The position numbers and the translations under genes were made by a program. From Solibacillus palustris (lineage in GTDB: Bacteria > Bacillota > Bacilli > Bacillales_A > Planococcaceae), in the NCBI RefSeq assembly GCF_022549215.1, contig NZ_JAKZFC010000011.1, positions 1 to 58,769 on the forward strand: a DNA stretch of 58,769 nucleotides, in the 5' to 3' direction. Each line of letters opens with the position of its first letter. The stretch's first letter is position 1. Shown piece by piece: positions 1 through 58,769 of this stretch. The notes under the pieces were generated by a model. That model worked only from the letters and a program-made list of their open reading frames with translations, made no database searches and was not told the DNA's origin.

Positions 1-26
1 TTGTTATCGTTTATGACAACTTTTAT

Positions 27-55
27 ATCTTATCATTTCATTTCTCCGATGTCAA
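27..55 (-). promoter_or_regulatory. SigA-type promoter reading out of the left edge (proximal, P2-like)
   Basis: On the minus strand there is a -35 TTGACA (50-55), a 17-nt spacer and a -10 TAAGAT (27-32). It lies downstream of the lysS terminator and points out of the window. In B. subtilis an rRNA operon with tandem promoters follows lysS, so an rRNA promoter is the likely role (inference). Confidence 0.65.
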
Positions 56-111
56 CAACTTTCTTAAAAGAATTGTTTCGGACATGTTGTTCTGAAATTA
101 ATAACTTTTAC

Positions 112-140
112 ACTTTATCATTTTCAAAATAGAAAGTAAA
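112..140 (-). promoter_or_regulatory. second outward SigA-type promoter (distal, P1-like)
   Basis: Minus strand: -35 TTTACT (135-140), 17-nt spacer, -10 TAAAGT (112-117), about 85 bp upstream of the stronger promoter at 27-55. The tandem arrangement resembles Bacillus rRNA P1/P2 promoters. Apart from these promoters and the lysS terminator, bases 1-448 are AT-rich and show no gene. Confidence 0.4.
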
Positions 141-399
141 GCTTTTTAAAATAATGTCGTTTTGTTTTAGCGACAAGTAATAATTTATCACACACCAAAT
201 TATATTGCAATAGTTTTTAAAGAAAATTATTAATTTCTTTTAAAAGTCTCGTAAACTTATCAACTATACTAACTCTTCATGTCTAATTTAAATGACTGTA
301 AAAAAATAATACGTATTCTAACAACGAATCAATCGTATATAAATACTCATCAAACATTCTATTATTTAACACTTACATAAACATTCTACCTATATGAAG

Positions 400-431
400 A
401 AAAAAAGGAGAACCCCTTTTATGGATTCTCC
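400..431 (-). terminator. Rho-independent terminator of lysS
   Basis: On the minus strand GGAGAATCC pairs with GGGGTTCTCC (407-431), followed by a run of seven T. It ends the lysS transcript 18 nt past its stop codon. Confidence 0.8.
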
Positions 432-448
432 AACTTGAATTGCAAATT

Positions 449-1954
<1,506 letters not shown>

Positions 1955-2090
1955 TTAATATTTTTGCGCTCCAAAACGGCACAATTGTCCATAATGTTTC
2001 TATTGTACAGCATTTCGTTTGTCGATTCATCTGTTTCGAATTAATTCGAAATGTTTAATAATTCTGTGAAATGATTATTATTATACAACA

Positions 2091-2113
2091 AAAGGCACCT
2101 AATAATAGATGCC
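2091..2113 (-). terminator. terminator of the folate/dusB operon
   Basis: Minus-strand hairpin GGCATCTA-TTAT-TAGGTGCC (2094-2113), an 8-bp stem with one G-T pair, followed by TTTTG. It lies about 10 nt past the dusB stop and separates dusB from lysS. Confidence 0.7.
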
Positions 2114-2122
2114 CTTCTCGTT

Positions 2123-3142
2123 TTACACTTCTTCTAATAATTTACCATTTGCCTCATATTCTACTACTACACCGTTAATAACCGAACGTAACTCCACTTC
2201 TGTTTCAGCCGTGTTAATGGCGTTTCGGATTTTCCCATTACCACGAAGACCTTTTAAGTACCATGATGCATGGCTACGCATTTCACGTACCGCTACCTTT
2301 TCTCCTTTTAACGCCTTTAAACGTTCAAAGTGTAATAGGCAAACGTCCATCTTTTCGCGAAGGGATGGCTCTGGTAATAGCTCACCCGTTTCTAAATAAC
2401 GCACCGTTTGATACATCATCCACGGATTACCTAATGCCGCGCGACCAATCATCACAGCGTCCACACCTGTATGATCGAGCATACGTTTGGCATCTTGGGG
2501 TGTTTCCACATCCCCGTTACCAATAAACGGTACAGAAATATGCTTCTTCACTTCTGCAAGTACATCCCAGTTGGCTTTGCCTTCATACATCTGCGCACGT
2601 GTACGACCATGCATCGCAATAGCAGATACACCTGCGCGTTCAGCAGCAAGTGCGTTTTCTACAGCAAAAACATGCTCATCATCCCAGCCGATACGCATTT
2701 TTACCGATACCGGCTTATCCACTGCGTCCACTACCACTGACACCATCTCATAAATTTTGTTCGGGTCAAGTAACCACTTGGCACCTGCTTCACATTTGAT
2801 GATTTTATTGACAGGGCAGCCCATATTAATATCGATAATATCCGCTGTTGTATGCTTATCTACAAATTTTGCCGCTTCCACTAAATTTTCTTTGTCTCCT
2901 CCGAAAATTTGAAGTGTCATTGGATTTTCACGCTCATCGATATAAAGCATGTCCATCGTTTTTTGATTGCGAATGTTTAACGCTTTATCGCTAATCATCT
3001 CTGCGTAAACTAAACCCGCACCAAATTCCTTTACTGTTAAACGGAAGGCTGAGTTACATACACCTGCCATCGGGGCAAGTACGACGCGGTTATCCATGAC
3101 GATGTCGCCAATTTGGAACGGTTTTTGTTCGATGTTTGACAA
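2123..3142 (-). CDS. dusB: tRNA-dihydrouridine synthase B
   Basis: Flavin enzyme that reduces uridine to dihydrouridine in the D-loop of tRNA. The N-terminal FMN-barrel signature APMAGVCNSAFR and the catalytic-cysteine motif MGCPVNK are present; length (339 aa) fits the DusB family. The longest frame begins at ATG 3157, but that ATG runs straight into GGAGG; the TTG at 3142, 8 nt after GGAGG, is the probable start (MSNIEQKPFQIGD). It follows the yazB-type gene by about 20 nt and closes the folate operon, as yacF (dusB) does in B. subtilis. Confidence 0.93.
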   Translation of the reverse strand: MSNIEQKPFQIGDIVMDNRVVLAPMAGVCNSAFRLTVKEFGAGLVYAEMISDKALNIRNQKTMDMLYIDERENPMTLQIFGGDKENLVEAAKFVDKHTTADIIDINMGCPVNKIIKCEAGAKWLLDPNKIYEMVSVVVDAVDKPVSVKMRIGWDDEHVFAVENALAAERAGVSAIAMHGRTRAQMYEGKANWDVLAEVKKHISVPFIGNGDVETPQDAKRMLDHTGVDAVMIGRAALGNPWMMYQTVRYLETGELLPEPSLREKMDVCLLHFERLKALKGEKVAVREMRSHASWYLKGLRGNGKIRNAINTAETEVELRSVINGVVVEYEANGKLLEEV

Positions 3143-3163
3143 CGTTTGTCCCTCCATTAAGTG

Positions 3164-3367
3164 TTAGTCACCTTTCAATTCCTGAATATCTATGTTAAAT
3201 ACATCCGCAATTGATTGAAGTTGCTCCCTACTAGGCAATTTTTCACCTCGTTCAATCCGTCCTAAAATCGTTACAGATATACCAATACGTTTTGCTAGTT
3301 CGGTTTGCTGAATTCGCTTTAGCTTTCGGAAGGCACGAATTCGTCGACCGTAGCGATCGTCTTCCAC
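3164..3367 (-). CDS. yazB: small XRE-type helix-turn-helix protein (YazB-like)
   Basis: A 67-aa protein that is essentially one Cro/C1-type helix-turn-helix: the segment RIQQTELAKRIGISVTILGR is followed by IERGEKLPSREQL. It starts at a GTG inside the last 49 nt of folK in another frame, so it is probably translationally coupled; no clear SD is seen. B. subtilis has the same gene (yazB) in the same place. Its DNA target is unknown. The conserved position argues for a real gene rather than a shadow frame. Confidence 0.8.
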   Translation of the reverse strand: MEDDRYGRRIRAFRKLKRIQQTELAKRIGISVTILGRIERGEKLPSREQLQSIADVFNIDIQELKGD

Positions 3368-3840
3368 AGCTTGACGCCCTCTTTCTCTATGTCGAATGCT
3401 TGATATGCTTTTTGTACGTTTACAAGCATATCACATTCTTCTACTATAATCTCTTTTAATGGTACGAGCACAAAAGCACGTTCGTACATGCGAGGGTGTG
3501 GTACAACAAGCTTTTCTGTGTTGTACGTTTCGTTATTGTACAATAGAATATCCAAATCAATAATACGAGGGCCCCAGCGAAATTCACGTACGCGGCCTAA
3601 ATCATTTTCAATTTGTTGACACACTAACAGTAGCTCATGCGCTGACAAATTTGTTTGTAAGCTTAACGCGATATTTAAAAAATCCGCCTGCTCCGTAAAG
3701 CCTACCGCTGCTGTCTCGTAAATCGATGACACTTCCGTTACGATAATTGCTTCATGCGCCAATAGCATACGCACGGCATCTTGTAAGTTTTGTTCGCGCT
3801 CACCTATATTTGTGCCAATCGATAAATATGCTACCTTCAT
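3319..3840 (-). CDS. folK: HPPK, 2-amino-4-hydroxy-6-hydroxymethyldihydropteridine pyrophosphokinase
   Basis: Transfers pyrophosphate from ATP to 6-hydroxymethyl-dihydropterin in folate synthesis. The 173-aa protein opens with AYLSIGTNIGEREQNL and carries the HPPK signature RWGPRIIDLDILL and the following VVPHPRMYERAFVL. Its ATG overlaps the folB stop (ATGA), indicating translational coupling. Its 3' end overlaps the yazB-like gene by 49 nt. Confidence 0.95.
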   Translation of the reverse strand: MKVAYLSIGTNIGEREQNLQDAVRMLLAHEAIIVTEVSSIYETAAVGFTEQADFLNIALSLQTNLSAHELLLVCQQIENDLGRVREFRWGPRIIDLDILLYNNETYNTEKLVVPHPRMYERAFVLVPLKEIIVEECDMLVNVQKAYQAFDIEKEGVKLWKTIATVDEFVPSES

Positions 3841-4205
3841 ACGAATTGCCCTCGCGTAATTTCAACAGCCACTTCCTTATAATGCCCTGGAATTGGTGGG
3901 TCCGGCTTTACAACTTCCACGCGGCAGCCAAACACTTGTCCCTCGTATTTCGTTAGTATCTGTGTCGCAATCGCTTCGGCAACCGCTTCAATTAATTTAT
4001 AAGGCTTTCCTTCAATTACTTCCTTACATATATCGTACACACCTACATAGCTAACGGTATCGTCTAACTCATCGGTCTCACCTGCACCTTTGATATCTAC
4101 CGCTAATGACACATTGGCACGAAAGCGTTGGCCTAATACGTTTTCCTCTGGTAATACCCCATGATAACCAAAAAACTGCATATCTCTTAAATGAATATAA
4201 TCCAT
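3837..4205 (-). CDS. folB: dihydroneopterin aldolase
   Basis: Cleaves dihydroneopterin to 6-hydroxymethyl-dihydropterin and glycolaldehyde, the step before FolK. The 122-aa protein starts MDYIHLRDMQFFGYHGVLPE, typical of FolB, and ends with the conserved DPPIPGHYKEVAVEI segment. It lies 10 nt after folP and overlaps folK by 4 nt. Confidence 0.94.
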   Translation of the reverse strand: MDYIHLRDMQFFGYHGVLPEENVLGQRFRANVSLAVDIKGAGETDELDDTVSYVGVYDICKEVIEGKPYKLIEAVAEAIATQILTKYEGQVFGCRVEVVKPDPPIPGHYKEVAVEITRGQFV

Positions 4206-4215
4206 ACAGAACTCC

Positions 4216-5076
4216 TTAATGTCTTGGTGCTAATTCACCTTGTACTTCGAATTTCCCTACTAGCGCGTCCATCATTTTGACAGTTCGCGCAATTTCTTTT
4301 ACGTCATGCACCCGCATAAGATGACAACCCTTTTGTACACCGAATGCACATGTAGCGGCAGTTCCTTCAACACGCTCATCTACAGGTAAATCCAGTACCG
4401 CGCCGATCATACGTTTACGTGATGTTGCAAGTAGTACCGGATAGCCCAGCGCAACAAGCTCATCTAAGCGCTGCATTGTTTCGATACTTTGCGCTAAGTT
4501 TTTGACAAAACCAATGCCCGGATCTAACATAATGTGCTCAGCTGGTACACCGGCTTTTTTCACGATTTCAATACTTTCCTTCATATCTTGTAAAAAGTCA
4601 TTAAAATAATCCCCATATACATCATTATCACGGTTATGCATTAAAAAAATTGGCACATTTAGCTCCGCCGCAACTTGTGCCATATGTGGATCGGCCTTTG
4701 CTCCCCAAATATCGTTAATCATATGTGCACCCGCTTTAATCGCTGCGCGTGCTACATTTGATTTATACGTATCAATTGAAATAATTGCCGGTACTTCCTT
4801 CACTAGTGCTTCAATGACCGATACCACACGTGCAATTTCTTCTTCATCAGAAATACGTGTATAGCCTGGACGCGTCGATTCGCCGCCTACATCAATAATT
4901 TTTGCTCCATCTGCGACCATCTTTTTCGCTTGGGCTACAGCCTTGTCGATCGAATTAAACTGGCCACCATCTGAAAACGAATCTGGCGTAACATTTAGTA
5001 TCCCCATGACAAATGTTTCTTTGTAAAAATCTAATTCAATATTATTCAGCGTTAACGTTTTATAATTTTCTAGCAT
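4216..5076 (-). CDS. folP: dihydropteroate synthase
   Basis: Condenses p-aminobenzoate with the pterin pyrophosphate; it is the sulfonamide target (sul in B. subtilis). The 286-aa TIM-barrel protein carries both family signatures: GILNVTPDSFSDGG and DGAKIIDVGGESTRPG, plus LDPGIGF and ATSRKR. It overlaps the end of pabC by 17 nt, so translation is probably coupled. Confidence 0.95.
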   Translation of the reverse strand: MLENYKTLTLNNIELDFYKETFVMGILNVTPDSFSDGGQFNSIDKAVAQAKKMVADGAKIIDVGGESTRPGYTRISDEEEIARVVSVIEALVKEVPAIISIDTYKSNVARAAIKAGAHMINDIWGAKADPHMAQVAAELNVPIFLMHNRDNDVYGDYFNDFLQDMKESIEIVKKAGVPAEHIMLDPGIGFVKNLAQSIETMQRLDELVALGYPVLLATSRKRMIGAVLDLPVDERVEGTAATCAFGVQKGCHLMRVHDVKEIARTVKMMDALVGKFEVQGELAPRH

Positions 5077-5923
5077 TGCGCTCTCCTAAATTGGTTACAA
5101 TTTTTTCGATATAGGCATTATGCAGCTTTTGATAAATATGCCCTTCACTACCTGCAAACCGAACATTACCTATGTGTGATATCGGCACGAGTTCCTGCAC
5201 AGCAGTTGTAATAAAGCATTCATCTGCCTGCTCAAGCTCCCACTTTAAAAAGCTACCTTCTCTTACTTGGATTCCTATTAACGCTGCAAGCTCAATGACA
5301 AGTGCACGCGTAATACCAGGTAAAATACCTATTTTTGTGGAAGGTGTATATAGTATACCGTCTTTTATCCAAAAAATATTTGACGTAATCCCCTCAGCTA
5401 CAACACCACGTGCATCCGTAAAAAAACCTTCATGTGCTGCTAGGCTTGGCAGTTCCATGCGCGCACGTACGTTATTTCCATAATGATGACTTTTGTGACG
5501 CTGTTCTTGTTCAGGCGAATTACGCAAAGTTTTTAACCAAACTGCCTCTTTTTCAGTACCACGCTTTACTTGTGGAAGCTCCTTACGAAACAAAATAACA
5601 GTTGGCTCCACATATTCTGAAGGTGCTAACCCAATTGCATGCGGTCCTGCCGAAACATTTAAACGGAAATAGCCTTCATTTCCATCTTGTGCATTCAACT
5701 GTTCAATAATTTGTTTTATTTCTTGTAAGCTATAAGGAAATTGAATACGATACTCCTTTAATGCCTCTAGTAAACGTCCGAAATGGAGTGGTAAAAATAC
5801 CGCTTTTCCCTTATATGTACGAAATGTTTCAAAAAAGCCAAGCCCATATAAAAAACCATGATCAAACGGTGAAATGCGTAAATCCTGTTCTTCGATAAAT
5901 TGTCCGTTCATCCAACAAAGCAT
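5060..5923 (-). CDS. pabC: 4-amino-4-deoxychorismate lyase
   Basis: PLP enzyme of fold type IV that releases pyruvate from aminodeoxychorismate to give p-aminobenzoate. The 287-aa protein has SPFDHGFLYGLGFFETFR near the N-terminus, a KSHHYGNN segment holding the likely Schiff-base lysine, and EGITSNIFW. The frame extends to a TTG at 5941, but AGGAGG sits 7 nt before the ATG at 5923, which is also downstream of the pabA stop. It is third in the pab-fol operon. Confidence 0.92.
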   Translation of the reverse strand: MLCWMNGQFIEEQDLRISPFDHGFLYGLGFFETFRTYKGKAVFLPLHFGRLLEALKEYRIQFPYSLQEIKQIIEQLNAQDGNEGYFRLNVSAGPHAIGLAPSEYVEPTVILFRKELPQVKRGTEKEAVWLKTLRNSPEQEQRHKSHHYGNNVRARMELPSLAAHEGFFTDARGVVAEGITSNIFWIKDGILYTPSTKIGILPGITRALVIELAALIGIQVREGSFLKWELEQADECFITTAVQELVPISHIGNVRFAGSEGHIYQKLHNAYIEKIVTNLGERNARKL

Positions 5924-5934
5924 CCTCATTCCTC

Positions 5935-6504
5935 CTAGCAATAGTTTTCAATAAACGTTTTTAAAAGTAACTTACCATCCTCCGTCATAATCGACTCTGG
6001 GTGATACTGTACACCTTCAATCGCAAATTCCTTATGGCGCAATCCCATAATTTCGCCTTCTTCAGTCCAGGCTGTTACTTCTAAACAATCCGGTAATGTT
6101 GTTGGTTCTACAATAAGTGAATGATATCTTGTTGCTAAAAAGGGATTATTATTTTTAGCATGCAAGCCGATTTCTTTATGATGCACTGGGGACGTTTTAC
6201 CGTGCATTAAACGTTTGGCGCGAACAACATCACCACCAAATACTTGTGCAATCGCTTGATGTCCTAAGCAAACTCCTAGAATTGGAATTTTCCCAGCAAA
6301 ATATTCAATGATATTTAGGCTTTGACCCGCTTCATTTGGTGTACATGGCCCTGGCGAAATAACGATCATCTTCGGATTTAACTGCTTAATTTCTTCAATA
6401 GTAACGGTATCATTACGCTTAACGACTAATTCATAGCCAAACTCCCCGAAATATTGCACTAAGTTATACGTAAACGAATCATAATTATCAATCATTAAAA
6501 TCAT
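5935..6504 (-). CDS. pabA: anthranilate/aminodeoxychorismate synthase glutamine amidotransferase
   Basis: Class I glutamine amidotransferase that supplies ammonia to PabB; in Bacillus the same subunit (trpG) also serves anthranilate synthase. The 189-aa protein starts [20 protein letters not shown] and has the nucleophile motif GVCLGHQAI and the His-Glu motif QYHPES. The ATG at 6504 overlaps the pabB stop in ATGA, with AGAGGTG just upstream; the longer frame (to 6540) is inside pabB. No run of GAG/UAG triplets typical of a TRAP site is seen around the start. Confidence 0.94.
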
Positions 6505-7910
6505 TTGTTCACCTCTTCTGCCATCGCTTTTGCTTGCCACATTGCCTTTGCTTTATTCATTGACTCCACATATTCATTTCCCGGAACCGAATCGATAACA
6601 ATTCCCGCACCCGCTTGAATATATGTTACATCATCTTGAATAAACGCTGTTCGAATTACGATATTTAATTCTAAATCACCTGTATAGCCAATCCATCCAA
6701 TCGAACCAGTATAAAGTCCTCGACGCACGGGCTCAAGCTCCTCAATAATTTCCATCGTACGAATTTTCGGCGCACCGGTAATTGTGCCACCTGGGAACAT
6801 CGCACGAATCACATCGGCATTTGATTTGTTAGGTGCTACTTGGCCGCGTACATTGGACACGATATGCATGACATGCGAGTAATACTCAATGACCATGAAC
6901 TCATTGACTTCCACTGTGCCGTACGCGCTCACTCGCCCTAAGTCATTTCGTTCTAGGTCTACGAGCATCACATGTTCAGCTCGCTCTTTTTCGTGCTCGA
7001 TCAGCTCATTGGCAAGCGCTAAATCTTCTGCTTCCGATGCTCCACGTGGACGCGTACCAGCAATCGGACGCGTTGATAATTCTTTACCTTTTTTCTTTAC
7101 GAGTAATTCTGGTGAGCCACTGACAACAGCAAAATGTTCACTTTCAATGTACCCCATATACGGTGATGGATTAAACGAGCGTACTGCCTCGTACATTGTA
7201 ATGGGTGTTGCCGATAGTTTTTTTGCCTGACGTACCGACAAGTTCACTTGGAATACATCACCTTGTCCGATGTAGTCTTGAATTTTCCCGACGGCTGCCT
7301 CAAAGTCTGCACCAGCAAATGATACTTGTAATTCACTTTCATCTTGCACTACATTTGTTGCGGCCTCTTGATTAAAGTTGCGCAATGTCATCCCTGTAGT
7401 AGCTGCTTGTTCCCATTTATGTTGCCACTGTTGTAAATCCATTTCGCTCGTCGCAAACTTCATCAGAGTGACTTCATTTGTCGCAACATTATGAACTGCC
7501 CAATGGTCGAACAAATAAAAATAAATGTCTGGCACATGTAAATCATTTATCGCTACTTCTTCAAACACTTCAATCGTGCGCGCATAATCATACGAAATAA
7601 AACCAATCGCCCCACCTTGAAAATCTGGTAGTTCCACATTTGCTTCGATTTCATATTGCTTAATAAATTGTTCAAGTTGCGATAACGCTTCCCCGTATCT
7701 GACTTCTGTTTCGTCATTTCCCCAGGTAATCTGTAAACCATTTTCTATAGATTGCGCTGTCGCAAATGGACCCCATGCAGCAATTGAATAATGGCCACCG
7801 CGCCCGCTTTCTAAAAATACGCGTTGTGTTACATTTGCAGTCTGTTGTTTAAAGCTATAAAAAAACTCATCTTTCGTCATCGGAAATACGTGCGTTGCAA
7901 GTTGCTGCAT
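6501..7910 (-). CDS. pabB: aminodeoxychorismate synthase component I
   Basis: Converts chorismate to 4-amino-4-deoxychorismate using ammonia from PabA. The 469-aa chorismate-binding protein shows the family motifs [20 protein letters not shown] and a C-terminal [14 protein letters not shown]. It is the first gene of the pabB-pabA-pabC-folP-folB-folK-yazB-dusB operon, with SD AGAAGGTGG. No convincing SigA promoter was found in the roughly 180 bp between it and the cysK terminator. Confidence 0.94.
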
Positions 7911-8084
7911 ATTATATCCACCTTCTTTTAACTATTTGCTTTAATTAAACTTGAAAGTACTGAAAATTGCTAGAGAAATGCGATTTTCCACATTAGAAAA
8001 ACGCAAAACCCGCCAAAGCAACACGATTTAATGGCTTCTCTTATATAAATCCCCTTAAATGATTCATATTTTTCCGCCCATTAG

Positions 8085-8123
8085 AAAAAGCCATCCTAGT
8101 AAAATATCTCTACTAGAATGGCT
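8085..8123 (-). terminator. terminator of cysK
   Basis: Minus-strand hairpin with arms AGCCATTCTAGTA and TACTAGGATGGCT (8089-8123) followed by TTTTT. It lies 16 nt past the cysK stop. The remaining bases to pabB (7911-8084) contain a weak GCG...CGC hairpin near 7978-8009 and no gene. Confidence 0.85.
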
Positions 8124-8139
8124 ATTAGTTTGCTATCAG

Positions 8140-9075
8140 TTAGTCTTCGAATTGGTATAAAGGAGTTGATAAGTAACGCTCACCATTTGATGGGATGATC
8201 GCTACTACGTTTTTCCCTTTACCTAAACGTTTAGCTGTTTCAATTGCTGCATAAATCGCTGCACCAGATGAAATCCCCGCTAAAATACCTTCTTCACGTG
8301 CCACTTTACGTGCGTTTTCGAATGCTACTTCGTTTTCTACTGGGAATACTGACGTATATATTTCTGTATCTAATACGTCTGGTACGAAACCAGCACCAAT
8401 ACCTTGAATTTTGTGTGGACCAGGGTTACCACCAGAAAGTACTGGAGAATCTTTTGGCTCTACTGCGATAATTTCAATTGCTGGGAATTTTTCTTTTAAT
8501 ACTTCACCTGCGCCAGTAATTGTACCACCCGTACCAACACCAGCAACAAATGCGTCTACTTGTAAGCCATCCGCTTCAAATGCCTCTACGATTTCTGGAC
8601 CTGTCGTTAAACGGTGAATTTCAGCATTTGCTTCATTTTTAAATTGTTGTGGTAAGAAGTAGCCCTCAGAAGCTGATAATTCCTCTGCTTTTGCGATAGC
8701 GCCTTTCATACCTTCTGGACCAGGTGTTAATACTAAATCTGCACCGTAAGCACGTAAAAGGTTGCGACGCTCTAATGACATTGTTTCTGGCATTACTAAA
8801 ATCGCTTTGTAGCCTTTTGCTGCTGCGATCATTGCAAGGCCGATCCCTGTGTTACCTGAAGTTGGCTCGATAATTGTGCCACCTGGTTTTAATGTACCGT
8901 CTTTTTCAGCTGCTTCGATCATCGCTAAAGCTAAACGGTCTTTTACTGATGAACCTGGGTTGAAGTATTCTAATTTTACGTATACATTCCCGTCGTTTTC
9001 GCCTGTTGCATTGTTTAGTTTTACGATTGGTGTGCGACCCACTAATTCAGCCACAGAGTTTACTAATTTACTCAT
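8140..9075 (-). CDS. cysK: cysteine synthase A (O-acetylserine sulfhydrylase)
   Basis: PLP enzyme making cysteine from O-acetylserine and sulfide; in B. subtilis CysK also acts with the repressor CymR. The 311-aa protein has the PLP lysine in NPGSSVKDR (Lys45), the substrate loop [10 protein letters not shown] and the phosphate-binding GTGGTITG. It is a single-gene unit with its own promoter (9130-9158) and terminator, between yacD and pabB as in B. subtilis. Confidence 0.95.
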
Positions 9076-9129
9076 AATTCAATATCCCCTCTCAATCCCT
9101 ACCAAGTTAATAGGTTTTACTTAATTTTA

Positions 9130-9158
9130 ATCTTAACAGTCTCGTGAAATGTTGTCAA
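9130..9158 (-). promoter_or_regulatory. SigA promoter of cysK
   Basis: Minus strand: perfect -35 TTGACA (9153-9158), 17-nt spacer, -10 TAAGAT (9130-9135). The 5' UTR of about 50 nt includes a short inverted repeat, CCTATTAACTTGGTAGG, which could be an operator; no match to a known regulator is claimed. Confidence 0.8.
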
Positions 9159-9200
9159 TTATTTGCATAAATTTTTCGAAAATTATTCTTACCCTTATTT

Positions 9201-9237
9201 AAAAAAATACGACACACCATTTTTGGCATGTCGTATT
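9201..9237 (-). terminator. terminator of the coaX-hslO-yacD operon
   Basis: Minus-strand hairpin AATACGACATGCC / GGTGTGTCGTATT followed by seven T, just past the yacD stop at 9243. It isolates cysK transcription from the upstream genes. Confidence 0.8.
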
Positions 9238-9242
9238 GGAAG

Positions 9243-10199
9243 TTATTTTTTTGCTTCGCCGTAAATCCACACAGCATCAAATTCTGCCCAGAAAGCCTCT
9301 GGTGTAATAGAAGGTGGAAGTTGTTCTAGAGCTAATTGACGTTTTACGTGTTGAGATACCTCATCATAAGAGAACGAGTGCCCCTCAACGATTTCCGAAA
9401 CAGTCACAATCGCATATCGACCATCTTGTAACACAAATGGTTTTGATGTTTCTTGCTCTTTTAATTGTTGTACCTCTTTAGAAATAGCCGTGTCTAATGA
9501 AGACTGCTCAGAAGAGACAAAGCCAATATCCCCACCTAAGCTCGCTGATGCAGCATCCATTGAATGCTCACGTGCTAAAACATCAAATTCCGAGCCGTTT
9601 TTTAATTCCTTTTCAACGCGTTCAGCATCTTCTTTAGAATTCACAACAATTAGACTGGTACGGAATGTTGTTGGGATATTATAGAAAGACTGGTTTTCTT
9701 CATAATAGCTCTCCGCTTCCTCGTCTTCTACAACAACATCATTTGTCAGCACTTTATCTAAAATTAACTGTGCACGTATTTTTTGTCGTAATTGGTCAGT
9801 TGATAAACTATGTAAAGTCGTGTCGTTTGCATCTTGTGCCGAACGTAGCAATGCGATTTCTAAATCAATTTCTTCTTCGCTCACTTTAATTTTATATTTG
9901 TCTGCGGCTTTTTCCATGACCGCCTCATTGACTAAATCACGAAGCGTTTCTTTCCCAAAGCGGCTCTCCATTGCGGCAAGCCATTGCTGGCGTGTAATGG
10001 CCTCTCCGTCAACGGTAGCGATAGACTCGCTACCGTTTTCTAATGACGGAACGTCAGAAGGGAGTAACCATACCACAAACCATAATATATTTCCGATAAA
10101 CAAGATAAGTAATAGTAGTAACGTTGGTTTGGTTTTTAAGCGTCGTTGTGTATACGGTACATTTTCTGGTGTTTGGTGTAAATTACGATTGGATTTCAT
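9243..10199 (-). CDS. yacD: membrane-anchored PpiC-type peptidyl-prolyl isomerase (YacD/PrsA-like)
   Basis: Probable extracytoplasmic foldase. The 318-aa protein has a basic N-terminus, one transmembrane segment ([20 protein letters not shown], about residues 27-46), a SurA/PrsA-like helical region and a parvulin domain ([19 protein letters not shown], about residues 205-235). There is no lipobox cysteine, so it is anchored by the TM helix rather than a lipid, unlike PrsA. The ATG at 10199 with an upstream AAGG is preferred; it overlaps the end of hslO. B. subtilis has yacD between hslO and cysK. Confidence 0.82.
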
Positions 10200-11064
10200 C
10201 GATGAAACCTTCAAGCTCTTTTTGATCGAAGTAATATTTTTCTAAACAGAAGTGACATTGTGCTTCTGCTCCTCCATCTTCATCAATCATTTCTTGAATT
10301 TCATTGACACCTAAACCGATAATCGCTGCACCGAAACGCTCTTTTGAACATTGACATTGAAATTGAACAGGTAATGTTGAAAGAATTTGTACATTGCCTT
10401 CGCCTAATACGGCAGTTAAAATTTGCTCTGGTGAATATCCTTTTTCAATCATTTTTGAAACGGGCTCAATAGAAGATAAACGCTTTTCGATTTCATCAAT
10501 TGTTTCCTCATCACAACCTGGCATTAATTGAATAATGAAGCCCCCAGCAGCTAAAATTGTGTTGTCTGGGTTTACTAATACACCTAAACCTACTGATGAA
10601 GGCACTTGCTCAGATGATGCGAAGTAGTAAGTGAAGTCTTCGGCAACCTCCCCTGAAACGATTGGTGTTTGACCTGAGAACATATCACGTAGCCCTAAAT
10701 CTTTTACAACTGTTAATGTACCCTCACTCCCTACACCAGCACGTACATCTAATTTTCCATGTTCGTTTAAATCAAAGTGTACATGTGGGTTTGTTACGAA
10801 ACCACGCACATCACCTTTTGCATCCGCATCGATTACCATCGGACCGATTGGACCGTTCCCTTCAATTTTAACTGTAATTTTATCATCACCTTTTAACATT
10901 GCACCCATCATAACAGCCGCAGTCATTGAACGACCTAATGCTGCTGAAACGACTGGCCACGTGTTATGACGGTGTTGTGCTTCGCTTACAGTTTCTGTTG
11001 TTTTCGTTGCAAATGCACGTACTTGTCCGTCAAATGCAATTGCTCTTACTAAGTAGTCTTTCAT
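10183..11064 (-). CDS. hslO: Hsp33 redox-regulated chaperone
   Basis: Holdase chaperone activated by oxidation. The 293-aa protein carries the C-terminal zinc site as CQCS (about residue 239) and CHFC (about residue 272), the four conserved cysteines of Hsp33. It lies 17 nt downstream of coaX and overlaps the start of yacD, so coaX-hslO-yacD is one operon. Confidence 0.94.
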
Positions 11065-11081
11065 GTTGAAATTCCTCTTTT

Positions 11082-11849
11082 CTACTGATTTCTTTTATAA
11101 ATAATATGCAAGCCCTTTAAAGTTAAAAACGGATCTACAATATCAATCACTTGTGTTTCTTGCGTAATAAGTTTCGCTAACCCGCCCGTCGCGACAACAA
11201 GTGGCTCGATTTTGCTTTGGGCTTTCATGCGATTAACGATACCCTCTACTTGCCCAATAAATCCATAAAAAATACCTGCCTGCATCGCAGCAATTGTATT
11301 TTTGCCAACAACTTGCTCGGTTTTCATGATTTCGATACGCGGTAATTTTGATGCACGGGCAAACAAGGCCTCTGTAGAAATCGCTATGCCTGGTGCGATT
11401 GCTCCCCCCATATACGTACCTTGTTCATTTAAATAGCAATACGTAATGGCCGTCCCAAAATCTACGACAATTAGCGGTTTACCGCCATATTGAGCGAGCG
11501 CTGCCACTGCATTGACAATACGATCTGCTCCGACTTCACGAGGGTTTTCATACTTAATATTTAAACCGGTTTTTACGCCTGGTCCTACTACAAGCGGTGC
11601 AATATGGAAATACTTACGGCACATTGCTTCTAGCGCAAACATAATTGGGGGAACTACTGATGATATAATAATCCCTGTCATTTGTTCAAACGCTAATCCT
11701 TCATGCGTAAAAAACGCCTTCAACTGCATTGCATATTCATCTTCTGTTTTTCGCGGGTCCGTCTCCATACGCCAATGGTAACGAAGCTGATCTTGCTCGT
11801 AAACACCTATAATGATGTTAGAATTTCCTGCATCCATTACTAATATCAT
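11082..11849 (-). CDS. coaX: type III pantothenate kinase
   Basis: Phosphorylates pantothenate, the first step of coenzyme A synthesis; type III enzymes need a monovalent cation and are not feedback-inhibited by CoA. The 255-aa ASKHA-fold protein has [13 protein letters not shown] (phosphate 1 loop), [10 protein letters not shown] and VVDFGTAIT. The ATG at 11849 lies behind GTAGGTG; a GTG three codons earlier falls inside that SD. Confidence 0.93.
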
Positions 11850-11931
11850 GCTCGTCACCTACTTTTAAAGTATTCTATGCAAAAATGATACCATAGTTGA
11901 ACGCTTCGATTATAGTCACTAATACGCTTCC

Positions 11932-12558
11932 TTAAATAAAACGCGTAATTTTTTCTAATGCGAGACGTGAAGTGCTGTGTGCTGGAATTTCCGCTTCACC
12001 TAAAGCGATTAATACAATCGGTATTTCGTTGGCTGGTAAATTAAAATATTGTGCAAATTGTACTTTATTGAAGCCACCCATTGTTACTGTGTCATAGCCC
12101 ATTTCTTTTGCTAAAAGCATTAATTGCATCGAAACAAGCCCTGCATCAAACGAAATAATACTTTTTAATACATCTTGTGGCAATGAGCTATACAGTTTGC
12201 GAGAATTAGCAATCATCATATCCGCAACGTCCTGTGGCATAGCGCCTAACTCTACATTAGCTTGATAAATTTCCTCAGAACGCTCATACATTTCTAAATC
12301 ACCTAACACCGCAATTAATGCCGAGCACGTTGCAACTTGTTGTTGATTATTTGCAATCGGTAACAGTTCATTTTTTACGTCTTGGTCTTGGATTACTAAA
12401 AAACGCCAAGGCTGCATATTGCTTGATGAAGGTGCTGAAATCGCATCTTCAATTAATTGGTGCAACACTTCTTGTGGAATCGTTACACCCTCTTTATATT
12501 TACGAACAGATTTTCTTGCATACATAAGATTTTTTGCTGATGTTATTGTCGTTGTCAT
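11932..12558 (-). CDS. nitroreductase-family flavoprotein
   Basis: A 208-aa NAD(P)H:FMN oxidoreductase of the nitroreductase fold. Evidence: the N-terminal RKSVRKYKEG (FMN-phosphate contact), SAPSSSNMQPWRFLVI, and the C-terminal LIALGEA segment. The physiological substrate cannot be told from sequence; members reduce quinones, nitroaromatics or similar electrophiles. It is 12 nt downstream of a marR gene and presumably controlled by it. The pair sits between coaX and ftsH, which are adjacent in B. subtilis, so it is an insertion relative to that layout. Confidence 0.88.
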   Translation of the reverse strand: MTTTITSAKNLMYARKSVRKYKEGVTIPQEVLHQLIEDAISAPSSSNMQPWRFLVIQDQDVKNELLPIANNQQQVATCSALIAVLGDLEMYERSEEIYQANVELGAMPQDVADMMIANSRKLYSSLPQDVLKSIISFDAGLVSMQLMLLAKEMGYDTVTMGGFNKVQFAQYFNLPANEIPIVLIALGEAEIPAHSTSRLALEKITRFI

Positions 12559-12570
12559 GAGTAATCCCTC

Positions 12571-12993
12571 TTATCTTTCGTATTGGTCACTATTTTGTTG
12601 TAAACGCTGTAGTAAGTTATTTAGTAGCTCTAATTCTTGCTGTGAAAAATTGTACGCCAACTGATCTAAATAGTGATTTTTTCCTTTTTGACAGTACATT
12701 AATTGGTTCCGTCCCGCTTCAGTAATACTTACGAGCACTTCTCGATTATTTTTTTCGTTACGGTTGCGTTCAACAAGCTGTTCATCTTCTAGCAGTTTTA
12801 AATGTCTTGTAATCGCTGCTTGGTCGATTTGCAGTGCTTGTTTTAAAATTTGCTGAGATACCGTTCCTTTGTTGATGAGAGTGAACAAAAGCTCATAGCG
12901 CGTCATACTAATGTCTGTTTGTTGTTCAAACTGTTTTGTTACTTGCCGATCAATTGCCTTCATTAATAAAATAATTTGTTTCAATTGCTCCAT
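12571..12993 (-). CDS. MarR-family transcriptional regulator
   Basis: A winged-helix repressor-type protein of about 140 aa: SMTRYELLFTLINKG, the recognition region QQILKQALQIDQAAITRHLK, and the wing EDEQLVERNRNEKNNREVLV. It is cotranscribed with the nitroreductase and probably senses a compound the enzyme removes. The start is uncertain: the frame opens at a GTG (13023), AAAGGAG lies 14 nt before the chosen ATG at 12993, and no start codon falls at ideal spacing. A palindromic operator candidate overlies its promoter (13316-13327). Confidence 0.85.
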   Translation of the reverse strand: MEQLKQIILLMKAIDRQVTKQFEQQTDISMTRYELLFTLINKGTVSQQILKQALQIDQAAITRHLKLLEDEQLVERNRNEKNNREVLVSITEAGRNQLMYCQKGKNHYLDQLAYNFSQQELELLNNLLQRLQQNSDQYER

Positions 12994-13044
12994 AGTTGCT
13001 TGAAGAACTCCTTTCCTCACCAATTACAACAGCTCGGTAGGATA

Positions 13045-13135
13045 TCAAATACGCCCCAGCGTAATTGCGTCCAGATTTTTTTCGAGCTCTTTCGAAAAAC
13101 CCCTTTAAAAATCTGTGACATCTGCCAGAGACTTT
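13045..13135 (-). repeat. dispersed structured repeat, family A, copy 1 (in marR leader)
   Basis: Read on the minus strand: GTCACAGATTTTT, AAAGGGG, a hairpin TTTTTCGA...TCGAAAAA, AATCTGGACGCAATTACGC. The same blocks occur at 15617-15746 and 17741-17869 in the same orientation. Here the hairpin is TTTCGA/TCGAAA instead of TTCAAGC/GCTTGAA, so pairing is kept while the bases change. In this copy the usual 5' hairpin lies further upstream, separated by a family B insert. Confidence 0.75.
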
Positions 13136-13139
13136 AGGT

Positions 13140-13290
13140 CAACATAAAGTTGATGACAAAGGCGTTGTCACAGGACGTGACGCTTTTATCCTTTATTTTC
13201 CTATTCATCCGGGGTTTGACCTCCACTGAATGAAGGTTATACTTTGGCAGTCACCCCCATTTATAGAAGTGGGGGACTTTTGCTGGAGCA
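13140..13290 (-). repeat. composite repeat upstream part, with family B core and GGGGG hairpin
   Basis: From 13290 to 13140 on the minus strand: a hairpin AGTCCCCCA...TGGGGGTGACT (about 13246-13276), an ATTCA...TGAAT hairpin around a GGAGG/CCCC stem resembling the family A terminal hairpin (about 13202-13231), and the family B core GTCAC-GTCCT-GTGAC (13167-13181). The core matches 53139-53153 in inverted orientation. No reading frame is apparent. The whole 13024-13315 stretch would be 5' UTR of marR. Confidence 0.6.
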
Positions 13291-13315
13291 AGTTTAACAC
13301 AAGACTAATCAACTG

Positions 13316-13354
13316 TTGACTAGTCAATTATAAAAGAAATATTATAGAACGCAA
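13316..13354 (-). promoter_or_regulatory. marR promoter with palindromic operator candidate
   Basis: Minus strand: -35 TTGCGT (13349-13354), 16-nt spacer, -10 TATAAT (13327-13332), then the perfect 12-bp palindrome TTGACTAGTCAA (13316-13327) touching the -10 and covering the expected start. A degenerate second copy, TTGATTAGTC, follows at 13304-13313. The size and placement fit autorepression by the MarR protein; this is inference. Confidence 0.6.
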
Positions 13355-13374
13355 ATCATATGCTTTTTTGAAAT

Positions 13375-13417
13375 AAAAAAAAACGATTTCCTTGAATAAT
13401 TCAAGGAGATCGTTTTT
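13375..13417 (-). terminator. terminator of ftsH
   Basis: Hairpin AACGAT-CT-CCTTGAAT / ATTCAAGGAAATCGTT with a T run on the minus strand and a shorter one on the plus strand. It lies 10 nt past the ftsH stop at 13427 and could work in both directions. Confidence 0.85.
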
Positions 13418-13426
13418 GTTCATGCA

Positions 13427-15454
13427 TTATTGTTTTGGACGGTCTTCATTGATGCCTTGTGGGCGCTCTGGCGAAGCGTCTTGTGGTAAATCTTCTACTG
13501 TTGGTGACTTCACTTCACCTATTACCTCTTTGTTGATTGAAACATTACCAGCAGTTTCAACTGTCGGTGTTGCTTCTTTCTCTTTTTCTAGAGATACTGG
13601 CTCTGCTTCAGCCTCGACAACTGGAAGTGTACCATGATCACGTAAATGCTCGATTTCTTGTGCGTTTAATGTTTCTTTCGTCATTAACGTGTTGGCAATT
13701 AAATCAAGTAATTGACGATTTTCCGTTAGGATACGTTTTGTACGTGCATATTGCTCGTCAACGATACGTTGTACTTCTTTATCGATTTCGTAAGCAATTG
13801 TATCCGAGTAGTTTTGATCTGAGCCAAAATCACGACCTAAGAACGGATTACCACCTTGGTTTGAACCGTATTGAACCGCTCCTAAATTACTGCTCATCCC
13901 ATACTCTGTTACCATCGCACGTGCAATGCTCGTTACTTTTTGGAAGTCATTATGTGCACCTGTTGAAACTTCACCAAGTACGATTTCTTCCGCAACACGT
14001 CCACCTAATAAACCAGCGATACGGTCAAGTAACTCTTGTTTTGTTGTAAAGAAGCGCTCTTCCTTTGGTAACATAATCGCGTAACCACCCGCTTGACCAC
14101 GTGGTACGATTGTTACTTTGTGAACAGTATCGGCTTCGTCTAATTCTAAGCCAACAACAACGTGACCCGCTTCGTGGAATGCCACAAGTTTTTTCTCTTT
14201 TGGAGAGTAAACACGACTCGCCTTTGCTGGACCAGCGATGACGCGGTCAGAGGCTTCGTCGATGTCTGCCATGTTAATTGATTTTTTGTTTTTACGAGCA
14301 GCAACAAGAGCAGCTTCGTTTAATAAGTTTTCTAAATCGGCACCCGAGAATCCTGGTGTACGTTGTGCAACAGCAGCTAAATCAACTGCATCTGATAACG
14401 GCTTGTTGCGTGCATGTACTTTAAGAATTGCTTCACGGCCTTTTACATCAGGGTGTCCTACCGTAATTTGACGGTCAAAACGACCAGGACGCAATAACGC
14501 TTTATCTAGAATATCTGGGCGGTTTGTTGCCGCGATGATAATAATACCTTCGTTAGCTCCGAAACCATCCATTTCAACTAGTAATTGGTTTAATGTTTGT
14601 TCACGCTCATCGTGACCACCACCAAGACCAGCACCACGTTGACGACCTACTGCATCAATCTCATCGATGAAAATGATACATGGTGCATTTTTCTTCGCGT
14701 TCTCAAATAAGTCACGAACACGAGATGCACCAACACCAACGAACATTTCTACGAAGTCAGAACCTGAAATCGAGAAGAATGGTACGCCTGCTTCACCAGC
14801 TACCGCACGTGCAAGTAATGTTTTACCTGTACCTGGAGGACCTACAAGTAGAATCCCTTTAGGAATACGCGCACCGATATCCGTGAATTTGCGGTGATCT
14901 TTTAAGAAGTCTACTACTTCAACAAGCTCTTGCTTTTCTTCATCAGCACCCGCTACATCGTTGAAGCGAACTTTTTTCTTCGAGTCATCAAATAGCTTTG
15001 CCTTTGATTTACCGAAGTTCATTACCTTATTACCGCCACCTTGTGACTGGCTTAATAAGAAGAAGAACAGAATAATAATAATGACAAATGGAATGATGCT
15101 CGTAAGGAACGTTACGAATCCACTTGTTTGGGCCGCTTCTAAAACTTCAACACCTGGGTATTTACCCGCTTGAATTTGTGTGATGCGATCTACCGAAGTT
15201 TGGTCATTTTGCAGAATATTTACTGTAAATGTTTCGCCCTCTTCAGCGCCCTTCATATGACCTACGATTTTATACACGCCTCGTTCAGGCTGAATTGTGA
15301 TGGAATCCACTTTATCACTTTCAAGCGCCTCAAAAAATGCGTAATATTCTAGGTTTTCAGTTGTCTTTTTACCACCACTAAATGTTCCAAAAATCCCGAT
15401 AATCACGAGAAAAATTAGTAAATAAAATATGGTGTATCGAAATATTCGATTCAT
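13427..15454 (-). CDS. ftsH: ATP-dependent zinc metalloprotease FtsH
   Basis: Membrane-bound AAA+ protease for protein quality control; it is needed for sporulation and stress survival in B. subtilis. The 675-aa protein has an N-terminal TM helix (about 6-26), an extracytoplasmic segment, a second TM (about 110-133), Walker A GPPGTGKT, Walker [13 protein letters not shown] region [19 protein letters not shown] and zinc site HEAGH. The ATG at 15454 lies 6 nt after AGGAGG; the frame begins at a GTG just before. It is followed by a terminator, and a family A repeat separates it from hpt. Confidence 0.96.
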
Positions 15455-15616
15455 CCCCAGCCTCCTCACAACGTTACAGAAAAACTATAAGTAAAATCTT
15501 AACATACGTTGAAAAATTGATACAATGAAAAGCACCAAGTATTTTAAATGTTCAAGTGAATTATGACAAAATCCGCTCAATTACCAACCGAACTCCCAAA
15601 TTCGTCCAAGTTAATC

Positions 15617-15746
15617 AATTACGCCTCGGCGTAATTGCGTCCAGATTTTTCAAGCTCGCTTGAAAAATTCCCCTAAAAAATCTGTGACATCCGCAGGAGC
15701 TTAACTTGATTCAGCTGGGGTTTGAACCCCCGCTGAATCAAGTTAA
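15617..15746 (-). repeat. dispersed structured repeat, family A, copy 2 (hpt/ftsH junction)
   Basis: On the minus strand it starts in the hpt stop codon with a near-perfect hairpin: AACTTGATTCAGC / GCTGAATCAAGTT around a GGGG/CCCC stem (15710-15746). Then come GTCACAGATTTTTTAGGGG, an 11-bp hairpin ATTTTTCAAGC/GCTTGAAAAAT, AAAAATCTGGACGC and a third hairpin TTACGCC-GA-GGCGTAA. The terminal hairpin could act as a terminator of hpt although no long T run follows it. Confidence 0.85.
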
Positions 15747-16285
15747 AATGAGTATACTTCGCGTTTTAAAATTCCGATGTATGGTAAGTTACGATATTTC
15801 TCTGCGTAATCTAGACCGTATCCTACTACAAATCCATCTGGTACTTCGAAGCCAACAACATCTGCCTCTAAGTTTACTTTACGACCAGATGGCTTATCTA
15901 ATAATGTTACGATTTTAATTGATTTTGCTTTACGGTATTTAAATAAATCCACCAAATAGCTCAATGTTAAACCACTATCGATAATATCCTCGATAATTAT
16001 AACGTCACGGCCTTCAACACTTGTATTTAAGTCTTTCAAAATTTTTACTTCTCCAGACGAAACCGTTGCGTTACCATACGAAGATACATCCATGAAATCT
16101 AACTCAACGTAAGAATCAAAACGTTTCATTAAATCTGTCATGAAAGGCATAGCCCCTTTTAATACACCTACCGCTAATGGGAAGCTATCTTTGTACTCTT
16201 CTGTTAATTGTGCACCTAGTTCTTTAATACGCTCCTGGATTTGTTCTTCTGAAATCACTATTTTTTCAATATCATTTTGAATCAT
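15743..16285 (-). CDS. hpt: hypoxanthine phosphoribosyltransferase
   Basis: Purine salvage enzyme making IMP (and GMP) from the base and PRPP. The 180-aa type I PRTase has the PRPP-binding loop [17 protein letters not shown] (about residues 95-111) and [18 protein letters not shown] near the C-terminus. It follows tilS by 32 nt with SD AAGGAGG, the same tilS-hpt-ftsH order as B. subtilis. Confidence 0.95.
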
Positions 16286-16317
16286 GGGTAGATTCCTCCT
16301 TAGATTATTTCAACATT

Positions 16318-17724
16318 CTAATAACATTCATCGCTTTCCACAATAAGTACACAATCATGCTTGGCCAATTTTACGTTGGAAAATTTATTGTTTAAGCGTA
16401 CAGCTAATAAAGCTATCGGCTCGCCATTTGAATCGACTAATAACGGCCAATTGGCTCTTTTAATGAAAGGAATCTTGTCATCAATAAAAATGCGAGATAC
16501 TTTTTTCTTTTGCTGCATACCTTGTAGTGCAAGGCGATCCCCTTTTTCAGGAGCTCTTACAATGAGCGGAATTGCCATCGAGGAAGCAGAGAAATATTTT
16601 GGTTGATGCTGTTGTAGAAACGCATCATCGCATTGTGCAAGCTCCCCAATAAACATTCGAATAGATCCAAATGTATACCATTTATTGAATGTAAGCTGTT
16701 GCTGTTTGAGCGAACTATTTCTTTGCTTTTGTTCAAATACAATTTCATCGTAATGACGGCGTGCAATAAAATTCTCAGGTAAATCGACTGAACGGCTACC
16801 TTCAGACGTATCAAATAACGCCAAAATGGCCGTACAAAGTGCATAGCTTTGAATTGTATTCGATTGGTTATAAAGATAATTTAATAGTATTAAAATGAGC
16901 CTTCTTTGTAAAGCAAGTGGTTCATTTTGTAACGTAGAAACCGATACTTTATAACAATTTGCATCAATTCTTTCGAAAAGATGTGAAAAACGGTCTTGTG
17001 CAAGTTGCATTAATAATAAATCATCGGCAATAAGCTGCTGCGAAATCTGTACTGCATGCTCTGATACCAATGCATTTTCCCGTTTTAATAACGGGACAAT
17101 ATGATGGCGAAAACGATTCCGTGTATACGCATCTTTTGCATTACTTGCATCTTCACGATACGTAAGTGCTTCGCTATGTAAATATTCCCCTATTTGCGCT
17201 TTTGTAACCGCTAAAAATGGGCGAATAACAAATTGTTGTGCAAATGAACGAATCGGCAAAATTCCCTTTAAGCCATTTAACGAGCTCGCCTTTGTTAAAG
17301 CCATGAGCATTGATTCTAATTGGTCATCCGCATGATGTGCCGTTACAAGCTTTGTGAATGCATGCTCTTGCATTAGTTGGTCAAAAAATTGATAGCGCTC
17401 TCGGCGGCAAATGGCTTGTGTATTGCCTCCCTCCTGTTCGTAAATCGATGCAATGGGAATGGCACAGCTATAAACCGGTATCGCAAAATCATTACAATAC
17501 TGTTCCACAAATAAACGATCTTGAGCTGAAACCTCTCCACGCAGCATATGATCCACATGTGCGACTGCTATATCAATCTGCAGATAATGGCGAAAGCGCT
17601 GAAAAAAAGAGAGAAGCGCCATTGAATCAACGCCTCCCGAACAAGCTATCAATAATTTATCTCCTTGCTGTATGAGCTGAAGTTCTTTCATATATGCTAA
17701 TACACGATGCTCTAAACTATGCAT
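16318..17724 (-). CDS. tilS: tRNA(Ile)-lysidine synthase
   Basis: Converts C34 of the CAU-anticodon tRNA-Ile to lysidine, so that it reads AUA. The 468-aa protein has the N-type ATP-PPase motif SGGVDS (about residues 30-35), HVDHMLRGEVSAQDR and the C-terminal TilS domain. The ATG at 17724 is preceded by GGGGTG; the longer frame starts with the GTG of that SD. The TilS gene is followed by hpt; a family A repeat lies directly upstream where B. subtilis has yabT. Confidence 0.93.
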   Translation of the reverse strand: MHSLEHRVLAYMKELQLIQQGDKLLIACSGGVDSMALLSFFQRFRHYLQIDIAVAHVDHMLRGEVSAQDRLFVEQYCNDFAIPVYSCAIPIASIYEQEGGNTQAICRRERYQFFDQLMQEHAFTKLVTAHHADDQLESMLMALTKASSLNGLKGILPIRSFAQQFVIRPFLAVTKAQIGEYLHSEALTYREDASNAKDAYTRNRFRHHIVPLLKRENALVSEHAVQISQQLIADDLLLMQLAQDRFSHLFERIDANCYKVSVSTLQNEPLALQRRLILILLNYLYNQSNTIQSYALCTAILALFDTSEGSRSVDLPENFIARRHYDEIVFEQKQRNSSLKQQQLTFNKWYTFGSIRMFIGELAQCDDAFLQQHQPKYFSASSMAIPLIVRAPEKGDRLALQGMQQKKKVSRIFIDDKIPFIKRANWPLLVDSNGEPIALLAVRLNNKFSNVKLAKHDCVLIVESDECY

Positions 17725-17740
17725 CAAATTCACCCCATTT

Positions 17741-17869
17741 TCAATTACGCCTCGGCTAACTTTTGTCCAGATTTTTTAAACCGCTTGAAAAATCCCCCTA
17801 AAAAATCTGTGACATTCACCGGGGTTCAAATTGATTCAGCCGGGGTTTCCCCCCGCTGAATCAATTTAA
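17741..17869 (-). repeat. dispersed structured repeat, family A, copy 3 (spoIIE/tilS junction)
   Basis: Starts in the spoIIE stop codon with a hairpin AAATTGATTCAGC / GCTGAATCAATTT around GGGG/CCCC (17828-17867). Compared with copy 2 one C-G pair is replaced by A-T on both arms, a compensatory change. Next come GTCACAGATTTTTTAGGGG, a weaker inner hairpin, and AAAAAATCTGGAC pairing with CAGATTTTTT. The third hairpin (TTACGCC) has decayed here. It ends about 15 nt before the tilS start. Confidence 0.85.
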
Positions 17870-20226
17870 ACGACATTGGTCGGTCGAAAAACATGCCACG
17901 GCTTTGCTACATGTTGCAAACGAAACAGCATGACAGTACAATCGTCAGTTATTTCATACTTCTGCTTATAATGCGTCATACAATCAAATAATGCGACTTG
18001 AATCGATGCACCTTGTGCTAAACTTTCACGAATCGCTGATATAAATCGCTTTTCCTGCACATCCCATTGCTCTAATGCCGTGAATAAGCCGTCTGATACC
18101 ATTAAAATAACATCTTCTGCACGGAGTTTCACCAATTCTGTATCGACAGCAAAGTCCGGTAAAAATCCTATTGGAGCACATGTACTCTCTACTTTAAATA
18201 ATTCGTCGCCACGCAGCACATACGTCGTCATACCGCCCGCTTTCCAACACCACAAATTGCCAAACTGTAAATCAACAAGTGCAAAATCCATCGTGGCATA
18301 CATATCCGAATCATTTTTAAGCGATAAAACGTAGTGCATCGTATGCATTGCCGTTTCTGGGTCTAGATTATAAGCTAAGCATTGCTGCAACATATGAATT
18401 AAACGTTCGCTTTCTTCTTGCGCTGACTGATTTCTCCCCATTCCATCCGATAGCATCATTGCCATTAAACCTTTATGCAGTGGAAAAACCCGATAGGAGT
18501 CGCCCGAAATAGCATGATCTTTATAAGAATACGTATATACATCATACTCCAATTGATAGCGAATTGCTGAACGAAACTTTAACTGTCGGTAAAAAATCGG
18601 ATGACGTTGTTCACTTATAAGCTCCCCCTGCATTGGTTCGTGAAACCATTCAAACAAATTCTTTTCAAGTGCTTGCATCAATCCTTGTAAATCGCCTTCA
18701 TCAGCCATATAAAAATTGATTTCACGCTCGCCGATTTCATTGTTTTGCCATTCAATATGCAAGCACTTTAAGCCTTGCTCTATTAAAAACTGCTGTAATT
18801 GATTCGATGTTTCTGGAGCATCTAGCTCTTTTTGCTGATGCTGTAGTAATTGCTGTAAATGCTCCGTTAAATCTCTTAATTGAAGCGCAATCATCTTTTT
18901 ACCATGATAAAACTGACGCTCCATTTGCTCTTTTTGTAATGCCGCTTGGAGCTCCTCTAGTAATTTTCCAGATTTGATACATTTGCTTTTCAATTGTTCT
19001 TCTGCACGCAACCATGTTACGGGCTTCGAACTACGTCTTGCTAAACGCCAATTTTCTATAATTGGCACCATTTCTTGCTCGCCACCAAAGCATTGCGCAC
19101 GGCGAAAACAGCTTGAACAAATTAAAAATGGCTCATTATGTGTAGGTTGATTTGTTGTTGCTGCTACATCTTTTGTAAATCGCTCGAATACAAGTTCATT
19201 CATAAAAAACGCAAAGTGTTGAAATTGTTGTAATTGTTGCTCCACCATTTCATTACGATGAATGCGAACAACAGGTGTTGTTTGTTGCGTATAGTAATCT
19301 CGACACTCTTGCAAGAAACTCTTTGGCAAAAGCAAAAATAAAATTACACCCGTTATACTTGATAAAAAGTACACGCTATCGAGTGGCAACGTAGCATCGT
19401 AAAAAAAGAAAAACACACTCGGCAGCAAGCTAAAAACCGCAAGAACTACACGCCCATAAAGTTGTACAAAGCTCGCAACTAACCCGCTACACGCATACAA
19501 TATCATCATCCCTGTAAATGATAAGTCTGCCAAACCAATTAAAAATCCAAGGGCTAACGTCAAAACAACAGTCGCCCCTATTGTGGATGTAAACGCCACA
19601 ATACAAATCACTAATTGCAGCATAATTTGTGGTAACGAAAAATATACTACGACAAGTTCCTTCATACCAACAATCAAACTGGCTAAAATGAATACAGCTG
19701 CAACCATTTTATGTTTTGTCCATTCATCATTTCGCGCACCTTTAATTGGTACAAGTTGATTTAAAAAAAACAAGATCATAAGGGCAAACAAGCTTTCATA
19801 AACAACTGAAGCAATTACCAACACCGTCGGCAACCCACCATTAAGCACTATTTGCCAAAGTATTGGCACAGCCAAAACCGCTGTTAGTAACTGTGCATAG
19901 ACTGAAATTTTTACATATGGGAAACGGTGTAATCCCTCTAGCCATAACAATTGTAAGAGAACCAACATCCCTTGACCAAACCCTAATAAAAACGTCCCCA
20001 AAAGTCCGCCGATTAATACGAATTTTTGAGAGTTCGGTAACTTTTCCCTTAGTACGAGCCAAAGCGGTAAAAATAATGGGACAATCGTTTCAAAAAATAC
20101 TGCCTGCGCAAAGCAAAAGGCAATAAATAAAATACTTACCGCAAACAACTGCTTTCTACTGTTTAATTCATCGAGTTTTAAACTAGGAAACATTTTTTCT
20201 TCTTGCTGACGATTGATTGTAACCAC
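17866..20226 (-). CDS. spoIIE: stage II sporulation protein E, PP2C-type phosphatase
   Basis: Membrane phosphatase that dephosphorylates SpoIIAA to activate SigmaF in the forespore and acts with FtsZ at the polar septum. The 786-aa protein has about ten TM helices in the first 320 residues, a central region with a CSSC-type cysteine cluster, and a C-terminal PP2C domain with LSDGMG and MVSDGLF carrying metal-binding aspartates. Length is close to the B. subtilis protein (827 aa). The GTG at 20226 (MVTINRQ), 6 nt after AAAGGTG, is preferred to the GTG at 20235 within the SD. Confidence 0.94.
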   Translation of the reverse strand: MVTINRQQEEKMFPSLKLDELNSRKQLFAVSILFIAFCFAQAVFFETIVPLFLPLWLVLREKLPNSQKFVLIGGLLGTFLLGFGQGMLVLLQLLWLEGLHRFPYVKISVYAQLLTAVLAVPILWQIVLNGGLPTVLVIASVVYESLFALMILFFLNQLVPIKGARNDEWTKHKMVAAVFILASLIVGMKELVVVYFSLPQIMLQLVICIVAFTSTIGATVVLTLALGFLIGLADLSFTGMMILYACSGLVASFVQLYGRVVLAVFSLLPSVFFFFYDATLPLDSVYFLSSITGVILFLLLPKSFLQECRDYYTQQTTPVVRIHRNEMVEQQLQQFQHFAFFMNELVFERFTKDVAATTNQPTHNEPFLICSSCFRRAQCFGGEQEMVPIIENWRLARRSSKPVTWLRAEEQLKSKCIKSGKLLEELQAALQKEQMERQFYHGKKMIALQLRDLTEHLQQLLQHQQKELDAPETSNQLQQFLIEQGLKCLHIEWQNNEIGEREINFYMADEGDLQGLMQALEKNLFEWFHEPMQGELISEQRHPIFYRQLKFRSAIRYQLEYDVYTYSYKDHAISGDSYRVFPLHKGLMAMMLSDGMGRNQSAQEESERLIHMLQQCLAYNLDPETAMHTMHYVLSLKNDSDMYATMDFALVDLQFGNLWCWKAGGMTTYVLRGDELFKVESTCAPIGFLPDFAVDTELVKLRAEDVILMVSDGLFTALEQWDVQEKRFISAIRESLAQGASIQVALFDCMTHYKQKYEITDDCTVMLFRLQHVAKPWHVFRPTNVV

Positions 20227-20252
20227 TATACTCACCTTTTCTTTTTGTCGCT

Positions 20253-20319
20253 ATTATAGAAAAGATGCAATTAGAATTTTGTCTGTTTATAGTAGCCTCA
20301 TAAAAAAAACGTTCGACGA
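20253..20319 (-). promoter_or_regulatory. spoIIE promoter with candidate Spo0A boxes
   Basis: Minus strand -10 TATAAT at 20253-20258 with no good -35 at 17 nt, as is typical of the Spo0A-dependent spoIIE promoter in B. subtilis. Two sequences near the 0A box consensus lie upstream: TTTTGTC (20277-20283, plus orientation) and TCGTCGAA (20312-20319, minus orientation). The match is moderate. Confidence 0.45.
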
Positions 20320-20456
20320 TTTTTTTACATAACAGTGAAAATTGTAATATTTTATCCCTATTTCATGCACAATCCCTCTCCAAATTAAAGTATTTTAACT
20401 ATCTTCCCAAAAAAGATAAGTATAAATTATTCTTATTTAAATTTATGAAAATAGTG

Positions 20457-20485
20457 TTGACACTTTTAACGTAGCCTTGTATTAT
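20457..20485 (+). promoter_or_regulatory. SigA promoter of the tRNA-Met/tRNA-Glu unit
   Basis: Plus strand: -35 TTGACA (20457-20462), 17-nt spacer, -10 TATTAT (20480-20485), 18 nt before the first tRNA. It is divergent from spoIIE. Confidence 0.85.
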
Positions 20486-20503
20486 TAGTTTTGTTGTTAA
20501 ATT

Positions 20504-20580
20504 GGCGGTGTAGCTCAGTTGGCTAGAGCACTCGGTTCATACCCGAAAGGTCGTGGGTTCGACTCCCTCTGCCGCCACCA
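20504..20580 (+). tRNA. tRNA-Met (CAT), elongator type
   Basis: A 77-nt cloverleaf: acceptor GGCGGTG / TGCCGCC, D-arm GCTC...GAGC, anticodon loop TTCATAC (CAT), T-loop TTCGACT, encoded CCA. It lacks the three GC pairs of an initiator anticodon stem and the C-A 1-72 mismatch, so it is an elongator Met tRNA; its body resembles B. subtilis elongator tRNA-Met. Confidence 0.93.
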
Positions 20581-20589
20581 TATTTGTTT

Positions 20590-20661
20590 GGCCCGTTGGT
20601 CAAGTGGTTAAGACACCGCCCTTTCACGGCGGTAACACGGGTTCGAATCCCGTACGGGTCA
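20590..20661 (+). tRNA. tRNA-Glu (TTC)
   Basis: A 72-nt cloverleaf: acceptor GGCCCGT / ACGGGTC with discriminator A, anticodon stem ACCGCC/GGCGGT with loop holding TTC, T-loop TTCGAAT. No CCA is encoded, unlike its tRNA-Met neighbour 9 nt upstream, so the 3' end must be added by CCA-nucleotidyltransferase. Confidence 0.93.
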
Positions 20662-20676
20662 TCTTAGAAAGTGCTA

Positions 20677-20700
20677 TCCAAAAAGTATGTACTTTTTGGA
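20677..20700 (+). other. hairpin 15 nt past tRNA-Glu
   Basis: TCCAAAAAGT / ACTTTTTGGA, a 10-bp perfect stem with an ATGT loop and no T run. It may be part of tRNA 3' processing or a weak pause; function unknown. Confidence 0.5.
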
Positions 20701-20737
20701 AAACACTCGTATCATGTATAAATAACCCGCTATAGGC

Positions 20738-20763
20738 GATGTTGAGAATATATTCTCAACATC
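20738..20763. promoter_or_regulatory. 26-bp perfect palindrome
   Basis: GATGTTGAGAATA is followed immediately by its exact reverse complement. It lies between the tRNAs and the terminator at 20774. It could be a protein-binding site for the small membrane gene downstream or a hairpin without loop. No known operator consensus is recognised. Confidence 0.6.
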
Positions 20764-20773
20764 CTCAGCGCAA

Positions 20774-20814
20774 AGGGATTGTCTTGAATTTATTTCCTAG
20801 GCAATCTCTTTTTT
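20774..20814 (+). terminator. terminator of the tRNA unit
   Basis: Plus-strand stem AGGGATTGTC / GGCAATCTCT (10 bp with two G-T pairs) and a 17-nt loop, followed by TTTTT. It would end the tRNA transcript before the small membrane-protein gene. Confidence 0.6.
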
Positions 20815-20876
20815 CTTTATCGTTTAATGGAAATAATAGTACGTTTCACTTTATAATGGAAAAGGAGGTGGCGTTG

Positions 20877-21098
20877 ATGTTGATACAAAACTTTACATAT
20901 TTAGCTTTTCTGTGTGGCGTTAGTATGCTTTTAGTCGTCGGTGGTGTTGTTTTAACAAACTTACCATTACCTTTACAAATTATTATGATTGCGATTGGTT
21001 TAATTGGCGGTATTTTTTGCTTTATCACATTAATTCGTGTTCTTATTAAACATAATGCCGAAAATGCGAATAAATCCTCACCAGAACAAAAACGTTAA
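20877..21098 (+). CDS. small two-helix membrane protein, unrecognised
   Basis: A 73-aa protein with two hydrophobic segments (about residues 5-28 and 33-55), a tight LPLPLQ turn between them and a basic, polar tail ending SSPEQKR. The frame extends upstream to 20739, but AAGGAGG at 20862-20868 lies 8 nt before the ATG at 20877, a strong start. It is plus-strand, between the tRNA terminator and a bidirectional terminator shared with yabR. No clear SigA promoter is seen. I do not recognise the family; a small sporulation or stress membrane protein is possible but not shown. Confidence 0.7.
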   Translation: MLIQNFTYLAFLCGVSMLLVVGGVVLTNLPLPLQIIMIAIGLIGGIFCFITLIRVLIKHNAENANKSSPEQKR

Positions 21099-21199
21099 TT
21101 TTATTTGAAAGCATAGCTCTGGCGAAAATAGCACAAGTTGTTATTTTTCTTTTGCGGATTACACTAAAAAATTTATGCTTTCCTCGCTACACACAAACA

Positions 21200-21245
21200 A
21201 AAAGCAGATTCACACAGGGCTTCCTCTGTGTAAATCTGCTTTTTC
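21200..21245. terminator. bidirectional terminator between the small membrane gene and yabR
   Basis: AAAAAGCAGATT-C-ACACAG / CTGTGT-A-AATCTGCTTTTT, a long hairpin with A run on one side and T run on the other, so it can serve both converging genes. Confidence 0.9.
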
Positions 21246-21287
21246 ATCTATATGACACTTTTTCTAAGTTTCAAATAGCCAGCAAAA

Positions 21288-21716
21288 TTATCCTCTGCGA
21301 GCTCCTCGTCCACCACGTTTTGATTCAGTTGCACGTTTTAATGTAGTTAAACGTTCATCGCTATCTTTTAAGAAGCGCGCCATTTTTTGTTCAAAGTTTT
21401 CTTTTGGTTGACGATCGTTGCGATCATTTGAACGATTGTTTTCACGACGAGGACGTTGTGGGCGCTCTGGTCGCTCAGCTTGAGGCTTTGCTTTACGAAT
21501 TGAGAGACCAATCTTACCATCCGCTTCAACATTCATCACTTTTACTTCGACTTCATCGCCGACTTTAAGGTGTTCGTTAATATCTTTTACATAGTTGTCC
21601 GCTACTTCACTAATATGAACTAAACCTGTTTTTCCATCTGGAAGCTCAACGAATGCACCGAAATTTGTGATGCCTGTTACCTTACCTTGTACTTTGCTGC
21701 CTACTTCAATTGACAT
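21288..21716 (-). CDS. yabR: S1-domain RNA-binding protein (YabR / GSP13-like)
   Basis: A 142-aa protein with one N-terminal S1 domain (KVQGKVTGITNFGAFVELPD, about residues 8-75) and a long Arg/Asn/Glu-rich C-terminal tail (RPERPQRPRRENNRSNDRND) likely to bind RNA or ribosomes nonspecifically. Position after divIC matches B. subtilis yabR. The SD AAGGAGG is 15 nt before the ATG at 21716, longer than usual. Confidence 0.88.
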   Translation of the reverse strand: MSIEVGSKVQGKVTGITNFGAFVELPDGKTGLVHISEVADNYVKDINEHLKVGDEVEVKVMNVEADGKIGLSIRKAKPQAERPERPQRPRRENNRSNDRNDRQPKENFEQKMARFLKDSDERLTTLKRATESKRGGRGARRG

Positions 21717-21823
21717 AAAAAAAATGCTCCTCCTTAAATTTTAAGAGACTTCTAATAAAAGTCGTTTATCAATTAATAATGAAACTTTTGTTCAATAGCT
21801 TCTCTTCTAATTATAGCTAACAT

Positions 21824-21849
21824 AAAAAGAGTGTCAACAAGACACTCTT
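21824..21849 (-). terminator. terminator of divIC
   Basis: Minus-strand hairpin AAGAGTGTC-TTGTT-GACACTCTT followed by TTTTATG; it lies about 50 nt past the divIC stop. Confidence 0.8.
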
Positions 21850-21901
21850 CCAAAAGGTAATAAATGACATTTTTTTATAACTCTATACTACTTTTGTGTC
21901 A

Positions 21902-22318
21902 TTATTCACTCTTTTTATCCGAATCTGTTTTTTCATCTTTGCTATCTGGAATCGTAAAGATAATCTCGCCTTCTTCAGAAAGGAAAAACTCTTTTCGTGC
22001 TAACTTCGCAATATATTCATCGTCTTCTAATTTTGTAATTTGTAAATTTAACATTTCTTGTTTTTCTAAGGATTCTTCTAACTGTGCGTTTACTTCGGCT
22101 TTTTTAATTTGTTTGTCAGCAAGTCGTTCATTTTGCATGCTTGAAAATTGTGCTAAACCGACAATTGAAGCAACTGCGATGATTAAAAAAATGGCCAGTC
22201 TTCGGCGAAGCAATACGGCTTTTTTCGCTTTTTTGGCGTTTGGATTTGAACGGACAAATTCATTATCAAGTGGTTGAACATTATTATGTAGCTCATCTTG
22301 AATATCTCGTTTCCCCAC
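21902..22318 (-). CDS. divIC: cell-division protein DivIC
   Basis: Septum protein that partners FtsL and DivIB. The 138-aa single-pass protein has a short cytoplasmic N-terminus, a TM helix (IFLIIAVASIVGLAQF, about 45-60) and an extracellular coiled coil (LADKQIKKAEVNAQLEESLE...). It starts at GTG behind AAAGGAGG and has its own terminator. Confidence 0.9.
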   Translation of the reverse strand: MGKRDIQDELHNNVQPLDNEFVRSNPNAKKAKKAVLLRRRLAIFLIIAVASIVGLAQFSSMQNERLADKQIKKAEVNAQLEESLEKQEMLNLQITKLEDDEYIAKLARKEFFLSEEGEIIFTIPDSKDEKTDSDKKSE

Positions 22319-22365
22319 TGCCGTCTCCTCCTTTGTTTTAAATCAGTTATTATCATTATACGAGT

Positions 22366-22824
22366 TCATTTCTTCGATTTAAAGTTTTTTAACAAATATT
22401 TCTTTAAAAATTTGAAAATTGGATTTATTATTAATAAACAAAGCGCTATTACAAACTGAATTATTTTACGAATAATCACCACAAAGACATGTCCAATAAA
22501 ATAAATGGGCTTAATCACTATGTTCACAAAAAGCCTTCCGATAAAACGAGCTATATTTTGGAAAAATAACTCATAACTAATAATTCCTAATATTTGTGCC
22601 AGCGGGTCGACAAATCGCCATTGTCCACCCTTTATTAAAAATAATAAATAAAATGTGCTAATGGCTAAAAGAACCCATACAAGTGCTTCTAAATATCGTG
22701 CTATATCGCGAATAAATTTTATCGGAAATTGTCTTGTGATTATTCTTGTCCCATCAATTACCATACCCACGGCAATTCCGCTTATAAACATGACGATGAT
22801 GCTTACAAGCTGCGCACTCATCAT
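22366..22824 (-). CDS. yabQ: spore-cortex protein YabQ
   Basis: Polytopic membrane protein of about 152 aa with roughly four TM helices; in B. subtilis YabQ sits in the outer forespore membrane and is needed for cortex formation under SigmaE. The N-terminus LVSIIVMFISGIAVGMVIDG fits the family. It overlaps the yabP stop (ATGATGA), so the two are coupled. Either of two adjacent ATGs (22824, 22821) may start it. Confidence 0.85.
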   Translation of the reverse strand: MMSAQLVSIIVMFISGIAVGMVIDGTRIITRQFPIKFIRDIARYLEALVWVLLAISTFYLLFLIKGGQWRFVDPLAQILGIISYELFFQNIARFIGRLFVNIVIKPIYFIGHVFVVIIRKIIQFVIALCLLIINPIFKFLKKYLLKNFKSKK

Positions 22825-23120
22825 CCAAATAATTTATGGAGGAAGCTTTTCGATAATCCGCTATCGCTTTCATCGTACTGGAGTTGTTTGACTTCTCCTT
22901 CTAATGTCAGTAAGCCTTTGTCCACATCTAAATGCACAATGCGTAATTCTTCACCACGGATGAGTAAATGTCCTTGTGATGTGTTAACGAAAAATTCCTC
23001 TTGATCGAAGCGTTCAATGCTTTTTACTGATGTCATGTCCATTCGTTTTCGATTGCGTACCGTTACTAAATGATCTCCTGAAGAAATTGTATAGCGTGTA
23101 CTTTCTTGATGAATTGTCAT
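22821..23120 (-). CDS. yabP: sporulation protein YabP
   Basis: A 99-aa protein of the YabP family. Typical features are RNRKRMDMTSVKSIERFDQEEF, a beta-rich middle and LDVDKGLLTLEGEV. It interacts functionally with YabQ in cortex assembly in B. subtilis. The start at 23120 has AAGGGGGAC 8 nt upstream. A terminator separates it from rqcP, so yabP-yabQ is its own unit, probably SigmaE-driven; no clear SigmaE promoter could be assigned in the 45 bp upstream. Confidence 0.88.
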   Translation of the reverse strand: MTIHQESTRYTISSGDHLVTVRNRKRMDMTSVKSIERFDQEEFFVNTSQGHLLIRGEELRIVHLDVDKGLLTLEGEVKQLQYDESDSGLSKSFLHKLFG

Positions 23121-23165
23121 GCCAGTCCCCCTTATCCTTCATAGTTGTACACTATATGCTTGCTT

Positions 23166-23199
23166 AAAAAAAAGCATGACAGATTTTTCTGCCATGCCA
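23166..23199 (-). terminator. terminator of the yabM-yabN-rqcP unit
   Basis: Minus-strand hairpin GCATGGCAGA-AAAA-TCTGTCATGC followed by eight T, a few bases past the rqcP stop. Confidence 0.85.
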
Positions 23200-23204
23200 T
23201 CATT

Positions 23205-23495
23205 CTATTCTTCATCATCAATAAATTCTGGTTCGACTTTTTCAAGACGCTCTTCTTTAAGAATGGTAAACATTTTTAATGCATCTTCTTTTTTCACACT
23301 TTCGCGCAGCTCTTCTACACGTGCCGTGACGATTTTTTGCCCGAAGCGAATCGCTAGCTCATCGCCTACTTTGACAGTACTGCTGGCCTTTGCCACTTTA
23401 CCGTTAATAGTAATACGACCTTGTACGGCTACTTCTTTTGCTAATGTACGACGTTTAATTAAACGTGAAACTTTCAAAAATTTATCTAAGCGCAT
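23205..23495 (-). CDS. rqcP: S4-domain ribosome quality-control protein RqcP (YabO)
   Basis: Small S4-family RNA-binding protein that helps RqcH add alanine tails to stalled peptides on 50S subunits. The 96-aa protein begins MRLDKFLKVSRLIKRRTLAK, the canonical S4 helix, followed by VQGRITINGKVAKASSTVKVGDEL. It lies 4 nt after yabN with SD AAAGGAG. Confidence 0.9.
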   Translation of the reverse strand: MRLDKFLKVSRLIKRRTLAKEVAVQGRITINGKVAKASSTVKVGDELAIRFGQKIVTARVEELRESVKKEDALKMFTILKEERLEKVEPEFIDDEE

Positions 23496-23499
23496 AAAA

Positions 23500-24966
23500 T
23501 TACTCTCCTTTTTCTAAACGTTTTGCTTCATCCCAAAAGCTATCTAATTCATCTAACGTAAAATCACTAAATGTTTTGCCGCTATTTTTCACACTGTTTT
23601 CGACAAAGTTAAAACGACGCGCGAATTTTTCATTGGCATGTAGCATTGCTTCTTCTGGTGAAATTTTGTAGAAGCGCGCCAAGTTTACTAATGTGAACAG
23701 TACATCACCAAACTCGTCCATGCGGCTTGTCGCTTCACCACTTGAAATTTCTTCGCGGAACTCTTGCCATTCTTCTGTAAATTTATCCCATGCGTCTTTT
23801 ACATTTGGCCAATCAAAGCCAACTGTCGCCGCTTTTTTCTGGTAGTTATATGATGTTTGGAGTGCTGATTCAGGGCGATATTCATTTTTTAGTAATGGCT
23901 CGTCCCCTGTTTCGCCCTTTTCTTCTTTTTTAATCGCTTCCCAGTTTGCTACAACTGTATCGGCATCTTCTACTGATACATCCCCAAACACATGCGGGTG
24001 ACGGCGAATCATTTTTTCACTAATCGACGCTAATACTTCTTCTAGTGTGAAGTAACCATTATCCTCACCAATTTGAGCATGTAAGAATACTTGTAATAGA
24101 ACATCGCCAAGCTCCTCAACCATTGCGAAATCGTCTTCTGCATCAACCGCAGCTAAAAATTCATGCGCCTCTTCTAATAAATACTTCTTCAATGATTCAT
24201 GCGTTTGCTTTTGATCCCAAGGGCAACCTTCTGGACCGCGCAATTTCGCAATAATCTGACGGAATGTTACCCAATCACGTAGTGCATCTTCATCTGCTGT
24301 GACAGGTGGTACATATACTGTCGTTAAGTTATTGATTTCTGCCGACTGATCTAACTCATATAACGGTACAGTACGTAATTGCTCTTGTGAAGAACCCGCT
24401 GCTGTGACAATTGTTACTGGATAATCATCACGATATTTTTCCATTAATGTGAGCTTTACTTCAGACGCACTGAACGAATCGTACACTTGCGCAATTAAAA
24501 TGTGCTGGCGCATATTAATATCATGCATCGACATGCTGGTGCCATCTAATAGCTGGAAGCCTTCAATTGGGTCAATTTTTAACGCGCCGAAAATTGGGTC
24601 TAAAAAGCTTTGACCACCTTCTATAACAAGCTTAATCTTTCCTTGACTGTCAGCTTCAATTAAATGCTGTACCGTTTGCTCGGCTACTAACGGATGCCCT
24701 GGTACTGCATACATTATATCTTCTACTTTTACAGCCTCAATTAAGCGCTCTGCAATTTCCTCGTATACTGGACCGAATGTACCGTACTTCATATACACTT
24801 CGTCAAAACTCTTAAATTCGATACCCTCTTGCTTTAAATCTTGTAGTACAGGATGATCCTCTGTACGTACATATAAAATTTTCGCGGCTTTAATTTTTTT
24901 ATAAACACCCATTTGCATTTGTTCAAAATCGGCTGCACCTAAACCGATAACTGTTAATTGATTCAC
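23500..24966 (-). CDS. yabN: SAM-dependent methylase-like / MazG nucleotide pyrophosphohydrolase fusion (YabN)
   Basis: A 488-aa two-domain protein. Residues about 1-210 form a tetrapyrrole-methylase-like domain (TVIGLGAADFEQM, YAVPGHPLVAEQTV). Residues about 225-488 form tandem MazG domains (RGPEGCPWDQKQTHESLKKYLLEE... EELGDVLLQVFLHAQ; EFGDVLFTLVNLAR). MazG hydrolyses NTPs to NMP and PPi; the methylase half has no assigned substrate. This fusion is standard for Bacillales YabN. The GTG at 24966 (MNQLTVIG) is preferred over GTG 24975 because of SD placement. Confidence 0.9.
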   Translation of the reverse strand: MNQLTVIGLGAADFEQMQMGVYKKIKAAKILYVRTEDHPVLQDLKQEGIEFKSFDEVYMKYGTFGPVYEEIAERLIEAVKVEDIMYAVPGHPLVAEQTVQHLIEADSQGKIKLVIEGGQSFLDPIFGALKIDPIEGFQLLDGTSMSMHDINMRQHILIAQVYDSFSASEVKLTLMEKYRDDYPVTIVTAAGSSQEQLRTVPLYELDQSAEINNLTTVYVPPVTADEDALRDWVTFRQIIAKLRGPEGCPWDQKQTHESLKKYLLEEAHEFLAAVDAEDDFAMVEELGDVLLQVFLHAQIGEDNGYFTLEEVLASISEKMIRRHPHVFGDVSVEDADTVVANWEAIKKEEKGETGDEPLLKNEYRPESALQTSYNYQKKAATVGFDWPNVKDAWDKFTEEWQEFREEISSGEATSRMDEFGDVLFTLVNLARFYKISPEEAMLHANEKFARRFNFVENSVKNSGKTFSDFTLDELDSFWDEAKRLEKGE

Positions 24967-24975
24967 ACGATACAC

Positions 24976-26580
24976 CTACTTCTTTCGATTTAACCATAAT
25001 TGATACATAGCCATACGACGGCCAAACGGAATTAAAAACCAATCCTTTTCCGTCAACACACGCAATTTCGCTACAACGGTAATAAAACTAAATGCCCCAA
25101 GTGATACGAGGATCCCACTATAAATAAGTGCTACCGAACGACGCATCTCAGGAGCTGTAAACACAATATCTAAAAGGAACACTGCACACGTGATTGTCAC
25201 AATCATTACGATGCTTGCAACAAGTAGCTTTCGGTAAAACATTGCCGTAGCTAAGCGACTTACTGCTATTTTTTTCATATAAATGACTAATGCGATTGCT
25301 GCAAAAATTAACCCAACAGTACTCGCAATCGCAGCACCTAGCACATCTAAATGCGGAATAAGCACCACATTTCCTATATATTTTAACGCAATACTTATCA
25401 GCAAAAATAGTGCCGGCATTTTTAATTTACTATAGCCTTGTAATACCGCCATAAACGTCAATATTATCGATAACGGAACAATTTGTACTACATATAATCG
25501 TAGCATATTGGAATAGCTGTCGGTCTTAAATAAGAGCGTGTTCGCATAAGGCATAACCAGTACGAGTCCCAGCGCTGCCGCCACGCCAAATAAGAGCGAG
25601 CTACGATACGTCAATTGAATAAATGGTTTTGCTCCACGTCCATTTTTTGCCTTTGCTTTTAATGCGACGAGCGGTACAATCGCTAACGAAAGTGACGTTG
25701 CAATGACAATTCCTAGCTGCACAAGAGGCTGTCCGCGATCATAAATACCCTTCACTTCCATCGCTTGGTCAATTTCCATACCAGAAGCCACAAGCATTTT
25801 AAAAATCGTAAATGAATCAACCAGTTGGAAACATAACAGTAGTAACGCACCCATGCTAATCGCGATACTATAGAGCGTTACTTCTTTCAAAATCGGCCAC
25901 ACCGCCACTTTTTTTTTCGCAATGGGCTGTTGTTCACGTTTTAAAAACAAGAATAACAATATGATTCCTGCTACTTCACCAATGACGGTTCCTAATACTG
26001 CCATTTTCCCAACAGTATACACAGAGGTCGTAAACTGTAGCAACACAATCGTACCAACTAAAATAATTGCTACACGAATTGCTTGTTCAAACACTTGTGC
26101 ATAGGCAACTGGTTGCATATAACTATTCGCTTGAAACGTCCCTTTTAATAAGGCTAGTAACGGCATGCACAATGTAACGAACGATCCCATCTTCAATAAT
26201 CCTGCAAGTTCGGCATCATTCATTAAAGCGGCAAGGGCATCTGCTCCGAAAAATAGTAAACTAAAAAATATTAGTGATAGCACCATCAAATATTTAAAAA
26301 TTGCCCAAGACACGGCACGTTTTTCTAAGGCTGTACCACCACGTGCTTCAATATCTGCTAGCATTTTGGAAATGGCTACCGCAAATCCACTTGATGTCCA
26401 AACGACAAAAAACGAAATAAACGGATACACTTGCTGATAGACATAAAAGCCTTGATCGCCTACTAAATTTTGATAAGGCACTCGGTAAATAGCACTTAAT
26501 ATTTTGACAATAAGTGCTGCCATCGTTAGTAATAGCGCACCCTTCATATAATTTTTCATTCCAAAATTTTGCGAAGACAT
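24976..26580 (-). CDS. yabM: polysaccharide-type flippase, MOP superfamily (YabM / SpoVB-like)
   Basis: A 534-aa membrane protein with about 14 TM helices from the MOP/MATE-like family (MurJ, SpoVB, YkvU). It starts GMKNYMKGALLLTMAALIVK and contains YRVPYQNLVGDQGFYVYQQV, typical of the SpoVB group. Probable substrate is a lipid-linked cell-wall or cortex precursor (inference). The frame runs on to 26658, but the ATG at 26580 has AGGAAGG upstream and fits the family start. It precedes yabN by 9 nt. Confidence 0.88.
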   Translation of the reverse strand: MSSQNFGMKNYMKGALLLTMAALIVKILSAIYRVPYQNLVGDQGFYVYQQVYPFISFFVVWTSSGFAVAISKMLADIEARGGTALEKRAVSWAIFKYLMVLSLIFFSLLFFGADALAALMNDAELAGLLKMGSFVTLCMPLLALLKGTFQANSYMQPVAYAQVFEQAIRVAIILVGTIVLLQFTTSVYTVGKMAVLGTVIGEVAGIILLFLFLKREQQPIAKKKVAVWPILKEVTLYSIAISMGALLLLCFQLVDSFTIFKMLVASGMEIDQAMEVKGIYDRGQPLVQLGIVIATSLSLAIVPLVALKAKAKNGRGAKPFIQLTYRSSLLFGVAAALGLVLVMPYANTLLFKTDSYSNMLRLYVVQIVPLSIILTFMAVLQGYSKLKMPALFLLISIALKYIGNVVLIPHLDVLGAAIASTVGLIFAAIALVIYMKKIAVSRLATAMFYRKLLVASIVMIVTITCAVFLLDIVFTAPEMRRSVALIYSGILVSLGAFSFITVVAKLRVLTEKDWFLIPFGRRMAMYQLWLNRKK

Positions 26581-26654
26581 TCTATTTCCTTCCTCTACTA
26601 CATACAATGTATTTAGTATAACATGAATAACTATTTGTAAAATTAGACGTTGTG

Positions 26655-26712
26655 CCATTAGAAAAATACATTTCGCAACAAATAATGCGAAATGATTTCT
26701 TTTCTAATATGG
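26655..26712. repeat. palindromic intergenic repeat, family C, copy 1
   Basis: Outer arms CCATTAGAAAA / TTTTCTAATATGG enclose an inner hairpin CATTTCGC / GCGAAATG (26669-26694). It lies between spoVT and yabM. A related element occurs at 32451-32499 with the same TTAGAAAA...CATTTCGC...GCGAAA...TCTTTTCT order. Confidence 0.7.
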
Positions 26713-26752
26713 ATTTCTTTGGAAAAATAATATACTTTCCTATCCACAAACA

Positions 26753-26777
26753 AAAACGCCCACTTTACATGGACGTT
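26753..26777 (-). terminator. terminator of spoVT
   Basis: Minus-strand hairpin ACGTCCA-TGTAAAG-TGGGCGT followed by TTTTTGTTT; it lies 12 nt past the spoVT stop. Confidence 0.75.
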
Positions 26778-26788
26778 GTTTCAACGAT

Positions 26789-27325
26789 TTAGTTTTCCAT
26801 TTGCTTCGCTAAAAAATTGGCTGCTGCTTCAGCTGCCTTCTGTTCAACCTCTCCTATGAAATGCACCTTTGAAAATAAATAAACGGCTCCAATGGGATCA
26901 CCTTGCGCAATAATAGGCACAATACAGTAAGACTTCACTTGCTCATGCTGTCCTGTAACAAGCTCAATAGATTGCTCGAGTTTTTCAACCGTTACTGTTC
27001 GATTTTTTATATGATCTTCAGAGAACATCGTCAACCGTCTTGCTAAGTAATCTTTTTTAGATGCACCTGCAACGGCAATCATTTCATCTCGGTCGCTAAT
27101 ACATGCTGGTGTGCCTATTGTTTCAAATAAACTTTCGACATACTGCTGTGCAAATTCACTTAAGTCATTAATCGGTGAATATTTTTTTAAAATGACCTCA
27201 CCTTCTCGGTCAGTATAAATCTCTAACGGATCGCCTTCACGAATACGCAATGTTCTACGAATTTCCTTCGGGATGACAACACGACCTAAATCATCGATGC
27301 GACGAACTATTCCTGTTGCTTTCAT
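26789..27325 (-). CDS. spoVT: stage V sporulation transcription regulator SpoVT
   Basis: AbrB-superfamily regulator of SigmaG-dependent genes in the forespore. The 178-aa protein has an N-terminal swapped-hairpin DNA-binding domain (MKATGIVRRIDDLGRVVIPK, residues 1-50) and a C-terminal GAF-like domain. The N-terminal domain is closely similar to AbrB at 46521 in this window. A SigmaG-type promoter lies upstream (27372-27402). Confidence 0.94.
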   Translation of the reverse strand: MKATGIVRRIDDLGRVVIPKEIRRTLRIREGDPLEIYTDREGEVILKKYSPINDLSEFAQQYVESLFETIGTPACISDRDEMIAVAGASKKDYLARRLTMFSEDHIKNRTVTVEKLEQSIELVTGQHEQVKSYCIVPIIAQGDPIGAVYLFSKVHFIGEVEQKAAEAAANFLAKQMEN

Positions 27326-27371
27326 CGTTTATGTTCCCTCGCTTTCACATCTATTTACATCAAGATGCTAC

Positions 27372-27402
27372 TAGTTTGGCTTAAAAGAATTAAAGCTATG
27401 CA
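27372..27402 (-). promoter_or_regulatory. candidate SigmaG promoter of spoVT
   Basis: Minus strand: -35 TGCATA (27397-27402), 18-nt spacer, -10 CAAACTA (27372-27378), one mismatch each from the SigmaG consensus TGAATA / CATACTA. In B. subtilis spoVT is SigmaG-dependent. Confidence 0.5.
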
Positions 27403-27566
27403 TGTGTTCAAAACCAAATTTTTTAAATTACACACTTTTTGGGCATTTCAAATTAGATCACATTGACTATATTTGGGAATTTGTTTCAATTTTAGATTTT
27501 TTTCCGTTGTTTATGAAATAAAAACGAAAACAAAACATCTAGGAACGTCCTTAGGAGGTGCTGGAA

Positions 27567-27890
27567 ATGTTAAGAGTAGATGCTATTGTCTCTACGCCAG
27601 ATGCATATCGTCAGCAACAATACTATGCAGGAACACATTTGGCTCATTACCCGAACTATGCAACAGAACGTGCAGAGGTTATTTCAAAATTTGAAAATGG
27701 TATTTTTAAACGTTATTTAGAAAAACCAAACGGCCAACGTGATCTTACAATGACCTCCACAACACGTGAAAATCAATTTTTAGCGTTACGCCAAGAACAT
27801 CGTAACCGTGAGGAGCTATTACAGAGATTAAATTATCAGAACGGTGTTCACTATAGCGTTCAGCATTCTATTAAATCGATGTTAGAATAA
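27567..27890 (+). CDS. hypothetical protein of 107 aa on the opposite strand
   Basis: Starts at an ATG 8 nt after AGGAGG (27553-27558), a strong ribosome-binding site; the frame opens at a GTG in the SD. The protein is soluble, Tyr/Gln/Arg/Glu-rich and probably helical, with DAYRQQQYYAGTHLAHYPNY near the N-terminus and RQEHRNREELLQRL near the C-terminus. It has no signal peptide, TM helix or cysteine. It lies between spoVT and mfd, which are neighbours in B. subtilis, and converges on mfd with a shared terminator. I do not recognise the family. No clear promoter was found. Confidence 0.75.
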   Translation: MLRVDAIVSTPDAYRQQQYYAGTHLAHYPNYATERAEVISKFENGIFKRYLEKPNGQRDLTMTSTTRENQFLALRQEHRNREELLQRLNYQNGVHYSVQHSIKSMLE

Positions 27891-27904
27891 TAATTTTCTC
27901 CATA

Positions 27905-27955
27905 TAAAAAGAAGGAAACGAAGAAGTCATTTACTTGTTCGTATCCTTCTTTTAC
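27905..27955. terminator. bidirectional terminator between the hypothetical gene and mfd
   Basis: AAAAAGAAGGA-AA-CGAA... / TTCG-TA-TCCTTCTTTTA, a long hairpin with A/T tracts on both sides, placed where two converging genes end. Confidence 0.85.
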
Positions 27956-27957
27956 TT

Positions 27958-30900
27958 TTAACTTCCCTTTTTTGCTCCTGCAATGACTTCCATCATTTTT
28001 TCTACGACATCAAACGGTAAGTGATTGCCACATTTATGATAATCTACGGTAATAACAAGCTGAGTGCCTTCCATACCAAAGCCGATCGCGCGCCCAAAGT
28101 TCATTGACTGCTCAACAATTTTCGCACCATCTGCGTATTGTGTGCCTTCTTCTGAAAGTGTAATCGATACGATCTGCTGTTTTTCTTTAATTGAAACAAC
28201 GCCAGCCTGTGCCGCCCACACTTTCATACGTGCCACACGCATTAAGCGCTCCGTTTCAACAGGTACATCGCCAAAGCGGTCCTGCATTTCGTCGATAATT
28301 TCATAATAATCTTCTAAATGCTCCATCGCTTTGATACGCTTATACATTTGGATTTTTTGATAGCCATCTGGGATATAGGCATCTGGAATATAGGCGTCTA
28401 CATGCAGAATCACTTCAATTTCTTGCTTCTCTTCTTTTTTCACACCTGTACGACGCTCCTCAACAGCCTCTTCTAACATTTGTGAATATAAATCAAAGCC
28501 GACTGAATCGATAAAGCCGTGCTGCTGTGCACCAAGTAAATTGCCCGCACCACGAATCGATAAATCACGCATAGCAATTTTGAAACCTGAACCAAGCTCA
28601 GTAAATTCTTTCACCGCTTGTAGACGTTGCTCTGCGACTTCTGTTAGCATTTTATCGCGCTCATACATAAAGTACGCATAGGCAATACGATTTGAACGAC
28701 CAACACGTCCACGCAATTGATACAACTGCGATAAACCCATACGATCCGCATCATGAACGATTAACGTATTTACATTTGGAATGTCGACACCAGTTTCAAT
28801 AATTGTCGTTGTCACAAGGACATCATATTCTCCATCAATAAATGATAAAATAACCGATTCTAGTTTTGCCTCTGTCATTTGCCCATGTGCAAATGCTACA
28901 CGGGCATCTGGTACTAGCATTTGAATTTCTTCGACGCGGCGGGTAATATCATCGACGCGGTTATATAAGTAAAACACTTGCCCACCACGAGCCATTTCAC
29001 GTTCAATTGCTTCACGCACTAACGCACCGTTATGCTCCATCACATACGTTTGTACAGGGAAACGGTTTTGTGGTGGTGTCTCGATTACTGATAAATCACG
29101 CACCCCTACCATCGACATATGCAACGTTCGTGGAATCGGTGTTGCTGTTAACGTTAATACGTCAACGTTTGTGCGTAGCTGCTTAATTTTTTCTTTATGT
29201 GTTACACCAAAGCGCTGTTCTTCATCAACAATAAGTAAGCCCAAATCTTGATACTCTACATCTTTTGATAAAATTCGATGCGTACCAATGACGATATCCA
29301 CGGTACCCTCACGTAGACCTTTTAACGTTTCGGTTTGTTGCTTTTTCGAACGGAAACGACTTAGTAGACCAACATTCATGGCATAGTCTTCAAAACGCTT
29401 CGTAACCGTTTCATAATGCTGTTGCGCTAAAATCGTTGTCGGCACTAAAAATGCTACTTGCTTGCCATCTAAAATTGCTTTAAAGGCCGCGCGAATGGCT
29501 ACTTCTGTTTTGCCATAGCCTACATCGCCACACACAAGGCGATCCATCGGGCGTTCGCGTTCCATATCCTTCTTCACTTCAACAATTGTTCGTAATTGGT
29601 CTTCGGTTTCTTCATATGGGAAAGCCGCTTCAAAGCTACGCTGTTCATCAGAGTCAGGTGCGAACGCAAAACCTTTCTCTGCTTCACGCTTGGCATAGAG
29701 CTTGATTAAATCATCGGCAATATCCTGCACTGCTTTTGATACTTTTGTACGCGTCTTTTTCCAATCTGAACCACCTAGCTTATGTAGCTTCGGCTCTTTT
29801 TCACCCGATGGTACATAACGTTGAATCAGCTCGATTTGATCGACTGGCACATATAACTTATCATCTTCACGGTAGCGTACATGTAAGTAGTCTTGATGTG
29901 TATTATTCACAACCAATGTTTCAATACCAATGTATTTTCCGATCCCGTGATGCACGTGTACAACATAATCACCAGGTTTGATTTCTGTATAGGATTTAAT
30001 ACGCTCGGCATTGGTCATTTGCTGTGGTCGTGATTTTTTCTTCACCTGCTGTTTGAACAATTCATCATCTGTTACAACAGCTAAACGTTGCTGTGGCAAT
30101 TCAAATCCGGCTGACAATGCAGCATTGACGATATAAACCCCCGGTGCGTTGGCGTAACCAATTGTTGCTTGAATATGATAATCTTCCATCAAATTTTGAA
30201 TGGCCTTCATGCGCTCAGTAGAATCAGCTGTAAATAGCACGCTGAACTTTTCTTGCGTCCAACGAGCAATTTCATTTTGTAACAACGCAATTTGTCCATG
30301 GAATTGCTGCATTGGCTTACATGAAAAACTGATTGTTTTTTTCAATGTCACCCCAGCAAATGTCCGTGTAAATAATGCAAAATAAAGCTTAGTTTGCTGT
30401 AACATCGAGAGCACTTCTTTTAATGAAAACGACGGTTTTACATCATGTAGCGTTTTGCCATCTTCAATCATTGAAATAAACCATTCATGCTCCTCGCGTT
30501 CCCACGCCTCCATCACTTCTTGAATTCGCCCAAGCTCATCAAACAACACAATGCCGTCCTGTGCGAAGTAATCCCCTAAAAAATGAGGCTTCTCAAATAA
30601 CAACGACCCATATTTTGCAATATAATCTGGCAATTGCCCTTGACGTAGTAGCTCAATATCTTGCCCAATATTTTCGAGTAACAGCTCTTGCGTTTCCTTT
30701 TTACGTACCTTTTTTAAACTTGCTGCAAGGGATACCTCTAAACGCTCTGCTAAAATGACACGCTGCTCGTTTGTGATAAGTAACTCCGTCGCTGGTAAAA
30801 TAGTTAATTCCTGTAATTTCCCAATCGAACGTTGGTCATCTGCTGAAAATGTACGAATTGAATCTACCTCTGTATCAAATAACTCTAAACGAACCGGATT

Positions 30901-31470
30901 TTCCATATACGGAGGATACACATCTAAAATACCTCCTCGCAATGCAAACTCACCTGGTGATGTGACCATTTCGCTACGTGTATAACCTGTTTCCACTAAC
31001 ATATGTAGCCAATCTTCCACGACGATATCCTGTCCTACAGTGGTTTGTAATTCATGGCCAGCCCAATCTGTCGGTGCATTGAGCATTTTTCGCATTCCGG
31101 CCACAGGAATAATATAAATTCCACGCTCCTTATTCACTAAGCGCCCTAATGTCGCAATACGCTGTGCACGTAATTCAGGCGATGAAATTGTCACATTCGC
31201 CGCAATAAATTCTTCCGCTGGATAGTAATGAACAACTTCTTCACCAACCAGTGCACTTAAGTCATCCACGAGCTTTTGCGCCTGCAATAAATTCGATGAC
31301 AAAATATAAATCGATTTATTCGTTTCTTCAAACATGGAATGAATTAATGCCGGTCTCGCACTACCTGTTAACCCTGTTATGAGACTATCATTCGCAGCAC
31401 CGGATTGTACTTGTTGTAAAAAATTATGAATCTGCTTATCTTGCAAAAATATTTGGTGAATTGTACTCAC
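27958..31470 (-). CDS. mfd: transcription-repair coupling factor Mfd
   Basis: SF2 translocase that removes stalled RNA polymerase and recruits UvrABC. The 1170-aa protein has UvrB-like N-terminal domains, an RNAP-interaction (CarD-like) domain with PGDYVVHVHHGIGKYIG, the helicase core with Walker A GDVGYGKTEVA, DEEQ and LTATPIPRTLHM, and a C-terminal TRCF domain. The frame extends to 31542, but the GTG at 31470 (MSTIHQIFLQ) lies 7 nt after AAGGAG. Confidence 0.95.
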   Translation of the reverse strand: MSTIHQIFLQDKQIHNFLQQVQSGAANDSLITGLTGSARPALIHSMFEETNKSIYILSSNLLQAQKLVDDLSALVGEEVVHYYPAEEFIAANVTISSPELRAQRIATLGRLVNKERGIYIIPVAGMRKMLNAPTDWAGHELQTTVGQDIVVEDWLHMLVETGYTRSEMVTSPGEFALRGGILDVYPPYMENPVRLELFDTEVDSIRTFSADDQRSIGKLQELTILPATELLITNEQRVILAERLEVSLAASLKKVRKKETQELLLENIGQDIELLRQGQLPDYIAKYGSLLFEKPHFLGDYFAQDGIVLFDELGRIQEVMEAWEREEHEWFISMIEDGKTLHDVKPSFSLKEVLSMLQQTKLYFALFTRTFAGVTLKKTISFSCKPMQQFHGQIALLQNEIARWTQEKFSVLFTADSTERMKAIQNLMEDYHIQATIGYANAPGVYIVNAALSAGFELPQQRLAVVTDDELFKQQVKKKSRPQQMTNAERIKSYTEIKPGDYVVHVHHGIGKYIGIETLVVNNTHQDYLHVRYREDDKLYVPVDQIELIQRYVPSGEKEPKLHKLGGSDWKKTRTKVSKAVQDIADDLIKLYAKREAEKGFAFAPDSDEQRSFEAAFPYEETEDQLRTIVEVKKDMERERPMDRLVCGDVGYGKTEVAIRAAFKAILDGKQVAFLVPTTILAQQHYETVTKRFEDYAMNVGLLSRFRSKKQQTETLKGLREGTVDIVIGTHRILSKDVEYQDLGLLIVDEEQRFGVTHKEKIKQLRTNVDVLTLTATPIPRTLHMSMVGVRDLSVIETPPQNRFPVQTYVMEHNGALVREAIEREMARGGQVFYLYNRVDDITRRVEEIQMLVPDARVAFAHGQMTEAKLESVILSFIDGEYDVLVTTTIIETGVDIPNVNTLIVHDADRMGLSQLYQLRGRVGRSNRIAYAYFMYERDKMLTEVAEQRLQAVKEFTELGSGFKIAMRDLSIRGAGNLLGAQQHGFIDSVGFDLYSQMLEEAVEERRTGVKKEEKQEIEVILHVDAYIPDAYIPDGYQKIQMYKRIKAMEHLEDYYEIIDEMQDRFGDVPVETERLMRVARMKVWAAQAGVVSIKEKQQIVSITLSEEGTQYADGAKIVEQSMNFGRAIGFGMEGTQLVITVDYHKCGNHLPFDVVEKMMEVIAGAKKGS

Positions 31471-31552
31471 ATTCAAGCTCCTTTCTATTTTAATCACGAA
31501 TTTAAAAACGGAAAAAGCCTTGGCGCGAACATTCGCGACCAAAGCAACTCCC

Positions 31553-31780
31553 TTACTGTAACCATTTTTTTAGTGCATAATAATCTGGGAACTGGCGCAA
31601 TGACTGCTCACAATGCTCACAGATACTGTGTACAATTGTTTCACCTTGCGCATTTTTTTCAACGAATTCGTCCATTTCACCGATTTCAAATAAATGCAGC
31701 TTATGAATCGTTTTTTCCGCATCAAATGGTAAACTTCCCATCTCTACTTTACAATGTCGACAGCGATAACGAATCGGCAT
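31553..31780 (-). CDS. fin: anti-SigmaF factor Fin
   Basis: Small zinc-binding protein that helps switch from SigmaF to SigmaG in the forespore. The 75-aa protein has two CxxC pairs, CRHC (residues 7-10) and CEHC (about residues 54-57), and the YRCRHCKVEMGSL start of the family (YabK in B. subtilis). It lies between pth and mfd, as there. Confidence 0.88.
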   Translation of the reverse strand: MPIRYRCRHCKVEMGSLPFDAEKTIHKLHLFEIGEMDEFVEKNAQGETIVHSICEHCEQSLRQFPDYYALKKWLQ

Positions 31781-31837
31781 GTAGTATGCCCCCTTTATAC
31801 GTCGTATATGGTAAAGTATAGCCGTATTGGCACTAAA

Positions 31838-32401
31838 TTATGCGCCGTTAAATTGATTCATTACTTCTAAAAATGGCTTCTTTAATGCTGTTTCTACCGC
31901 ATCACAGCTTTTATCAATTGCTTCTGTCACAACTGGCTGATCGTCTTTTGAAAACTTCGATAGCACATAATCAGCCACTTTCATGCCTGCTGGCGGACGA
32001 TTTACCCCTACACGGATACGATTGAATTCTTGCGTACCTAGGTGCTGAATCAGTGATTTAATGCCATTATGGCCACCCGCACTCCCTTTTGCACGTAAGC
32101 GTAATTTCCCTGTTTCTAAATCTAAATCATCATAAATTACGATAATATCTTCTATATCAATATCAAAATAATCCATTAGCGGGCGCACACTTTCACCCGA
32201 TAAATTCATATATGTTAATGGCTTCAATAAAATGACTTTGCCTTCAGGACGATGCACGCTAGCATACATACCATTAAATTTACTTTGATTTAATGGTGCA
32301 TTCCAACGATTTGCTAATTCATCAATGACATCAAATCCAATATTATGGCGTGTATGCTCATATGGTTTTCCTGGATTTCCTAAACCGATAATTAATTTCA
32401 C
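31838..32401 (-). CDS. pth: peptidyl-tRNA hydrolase
   Basis: Recycles peptidyl-tRNA released from ribosomes (spoVC in B. subtilis). The 187-aa protein opens [20 protein letters not shown] with the catalytic histidine in RHNIGF, and has [20 protein letters not shown] and [11 protein letters not shown]. The GTG at 32401 is preferred; an ATG at 32413 is embedded in AAAGGATG and is less likely. Confidence 0.93.
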
Positions 32402-32450
32402 TACATATCGCATCCTTTTTCTCTAATCGACTTTATTCTACCATACATCG

Positions 32451-32499
32451 TTAGAAAACACATTTCGCGCCAAGTAGCGCGAAAGGATATCTTTTCTTC
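32451..32499. repeat. palindromic intergenic repeat, family C, copy 2
   Basis: TTAGAAAACACATTTCGCGC, a 6-nt loop and GCGCGAAA, then ATATCTTTTCT. The inner stem TTTCGCGC/GCGCGAAA is perfect (32463-32484). It resembles 26655-26712 in both arms and lies between pth and the MFS gene. Confidence 0.65.
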
Positions 32500-32560
32500 T
32501 GTAAATTTCAATGGGAATTGATTCTTATCTATCTACCAAAGAAAAGTGATGTGTATTGAT

Positions 32561-33760
32561 TTAAACTTGCGTGCGCTTTTTACGTACATAATATAGAACA
32601 AAGAAGCCGACTGCCGCTAAAAATCGCATTGCCGTTGATAAATACATGGCTATATCCATCGAGTAGGTTTCAAGTAGCCAAATACCGATTTGTGGAGAGA
32701 TAAAGGCAATAATCGCTAGCAACACATTATAGGATGTAATACAATACGTACGCACTTCTTGTGGTGAGTTTTCTAATAATAAGTTAAACAAAATTAGAAC
32801 GGTCCCCGATACAAAGAAACCTGACAACATCGACATCGCTGTTAAGTAATACAGATTTGTTGATAAAACCATTAATAATGGCGCAGTCGACATGCCAAAT
32901 GCTACCCAAACAAATACCCCCATATTGCCATATTTTTGCGACCAATTTTTCCATAGATTAAATGAAAAAATTTGTGCAAGCATATTGGCCACGTTAAACA
33001 TACTAATCCAAAAAATTGTTGCCTCTGCATAACGAACATTATAAATATTAAAAAGCCCCCAAGCCATTTGCCAGCCAAAATTAAAAACAAGTGCCACAAC
33101 TAAAAAAAGCACATACTGTTTATATTTAAAAATCGACCAATCCATTGCACGCTTCTTTTGTTGCTGCATTTCACGTACAGGCTCATCATGCTTCATGAGG
33201 AAATACAATTCCACTAGCCCGACGAAAAAAGTAAACATAAATAAAATTTGATACGCAAATTTGTTAGTTGTCATATCTTTCATGACTACACCAATTGTTA
33301 GCGTTACAATTAGCCCAACAATCGTTAATAAGCGATTGCGATCACTAAAAAACTGTGCTCGGCGATTTTCTTCAATCAGATTGCCAATAAATGATTGCCA
33401 TCCCATATTAGCCATCGTATTGGGAACACTCATTGCGGCAATAAGTCCCAATAACAGCCACGAACCAAAGCTACCCGGTACATAACTTACAAAAGCGATT
33501 AATAAAAAGATAAATCGTGCCGCCACAACCGAGAAGGCAACTAATTTTTTTTGCTCAATAGCGCGATTCAATAAAATTGCTGCCGGCAACGTCATAATAA
33601 GTGTCACAAGCGGTGGTAATGAGCTAATTAATCCGACTTGGTAATTCGTTGCTCCAAGAATCGTCATTGCAAAAATCGGCACATAGCTATTGGAAGTATT
33701 TTGTGCCACAGCCGACGCCATGCCATGATAAATACTCATTTTTTCATTATATGTTTTCAT
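32561..33760 (-). CDS. MFS transporter, substrate unknown
   Basis: A 399-aa integral membrane protein with about 12 TM helices and a cytoplasmic middle loop (HDEPVREMQQQKKRAMDW). The helix spacing fits the major facilitator superfamily; no substrate-specific motif is recognisable. It lies between pth and prs, where B. subtilis has ctc (ribosomal protein L25-like), so it is a lineage-specific insertion. Orientation matches the neighbours, but a terminator after prs and a repeat before pth suggest separate transcription. Confidence 0.82.
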   Translation of the reverse strand: MKTYNEKMSIYHGMASAVAQNTSNSYVPIFAMTILGATNYQVGLISSLPPLVTLIMTLPAAILLNRAIEQKKLVAFSVVAARFIFLLIAFVSYVPGSFGSWLLLGLIAAMSVPNTMANMGWQSFIGNLIEENRRAQFFSDRNRLLTIVGLIVTLTIGVVMKDMTTNKFAYQILFMFTFFVGLVELYFLMKHDEPVREMQQQKKRAMDWSIFKYKQYVLFLVVALVFNFGWQMAWGLFNIYNVRYAEATIFWISMFNVANMLAQIFSFNLWKNWSQKYGNMGVFVWVAFGMSTAPLLMVLSTNLYYLTAMSMLSGFFVSGTVLILFNLLLENSPQEVRTYCITSYNVLLAIIAFISPQIGIWLLETYSMDIAMYLSTAMRFLAAVGFFVLYYVRKKRTQV

Positions 33761-33842
33761 TTCGACCTCTAATTTTCTTAATATTTACTCTTATCAATCT
33801 CATTATACTAATTTTCTTTCGGAAGTCGAAGTTTTTTTAGAA

Positions 33843-33883
33843 AAATAAAATAGCAGCTTAGGAAACGCGTTCCTAAGCTGCTC
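33843..33883 (-). terminator. terminator of glmU-prs
   Basis: Minus-strand hairpin AGCAGCTTAGGA / TCCTAAGCTGCT (33852-33882) followed by ATTTTATTTTT, 10 nt past the prs stop. Confidence 0.9.
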
Positions 33884-33893
33884 TAGCTATCAA

Positions 33894-34853
33894 TTAATCA
33901 AACAAAGTACTTACTGATTTGTTTTCGTAAACACGAGAGATTGCATCTGCCATTAATTTTGCAACTGATAATTGCTTAATTTTTGGAGAAAGCTTTTCTT
34001 CGCTTAATTGAATTGTATTTGTTACAACTAATTCTTTAATAGAAGAATTTTCAATACGTTCGATTGCTGGACCAGATAATACTGGGTGTGAGCAACATGC
34101 GTAAACTTCTTTTGCACCGCTCTTGATTAATGCTTCTGCACCAATTGTAATTGTACCTGCCGTATCGATAATATCATCGATTAAGATACATACTTTACCA
34201 TCTACATTACCGACAATGTTCATTACTTCCGCTACGTTAGGTTTTGGACGGCGTTTATCAATAATTGCAATCGGTGCTTTTAAACGCTCTGCCATTTTAC
34301 GAGCACGCGTTACACCACCATGGTCTGGAGAAACAATTACTAATTCGTCTTCATTGAAACCTTTTGAACCGAAATGTTCTGCAAGTAAAGGTACTGCTAC
34401 TAAGTGATCGATTAAAATATCGAAGAAACCTTGAATTTGAGGTGCGTGTAAATCTAAAACGATTACACGTGTAGCACCAGCAGTTTCAAGTAAGTTTGCA
34501 ACTAATTTAGCAGTGATTGGTTCACGTGCTTTTGCTTTACGGTCTTGGCGTGCATAGCCATAGTAAGGCATTACAACGTTTACTGTACGAGCAGATGCAC
34601 GTTTAACAGCATCAACCATAATTAAAAGTTCCATTAAATGCTCGTTAACAGGAGCAGAAGTAGATTGAACGATAAATACATCCATTCCACGAATACTTTC
34701 TTCAATGCTAATTTGAACTTCCCCATCACTGAAGTGTTTTACAGATGATTTCCCTAGTTCTACACCCATTTCATCAGCAATCTCTTTAGCAAGTGGATTG
34801 TTAGAATTTAATGAGAAGATTTTTAATTTTGAGTCAGCGTATTGATACGGCAT
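33894..34853 (-). CDS. prs: ribose-phosphate pyrophosphokinase
   Basis: Makes PRPP from ribose-5-phosphate and ATP, feeding purine, pyrimidine, His and Trp synthesis. The 319-aa class I enzyme has the catalytic flexible loop [18 protein letters not shown], the metal/ribose site [12 protein letters not shown] and the PRPP loop [12 protein letters not shown]. It lies 26 nt downstream of glmU. Confidence 0.96.
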
Positions 34854-34879
34854 GATGGCCTCCTGTATTTAAAATAGTT

Positions 34880-36250
34880 TTATTTTGAATTATTTTTGCT
34901 TAAATAGCCTAGCTTATTTTCTTGGCGAGCACGTGCGATTGCTAGTGCCTCTTCAGGTACCTCTTTTGTAATTGTCGATCCAGCTGCAATAAATGACCCT
35001 TTTTTCAGCGTCACTGGCGCAACTAGGTTGGAATTACAACCAACAAATACATCGTCTTCTATTGTTGTTTTAAACTTATTTTTACCGTCATAGTTTACAG
35101 TTATTGAACCGCAGCCAACATTTACGTTGCTGCCAATTTCTGCATCCCCAATATAACTTAAGTGCGAGACTTTCGTATCATCACCTAGCGTGCTCTTCTT
35201 CACTTCAACAAAGTTACCAATTTTCACATGGTCGCCTAATGTTGATTCTGGACGTAAGTGCGCGAATGGACCTACAGCTGTTTCGTTACCCACTTGGCTA
35301 TTTAACACTACCGAACTATGAATCGTTGTGCTGTTGCCAATTTTGCTGTTCACGATATGACTGTTTGGACCAATTTTACAATCTTCACCAATTACTGTTT
35401 TGCCTTCAATGATTACACCCGGTAAAAGTACCGAATCACTTCCGATAACAGCATCTGCACTAATATGTGTTGAGGCTGGGTTAATAATTGTTACACCATT
35501 ACGCATATGACGCTCATTAATACGTGCACGCATCAATTCTTCGGCTTGTGATAAAGCAAATCGATCATTTACACCAAGCGTTTCATCGAAGTTCTCCGTA
35601 ACATAGGCTGCTACTACTTCTCCTTGCTTTTGTAAAATTTCAATGACATCTGGTAAGTAGTATTCACCTTGCGCGTTGTCATTTTTTACTTGCTTTAACG
35701 CTTCGAATAATGCTTTGTTATCAAAGCAATACGTACCCGTGTTAATTTCTTTTACTAGTTGTTGTTCTGCTGAAGCATCCTTTTGCTCAACGATTTGTGC
35801 CACTTGACCGTCTGAATCACGAATAATGCGTCCGTAGCCAGTTGGATTTTCTGCAACCGCTGTTAAAATTGTTGCTTTCGCATTGTTTGCCTCATGATGG
35901 GCAAATAATGCTTGCATCGTTTCCGGGCGAATTAACGGTGTATCACCACATACAACAAGTGTAGTGCCTTCTAAGCTACCTAAAATCGGTTCAGCCTGTT
36001 GAACGGCATGTGCTGTACCTAGTTGCTCTGCTTGTAAAACATACTCACTTTTGTCTCCCAGTGTTTCTTTTACAAGCTCTGCACCGTGACCTACAACCGT
36101 AACGACACGTTCAACATTTAGAGAGCCAATATGATCAATTACATGTTCTACCATTGGTTTCCCACAAACTGGATGTAACACTTTATATAATTTGGACTTC
36201 ATGCGCGTACCTTGACCAGCAGCCAAAATAACTGCAAAAATATTTGACAT
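34880..36250 (-). CDS. glmU: bifunctional GlmU, N-acetylglucosamine-1-phosphate uridyltransferase / acetyltransferase
   Basis: Makes UDP-GlcNAc for peptidoglycan. The 456-aa protein has an N-terminal pyrophosphorylase domain ([20 protein letters not shown]) and a C-terminal left-handed beta-helix acetyltransferase with hexapeptide repeats ([32 protein letters not shown]). A SigA promoter lies upstream (36288-36316). Confidence 0.96.
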
Positions 36251-36287
36251 CTTATAAGTCCTCCATTTTAGCTCATTTTCTCTTATG

Positions 36288-36316
36288 ACTATATAGTAAA
36301 TTCACTATCTTTTCAA
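36288..36316 (-). promoter_or_regulatory. SigA promoter of glmU-prs
   Basis: Minus strand: -35 TTGAAA (36311-36316), 17-nt spacer, -10 TATAGT (36288-36293), about 30 nt before the start codon. The rest of the gap to the spoVG terminator (36317-36480) shows no gene. Confidence 0.7.
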
Positions 36317-36484
36317 GGTATTCAGACTTGACAAAAGTTTGAATTTAAAATGATTTTATAGGTTTAACTACTTTATTAAGCCACTTCAAAAATGCCGCTT
36401 TTGATACCCGAACTTTTCTATTACTACTTTATCGACACTATTCCCTTTTTTTCTGTTATAGAACATGAATTCCTAATAAATTAA

Positions 36485-36526
36485 TTAAAAAAAGAGCCCC
36501 CTCATTTTGTTGAGTGACCCCTAAGT
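36485..36526 (-). terminator. probable terminator of spoVG
   Basis: Imperfect GC-rich minus-strand hairpin (CACTCA / TGAGGGGGCTC) followed by seven T, just past the spoVG stop. The stem is weaker than the other terminators here. Confidence 0.5.
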
Positions 36527-36532
36527 GTTTTA

Positions 36533-36832
36533 TTACACATTTGCTTCTTCTAACGCTACTACGTCTTCCGTATTTTCATCAGTTGATGCATAAAATGCTT
36601 CTAAAACGATTTCTTGAATTTTATTGCGCGTATTCGAATTGATTGGATGCGCGATATCACGGAACTCTCCATCCGGCGTTCGCTTGCTCGGCATCGCTAC
36701 AAATAAACCCGTATTGCCATCAATTACTCGAATATCATGAATTACAAATTCATCGTCTAATGTAATCGATGCAATGGCACGCATACGTCCGTCTGTTTGA
36801 ACACGGCGTAATCTTACGTCTGTTACTTCCAT
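36533..36832 (-). CDS. spoVG: septation regulator SpoVG
   Basis: Small RNA/DNA-binding regulator; in B. subtilis it affects septation and cortex formation, and related proteins control virulence in other Firmicutes. The 99-aa protein starts [20 protein letters not shown] and carries [29 protein letters not shown] precedes the ATG, and a candidate SigmaH promoter lies upstream. Confidence 0.95.
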
Positions 36833-36878
36833 AAATAATTACCTCCCTATACTTAGGCGCGCATAATAATGATGTATG

Positions 36879-36902
36879 ATTCAAGAAATGCTGTCTTTTC
36901 CT
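36879..36902 (-). promoter_or_regulatory. candidate SigmaH promoter of spoVG
   Basis: Minus strand: AGGAAAA (36896-36902), 13 nt, GAAT (36879-36882), close to the SigmaH pattern AGGAWWW...GAAT. The region upstream (36960-37060) is strongly AT-rich, as in B. subtilis where AbrB binds upstream of spoVG. Confidence 0.55.
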
Positions 36903-37060
36903 CATCCTCAAATCACTCAATTTCTTAAATTTGCACCATTTATCAATAGAATACAATAAAATGTAATTTTTTTCTATCTACAATTTTTATAATTGTTAAA
37001 ATAAACTAAATATTCAGTTGGTTAGATGACGAATTAGTCATAATTTAGAGGTTTTTTCTA

Positions 37061-37093
37061 AAAAAAACCACCCTCCTCTATAGGAAAGTGGTG
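37061..37093 (-). terminator. terminator of purR-ridA
   Basis: Minus-strand hairpin ACCACTTTCCT-ATAG-AGGAGGGTGGT followed by eight T, just past the ridA stop. Confidence 0.85.
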
Positions 37094-37101
37094 CAAATAC
37101 A

Positions 37102-37476
37102 TTATTTTACTAACGCAATGACTTCGATTTCTACTTTTACGTCTTTTGGTAAGCGTGCGACTTCTACTGCTGAGCGCGCTGGCTTATGGTCACCAAAGTG
37201 TAAAGCATAGACTTCGTTCATTGCTACAAAGTCGTTCATATCCTTCATAAACACTGTCGTTTTGACAACTTGATCTAATGAGGAACCTGCTGCTGCAAGA
37301 ACAGCTTTTAAGTTTTCAAATACTTGATTTGTTTGTGCTTCGATATCGCCATCCACTAATTCGCCTGCAGAATTTAGTGGGATTTGACCTGAAGAATAAA
37401 ACATATTGTTGACGATAATCCCTTGTGCGTAAGGACCGATTGCTGCTGGTGCATTTGTTGTTGAAACAGTTTTCAT
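37102..37476 (-). CDS. ridA: RidA/YjgF-family 2-iminobutanoate/2-iminopropanoate deaminase
   Basis: Hydrolyses reactive enamines/imines released by PLP enzymes. The 124-aa trimer-forming protein has [20 protein letters not shown] and the signature ending [19 protein letters not shown], with the catalytic arginine in ARSAVEV. The ATG at 37476 lies 1 nt past the purR stop; the longer frame is inside purR. It equals yabJ of B. subtilis, where it is cotranscribed with purR. Confidence 0.93.
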
Positions 37477-37477
37477 T

Positions 37478-38305
37478 TTAATCTCTCTCCTTTTGGAAAA
37501 AATTACCCTCACTTAATGCAATAGTACGATCTTTCTCGTTTACTTCTTGTAATTTTACTAAAGAATAATAATCATCTACTAATGTTTCATCGGCATGCTC
37601 GGCTTCTACTAATACCGCAATGCCTGCTAATTCACAATCAAATTCTTCAAGTAAATTTTTCATGCCGTTCATTGTACCGCCGACTTTCATAAAATCGTCA
37701 GTAATTAGAACACGTTGACCGCTCTTCATACTACGTTTAGATAACACCATCGTTTGAATACGACGAGAAGATCCAGAAACATAATTTATACTTACTGTTG
37801 AGCCTTCCGTTACTTTGCTGTCACGTCTTACAACAACAACTGGTACGTTTAAATGTCTTGCAATTGCATGGGCAATTGAAATCCCCTTCGTTGCAACTGT
37901 CATTATGACGTCAATTTGCTGATTAGCATAAACGCTCGCAAATACCTTACCAACACGATTCATTAAATCCGGATTTCCTAAAAGGTCCGTCATAAATAAA
38001 TAGCCACCAGGTAATAAACGATCTGATTGCCCTAACTCTGTCATAAATTCCCCAATAACTTCACGCACTTCTTGCACAGCCATTTTAGGGATATATTTAA
38101 CACCGCCAGCTGCCCCAGGTACGGTAATTAAAAGCCCGATTCCTTTTTCTTCAAATGTTTCCTTCACAATTGTTAAATCTTCACTAATTGAAGACTTTGC
38201 AGAACTGTAAAGCTCCGAAAAATAAGTTAGCGGGATCAACTGATGTGGATGCTCAAGCAGATAATACGTCATATCTACAAGGCGTTCACTACGCTTCCAT
38301 TTCAT
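37478..38305 (-). CDS. purR: purine operon repressor PurR
   Basis: Represses purine genes and is relieved by PRPP. The 275-aa protein joins an N-terminal winged helix (about residues 1-73) to a PRTase-fold domain with the PRPP motif [17 protein letters not shown] (about residues 199-215). The preceding AGGAGAGGG supports the start. No PurR box was found in the short gap upstream. Confidence 0.95.
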
Positions 38306-38375
38306 GCGACCCTCTCCTAAACATGTTTTTTTAATTACGAATATTTAATAGTCAAATTACCATAATTATACGTAT

Positions 38376-39242
38376 TTATGCAAGTGGATTTCGCTCCCCT
38401 AACATTCGAACTACGTATACTTCTTCACAAAAACCACGCAAGCCATTATAAATACGACTGACACGTGCTTCATTTTCTACTAAGCCAAACACCGTTGGAC
38501 CACTGCCGCTCATCAGTACAGCATCCGCGCCAAAGCGGTGCATTTGCTCTTTAATCATGACAACTTCAGGATGCAACTTAAAAGTTACGGTTTCCAAAAC
38601 ATTGCCTAATGACTTACACATTAAATCATAATTATTATTTTCAATGGCTGTAATCATCTGTTTCGTATTGGGATGTTCAAGGCCATCAATTTTTAAACCG
38701 CCGTAGACATCGGCCGTTGAAACACCAATTTTTGGCTTCGCTAATAAAACCCAGCTTGTTGGTGGTGCCGGGAGTTCCATGATTTTTTCACCACGACCTG
38801 TCGCTAATGCTGTCCCGCCATAAACACAGAATGAAACATCCGAACCAATTTTTGCCCCATGCTCTGCTAATTCATCGAGTGTTAAATTTAGTTCCCACAG
38901 CTCATTTAATCCACGCAAGGTGGCCGCCGCGTCACTACTTCCACCAGCTAAACCTGCCGCAATCGGAATTTGCTTTTCAATTGTAATCGTTACGCCTTCC
39001 GTGATGCCGTATGTATTTTTTAACAACTCTGCTGCTTGATATGCAAAGTTGCGCTGATCGTCGGGTACAAAATTATCTGTTGAAACAATTTTAATTAGTC
39101 CATCTGCTCGAGATTCCAGTCCAATGCGGTCTGCTAAATCAACCGTTGTCATAATCATTTCAACTTCATGGTAATGATCTGGGCGCTTATATAGTACATC
39201 GAGTGTTAAATTAATTTTAGCAGGTGCTTTTACATATAACAT
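38376..39242 (-). CDS. ispE: 4-diphosphocytidyl-2-C-methyl-D-erythritol kinase
   Basis: Phosphorylates CDP-ME in the MEP isoprenoid pathway. The 288-aa GHMP kinase has [13 protein letters not shown] at the N-terminus, the ATP loop [17 protein letters not shown], and [12 protein letters not shown]. It sits between sspF and purR as in B. subtilis. Confidence 0.95.
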
Positions 39243-39378
39243 TGAAAATTTCCTCCTACTTGTAAGGCACGCATTTGTTACGCGATCAATTTTATTAGTT
39301 TTTATTTTAACATACGAAACGCACGAACATTGAGCGAAAGGTAATTTATTATGACTAAAAATTAATTTTGTGTTCCAA

Positions 39379-39425
39379 AAAACAAAATCAGCACCCCGTA
39401 GATTTTGTTTACGGAGGTGCTGATT
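39379..39425 (-). terminator. terminator of sspF
   Basis: Minus-strand hairpin AATCAGCACC-T-CCGTA / TACGG-G-GTGCTGATT followed by TTGTTTTTT, about 10 nt past the sspF stop. Confidence 0.85.
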
Positions 39426-39434
39426 CGCGTCAAC

Positions 39435-39626
39435 TTATTTTTGGTTGTTTTGTGCAGATTGATTGGCTAAGTTTTGTTGAGCCATTTCAACCGCACGCTT
39501 GACCATGTTTCCTGCATCACGGGCTTTAATACCGCCCCAACCCTCACGTTCTACTACGTCATAAAATCCAAGTTCCTTTGCAATCTCTTCCTTTAGACGA
39601 CTCGACATGATTTTTTGTTTTGCCAT
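39435..39626 (-). CDS. sspF: alpha/beta-type small acid-soluble spore protein (SspF-like)
   Basis: DNA-coating spore protein that protects against UV and is cleaved by the Gpr protease at germination. The 63-aa protein has [20 protein letters not shown] and the second helix with [21 protein letters not shown] strong SigmaG promoter is present and the SD is AAAGGAGG. It is located next to veg as in B. subtilis. Confidence 0.93.
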
Positions 39627-39657
39627 GCAAAAAACCTCCTTTTTTCGTTGACGCTTT

Positions 39658-39687
39658 TAGTATGTGCGAAAAATAAAAAAACACTCA
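39658..39687 (-). promoter_or_regulatory. SigmaG promoter of sspF
   Basis: Minus strand: perfect -10 CATACTA (39658-39664), 17-nt spacer, -35 TGAGTG (39682-39687; consensus TGAATA). It overlaps the veg terminator, so veg read-through stops within the sspF promoter. Confidence 0.75.
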
Positions 39688-39706
39688 CAAAAAGGAGCGC
39701 TTTTTC
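39671..39706 (-). terminator. terminator of veg
   Basis: Minus-strand stem AAAAAGCGCTC / GAGTGTTTTT with two G-T pairs and a T run, 28 nt past the veg stop. Confidence 0.6.
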
Positions 39707-39733
39707 AAAATATAAAAATAAGTACTAGAAAAA

Positions 39734-39991
39734 CTATTTGATGGCTGCCACTGCATCATCTAAAAAAGTAATCTCTACTGCTTCGGTAAGTATATCTGTA
39801 TAGCTGTAAGATACACGCTTACACGCATTATCCTTTTCTTGCAGTTCAATAACGAAAACGGCATGGTAAGTATCACTTAAAATACCTTCGCATTCAACTG
39901 TTTTCTTGCGACCACCATTTGCTTTTAATTGCAAACGTTTACCCAAATGACCATCTAACGACTTTTTAATGTCTGCTAACGTTTTTGGCAT
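39734..39991 (-). CDS. veg: Veg protein, biofilm-related regulator
   Basis: Small, abundant protein that in B. subtilis stimulates biofilm genes by opposing SinR. The 85-aa protein [20 protein letters not shown]... [16 protein letters not shown] aligns along its length with B. subtilis Veg. The frame extends to 40048 but the ATG at 39991 matches the family start; GAGGTG lies 11 nt before it. Two strong tandem promoters drive it. Confidence 0.94.
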
Positions 39992-40016
39992 TTTCGCATA
40001 CACCTCACTGTAAAAT

Positions 40017-40045
40017 AGTGTATCACAAACCAATAAAATCGTCAA
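40017..40045 (-). promoter_or_regulatory. veg promoter, proximal
   Basis: Minus strand: -35 TTGACG (40040-40045), 17-nt spacer, -10 TACACT (40017-40022). It lies 40 nt downstream of a near-equivalent promoter. Confidence 0.75.
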
Positions 40046-40056
40046 CAAAATATATT

Positions 40057-40085
40057 ATTTTATCACCAGGATACATAGCCGTCAA
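40057..40085 (-). promoter_or_regulatory. veg promoter, distal
   Basis: Minus strand: -35 TTGACG (40080-40085), 17-nt spacer, -10 TAAAAT (40057-40062), preceded by A-rich UP-like sequence. The -35 hexamer is identical to that of the proximal promoter. Confidence 0.8.
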
Positions 40086-40131
40086 CATTTTTTATTTAAT
40101 TTTTTAAACTTTTTTTAGTTCGTTTTTCACA

Positions 40132-41575
<1,444 letters not shown>

Positions 41576-41657
41576 GAAATGCTCCTCTTTTCTAACATAG
41601 TATTTCGTTATTTTACCATAGATTACGTTTGGTTACTTGCGTACGTGATTGTGCACG

Positions 41658-41699
41658 AAAAAAGCTTTCTCGCTATCAGTCAAAAAAGCGAGAAAGCTA
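41658..41699 (-). terminator. terminator of the rpfB/yabE-like gene
   Basis: Minus-strand hairpin AGCTTTCTCGCT / AGCGAGAAAGCT followed by TTTTTTC, about 50 nt past the stop. Confidence 0.9.
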
Positions 41700-41746
41700 T
41701 ATACATTTTGGAAGTCGTTGTTAGCTAACTTAATAACAACCTAAAA

Positions 41747-42946
41747 CTAATTTAATACTTTAATACGTACTTTTTTACGACCCCAGCTATTTGCTTGGGC
41801 TTTTGTTTGTACTAATATATCAATTTTGTTTCCTTTAATTGCACCGCCTGTATCTCCTGCAACAGCATAGCCGTAGCCTTCAACCCATACTTTTGTCCCT
41901 AGTGGAATAACGCTTGGATCAACTGCGACTAATTTTAAATCGGAATTTGCGCGTAAGTTAACACCAGCTGCTGAAATACCTGAGCAGCCTGTACAATATG
42001 GTGTATACGCTGTAGCCTCTACATAAAATTCCTTACCTGTTGCCGGCTCTGCTGAACGAGATACGCTAGCTGTAACAACTTTCGTACCAACTGCGACCAC
42101 TTTAGTCGTCGGTTTCTCTACGACATTTTCTGCAACAATTTCTTTCGACACAACTTTACCGTTTTCTTTTACGATATTGTACGTGCGTTCAACCTTACCT
42201 TTTTTACCCTCTGTAACAACCTTTTCATTGCCCTTCATTAAAGAAGAATCATTTTTCTTTTCAACTGCGAAATCTACTGATTCTTCCACTACATCGGTAA
42301 CCTTTTCTACGCGAACAACTGCGATTTTATCATTTGGAGTGATAACGTCCTCCAAATTTTTGTCGACACGATCAGATTCAGCTAATTGAATCTCTTGTTG
42401 TTTTAAAAAGTTAGCGACCGTAGTCGAAGTGGACCATACTTGTCTCTTTTCTAAGCCATCGACAAGCGTTAACTGAAACGCCTTTTGAATATCGATTTTG
42501 TTATCTGCTCCTACTTCTGTATCTAAGCTTTGTGATATTAAATCATGCTTTGTTACTTCTATATTTGCTTCTTCCAAAATGTTCTTCACTACATTTTCAG
42601 TTGTCCAAACTTTTGACTGATTTCCATCAACTGAAATTACTATTTCTTTTGCCTGTTCCCAATGAATCGACATTCCACTGTCAATCTCGGTACTCAGTGA
42701 GGGGGTGACTTTATCATACTGTGATATATCTAAATCTTGAGTTTCTATAAACTCTTCAACCGTAGTTGCGTGTGTATAAACCTTTGTTGTCTCACCGTTT
42801 GCTTCTAGCATAACGGGATTTTTCGTTCCGTGATAGAGAACGAATGCAATTACTGTAACAAACAGGACAAGCGATAAAATCCTTACACCTGTTTGCTTAC
42901 TCCTCAATGATCCTAAGAACTGGCTTTTCATGGTTTGCTTTGACAT
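41747..42946 (-). CDS. yabE: cell-wall-associated 3D-domain protein (YabE / RpfB-like)
   Basis: Secreted or membrane-anchored murein-active protein. The 399-aa protein has one N-terminal TM/signal anchor (about 22-38), three DUF348 repeats (about 45-215), a G5 domain (about 217-295) and a C-terminal 3D domain (about 310-399) with the three aspartate motifs AVDPSVIPLG, GDTGGAIKG and KIDILV. This layout matches B. subtilis YabE. A strong SigA promoter gives a short 5' UTR. Confidence 0.92.
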   Translation of the reverse strand: MSKQTMKSQFLGSLRSKQTGVRILSLVLFVTVIAFVLYHGTKNPVMLEANGETTKVYTHATTVEEFIETQDLDISQYDKVTPSLSTEIDSGMSIHWEQAKEIVISVDGNQSKVWTTENVVKNILEEANIEVTKHDLISQSLDTEVGADNKIDIQKAFQLTLVDGLEKRQVWSTSTTVANFLKQQEIQLAESDRVDKNLEDVITPNDKIAVVRVEKVTDVVEESVDFAVEKKNDSSLMKGNEKVVTEGKKGKVERTYNIVKENGKVVSKEIVAENVVEKPTTKVVAVGTKVVTASVSRSAEPATGKEFYVEATAYTPYCTGCSGISAAGVNLRANSDLKLVAVDPSVIPLGTKVWVEGYGYAVAGDTGGAIKGNKIDILVQTKAQANSWGRKKVRIKVLN

Positions 42947-42976
42947 GAAAATAACGCCTCCTTAATACAAAGTTGG

Positions 42977-43005
42977 ATTATACGGACTTGATTTCAAACT
43001 GTCAA
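42977..43005 (-). promoter_or_regulatory. SigA promoter of the yabE-like gene
   Basis: Minus strand: perfect -35 TTGACA (43000-43005), 17-nt spacer, perfect -10 TATAAT (42977-42982). The predicted 5' UTR is about 25 nt, so there is no room for the c-di-AMP riboswitch found before some cell-wall hydrolases. Confidence 0.9.
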
Positions 43006-43191
43006 CAGAAATGATTTTCTTTAAAAATGCATTTTTTGCTCAAAATCTTGTTACAACCAGTATTGGAGGCGTATAAATTTTTTAAACATGTCTAGCTAAA
43101 ATAACGCTCAAAAAATATACTTTGCAATAAATTTATTTGGAAAAACATTTTAAATTAAATGTTAAATTACAGTAATTTATGTTAACGATTC

Positions 43192-43968
43192 TTACTGATC
43201 CAATTTAAAAAAGCGCTTTGCATTTTCTGTCGTTTTTTGCGCCACTTCTTCTACCCCAATTTCTTTTAATCGAGCAATTTCCTCAGCCACTAATGTGACA
43301 TAGGCTGGCTCATTGCGCTTCCCTCTATATGGATGTGGCGCTAAATATGGTGCATCCGTCTCAATTAATAAATGTTCTAACGGAATTTCTGTGGCAACCT
43401 CTTTTGGCTGACGTGCATTTTTAAACGTGACTGGCCCTCCAAGGCTAATCATGAAATTCATCTTTATGCATTCACGTGCTGTTTCGACGCTTCCACCGAA
43501 ACAATGCATAATTCCACCAACCGAAGCTGCATTTTCTTCTTTAAGAATACGTACTACATCCGCTGTTGCGTCACGATTGTGGATAATAATTGGTAAATTC
43601 AATTTTTGTGCTAAGTGAATTTGTTTTCGGAACCAATACTGTTGCACATCTTTGGGTGACTTGTCCCAATAATAATCTAGTCCAGTTTCACCAATACCAA
43701 CTACTTTGGGATGCTTTGCCAATTCTTCAATCCAAGCTAAATACTCATCTGTACAATCAATCGCATCAACCGGATGCCAGCCAATGACAGCATAAATAAA
43801 ATCATAAGTATCTATTAGCTGTATCGCACGTTCAATCGTTTTTTTATCAAAGCCGATAACAATCATTTTTTCTAAATTAGCTGCAAGTGCTCTATCAATA
43901 ACTTCCTCTAAATCTTCGTCATACTGATCTGCATTTAAGTGAACATGTGTATCAATATATGTGCTCAT
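43192..43968 (-). CDS. tatD: TatD-family metal-dependent DNase
   Basis: A 258-aa TIM-barrel hydrolase (YabD in B. subtilis). Metal-binding motifs seen are DTHVHLN, GETGLDYYWD, IHNRDA, HCFGG and ETDAPYLAP. It probably acts as a 3'-5' exonuclease or RNase/DNase in repair. The ATG at 43968, 7 nt after AGGAG, is chosen over the longer frame. Confidence 0.94.
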   Translation of the reverse strand: MSTYIDTHVHLNADQYDEDLEEVIDRALAANLEKMIVIGFDKKTIERAIQLIDTYDFIYAVIGWHPVDAIDCTDEYLAWIEELAKHPKVVGIGETGLDYYWDKSPKDVQQYWFRKQIHLAQKLNLPIIIHNRDATADVVRILKEENAASVGGIMHCFGGSVETARECIKMNFMISLGGPVTFKNARQPKEVATEIPLEHLLIETDAPYLAPHPYRGKRNEPAYVTLVAEEIARLKEIGVEEVAQKTTENAKRFFKLDQ

Positions 43969-44173
43969 ATTTTTTCTCCTATCGTGTATTGTACTCATTA
44001 CTAATATTTCTTAGTTTTCAGAATTATTACGTGTATATTACAAATTCCTATTTACCTGTCATTTAAATAGATGGAAAATATGAATTTAGTTCTATTAACA
44101 TACTTTATACCCTTTTATAACCATGTATATATTATTGTAAAATATCGTTTTTGACTAGTCTTTAGACAATAAC

Positions 44174-44213
44174 GAAAAGTCTGCTGAACTTAATCGATGT
44201 TCAACAGACTTTC
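44174..44213 (-). terminator. terminator of metS
   Basis: Minus-strand hairpin GAAAGTCTG-T-TGAAC / GTTCA-G-CAGACTTTTC, immediately after the metS stop. It isolates tatD from metS. Confidence 0.8.
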
Positions 44214-44217
44214 CAAT

Positions 44218-46314
<2,097 letters not shown>

Positions 46315-46416
46315 CTAATAACTTTTTTCTATGATAAAAATCTTTAATATTATCACCATAAAGTACAAATATAACAAATAATTTTCTAAATCCAAGGAAA
46401 TACTAATGCTAATTTA

Positions 46417-46445
46417 TTGACGTTTATGGCATTAGTTGGTATGAT
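46417..46445 (+). promoter_or_regulatory. SigA promoter of abrB
   Basis: Plus strand: -35 TTGACG (46417-46422), 17-nt spacer, -10 TATGAT (46440-46445). Confidence 0.85.
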
Positions 46446-46466
46446 TCTAAATAGACAAGGAAATAA

Positions 46467-46483
46467 TGTCGAATTTTGACGAA
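46467..46483 (+). promoter_or_regulatory. two tandem Spo0A boxes downstream of the abrB promoter
   Basis: TGTCGAA (46467-46473) and TGACGAA (46477-46483) repeat with 10-bp spacing, both matching the 0A-box core TGNCGAA. They lie about 15-31 nt past the expected transcription start, as in B. subtilis where phospho-Spo0A blocks abrB transcription. Confidence 0.85.
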
Positions 46484-46520
46484 TATAAATAACTTTTATA
46501 ATATAGGAGGAAATATCATT

Positions 46521-46799
46521 ATGAAATCAACAGGTATCGTACGTAAAGTAGACGAATTAGGACGTGTAGTAATTCCAATCGAATTACGCCGTACATTAGG
46601 AATTGCAGAAAAAGACGCATTAGAAATTTATGTAGATGACGATAAGATTATCTTAAAAAAATATATGCCCAACATGACTTGTGCAGTAACTGGTGAAGTT
46701 TCGGATGACAACTTGCGCTTAGTAGGCGGTAAATTAATTTTATCTGCTGAAGGTGCAGAAACATTAGTTAGAGAAATTCAAGCAAACTTAAAAAAATAA
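46521..46799 (+). CDS. abrB: transition-state regulator AbrB
   Basis: Global repressor of post-exponential genes. The 92-aa protein has the swapped-hairpin DNA-binding domain KSTGIVRKVDELGRVVIPIE (residues 2-21) and the C-terminal multimerisation part, with the conserved Cys in MTCAVTGE. The ATG follows AGGAGG by 9 nt. It is on the plus strand, divergent from metS; promoter and 0A boxes are upstream. It has the same relation to metS as in B. subtilis. Confidence 0.96.
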   Translation: MKSTGIVRKVDELGRVVIPIELRRTLGIAEKDALEIYVDDDKIILKKYMPNMTCAVTGEVSDDNLRLVGGKLILSAEGAETLVREIQANLKK

Positions 46800-46837
46800 G
46801 TTTACCACTTTTTTTAGGTGCTGCTTTAAAATAAAAT

Positions 46838-46869
46838 AATCAAGAGTTTCACAATTCGCACTCTTGATT
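46838..46869 (+). other. hairpin after abrB without T run
   Basis: AATCAAGAGT / ACTCTTGATT, a perfect 10-bp stem in the abrB 3' UTR just before the bidirectional terminator. It may stabilise the mRNA end. Confidence 0.5.
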
Positions 46870-46873
46870 GAAT

Positions 46874-46920
46874 AAAGGGCAATCAAAAATCTACGTTAGA
46901 CTTTTGATTGCCCTTTTTTT
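46874..46920. terminator. bidirectional terminator between abrB and thiW
   Basis: AAAGGGCAATCAAAA / TTTTGATTGCCCTTT with A and T tracts on the two sides; it can end both converging transcripts. Confidence 0.92.
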
Positions 46921-46921
46921 G

Positions 46922-47428
46922 CTATTTTATTTTCATCTGCAGCATACCGCTAAATACTTTTTTTTGTACCATTACCTTTAACATAACAAAGCCTAACAGA
47001 GCACCCGCTAAAGAACTCATTGTAAAGGCTGGTATAAAGCCTAATAAAGTTGCCTCCTGTCCTAATAGCAAGATTGCTATCGGATAAGTTGCCAATGCTC
47101 CAAGAATTCCTGTGCCAAACACTTCACCGACAGCTGCAAAGCTTAGCTTCTTTGTTTTCTGATAAAGAAAGGCTGCAAGAAAAGCACCGATCATACTACC
47201 TGGATAAGCAAAGATAGATCCTGTGCCTAGGAGATTTCGCATTGTTGAAGTAAGAAAAGCACTCATTACCGCATACCATGGACCAAGCATTACTGCTGCT
47301 AGGATATTGACAAAATGCTGAATAGGAAAAATTTTTGCAAAGCCTAACGGAATGTAGACAACACTACTCGATGCAGTGGTAATAGCTGCAAGAATCGCTG
47401 TGTACGTTAACTTTCTTGTTTGATTCAT
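46922..47428 (-). CDS. thiW: ThiW, predicted thiazole-precursor ECF transporter S component
   Basis: A 168-aa membrane protein with about five TM helices, typical of S components (GFAKIFPIQHFVNILAAVML, TSTMRNLLGTGSIFAYPGSM). ThiW is predicted from regulon studies to import the thiazole moiety of thiamine with a shared ECF energising module, which is not in this window. It is the last gene of the TPP-riboswitch operon; SD is AGGAAAC. Confidence 0.85.
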   Translation of the reverse strand: MNQTRKLTYTAILAAITTASSSVVYIPLGFAKIFPIQHFVNILAAVMLGPWYAVMSAFLTSTMRNLLGTGSIFAYPGSMIGAFLAAFLYQKTKKLSFAAVGEVFGTGILGALATYPIAILLLGQEATLLGFIPAFTMSSLAGALLGFVMLKVMVQKKVFSGMLQMKIK

Positions 47429-47449
47429 TTTATTGTTTCCTATCTGTTG

Positions 47450-48454
47450 TTATTTTGAAACGATATTTTGTACAAACTGTTGCGGTTCAACCTTTGTATC
47501 AATTACACCTGCTTCATATAGCCAATTCGCTACGTTTTGCCAACTCTCTTCCTCTTGGTAGCCAAATGGCACTCCTTCGTCCTCCATTAATGGTAAAAGT
47601 ATTTTTAAGCTTTCTTTTTCAACTTCAGCATCTAATGTAGAGTCTGCATTTTCATTTGCCAATAGAATTTGTAATCCTGCTTCCGGATCTTCTTTTACAA
47701 ACTGTTGCCCTTTTGTAACAGCCTGCCAAAACTTTTCGATCGAAGCTTTTTTCTTATTGAATGTTTTTTCACCTGCTACGATAACAAGCTCGTAATTATC
47801 TGGTACACCATAATCATCTAATCGTAAAGCTTCCATCTCGTAACCTTCTTTATTGAGTAACACCAATTCATGGTTTATATAGCCACCACCGATTGCATCT
47901 ACCTTATCTGTTGCAACTGCAGGAATTAAGTCCCATCCTACATCTGTCATTTTCACTTTGCTAAAATCTCCACCATCATGTTCTACCATCGTTTTTATAA
48001 CTGCTTCAGTTATCACGGTAGATGGATAACCCACGCTTTTACCTTCTAAATCCTTTGGTGAATTAATCCCTGTTTCTTTTTTCATCATAATGGAATCAAG
48101 CGAATGGCGAACATAAGCAGCTACCGATACAACCGGTATTCCCTCAGCTCTTGATTGCACGACTTGGCTTTGATAGCTAATTGCTAAATCGACCTTCCCT
48201 GTTGCAGCAAGCTTTAACGGGTCATTTGTGTCTGCAGGCATTTGGATTTCGACATCTAATCCTTGCTCCTCAAAATAACCTTTTTCCTTCGCAACATACA
48301 ATGCTGAGTGTACCGCATTCGGATACCAATCAAGCATAATTGATATTTTCTCTAATTCTGATTGCCCGTTTTCTTGTGAACCTTTATCATTACTACAGCC
48401 GACCAACATGATGACCAACAATAGAAAAACAACAGGAATTTTCCAATTTTTCAT
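47450..48454 (-). CDS. thiY: ThiY-like pyrimidine-precursor-binding lipoprotein
   Basis: ABC solute-binding lipoprotein of the NMT1/THI5-like family. The 334-aa precursor has a signal peptide and a lipobox LVGC (Cys20), then LDWYPNAVHSALYVAKEKGY and KVDLAISYQSQVVQSRAEG, typical for ThiY, which binds formylaminopyrimidine. The ATG at 48454 has AGAGGTG 9 nt upstream. Substrate is inferred from the neighbouring tenA and the TPP control. Confidence 0.88.
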   Translation of the reverse strand: MKNWKIPVVFLLLVIMLVGCSNDKGSQENGQSELEKISIMLDWYPNAVHSALYVAKEKGYFEEQGLDVEIQMPADTNDPLKLAATGKVDLAISYQSQVVQSRAEGIPVVSVAAYVRHSLDSIMMKKETGINSPKDLEGKSVGYPSTVITEAVIKTMVEHDGGDFSKVKMTDVGWDLIPAVATDKVDAIGGGYINHELVLLNKEGYEMEALRLDDYGVPDNYELVIVAGEKTFNKKKASIEKFWQAVTKGQQFVKEDPEAGLQILLANENADSTLDAEVEKESLKILLPLMEDEGVPFGYQEEESWQNVANWLYEAGVIDTKVEPQQFVQNIVSK

Positions 48455-48468
48455 TTTCTGTTCCACCT

Positions 48469-49239
48469 CTAATTTTCATATTTCCATTTTTTAAGAATGA
48501 TTCGCTCCATCCATGTAGCAAATGCAAAAAGGAGTACCCCTACAAAAGTTAATATCGTAATCGCCGCGAATACTCCTTCCGCATTTAAATTCCCAGACAT
48601 TCTTCGGCTATAATAACCTAACCCTTCACTTGCACCTAGCCATTCCCCAATGGTTGCCCCTACTAGTGCAAACACAATAGCCATTTTAAAACCTGAGAAG
48701 AATGAAGGTAATGCCATTGGAATATGTAGCTTTAGAAAAATTTGCTTGCGGGAAGCACCCATCGAACGAAATAGTTCGATATAATCTTTATCGCACGCTC
48801 TTAAACCATCATAGGTGCTCACCACAACAGGGAAAAATGAAATAAGCACCGTTACTGCCACCTTACTCCAAATAGAATAACCAAACCAAAGTACAAAAAT
48901 AGGAGATAGTGCAATGATTGGAATCATTTGCGAAATGATGACAGCCGGATACATTACTTTTTCTATAGGTTTAAAGCAAAACATCCCGATAGCAAGAGAC
49001 ACCCCCAATAGGACAGTTATCAAAAAGCCGATGAAAAACTCGATTGTGGTTGCCTTTAAATGCACGAAAATGAGGACTCGCCAATTATCGATAATCATCT
49101 GTAGAACTCCTGTTGGTGCTGGTATAATAAAGCTCGGCACAATGCCTTGCCTTACGAGCACTTCAAGTACAACAAGAACGATTATAAAAAACAGTAGGAA
49201 TAAAGCGTATTGTTGAAACCAACTTCTAATCCATTTCAC
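48469..49239 (-). CDS. thiX: ABC transporter permease (ThiX-like)
   Basis: A 256-aa BPD-type inner-membrane permease with about six TM helices and the EAA-type loop ELFRSMGASRKQIFLKLHIP. It starts at GTG behind AAAGGAAG, overlapping the ATPase gene by 14 nt. It is the membrane channel of the pyrimidine-precursor ABC importer. Confidence 0.88.
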   Translation of the reverse strand: MKWIRSWFQQYALFLLFFIIVLVVLEVLVRQGIVPSFIIPAPTGVLQMIIDNWRVLIFVHLKATTIEFFIGFLITVLLGVSLAIGMFCFKPIEKVMYPAVIISQMIPIIALSPIFVLWFGYSIWSKVAVTVLISFFPVVVSTYDGLRACDKDYIELFRSMGASRKQIFLKLHIPMALPSFFSGFKMAIVFALVGATIGEWLGASEGLGYYSRRMSGNLNAEGVFAAITILTFVGVLLFAFATWMERIILKKWKYEN

Positions 49240-49963
49240 TAGAAATCTTCCTTTCTAGCTTTCTTCTTAGAGCTATACCTGCTTCTGAATAGCTCATTTC
49301 GTTGGCACGTGGTCTTGGCAAATCAACGATGATTTCCTCTACGCTTTTATCTTGATGTAAGATTAAAATGCGATCACTTAGTAAAATCGCTTCCTCTAAA
49401 TCATGGGTAATAAAGAGCACTGTTTTCTTTAATTGTTCCCACATCGACAATAACCAACTCTGCATTTCTTTTTTCGTAAAAGCATCCAATGCTCCAAATG
49501 GTTCATCAAGTAATAACACATCTTTACCTGTTAAGAGTGCTCTTAAAAAAGCCGCGCGCTGTCTCATTCCACCAGAAAGTTCTTTCGGATAAGCTTGTAC
49601 ATAATCCTTTAAACCAACTCGCTCAATCCAGACAATTGCTTCCTCTTTTGTTAACAATACGTTCTTTTGAATCTCTGCTGCGATCATGACATTTTCCAAA
49701 ATTGTACGCCATGGCAGCAGCAAATCCTTTTGTGGCATAAAACCCACATCACCAGGGGCTACTTGACGATCATCAATAACAATACTCCCCTCATCGGGTG
49801 TAAGTAGTCCCGTCATCAATTTAAAAATCGTGCTTTTTCCTGTACCGCTTCTGCCGATTATTGATACGAATTCCCCCTGCTTAATTTCCATATTCAATTT
49901 CAAGATTACAGGTGGGGAATGTTTCTCAAAAGCATAGGTCACATTTTGTAAGCTAACTACCAT
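49226..49963 (-). CDS. thiZ: ABC transporter ATP-binding protein (ThiZ-like)
   Basis: A 245-aa NitT/TauT-type ATPase with Walker A GRSGTGKST, signature LSGGMRQR, Walker B VLLLDEPFGALD and the switch histidine ITHD. It lies 23 nt after tenA and overlaps the permease gene, as expected for one transport operon. Confidence 0.9.
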   Translation of the reverse strand: MVVSLQNVTYAFEKHSPPVILKLNMEIKQGEFVSIIGRSGTGKSTIFKLMTGLLTPDEGSIVIDDRQVAPGDVGFMPQKDLLLPWRTILENVMIAAEIQKNVLLTKEEAIVWIERVGLKDYVQAYPKELSGGMRQRAAFLRALLTGKDVLLLDEPFGALDAFTKKEMQSWLLSMWEQLKKTVLFITHDLEEAILLSDRILILHQDKSVEEIIVDLPRPRANEMSYSEAGIALRRKLERKISSEMD

Positions 49964-49986
49964 TTATTATCACCTTCTTAAACAAA

Positions 49987-50673
49987 CTAAATCGGCCAAT
50001 CCTGTTTGTAATAGTTCATATCCCAGAATAAATATTCGTACTTTGACGTCATTTGGAAATGTTTTTCTAGTTGGACTAGCTCTCGTTCGGGCTTCCCATC
50101 TGCTAATTCATTCATTACATCAATTAACCATTTTGCACCGTTGCCAAATTCCTCTGAATCGTATGTTTCTATCCACTTGGCATAAGGATTATTCGCTAAA
50201 TCATGACCATACTGTGCTCTTAGCAGCTTGCCAATTTCCCAATAATCCCACGCACAGGGTAATAGGCAGGCCACTACTTCCGCCAGGCTACCACTTTGCG
50301 CAGCATTTAACATATAGTTCGTATATGCTAAATTCGCAGGCGTTGGTTTGGTTGCCTCCAGCTCTTCTGATGTAATTCCAAATTCCGCAGCAAATTCACG
50401 ATGTAAATTCATTTCAAAATGGAGTGTATCATTTAATATCGCAGCAAATTTCCCCATCATATCAAGATCCGTTGATTTGACAGAGGCAATGGCAAATAGT
50501 TTGGCATAATCGATTAAATACACATAATCCTGCTTCATGTATTGAATAAATTTATCCTTATCAAGTGTTCCCTTCCCTAGTTCTTGCACAAATGGATGGC
50601 TATGATTTGCGTCCCAAATAGGTTGCACATTTCTAAAAAGTCGATCAGTAAATTTTTCTGTTTTCACTTTCAT
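49987..50673 (-). CDS. tenA: aminopyrimidine aminohydrolase (thiaminase II), TenA
   Basis: Hydrolyses aminomethyl-HMP, formed from thiamine breakdown products, to HMP for thiamine salvage. The 228-aa helical protein has the catalytic cysteine in CLLPCAWDYWEIG and the C-terminal KYEYLFWDMNYYKQDW with the active-site glutamate. The ATG at 50673 lies 8 nt after AGGAGG. It is the first gene of the TPP-controlled operon. Confidence 0.93.
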   Translation of the reverse strand: MKVKTEKFTDRLFRNVQPIWDANHSHPFVQELGKGTLDKDKFIQYMKQDYVYLIDYAKLFAIASVKSTDLDMMGKFAAILNDTLHFEMNLHREFAAEFGITSEELEATKPTPANLAYTNYMLNAAQSGSLAEVVACLLPCAWDYWEIGKLLRAQYGHDLANNPYAKWIETYDSEEFGNGAKWLIDVMNELADGKPERELVQLEKHFQMTSKYEYLFWDMNYYKQDWPI

Positions 50674-50705
50674 TATTGTTTCCTCCTTTTTTATAACATT
50701 TACTT

Positions 50706-50747
50706 TAAAAAAAATAAAAACCACTTCCAAAAAACAGGAAATGGTTT
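50706..50747 (-). terminator. expression-platform terminator of the proximal TPP riboswitch
   Basis: Minus-strand hairpin AAACCATTTCC / GGAAGTGGTTT followed by TTATTTTTTTT, between the proximal aptamer and tenA. Confidence 0.85.
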
Positions 50748-50780
50748 CGTCGTATAAGTTGTATACACATATACTCGAAA

Positions 50781-50850
50781 CTACTTCCCTACGCTAGTCC
50801 TAACTAGATCCGGTTCAAAGGGTTCTTCTCAGCCAATGGCGCCCCTAGCA
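50781..50850 (-). ncRNA. TPP riboswitch aptamer, proximal (THI element)
   Basis: Minus strand carries all conserved blocks: GGGGCGCC, GGCTGAGA, ACCCTTTGAACCGGATC and CTAGCGTAGGGAAG. It is nearly identical to the distal copy at 50979-51049 and is followed by its own terminator. Confidence 0.95.
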
Positions 50851-50920
50851 GTTTATCTACCTATTCAATTTTTCTTATGTGGATTCCATTGAAAGCTTAT
50901 ACTTTTCTTTTCCACTAAAA

Positions 50921-50952
50921 ATAAAACCCCACTCTTTTTAGAGAGCGGGGGA
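50921..50952 (-). terminator. expression-platform terminator of the distal TPP riboswitch
   Basis: Minus-strand hairpin CCCCCGCTCTCT-AAAA-AGAGTGGGG followed by TTTTATTTTT, between the two aptamers. Confidence 0.88.
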
Positions 50953-50978
50953 ATGTACATGTATCCTATCAACATACC

Positions 50979-51049
50979 TCACTTCCCTACGCTAGTCCTA
51001 ACTAGATCCGGTTCAAAGGGTTCTTCTCAGCCAGTGGCGCCCCCAGTGC
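50979..51049 (-). ncRNA. TPP riboswitch aptamer, distal (THI element)
   Basis: Same conserved blocks as the proximal copy (GGGGGCGCC, GGCTGAGA, GAACCGGATC, GCGTAGGGAAG). Over 62 nt (ACTTCCC to GGCGCCC on the plus strand) the two differ at one position. It is transcribed first. Confidence 0.95.
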
Positions 51050-51075
51050 TATTAGTAATATTTATTTTCATCTTT

Positions 51076-51103
51076 ATCATAACATGACTTACAATTTACG
51101 CAA
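51076..51103 (-). promoter_or_regulatory. promoter of the thiamine operon
   Basis: Minus strand: -35 TTGCGT (51098-51103), 16-nt spacer, extended -10 TGTTATGAT (hexamer 51076-51081), about 30 nt before the distal aptamer. Confidence 0.7.
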
Positions 51104-51161
51104 GTGATTTCAAGTAAACAATACTTTTTTATCCAATTTAAATTCCACCACGGACCTTTTC

Positions 51162-52037
51162 CTAATGCCCTTGATGATACTCATTATACACATCTCTTTT
51201 CGAAAGTCCACGCAATTTTGCAACTTCTTTTATCGCTTCTTTCGACGATATTTGAGTTTCTTCTATTATATAGTTTACATGCTCATCTAACGTCATATCC
51301 GTCCAATAATTGTCTTCTTCTTCCACTTCGCCTGATGTATTGCCTTCAACTACTACACAAAACTCACCGCGAATTTCGTTGTCATTAGCCCAAGTAATCG
51401 CTTCCTCAATTGAACCACGTAAAAACTCTTCAAATTTCTTTGTTAATTCACGTGCTAATGTAATTTGTCGATTACCAAGAATAAGCTGTAAATCCTTTAA
51501 TGTATCCTTTAAGCGATGTGGTGCTTCATAAAATAAAAGTGTTTCTTCTCGTTTACTTAATTTTTCAAGCTGCTCACGACGCTCTTTTTTGTTGCGATTC
51601 AAAAAGCCGAAGAAATAAAATGGCTGCGGTGTAATACCTGATGCGATAAGTGCTGTTAAAGCAGCATTTGCCCCAGGGATTGGCACAACCGCAAAGTCTT
51701 CTGCAATGGCTTTTGCTGCAATATCGGCACCTGGGTCTGAAATACAAGGTAACCCAGCATCACTAACAAGTGCTACTGATTTTCCTTCGCGTAAAAATGC
51801 TAATAATTTTTCGCCACCTACTTCTAAGTTATGCTCATGATAACTAATTAAAGGTGTTTGAATATCAAAATAGTTACAAAGTTTTCTCGTATTACGCGTA
51901 TCTTCTGCTGCAATAATATCCACTTCTTTTAAAATGCGTAGTGCACGCATTGTCATATCTTCTAAATTGCCAATCGGCGTTGCAACTAAATATAAGCAAC
52001 TACCCTGTTCATGCTGACTACTCTTTTGCGATTTCAT
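51162..52037 (-). CDS. rsmI: 16S rRNA (C1402) 2'-O-ribose methyltransferase
   Basis: SAM methylase of the tetrapyrrole-methylase fold (YraL/YabC type). The 291-aa protein has LYLVATPIGNLEDMTMRAL, AAEDTRNTRKLC, LVSDAGLPCISDPGAD and a C-terminal KEAIKEVAKLRGLSKRDVYN. Of two adjacent ATGs the second (52037) has better distance to AGGAGG. It overlaps yazA. Confidence 0.93.
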   Translation of the reverse strand: MKSQKSSQHEQGSCLYLVATPIGNLEDMTMRALRILKEVDIIAAEDTRNTRKLCNYFDIQTPLISYHEHNLEVGGEKLLAFLREGKSVALVSDAGLPCISDPGADIAAKAIAEDFAVVPIPGANAALTALIASGITPQPFYFFGFLNRNKKERREQLEKLSKREETLLFYEAPHRLKDTLKDLQLILGNRQITLARELTKKFEEFLRGSIEEAITWANDNEIRGEFCVVVEGNTSGEVEEEDNYWTDMTLDEHVNYIIEETQISSKEAIKEVAKLRGLSKRDVYNEYHQGH

Positions 52038-52296
52038 CATGCGCCCTCCTCATATATACAAACTTTTTTGCTCGTGTTAATTGTTTAAAGGCATATTCTG
52101 CCGACATTGCTTGCTGTTTTGTGTCGAATGTTTCATAATACACACATTTTACTGGACCACGTGCGCGTGTATACTTTGCTCCCTTTCCAGTATTATGCGC
52201 TGTTATTCGCTTGTCCAAATTATTCGTATAACCCGCATACAGCGAGGCATCACTACACTCCAACACATAAAAATAATGCTCAGTTTTCGTCGCCAT
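52018..52296 (-). CDS. yazA: GIY-YIG nuclease-domain protein (YazA/UPF0213)
   Basis: A 92-aa single-domain protein with [20 protein letters not shown] (the GIY-YIG strand pair, here Y-Y..AGYT), the catalytic arginine in DKRITAHN and [19 protein letters not shown]. The cellular substrate of this family is unclear. It overlaps trmN6 by 17 nt and rsmI by about 20 nt, so the three are one unit. Confidence 0.9.
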
Positions 52297-53044
52297 ATAA
52301 TAACGCCCTCACTTCTGGCGTGTATTCGTTATTGTCTTCATAAACATAGAGCGGAGGTAAAATTTTTAAATCCGGCTTACCGTCTTTAATCGCTTCAATC
52401 AACAGTGTATTCGCTTCCTTTCCACGCTTCGGATACACAAATTGAATACGCTTTGGCTCTAATCGATTTGCACGCATTGCCGTTACAATATCTAATAAAC
52501 GGCCTGGACGATGCACAAACGCAGCTTTTCCACCTTGCTTTAATAAGCGACTTGATGCTTCTACTGCTTGTTCTAACGTTAAATGTATTTCATGTCGCGC
52601 AATCGCATAATGTTCACTCGTATTTTTTTCGCTTAGTTCATGCGCTAAGAAGTACGGTGGGTTACATGTAACTGCGTCGTATTTTTCAATTCCTAACGTT
52701 TTTGGTACATCCTTAACATCGCCTAACTTCATTTCAATTTGGTGCTCTAATTTATTGTAGGCAATACTACGTGTTGCCATATCATGTAAACGTGGTTGCA
52801 ATTCAACCCCAGTAATTTTTGCCTTTGTTCTTGCACTTAAAAATAACGGAATAACCCCGTTTCCTGAGCAAAGATCGACAATATGCCCTTTACTCTTTGG
52901 AATTTGCACGAAACGCGATAATAACACTGCATCTAATGAAAAAGAAAAAACAGATGGGCTTTGAATAATTCGCAAGTTTTCTGCAAGTAAATAATCTAAG
53001 CGTTCATCATCTTTTAACCATTGTTCCACTTTTATATCCTCCAT
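52280..53044 (-). CDS. trmN6: tRNA1(Val) (A37-N6) methyltransferase-like (YabB)
   Basis: A 254-aa Rossmann methyltransferase with [19 protein letters not shown] (SAM site) and the N6-adenine catalytic motif NPPY in VTCNPPYFL. The closest family is TrmN6/YabB; target tRNA is inferred. Two starts are possible: ATG 53044 (AGGAG 8 nt upstream) or GTG 53029 (GGAGG 8 nt upstream). Confidence 0.87.
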
Positions 53045-53106
53045 GAATTGATCTCCTAATAACAAAAGGGCTATCCCTCATGTATCAATTAACTGCTTAA
53101 GGCGGT

Positions 53107-53183
53107 GGTCAGAATAAAGAGGAACGAATGCTAAAAACGTCACGTCCTGTGACAAAGCATTCATAACCAGCATCGTGCTGACC
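53107..53183. repeat. nested palindromic repeat, family B
   Basis: Three stems nest around one centre: GGTCAG (53107-53112) with CTGACC (53178-53183); GAATGCT (53126-53132) with AGCATTC (53156-53162); GTCAC (53139-53143) with GTGAC (53149-53153). The core GTCACAGGACGTGACG recurs, inverted, at 13167-13182. It lies between yabA and trmN6; no gene is seen in 53045-53197. Confidence 0.75.
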
Positions 53184-53197
53184 TCCATCTTCGGCGC

Positions 53198-53233
53198 AAA
53201 AGAGGTGTCCCAGAAATATTTCTCGGACACCTC
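53198..53233 (-). terminator. terminator of holB-ricT-yabA
   Basis: Minus-strand hairpin GAGGTGTCC-G-AGAAA / TTTCT-G-GGACACCTC followed by TTTTG, 6 nt past the yabA stop. Confidence 0.85.
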
Positions 53234-53238
53234 CTTCG

Positions 53239-53598
53239 TTAACCATTTTGTTTATTTAAAAACGATAGACAGAACAAACAATCTTCACCTTTACGTGAGC
53301 CACCAAAATGCACATGACATACATGGAAGCCTTCATTATAAAGCCTTGCTAAATTGTCATAGCCTTCTCCAATATCCACAGGTTCCTTTTTTAGTTCCGC
53401 TTTTTGTGGATCTACACTTGCTTCTTTGGCTAATAGCTCCTCTAAACGCGTACGTAGGTGAAGGTTTTCTGTTTGAAGCGTCTGATGCTCCTCCATCATA
53501 TGCGCAACAAATTGCTTTAACGCGTTAAACTGTTGCTGCATTGATTCAAGCTGTTGCTCGAACTCCATAACAGTATCTAAAAAATTACGGTCCTTCAC
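53239..53598 (-). CDS. yabA: replication initiation control protein YabA
   Basis: Negative regulator of DnaA that also binds the sliding clamp DnaN. The 119-aa protein has an N-terminal coiled coil (about residues 5-60) and a C-terminal zinc-binding domain with [20 protein letters not shown] and CLFCLSFLN. The GTG at 53598 ([10 protein letters not shown]) fits the family; the frame starts three codons earlier in the SD. Confidence 0.93.
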
Positions 53599-53622
53599 GC
53601 AAGCCACCCCATTAATTTCTAT

Positions 53623-54438
53623 CTAAATAAGATTTTTCTCACCTTGCAATAACTCTTCAAGGGTATATTCAACCATACGCTCGTGCTTCGTTAAATATAC
53701 TTGAATTAATCGTTCTAATACATTTAAGCCGACAACTTTTCCTTCACCTTCTGGAGTCATTGTCATTTCACCAACATCTGGCATACCTTCTTTGGCAATT
53801 TCATAATCATCATTTTCATATTTTAAGCAGCACATTAAACGACCGCATAAGCCTGAAATTTTCGTTGGATTCAGTGATAAGTTTTGATCTTTTGCCATTT
53901 TAATCGACACTGGATCGAAATCACCTAAAAATGTCGAACAGCAAAGCATTCTTCCACATGGGCCAATTCCACCTAGTAACTTCGCTTCATCACGTACACC
54001 AATTTGACGCAGTTCGATACGTGTGCGGAAAACACTCGCTAAATCTTTTACAAGCTCCCGAAAATCGACACGTCCTTCTGCTGTAAAATAAAAAATAATT
54101 TTATTACGATCAAATGTATATTCTACGTCAACAAGCTTCATTTCTAACGAGTGCTCAATAATTTTAGTACTCGCTAATTCAAACGCCCGATTGGACTCAA
54201 TTGCGTTTTCTTCTACTTGGAAACGATCGCGCTCATCGGCTGGGCGAACAACTTGCTTTAATGGTAAAACAACGTCATTTTCTCCGACTTGACGCATTGG
54301 CACGACTACCTTGCCATATTCAATACCGCGTGCAGTTTCTACGATGACATATTCTCCAACCTCTAAAATATAAGCTGCTGGATCAAAATAATATATTTTA
54401 CCCGCTTTTTTAAAGCGAACTCCGACTACATTATACAA
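53623..54438 (-). CDS. ricT: RicT (YaaT), PSP1-domain protein of the RicAFT complex
   Basis: With RicA and RicF it assists RNase Y-dependent mRNA maturation and affects sporulation and competence. The 271-aa protein has the PSP1 domain and the cysteine-rich segments GPCGRMLCCS and GLCGRLMCCLKYE, ligands for an Fe-S cluster. It begins at TTG, 9 nt after AGGAGG, and overlaps holB by 8 nt. Confidence 0.93.
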   Translation of the reverse strand: MYNVVGVRFKKAGKIYYFDPAAYILEVGEYVIVETARGIEYGKVVVPMRQVGENDVVLPLKQVVRPADERDRFQVEENAIESNRAFELASTKIIEHSLEMKLVDVEYTFDRNKIIFYFTAEGRVDFRELVKDLASVFRTRIELRQIGVRDEAKLLGGIGPCGRMLCCSTFLGDFDPVSIKMAKDQNLSLNPTKISGLCGRLMCCLKYENDDYEIAKEGMPDVGEMTMTPEGEGKVVGLNVLERLIQVYLTKHERMVEYTLEELLQGEKNLI

Positions 54439-55435
54439 ATGTGTACCCCTCCTGAAGATTCAGCATTAGCTGTTCCACCAATAACGTACGATTCATATTA
54501 CGATTTAAATTCGCACGCGCTTGTAATACAGACTGCATTTGGCGTGATAGTTTATCATACGTTAATGTCAATGTGATGTCATTAAAGCGTTGATGCATAT
54601 CAGGATATGTGCACGTCGAATTTCGATTTGCTTTAATCGCTACCATATCACGATATGCAAACAATAACAAATCGAGTGCCTGTTCCATTGCCTCCTTTTC
54701 TTTAAATAGAGGCAACCATTCGTCATGTACAAATAATAATGCTTCATGAACATTTTGATGAACGATCTCTACTAATTTTAACACTGTTTTTCGTGCAAGT
54801 AAAAATTGCTCATCTTTTGAGAGCTCAAATGCAATATCTATATCATTAGTTACCATGCTTAATGTCGCTGCCATCGAAGCTGTAACACCTAGATTTTCTA
54901 GGCTTTCAATCATCGCTTCTCTCGGTGCCTTAGCAAATTTTATATGCTGACAACGCGAACGAATCGTGGGGATAATCGCTTGAATTTGCTCGGTTAATAG
55001 AATTGCAACAACTTGTCCATCTGGCTCTTCTAAAAACTTTAAAAGCATATTCGCTGAGGCAACATTTAATTTATCGGCATGATGTAGCACATAAATTTTC
55101 TTACCTTCTTCGACACCAGTCATCTTCATCTCAGCAATTAAATCGCGCACTTGGTCAATTTTAATAAATTGTCCATCCGGCTCAATTTGCTTAATGTTTG
55201 GATGATTGCCCGAATCGATTCTTCGACAATTTCGACATGTTTCACATGGAACATTTTTTGACAAATTTCCACAAAGGAGAAGTTTCATAAAAAACGAGAC
55301 AACATCGCGTTTACCCGTGCCCTTTTCGCCTTCAAAAATGTATGCATGCGCTAACCGATTTTTTTCGACAATCGTTTGTAGCTGCTTCATTACCACAGGC
55401 TGTAGCTTCGTTAGCTGTTCTATTTTTTGTGTCAT
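54431..55435 (-). CDS. holB: DNA polymerase III delta' subunit
   Basis: Clamp-loader subunit. The 334-aa AAA+ protein has a P-loop FEGEKGTGKRDVV, a zinc site (CGNLSKNVPCETCRNC) and LLKFLEEPDGQVVAILLT with the SRC-type IRSRCQ. The ATG at 55435 is preceded by AAAAGGTG, where a GTG gives the longer frame. Confidence 0.93.
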   Translation of the reverse strand: MTQKIEQLTKLQPVVMKQLQTIVEKNRLAHAYIFEGEKGTGKRDVVSFFMKLLLCGNLSKNVPCETCRNCRRIDSGNHPNIKQIEPDGQFIKIDQVRDLIAEMKMTGVEEGKKIYVLHHADKLNVASANMLLKFLEEPDGQVVAILLTEQIQAIIPTIRSRCQHIKFAKAPREAMIESLENLGVTASMAATLSMVTNDIDIAFELSKDEQFLLARKTVLKLVEIVHQNVHEALLFVHDEWLPLFKEKEAMEQALDLLLFAYRDMVAIKANRNSTCTYPDMHQRFNDITLTLTYDKLSRQMQSVLQARANLNRNMNRTLLVEQLMLNLQEGYTFV

Positions 55436-55512
55436 TTCCTTCACCTTTTCGTTTGTTGCTAATGTTTATTTGAAAAGTGTTATGTACGATTCAAATCTAT
55501 ACTATCTGTTAG

Positions 55513-55550
55513 AAAAAAGCCCGTGTCTAGTGCACAACAAAGACACGGGC
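55513..55550 (-). terminator. terminator after yaaR
   Basis: Minus-strand hairpin GCCCGTGTCT / AGACACGGGC followed by TTTTTTC, just past the yaaR stop; it splits tmk-darA-yaaR from holB. Confidence 0.9.
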
Positions 55551-55555
55551 GCATT

Positions 55556-55993
55556 TTACATATAAAGATTAATTAAAAGTCCTTTAATTTCGCCAATTTT
55601 GGCTAATAACTCAATAGACTCTTTTTCTTCATTTAAAATATCTTCAGCTAGTTCTACTAAATGCTCATCAATTGTTTCGACAATTTTTAAGCGACGTCCT
55701 TCACCGAAACGATTCCATGTATGCGATTGCTTCATTTCTAGACCATAATCAACTGCCTCTTGTAAAAAGCGCTTCACAAGCATTTTAAAGCGCGCTAATT
55801 CGCGTAAATTGCGCGAGCGAGCGACACGATCACCAGCCGCTGAAATATCACCTATTAGTCTCGTTAATTGCTCCGTTTGCATTTTCGAACCTTGTTTCAC
55901 GACCATTTCACCGAAGCGATTATTTGCTTGGTTATTTTGACGTACGTTTTGATTCGAGTTTAAATTCATACGGAGATCTTGATTAATTTTCAT
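55556..55993 (-). CDS. yaaR: YaaR-family protein (DUF327)
   Basis: A 145-aa soluble, helix-rich protein with an Asn/Gln-rich N-terminus and the conserved stretch NLRELARFKMLVKRFLQEAV. Function is unknown. It sits between darA and holB, as in B. subtilis. SD is GGCGAGCGG-like and weak. Confidence 0.88.
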   Translation of the reverse strand: MKINQDLRMNLNSNQNVRQNNQANNRFGEMVVKQGSKMQTEQLTRLIGDISAAGDRVARSRNLRELARFKMLVKRFLQEAVDYGLEMKQSHTWNRFGEGRRLKIVETIDEHLVELAEDILNEEKESIELLAKIGEIKGLLINLYM

Positions 55994-56013
55994 TTACCGC
56001 TCGCCTCCACAAA

Positions 56014-56349
<336 letters not shown>

Positions 56350-56412
56350 TCACCCCTTCATTGAATTGGTGCTTTTATTATATCATAAATAAAAGCTACA
56401 CTTCATTTACTT

Positions 56413-57039
56413 TTACCCTAATATTGGATTTAAAATCATCCACACATCTTCAATTACTTGCTCTAGTGCCTGATCGGCATTGACAACTCTAAAACGCTCC
56501 GGATAACGCTCCATGACATATTCATATCCTTCATATACTTTATGGTGGAATGCTAATCCCTCTGCATCTAATCGGTTAATTTCATCGGCACGTGTCGCTT
56601 GAATACGTGCTAAACCTTTTTCCGGTGTGATATCAAAGAAAATCGTCACATCTGGCATACGTTTGCCAATTGCAAATTCATTAATCGCCAATACATCATC
56701 AACACCAATTCCTCGTGCATAGCCTTGATACGCTAATGACGAATCTATAAAACGGTCACATAATACATGTTGACCACTTTCTAACGCTGGAATTACCTTC
56801 TGATAAAAGTGCTGCGAACGCGCTGCTGCATAAAGTAGCGCCTCTGTACGTTCATGCATTGCTGTATGTGCTGGATCTAAAATAATCGAACGAATTTTTT
56901 CGGCGATTTCAATTCCACCTGGTTCACGTGTAAATAAAATATCTGAGCGGTTGTTTAATCGTTCGCCAATCGCCTGTAATACACTTGTTTTACCAGCTCC
57001 CTCGCCGCCTTCAAATGTAATAAATAAACTTCTTTGCAT
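56413..57039 (-). CDS. tmk: thymidylate kinase
   Basis: Phosphorylates dTMP to dTDP. The 208-aa enzyme has the P-loop [28 protein letters not shown] and the [16 protein letters not shown] motif (DRY-type). It follows yaaO by 20 nt with SD AGGAG. Confidence 0.95.
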
Positions 57040-57059
57040 ATATAGTATTCTCCTAGCAC

Positions 57060-58481
57060 TTATTTTATGACATATATCAACTTCTCTAGTAATCGATGCT
57101 CACCTTGAAATGTTGCACCTATGGCTAATAATTCTTCTAACCGACTTAATTTTGCAACGGTAATTTTCTCACCTGGTACAAATAGTGGAATACCTGGTGG
57201 GTACGGGATAATCGTCGATGCTGCAGTACGTCCAATCGCACGCATATAAGGTACCCACTCTTTTTGGGCCTGTTCAATTTCCTCAAATGTATATTCTGAG
57301 CTAGTAATCGCTGCCATTTCAAAATTCGCACTTTGCTCTACTCGCTCTTTATATGGTTGATCCTTCAATTGAATAAACGCTTCTTTCATACGAATACGTA
57401 AATCAGCAAATGGATAACTATCCCCATGCTTTAATAACGGTAAAATAAGGAGTACTTGCATTGTATCTGCCAATTCTACATAGACATGCATCTTTTCGAG
57501 TGCATCTTTCAATTCAAAACCTGTATATCCTGGTGCACGTATTAAAAGTTTCAACGCATCGTCTACTTCGATTACTTGTAGTTGCGTTGATGCCGTTAAT
57601 GATTCGATAAATTGCTTACGCTTATCCATCAAATAGGCAAAATCACTTTCCGTATAATTCGCCACATAGCTTCGTGCATCATCTAATGACGCTAGTAGCA
57701 AATACGACGGACTACTTGATTGTAGCATACGTAAATAATGATTGATCTTTTCTTCACTCACAAACTGTGATTTCACGTGTAAAAAAGAGGCCATCGTCAT
57801 AGCAGGTAATGTTTTATGCGCAGACTGCACAACAACATCCGCTCCTAAATCTAATGCCGAAGTTGGCAGTTTTTCTGTAACCGTTAAGTGCGCACCATGG
57901 GCTTCATCAACTAACACTGGAATTTTAGCTGCATGACAGATTTCAATTTGCTGTTTGAAATCGTGAGCAGTCAAACCATAATACGTTGGATATGTAAAAA
58001 TCACTGCCTTAGCATATGGATAACATTCAATTGCATTTGCTAACGTTTCTAGTTCAATACAACCTGCCGTCCCACTTGTTTCATCCCATTTTGGTGCAAT
58101 ATATATAGGCTTCACACCTACAAGCTGCAGCGCATGGAAAATGGACTTATGCGCATTACGCTGAACAAGCACCGTATCACCTTGTCTACACGTTGCATAA
58201 ATCATCGCCAAATTTCCTACCGTTGAACCATTCACTAAAAAGAAACTACGATTGGCACCATACGTTTGTGCAAGTAGTTGTTCTGCCTGTAAGACCGCCT
58301 CTTCTGGATGATGAAAATCGTCAAGTCCTGTTAGTTCTGTTACATCATATGTTAACGCGCGTTTTATTTCATTTGGTAATTGTGAAAGCAAACCATTTTT
58401 ATGACCTGGCACATGAAGTGATAGCGGTTCATTTGCTATAAATTTTGTCAATGCTTGGACGATTGGTCGATCGTTTTTCAT
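57060..58481 (-). CDS. yaaO: Orn/Lys/Arg decarboxylase-family PLP enzyme (YaaO)
   Basis: Fold type I PLP decarboxylase of 473 aa, without the wing domain of the large inducible enzymes. Visible are the PLP aspartate in [11 protein letters not shown] and the Schiff-base lysine in [12 protein letters not shown]. The substrate (lysine, arginine or ornithine) cannot be set from sequence. The ATG at 58481 is 6 nt after GAGGTG; a GTG three codons earlier is inside the SD. A TATAAT lies at 58512-58517 but no -35 is evident; 58482-58769 shows no gene. Confidence 0.88.
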
Positions 58482-58769
58482 TTTGTTCACCTCATTTGTG
58501 ATTGTACTTCTATTATAAGATGGCTCAAGACATCCGACTACGGTTAAACGTCGAAATAATTATTAGAAAAGCTCAAATTACTCCTAAATAGCTCGTTTTG
58601 ATGTTTCTTATTATGCCAATTTTGTTTCCTTTGGCTGGCTTTATCGATTGTTACTTTTGCGCCTAGCGTATCTTGAGATTAATCCTTATTTTTGTAAAAA
58701 CTGAGACGATTCATTTTCACTAGCAAAACTATATTTAGTTAATGGCGTTTTAGCGAAGATTAACAAAAC

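Follow-up and report, generated by a model that had tools for sequence, protein, structure and literature searches.

Several described systems come close to the repeat reported here, designated family A. According to two papers, the bcr repeats are elements of 100-400 bp, of which bcr1 occurs in up to 130 copies, often in UTRs, with a TTTAT motif spoken of as repeated once or more (PMC6542083, PMC3446304). IS608 inserts 3′ of TTAC, which is kept in the left flank, and each of its hairpins has a guide on the 5′ side (PMC5934647, PMC6006769); the nearest parallel to the arrangement in family A is an IS608 engineered for extra pairing on the 3′ side of the hairpin (PMC5934647). REP and BIME sequences, with RAYT, are high-copy extragenic palindromes (PMC8266576, PMC6006769). 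Judged by titles and the opening of abstracts, the open-licence literature gave no published description of family A.

As far as these descriptions go, the bcr repeats are the closest to family A in habit. TTTAT stands at both ends of bcr1, whereas family A, which occurs in another bacterial family, has TTTAA or TTTAT in the left flank and neither TTTAA nor TTTAT at the right end, the comparison being one of descriptions. With the IS200/IS605 elements (IS608, ISDra2) and their non-autonomous derivatives, family A shares hairpin ends, insertion 3′ of an AT-rich motif that is retained in the left flank, lack of a target duplication and base pairing between element and target. It differs from them in that their guide is a 5′ tetranucleotide, whereas the arm of family A lies 3′ of the left hairpin, within its stem; moreover, no TnpA (PF01797) was found in the genome studied or in its same-species partner, and the ends are unlike those of the IS200-type elements compared in relatives. 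Family A works like an IS200/IS605 end by its insertion rule, but its guide geometry differs, the enzyme is missing, and it is not filed as one. Like REP and BIME, it consists of high-copy extragenic palindromes, but it is longer, has no GTAG foot and no RAYT in the genome, and shows precise insertions with the target retained. Unlike a classical MITE, it has no target duplication (four of four sites) and its ends are different hairpins instead of terminal inverted repeats. BOX elements of Streptococcus pneumoniae are modular repeats with optional internal modules, and by that description family A has a similar make-up.

Three copies of family A in the window

The window, i.e., the whole stretch of 58,769 nt analysed here (contig NZ_JAKZFC010000011.1 of Solibacillus palustris, genome G000), contains three copies with the features below, in which R1 denotes the covariance model of family A (cut-off E ≤0.01).

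15614-15742, minus strand: copy 1, simple form, 129 bp, directly 3′ of the hpt stop codon, with its 5′ end at 15742 and its 3′ end (..GTAATTGAT) at 15614 (alignment; R1 match 15612-15702)
15743-15748, minus strand: TTTTAA flank, insertion target plus hpt stop (TAA 15743-15745), outside the element (TTTTAA or TTCTAA at the hpt stop in element-free relatives of the genus)
15700-15742, minus strand: left hairpin of copy 1, whose 3′ arm runs on into GTTAAG, complementary to the left flank TTAAC (fold; flank-arm pairing)
15639-15688, minus strand: central hairpin of copy 1 (GTCACAGATTTTTT ... AAAAATCTGGAC, inner stem) (covariation, 83 sequences)
15614-15637, minus strand: right-end hairpin of copy 1 (CAATTACGCC GA GGCGTAATTG, then AT), ending at the right junction (covariation; right junctions)
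17741-17865, minus strand: copy 2, simple form, 125 bp, directly 3′ of the spoIIE stop codon (alignment; R1 match 17738-17827)
17866-17870, minus strand: TTTAA flank, insertion target plus spoIIE stop (TAA 17866-17868) (sequence; empty GTTTAAA in G015)
13044-13292, minus strand: copy 3, long composite form, 249 bp, between ftsH and a MarR-like gene (R1 match 13042-13133)
13139-13205, minus strand: Bacillaceae-1 RNA (RF01690) module within copy 3, at internal site 1 (cmscan 50.6 bits, gathering score 35)

The limits of copies 1 and 2 come from inspection of the sequence, guided by empty sites, and in both copies the stop TAA of hpt or spoIIE forms the final three bases of the flanking TTTAA. 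NCBIfam matches were above the cut-off for hpt, tilS and ftsH; the match for spoIIE had an E value of 1e-79, yet was below its cut-off, and the MarR-like regulator had matches below cut-offs only. A preliminary description of this DNA had reported two structured copies in the same orientation and a third core, and all three proved to be real: they were alignable over their whole length, R1 matched all of them, and their minus-strand (element-strand) folds were better than those of dinucleotide shuffles (z -8.67 and -6.39 for the two long copies; the third copy, tested by its core, had a z of -2.91). It had described the third copy as a core in the marR leader; a core is present there, but as part of the full composite element with the nested Bacillaceae-1 module. 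Outside this module, no Rfam family matched the window copies at its gathering score, and copies 1 and 2 had no match to the RF01690 covariance model.

Family A is laid out as a long left hairpin, a covarying central hairpin and a short right hairpin (CAATTACGCC-GA-GGCGTAATTG-AT). The left hairpin starts at the first base of the element, usually a C (CTTGATTCAGC), and the two ends are different hairpins, both of them imperfect palindromes, as judged from folds and, for the right one, from covariation. Since the right hairpin was picked by eye from the same alignment that was used for counting its covariation, warnings on relatedness and derived structures apply to that covariation, and RNAalifold prefers a GGCG-CGCC pairing instead. 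In the core helices, 97.1% of the cells paired among 83 sequences across genera, and both-side changes were seen in 16 of the 29 pairs. Double-change cells numbered 120, versus 29.0 in shuffles (0 of 500 as high) and at most 43 with a slid alignment; covariation was above that in shuffles by statistics that ignore phylogeny. The compensatory change from C-G to A-T and the altered inner hairpin pointed out in the preliminary description are both present in the alignment. Its proposal of two competing folds applies to T-rich copies and is not general: the outer and inner core helices are able to form together across genera (99.3% and 96.3% of cells), and in many copies the inner stem is AATTGNGC and the shared A-tract is not used.

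Mismatches in the core were G-T in 30 cases versus A-C in 26, i.e., they had no wobble bias to the sense strand, compared with 51 versus 10 in the nested Bacillaceae-1 module (28 sequences) and 14 versus 4 in tRNA acceptor stems (25 genes, some misaligned). This balance is weak evidence for DNA-level selection, or simple decay, rather than for a sense RNA.

Distribution and nested modules

The covariance-model search that had been suggested for this repeat revealed at least 98 copies in G000, a lower bound because only 150 of the 2,542 first-look candidates of R1 were scored. BLAST with copy 1 marked 55 places in the same genome (40 of 117 candidates scored), some of them self-complementary echoes. 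Further copies were found in related genomes, the R1 counts being 96 in G001, the same-species partner, and, among further genomes of the genus, at least 150 each in G007 and G011, 3 in G012, 13 in G013 and 22 in G015. In the bacterial family, 115 of 200 genomes, and 11 of 19 genera, had a match to an 88-nt core, with Lysinibacillus, Sporosarcina, Psychrobacillus, Metasolibacillus, Rummeliibacillus, Siminovitchia and Bacillus norwichensis among the matches listed; neither the 72,556 plasmid records nor the 50,697 phage records searched had a match to family A (E 1e-5). Element length in this genome was about 125-290 bp (128-287 for 38 measured G000 copies).

Bacillaceae-1 RNA is filed by Rfam as an sRNA gene (RF01690); in the main text of the 2010 paper listing it, the name appears once (PMC2864571). 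Here it was found as a module inside family A. This genome has at least 101 Bacillaceae-1 matches, 100 of them over the cut-off (150 of 444 candidates scored), and 47 of the 101 were located at two fixed internal sites of the element, 33 just 5′ of the core and 14 within the central hairpin. All 47 were on the strand of the element, and the chance expectation at the first site was 0.04. One or two modules were contained in 39 of the 98 element copies, and the same two sites are in use in other genera. The remaining 54 matches were elsewhere, several of them in a second repeat like that at positions 53080-53215 of the window.

A full core hit was lacking in 27 of 80 pattern loci (80 of the 108 found), mostly because of interruption by hairpin modules; among the 27 were chance matches (loci L274, L283, L302 and L303) and, by eye, distant half-matches (L237 and L250), and no gene-bearing element was evident. 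The idea that composite copies form one clade was not supported, the nearest neighbour being of the same class in 26 of 40 cases with a shuffle mean of 23.6 (147 of 500 shuffles as high).

Insertion sites and complementarity of the left arm to the target

Over 400 kb of G001, a core profile (score >25) identified 13 copies, an earlier and looser core pattern having given 58 hits in 400 kb; 9 of the 13 were common to G000 and 4 had an empty G000 site. Three empty sites were exact, with no gain or loss at the junction (slash, insertion point): 1) GTTTAA/AATATCC, 2) TTCTTAA/AATGAAAGG, and 3) CCTTCAA/AAGAGG, and the fourth, TTTTTAA/TTTATAAG, was near-exact, its T-run differing by one. The flank motif was inside the empty site in all four cases and a target duplication was seen in none. 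The insertion point directly follows TTTAA or a near variant of it, on the 3′ side, and the left motif (TTTAA, CTTAA or TTCAA) is part of the empty site. With G013 as the outgroup for polarising differences between G001 and G000, the G001 insertion 309015 (at GTTTAA/AATATCC) was found to be cleanly empty in the outgroup too, which indicates that it was gained. The TTCAA site (G001 272918) was also empty in G013, which reads CCTTCGATAAG; gain is less certain at this site because the GAT there could be a scar. For the remaining two G001-only insertions, no clean G013 comparison was obtained.

Among the window copies, the hpt copy was absent in all 14 other species of the genus examined, the empty site in G013 being TCATTTTAA/TCAATTGGG. 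The spoIIE copy has a degenerate ortholog in G013 and an empty GTTTAAATGAGG in G015 (locus L074), and it is missing in others too, and the site of copy 3 was empty in G013 (TCTTATATAGAA/ATCGTACAG, flank diverged). Further empty sites revealed by comparison with G013 and G015 fit the insertion rule, some with diverged flanks; tandem copies in L115 were joined without the TTTAA motif. The copy number, the covariation and the within-species empty sites support the earlier suggestion of a mobile palindromic element, and there is little doubt that family A is one.

Of the flank 5-mers in 146 copies, TTTAA (55) and TTTAT (36) were frequent, and GTAG or GTGG was contained in none of the 25 commonest. 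The target is mostly TTTAA in this species and TTTAT in many other genera, with the third base sometimes C, and the right flank is mixed, its first two bases being TA (29), TT (28), AA (20), TG (15) and others.

On the 3′ side of the left hairpin, the arm prolongs the stem into the target flank, to which it is complementary. A left-end score of at least 12/16 was reached by 146 of 162 copies, and the right arm was found in 102 of them (95 distinct); flank-arm matches amounted to 341 of 380 versus 279 when shuffled, the flank having been used for placing the left end. When the left end was placed without the flank (score at least 10/11, 81 distinct copies), flank bases 1, 2 and 3 were paired in 78, 76 and 74 copies, where base composition predicts 42.2, 70.5 and 68.8, and of 1000 shuffles 0, 0 and 2 reached these counts; for bases 4 and 5 the signal was weak, the observed count being reached by 69 and 71 of 1000 shuffles, and bases 6-8 were at chance. 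Lineages differ at base 1 (A or T), and this makes up much of the signal there. Within genomes (left-end score at least 8/11, 52 copies in 11 groups), matches were 181 of 208 versus a shuffle mean of 170.5, with 31 of 5000 shuffles as good.

Where flank base 3 was C, the arm had G in five of five cases, and at the TTCAA site of G001 the arm was GTTGAA, not GTTAA, with TTCAA present in the empty strain as well. In one record, a doubtful REN13 assembly, the flank and arm pairs TTTAA with TTAAA, TTTAT with ATAAA and TTCTA with TAGAG were found side by side. A poor flank-arm match was seen in copies such as G001 326998 and L236. Copies with Bacillaceae-1 at site 1, for example the recent G001 insertion 309015, have no GTTAA arm, yet sit at TTTAA, so that pairing is not an absolute requirement, unless the module was a later addition; most site-1 composite copies, being without the arm, drop out of the pair tests. 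Some of the flank-arm pairing could also have arisen by compensatory change after insertion.

By analogy with IS200/IS605 transposition, family A may move as folded single-stranded DNA, with its own arm pairing with the target and so picking the site. An enzyme supplied in trans, no recognisable Y1 transposase being present in this species, would cut at both hairpin bases. Hairpin modules, chiefly Bacillaceae-1, occupy fixed positions within the element, and insertion just past a stop codon keeps the gene intact. On the analysis presented here, the case for a base-pair-guided single-strand mechanism as such stands in the balance. A more specific scheme is tentative and, taken whole, is somewhat unlikely: a self-targeting hairpin element whose stem arm pairs 5′ of the insertion, whose target would shift among TTTAA, TTTAT and TTCAN with changes of the arm, which would be moved by a non-Y1 enzyme, and which would grow by uptake of Bacillaceae-1 at fixed sites. 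As an overall explanation, family A is probably a high-copy, non-autonomous mobile DNA element with base-pair-guided single-strand movement and an enzyme acting in trans.

Candidate enzymes, gene ends and other explanations

Searches for a mobilising enzyme gave no PF07282 in G000; the one for PF04986 (Y2) had no match, but had none in its control genomes either and so carries no weight. As to an autonomous partner, none of 30 strong Y1 loci had a core copy (profile, E ≤1), and looser patterns gave a few chance-like hits. IS200-/IS605-type elements of relatives were rejected as a source, their ends being unrelated in 18 pairs compared, two of which were uninformative on ends. Long IS110 transposase frames were present in G000, G007, G011 and G013. 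They would suit site-specific recombination or another transposase class, as proposed for the bcr repeats of B. cereus, with the flank-arm complementarity doing no more than extend a hairpin that is favoured after insertion. However, only a fragment of IS110 is present in G001, the core was absent from all 20 IS110 and reverse-transcriptase loci examined (of 43 matches), and the arm fits TTCAA although the empty strain already has this motif, which makes this alternative rather improbable.

A second alternative is that family A consists of REP-like palindromes spread by RAYT (TnpA-REP) of the Y1 family. Y1 genes are indeed common, PF01797 having matches in 131 of the 200 family genomes and in 9 of the 16 from the genus, many of the genes are single-copy and RAYT-like, and at one of 20 RAYT-type loci (L204) a copy is directly downstream. 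Nevertheless, the other 19 had no copy within about 2 kb, there is no GTAG foot tetranucleotide, the flanks being mostly TTTAA or TTTAT, and copy number does not track Y1 presence in the seven genus genomes counted: PF01797 was found in none of G000, G001, G007 and G012, of which G000 and G001 are copy-rich and G007 has at least 150 copies, even though G000 and G001 differ by recent insertions. Spread by RAYT is therefore unlikely.

The preferred reading, a trans-mobilised DNA element, has also to be compared with a role at gene ends. The preliminary description had the copies anchored at gene stops, and the hpt and spoIIE copies do start right after a stop, although this is no rule: an upstream ORF (60 codons or more) ended at the insertion point in 25 of 146 measured copies, exactly in 24. 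Insertion exactly at the end of a stop codon was found in 11 of 38 copies in G000, 5 of 11 in G001, 0 of 2 in G013 and 8 of 95 elsewhere. For TTTAA copies of G000, 8 of 25 were at a stop versus 32 of 608 non-genic TTTAA sites (binomial 2.8e-5), the background having been taken from 400 kb of G001 and the window with a crude ORF caller. This excess at stop codons characterises the species. Of the four insertions confined to G001, two (309015 and 326998; L162 and L163) were exactly at a stop codon, a hint, in small numbers, of a preference on insertion and not solely of later selection.

The stop-codon excess in this genome and the strong covariation would also fit a cis-acting RNA (3′ UTR, stabiliser or terminator) that selection maintains at the ends of genes, and a conserved RNA doubling as terminator had been put forward earlier. 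But the sites are not conserved, the hpt copy being confined to this species among those compared and insertions varying within it, 121 of the 146 copies are off stop codons by the ORF test, and G-T and A-C mismatches are about equal in the core. A simple consensus scan for an intrinsic terminator (G+C hairpin plus T run) found none on the minus strand, the sense strand here, at the hpt and spoIIE ends. Terminator and switch roles are not supported, and we consider maintenance as a cis-acting RNA very unlikely. Finally, by analogy with the EBS-IBS pairing of group II introns, reverse-transcribed RNAs inserted via pairing with the 5′ flank would agree with the lack of target duplication, the 5′-flank pairing and the structure throughout, but reverse transcriptase (PF00078) is absent in G000 and G001, G013 has ten matches versus 13 copies, and the core has no sense-strand wobble bias, so that this is the least probable of the explanations considered.

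For trans-mobilisation of family A, the copy-rich genomes without a recognisable Y1 transposase point to an unrecognised mobilising enzyme. The natural insertions with matched empty sites, together with natural target variants, make base-pair-guided insertion directly testable. Family A puts strong hairpins exactly past stop codons, those of hpt and spoIIE included. Nearly half of the matches in this genome to Bacillaceae-1, which is filed as a small RNA, represent a module of a mobile element, and this changes how its annotations are to be read.

Placements and forms of the family A element

Copies of this mobile nested-hairpin repeat, or parts of it, were found in other genomes as follows. 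In the same-species partner genome (G001), the insertion point of the copy at 272918 (near position 12917 of locus L160) falls in a hairpin loop; the hairpin is terminator-like and reads CTTCTTAACCACCTTC / GAAGGTGGTTAAGAAG in the query genome, which lacks the copy. The spoIIE-tilS gap of G007 (L086) contains a solitary right-end-like hairpin, CAATTACGCC..GGCGTAATTG, with the remainder of the element absent, where G011 has its own truncated copy. From about position 1390 of L115, two full units and the beginning of a third form a head-to-tail array, the units having the common junction GATTGGG|CTTGATTC.

Several copies were also located on contigs filed as Arthrobacter beigongshangensis REN13 (L246, L257, L264, L267, L284, L285 and L290), and the G+C of these loci is just 0.39-0.44. 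This record seems either to bear the wrong name or to include contamination from a Planococcaceae-like genome.

Transposase loci and riboswitches

Several IS200-type elements of the relatives (L126, L139-L141, L207-L223) lie in T-rich stretches that come just after terminator-like hairpins. A T-box leader is present near the RAYT-like (REP-linked transposase) gene in 6 of the 20 loci compared (L194, L195, L200, L202-L204), a neighbourhood that these six share. It was also observed that the window carries two tandem TPP riboswitch aptamers, spaced 198 nt apart and 97% alike across 66 nt:

50769-50856, minus strand, TPP riboswitch aptamer
50967-51054, minus strand, TPP riboswitch aptamer

Bacillaceae-1 modules and nested hairpins

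A second dispersed repeat, distinct from the family A element, occupies 53080-53215 of the window and hosts a Bacillaceae-1 (RF01690) module:

53115-53181, plus strand, Bacillaceae-1 module

The outgroup genome, G013, is without this repeat at the orthologous position, and similar host sequence was found again around several other Bacillaceae-1 copies.

At eight loci (L232, L234, L249, L282, L294, L297, L307 and L315), extra small hairpin modules lie within Bacillaceae-1 or the family A central hairpin, the enclosing stem sequences being retained around them. The hairpins here are nested at several levels.
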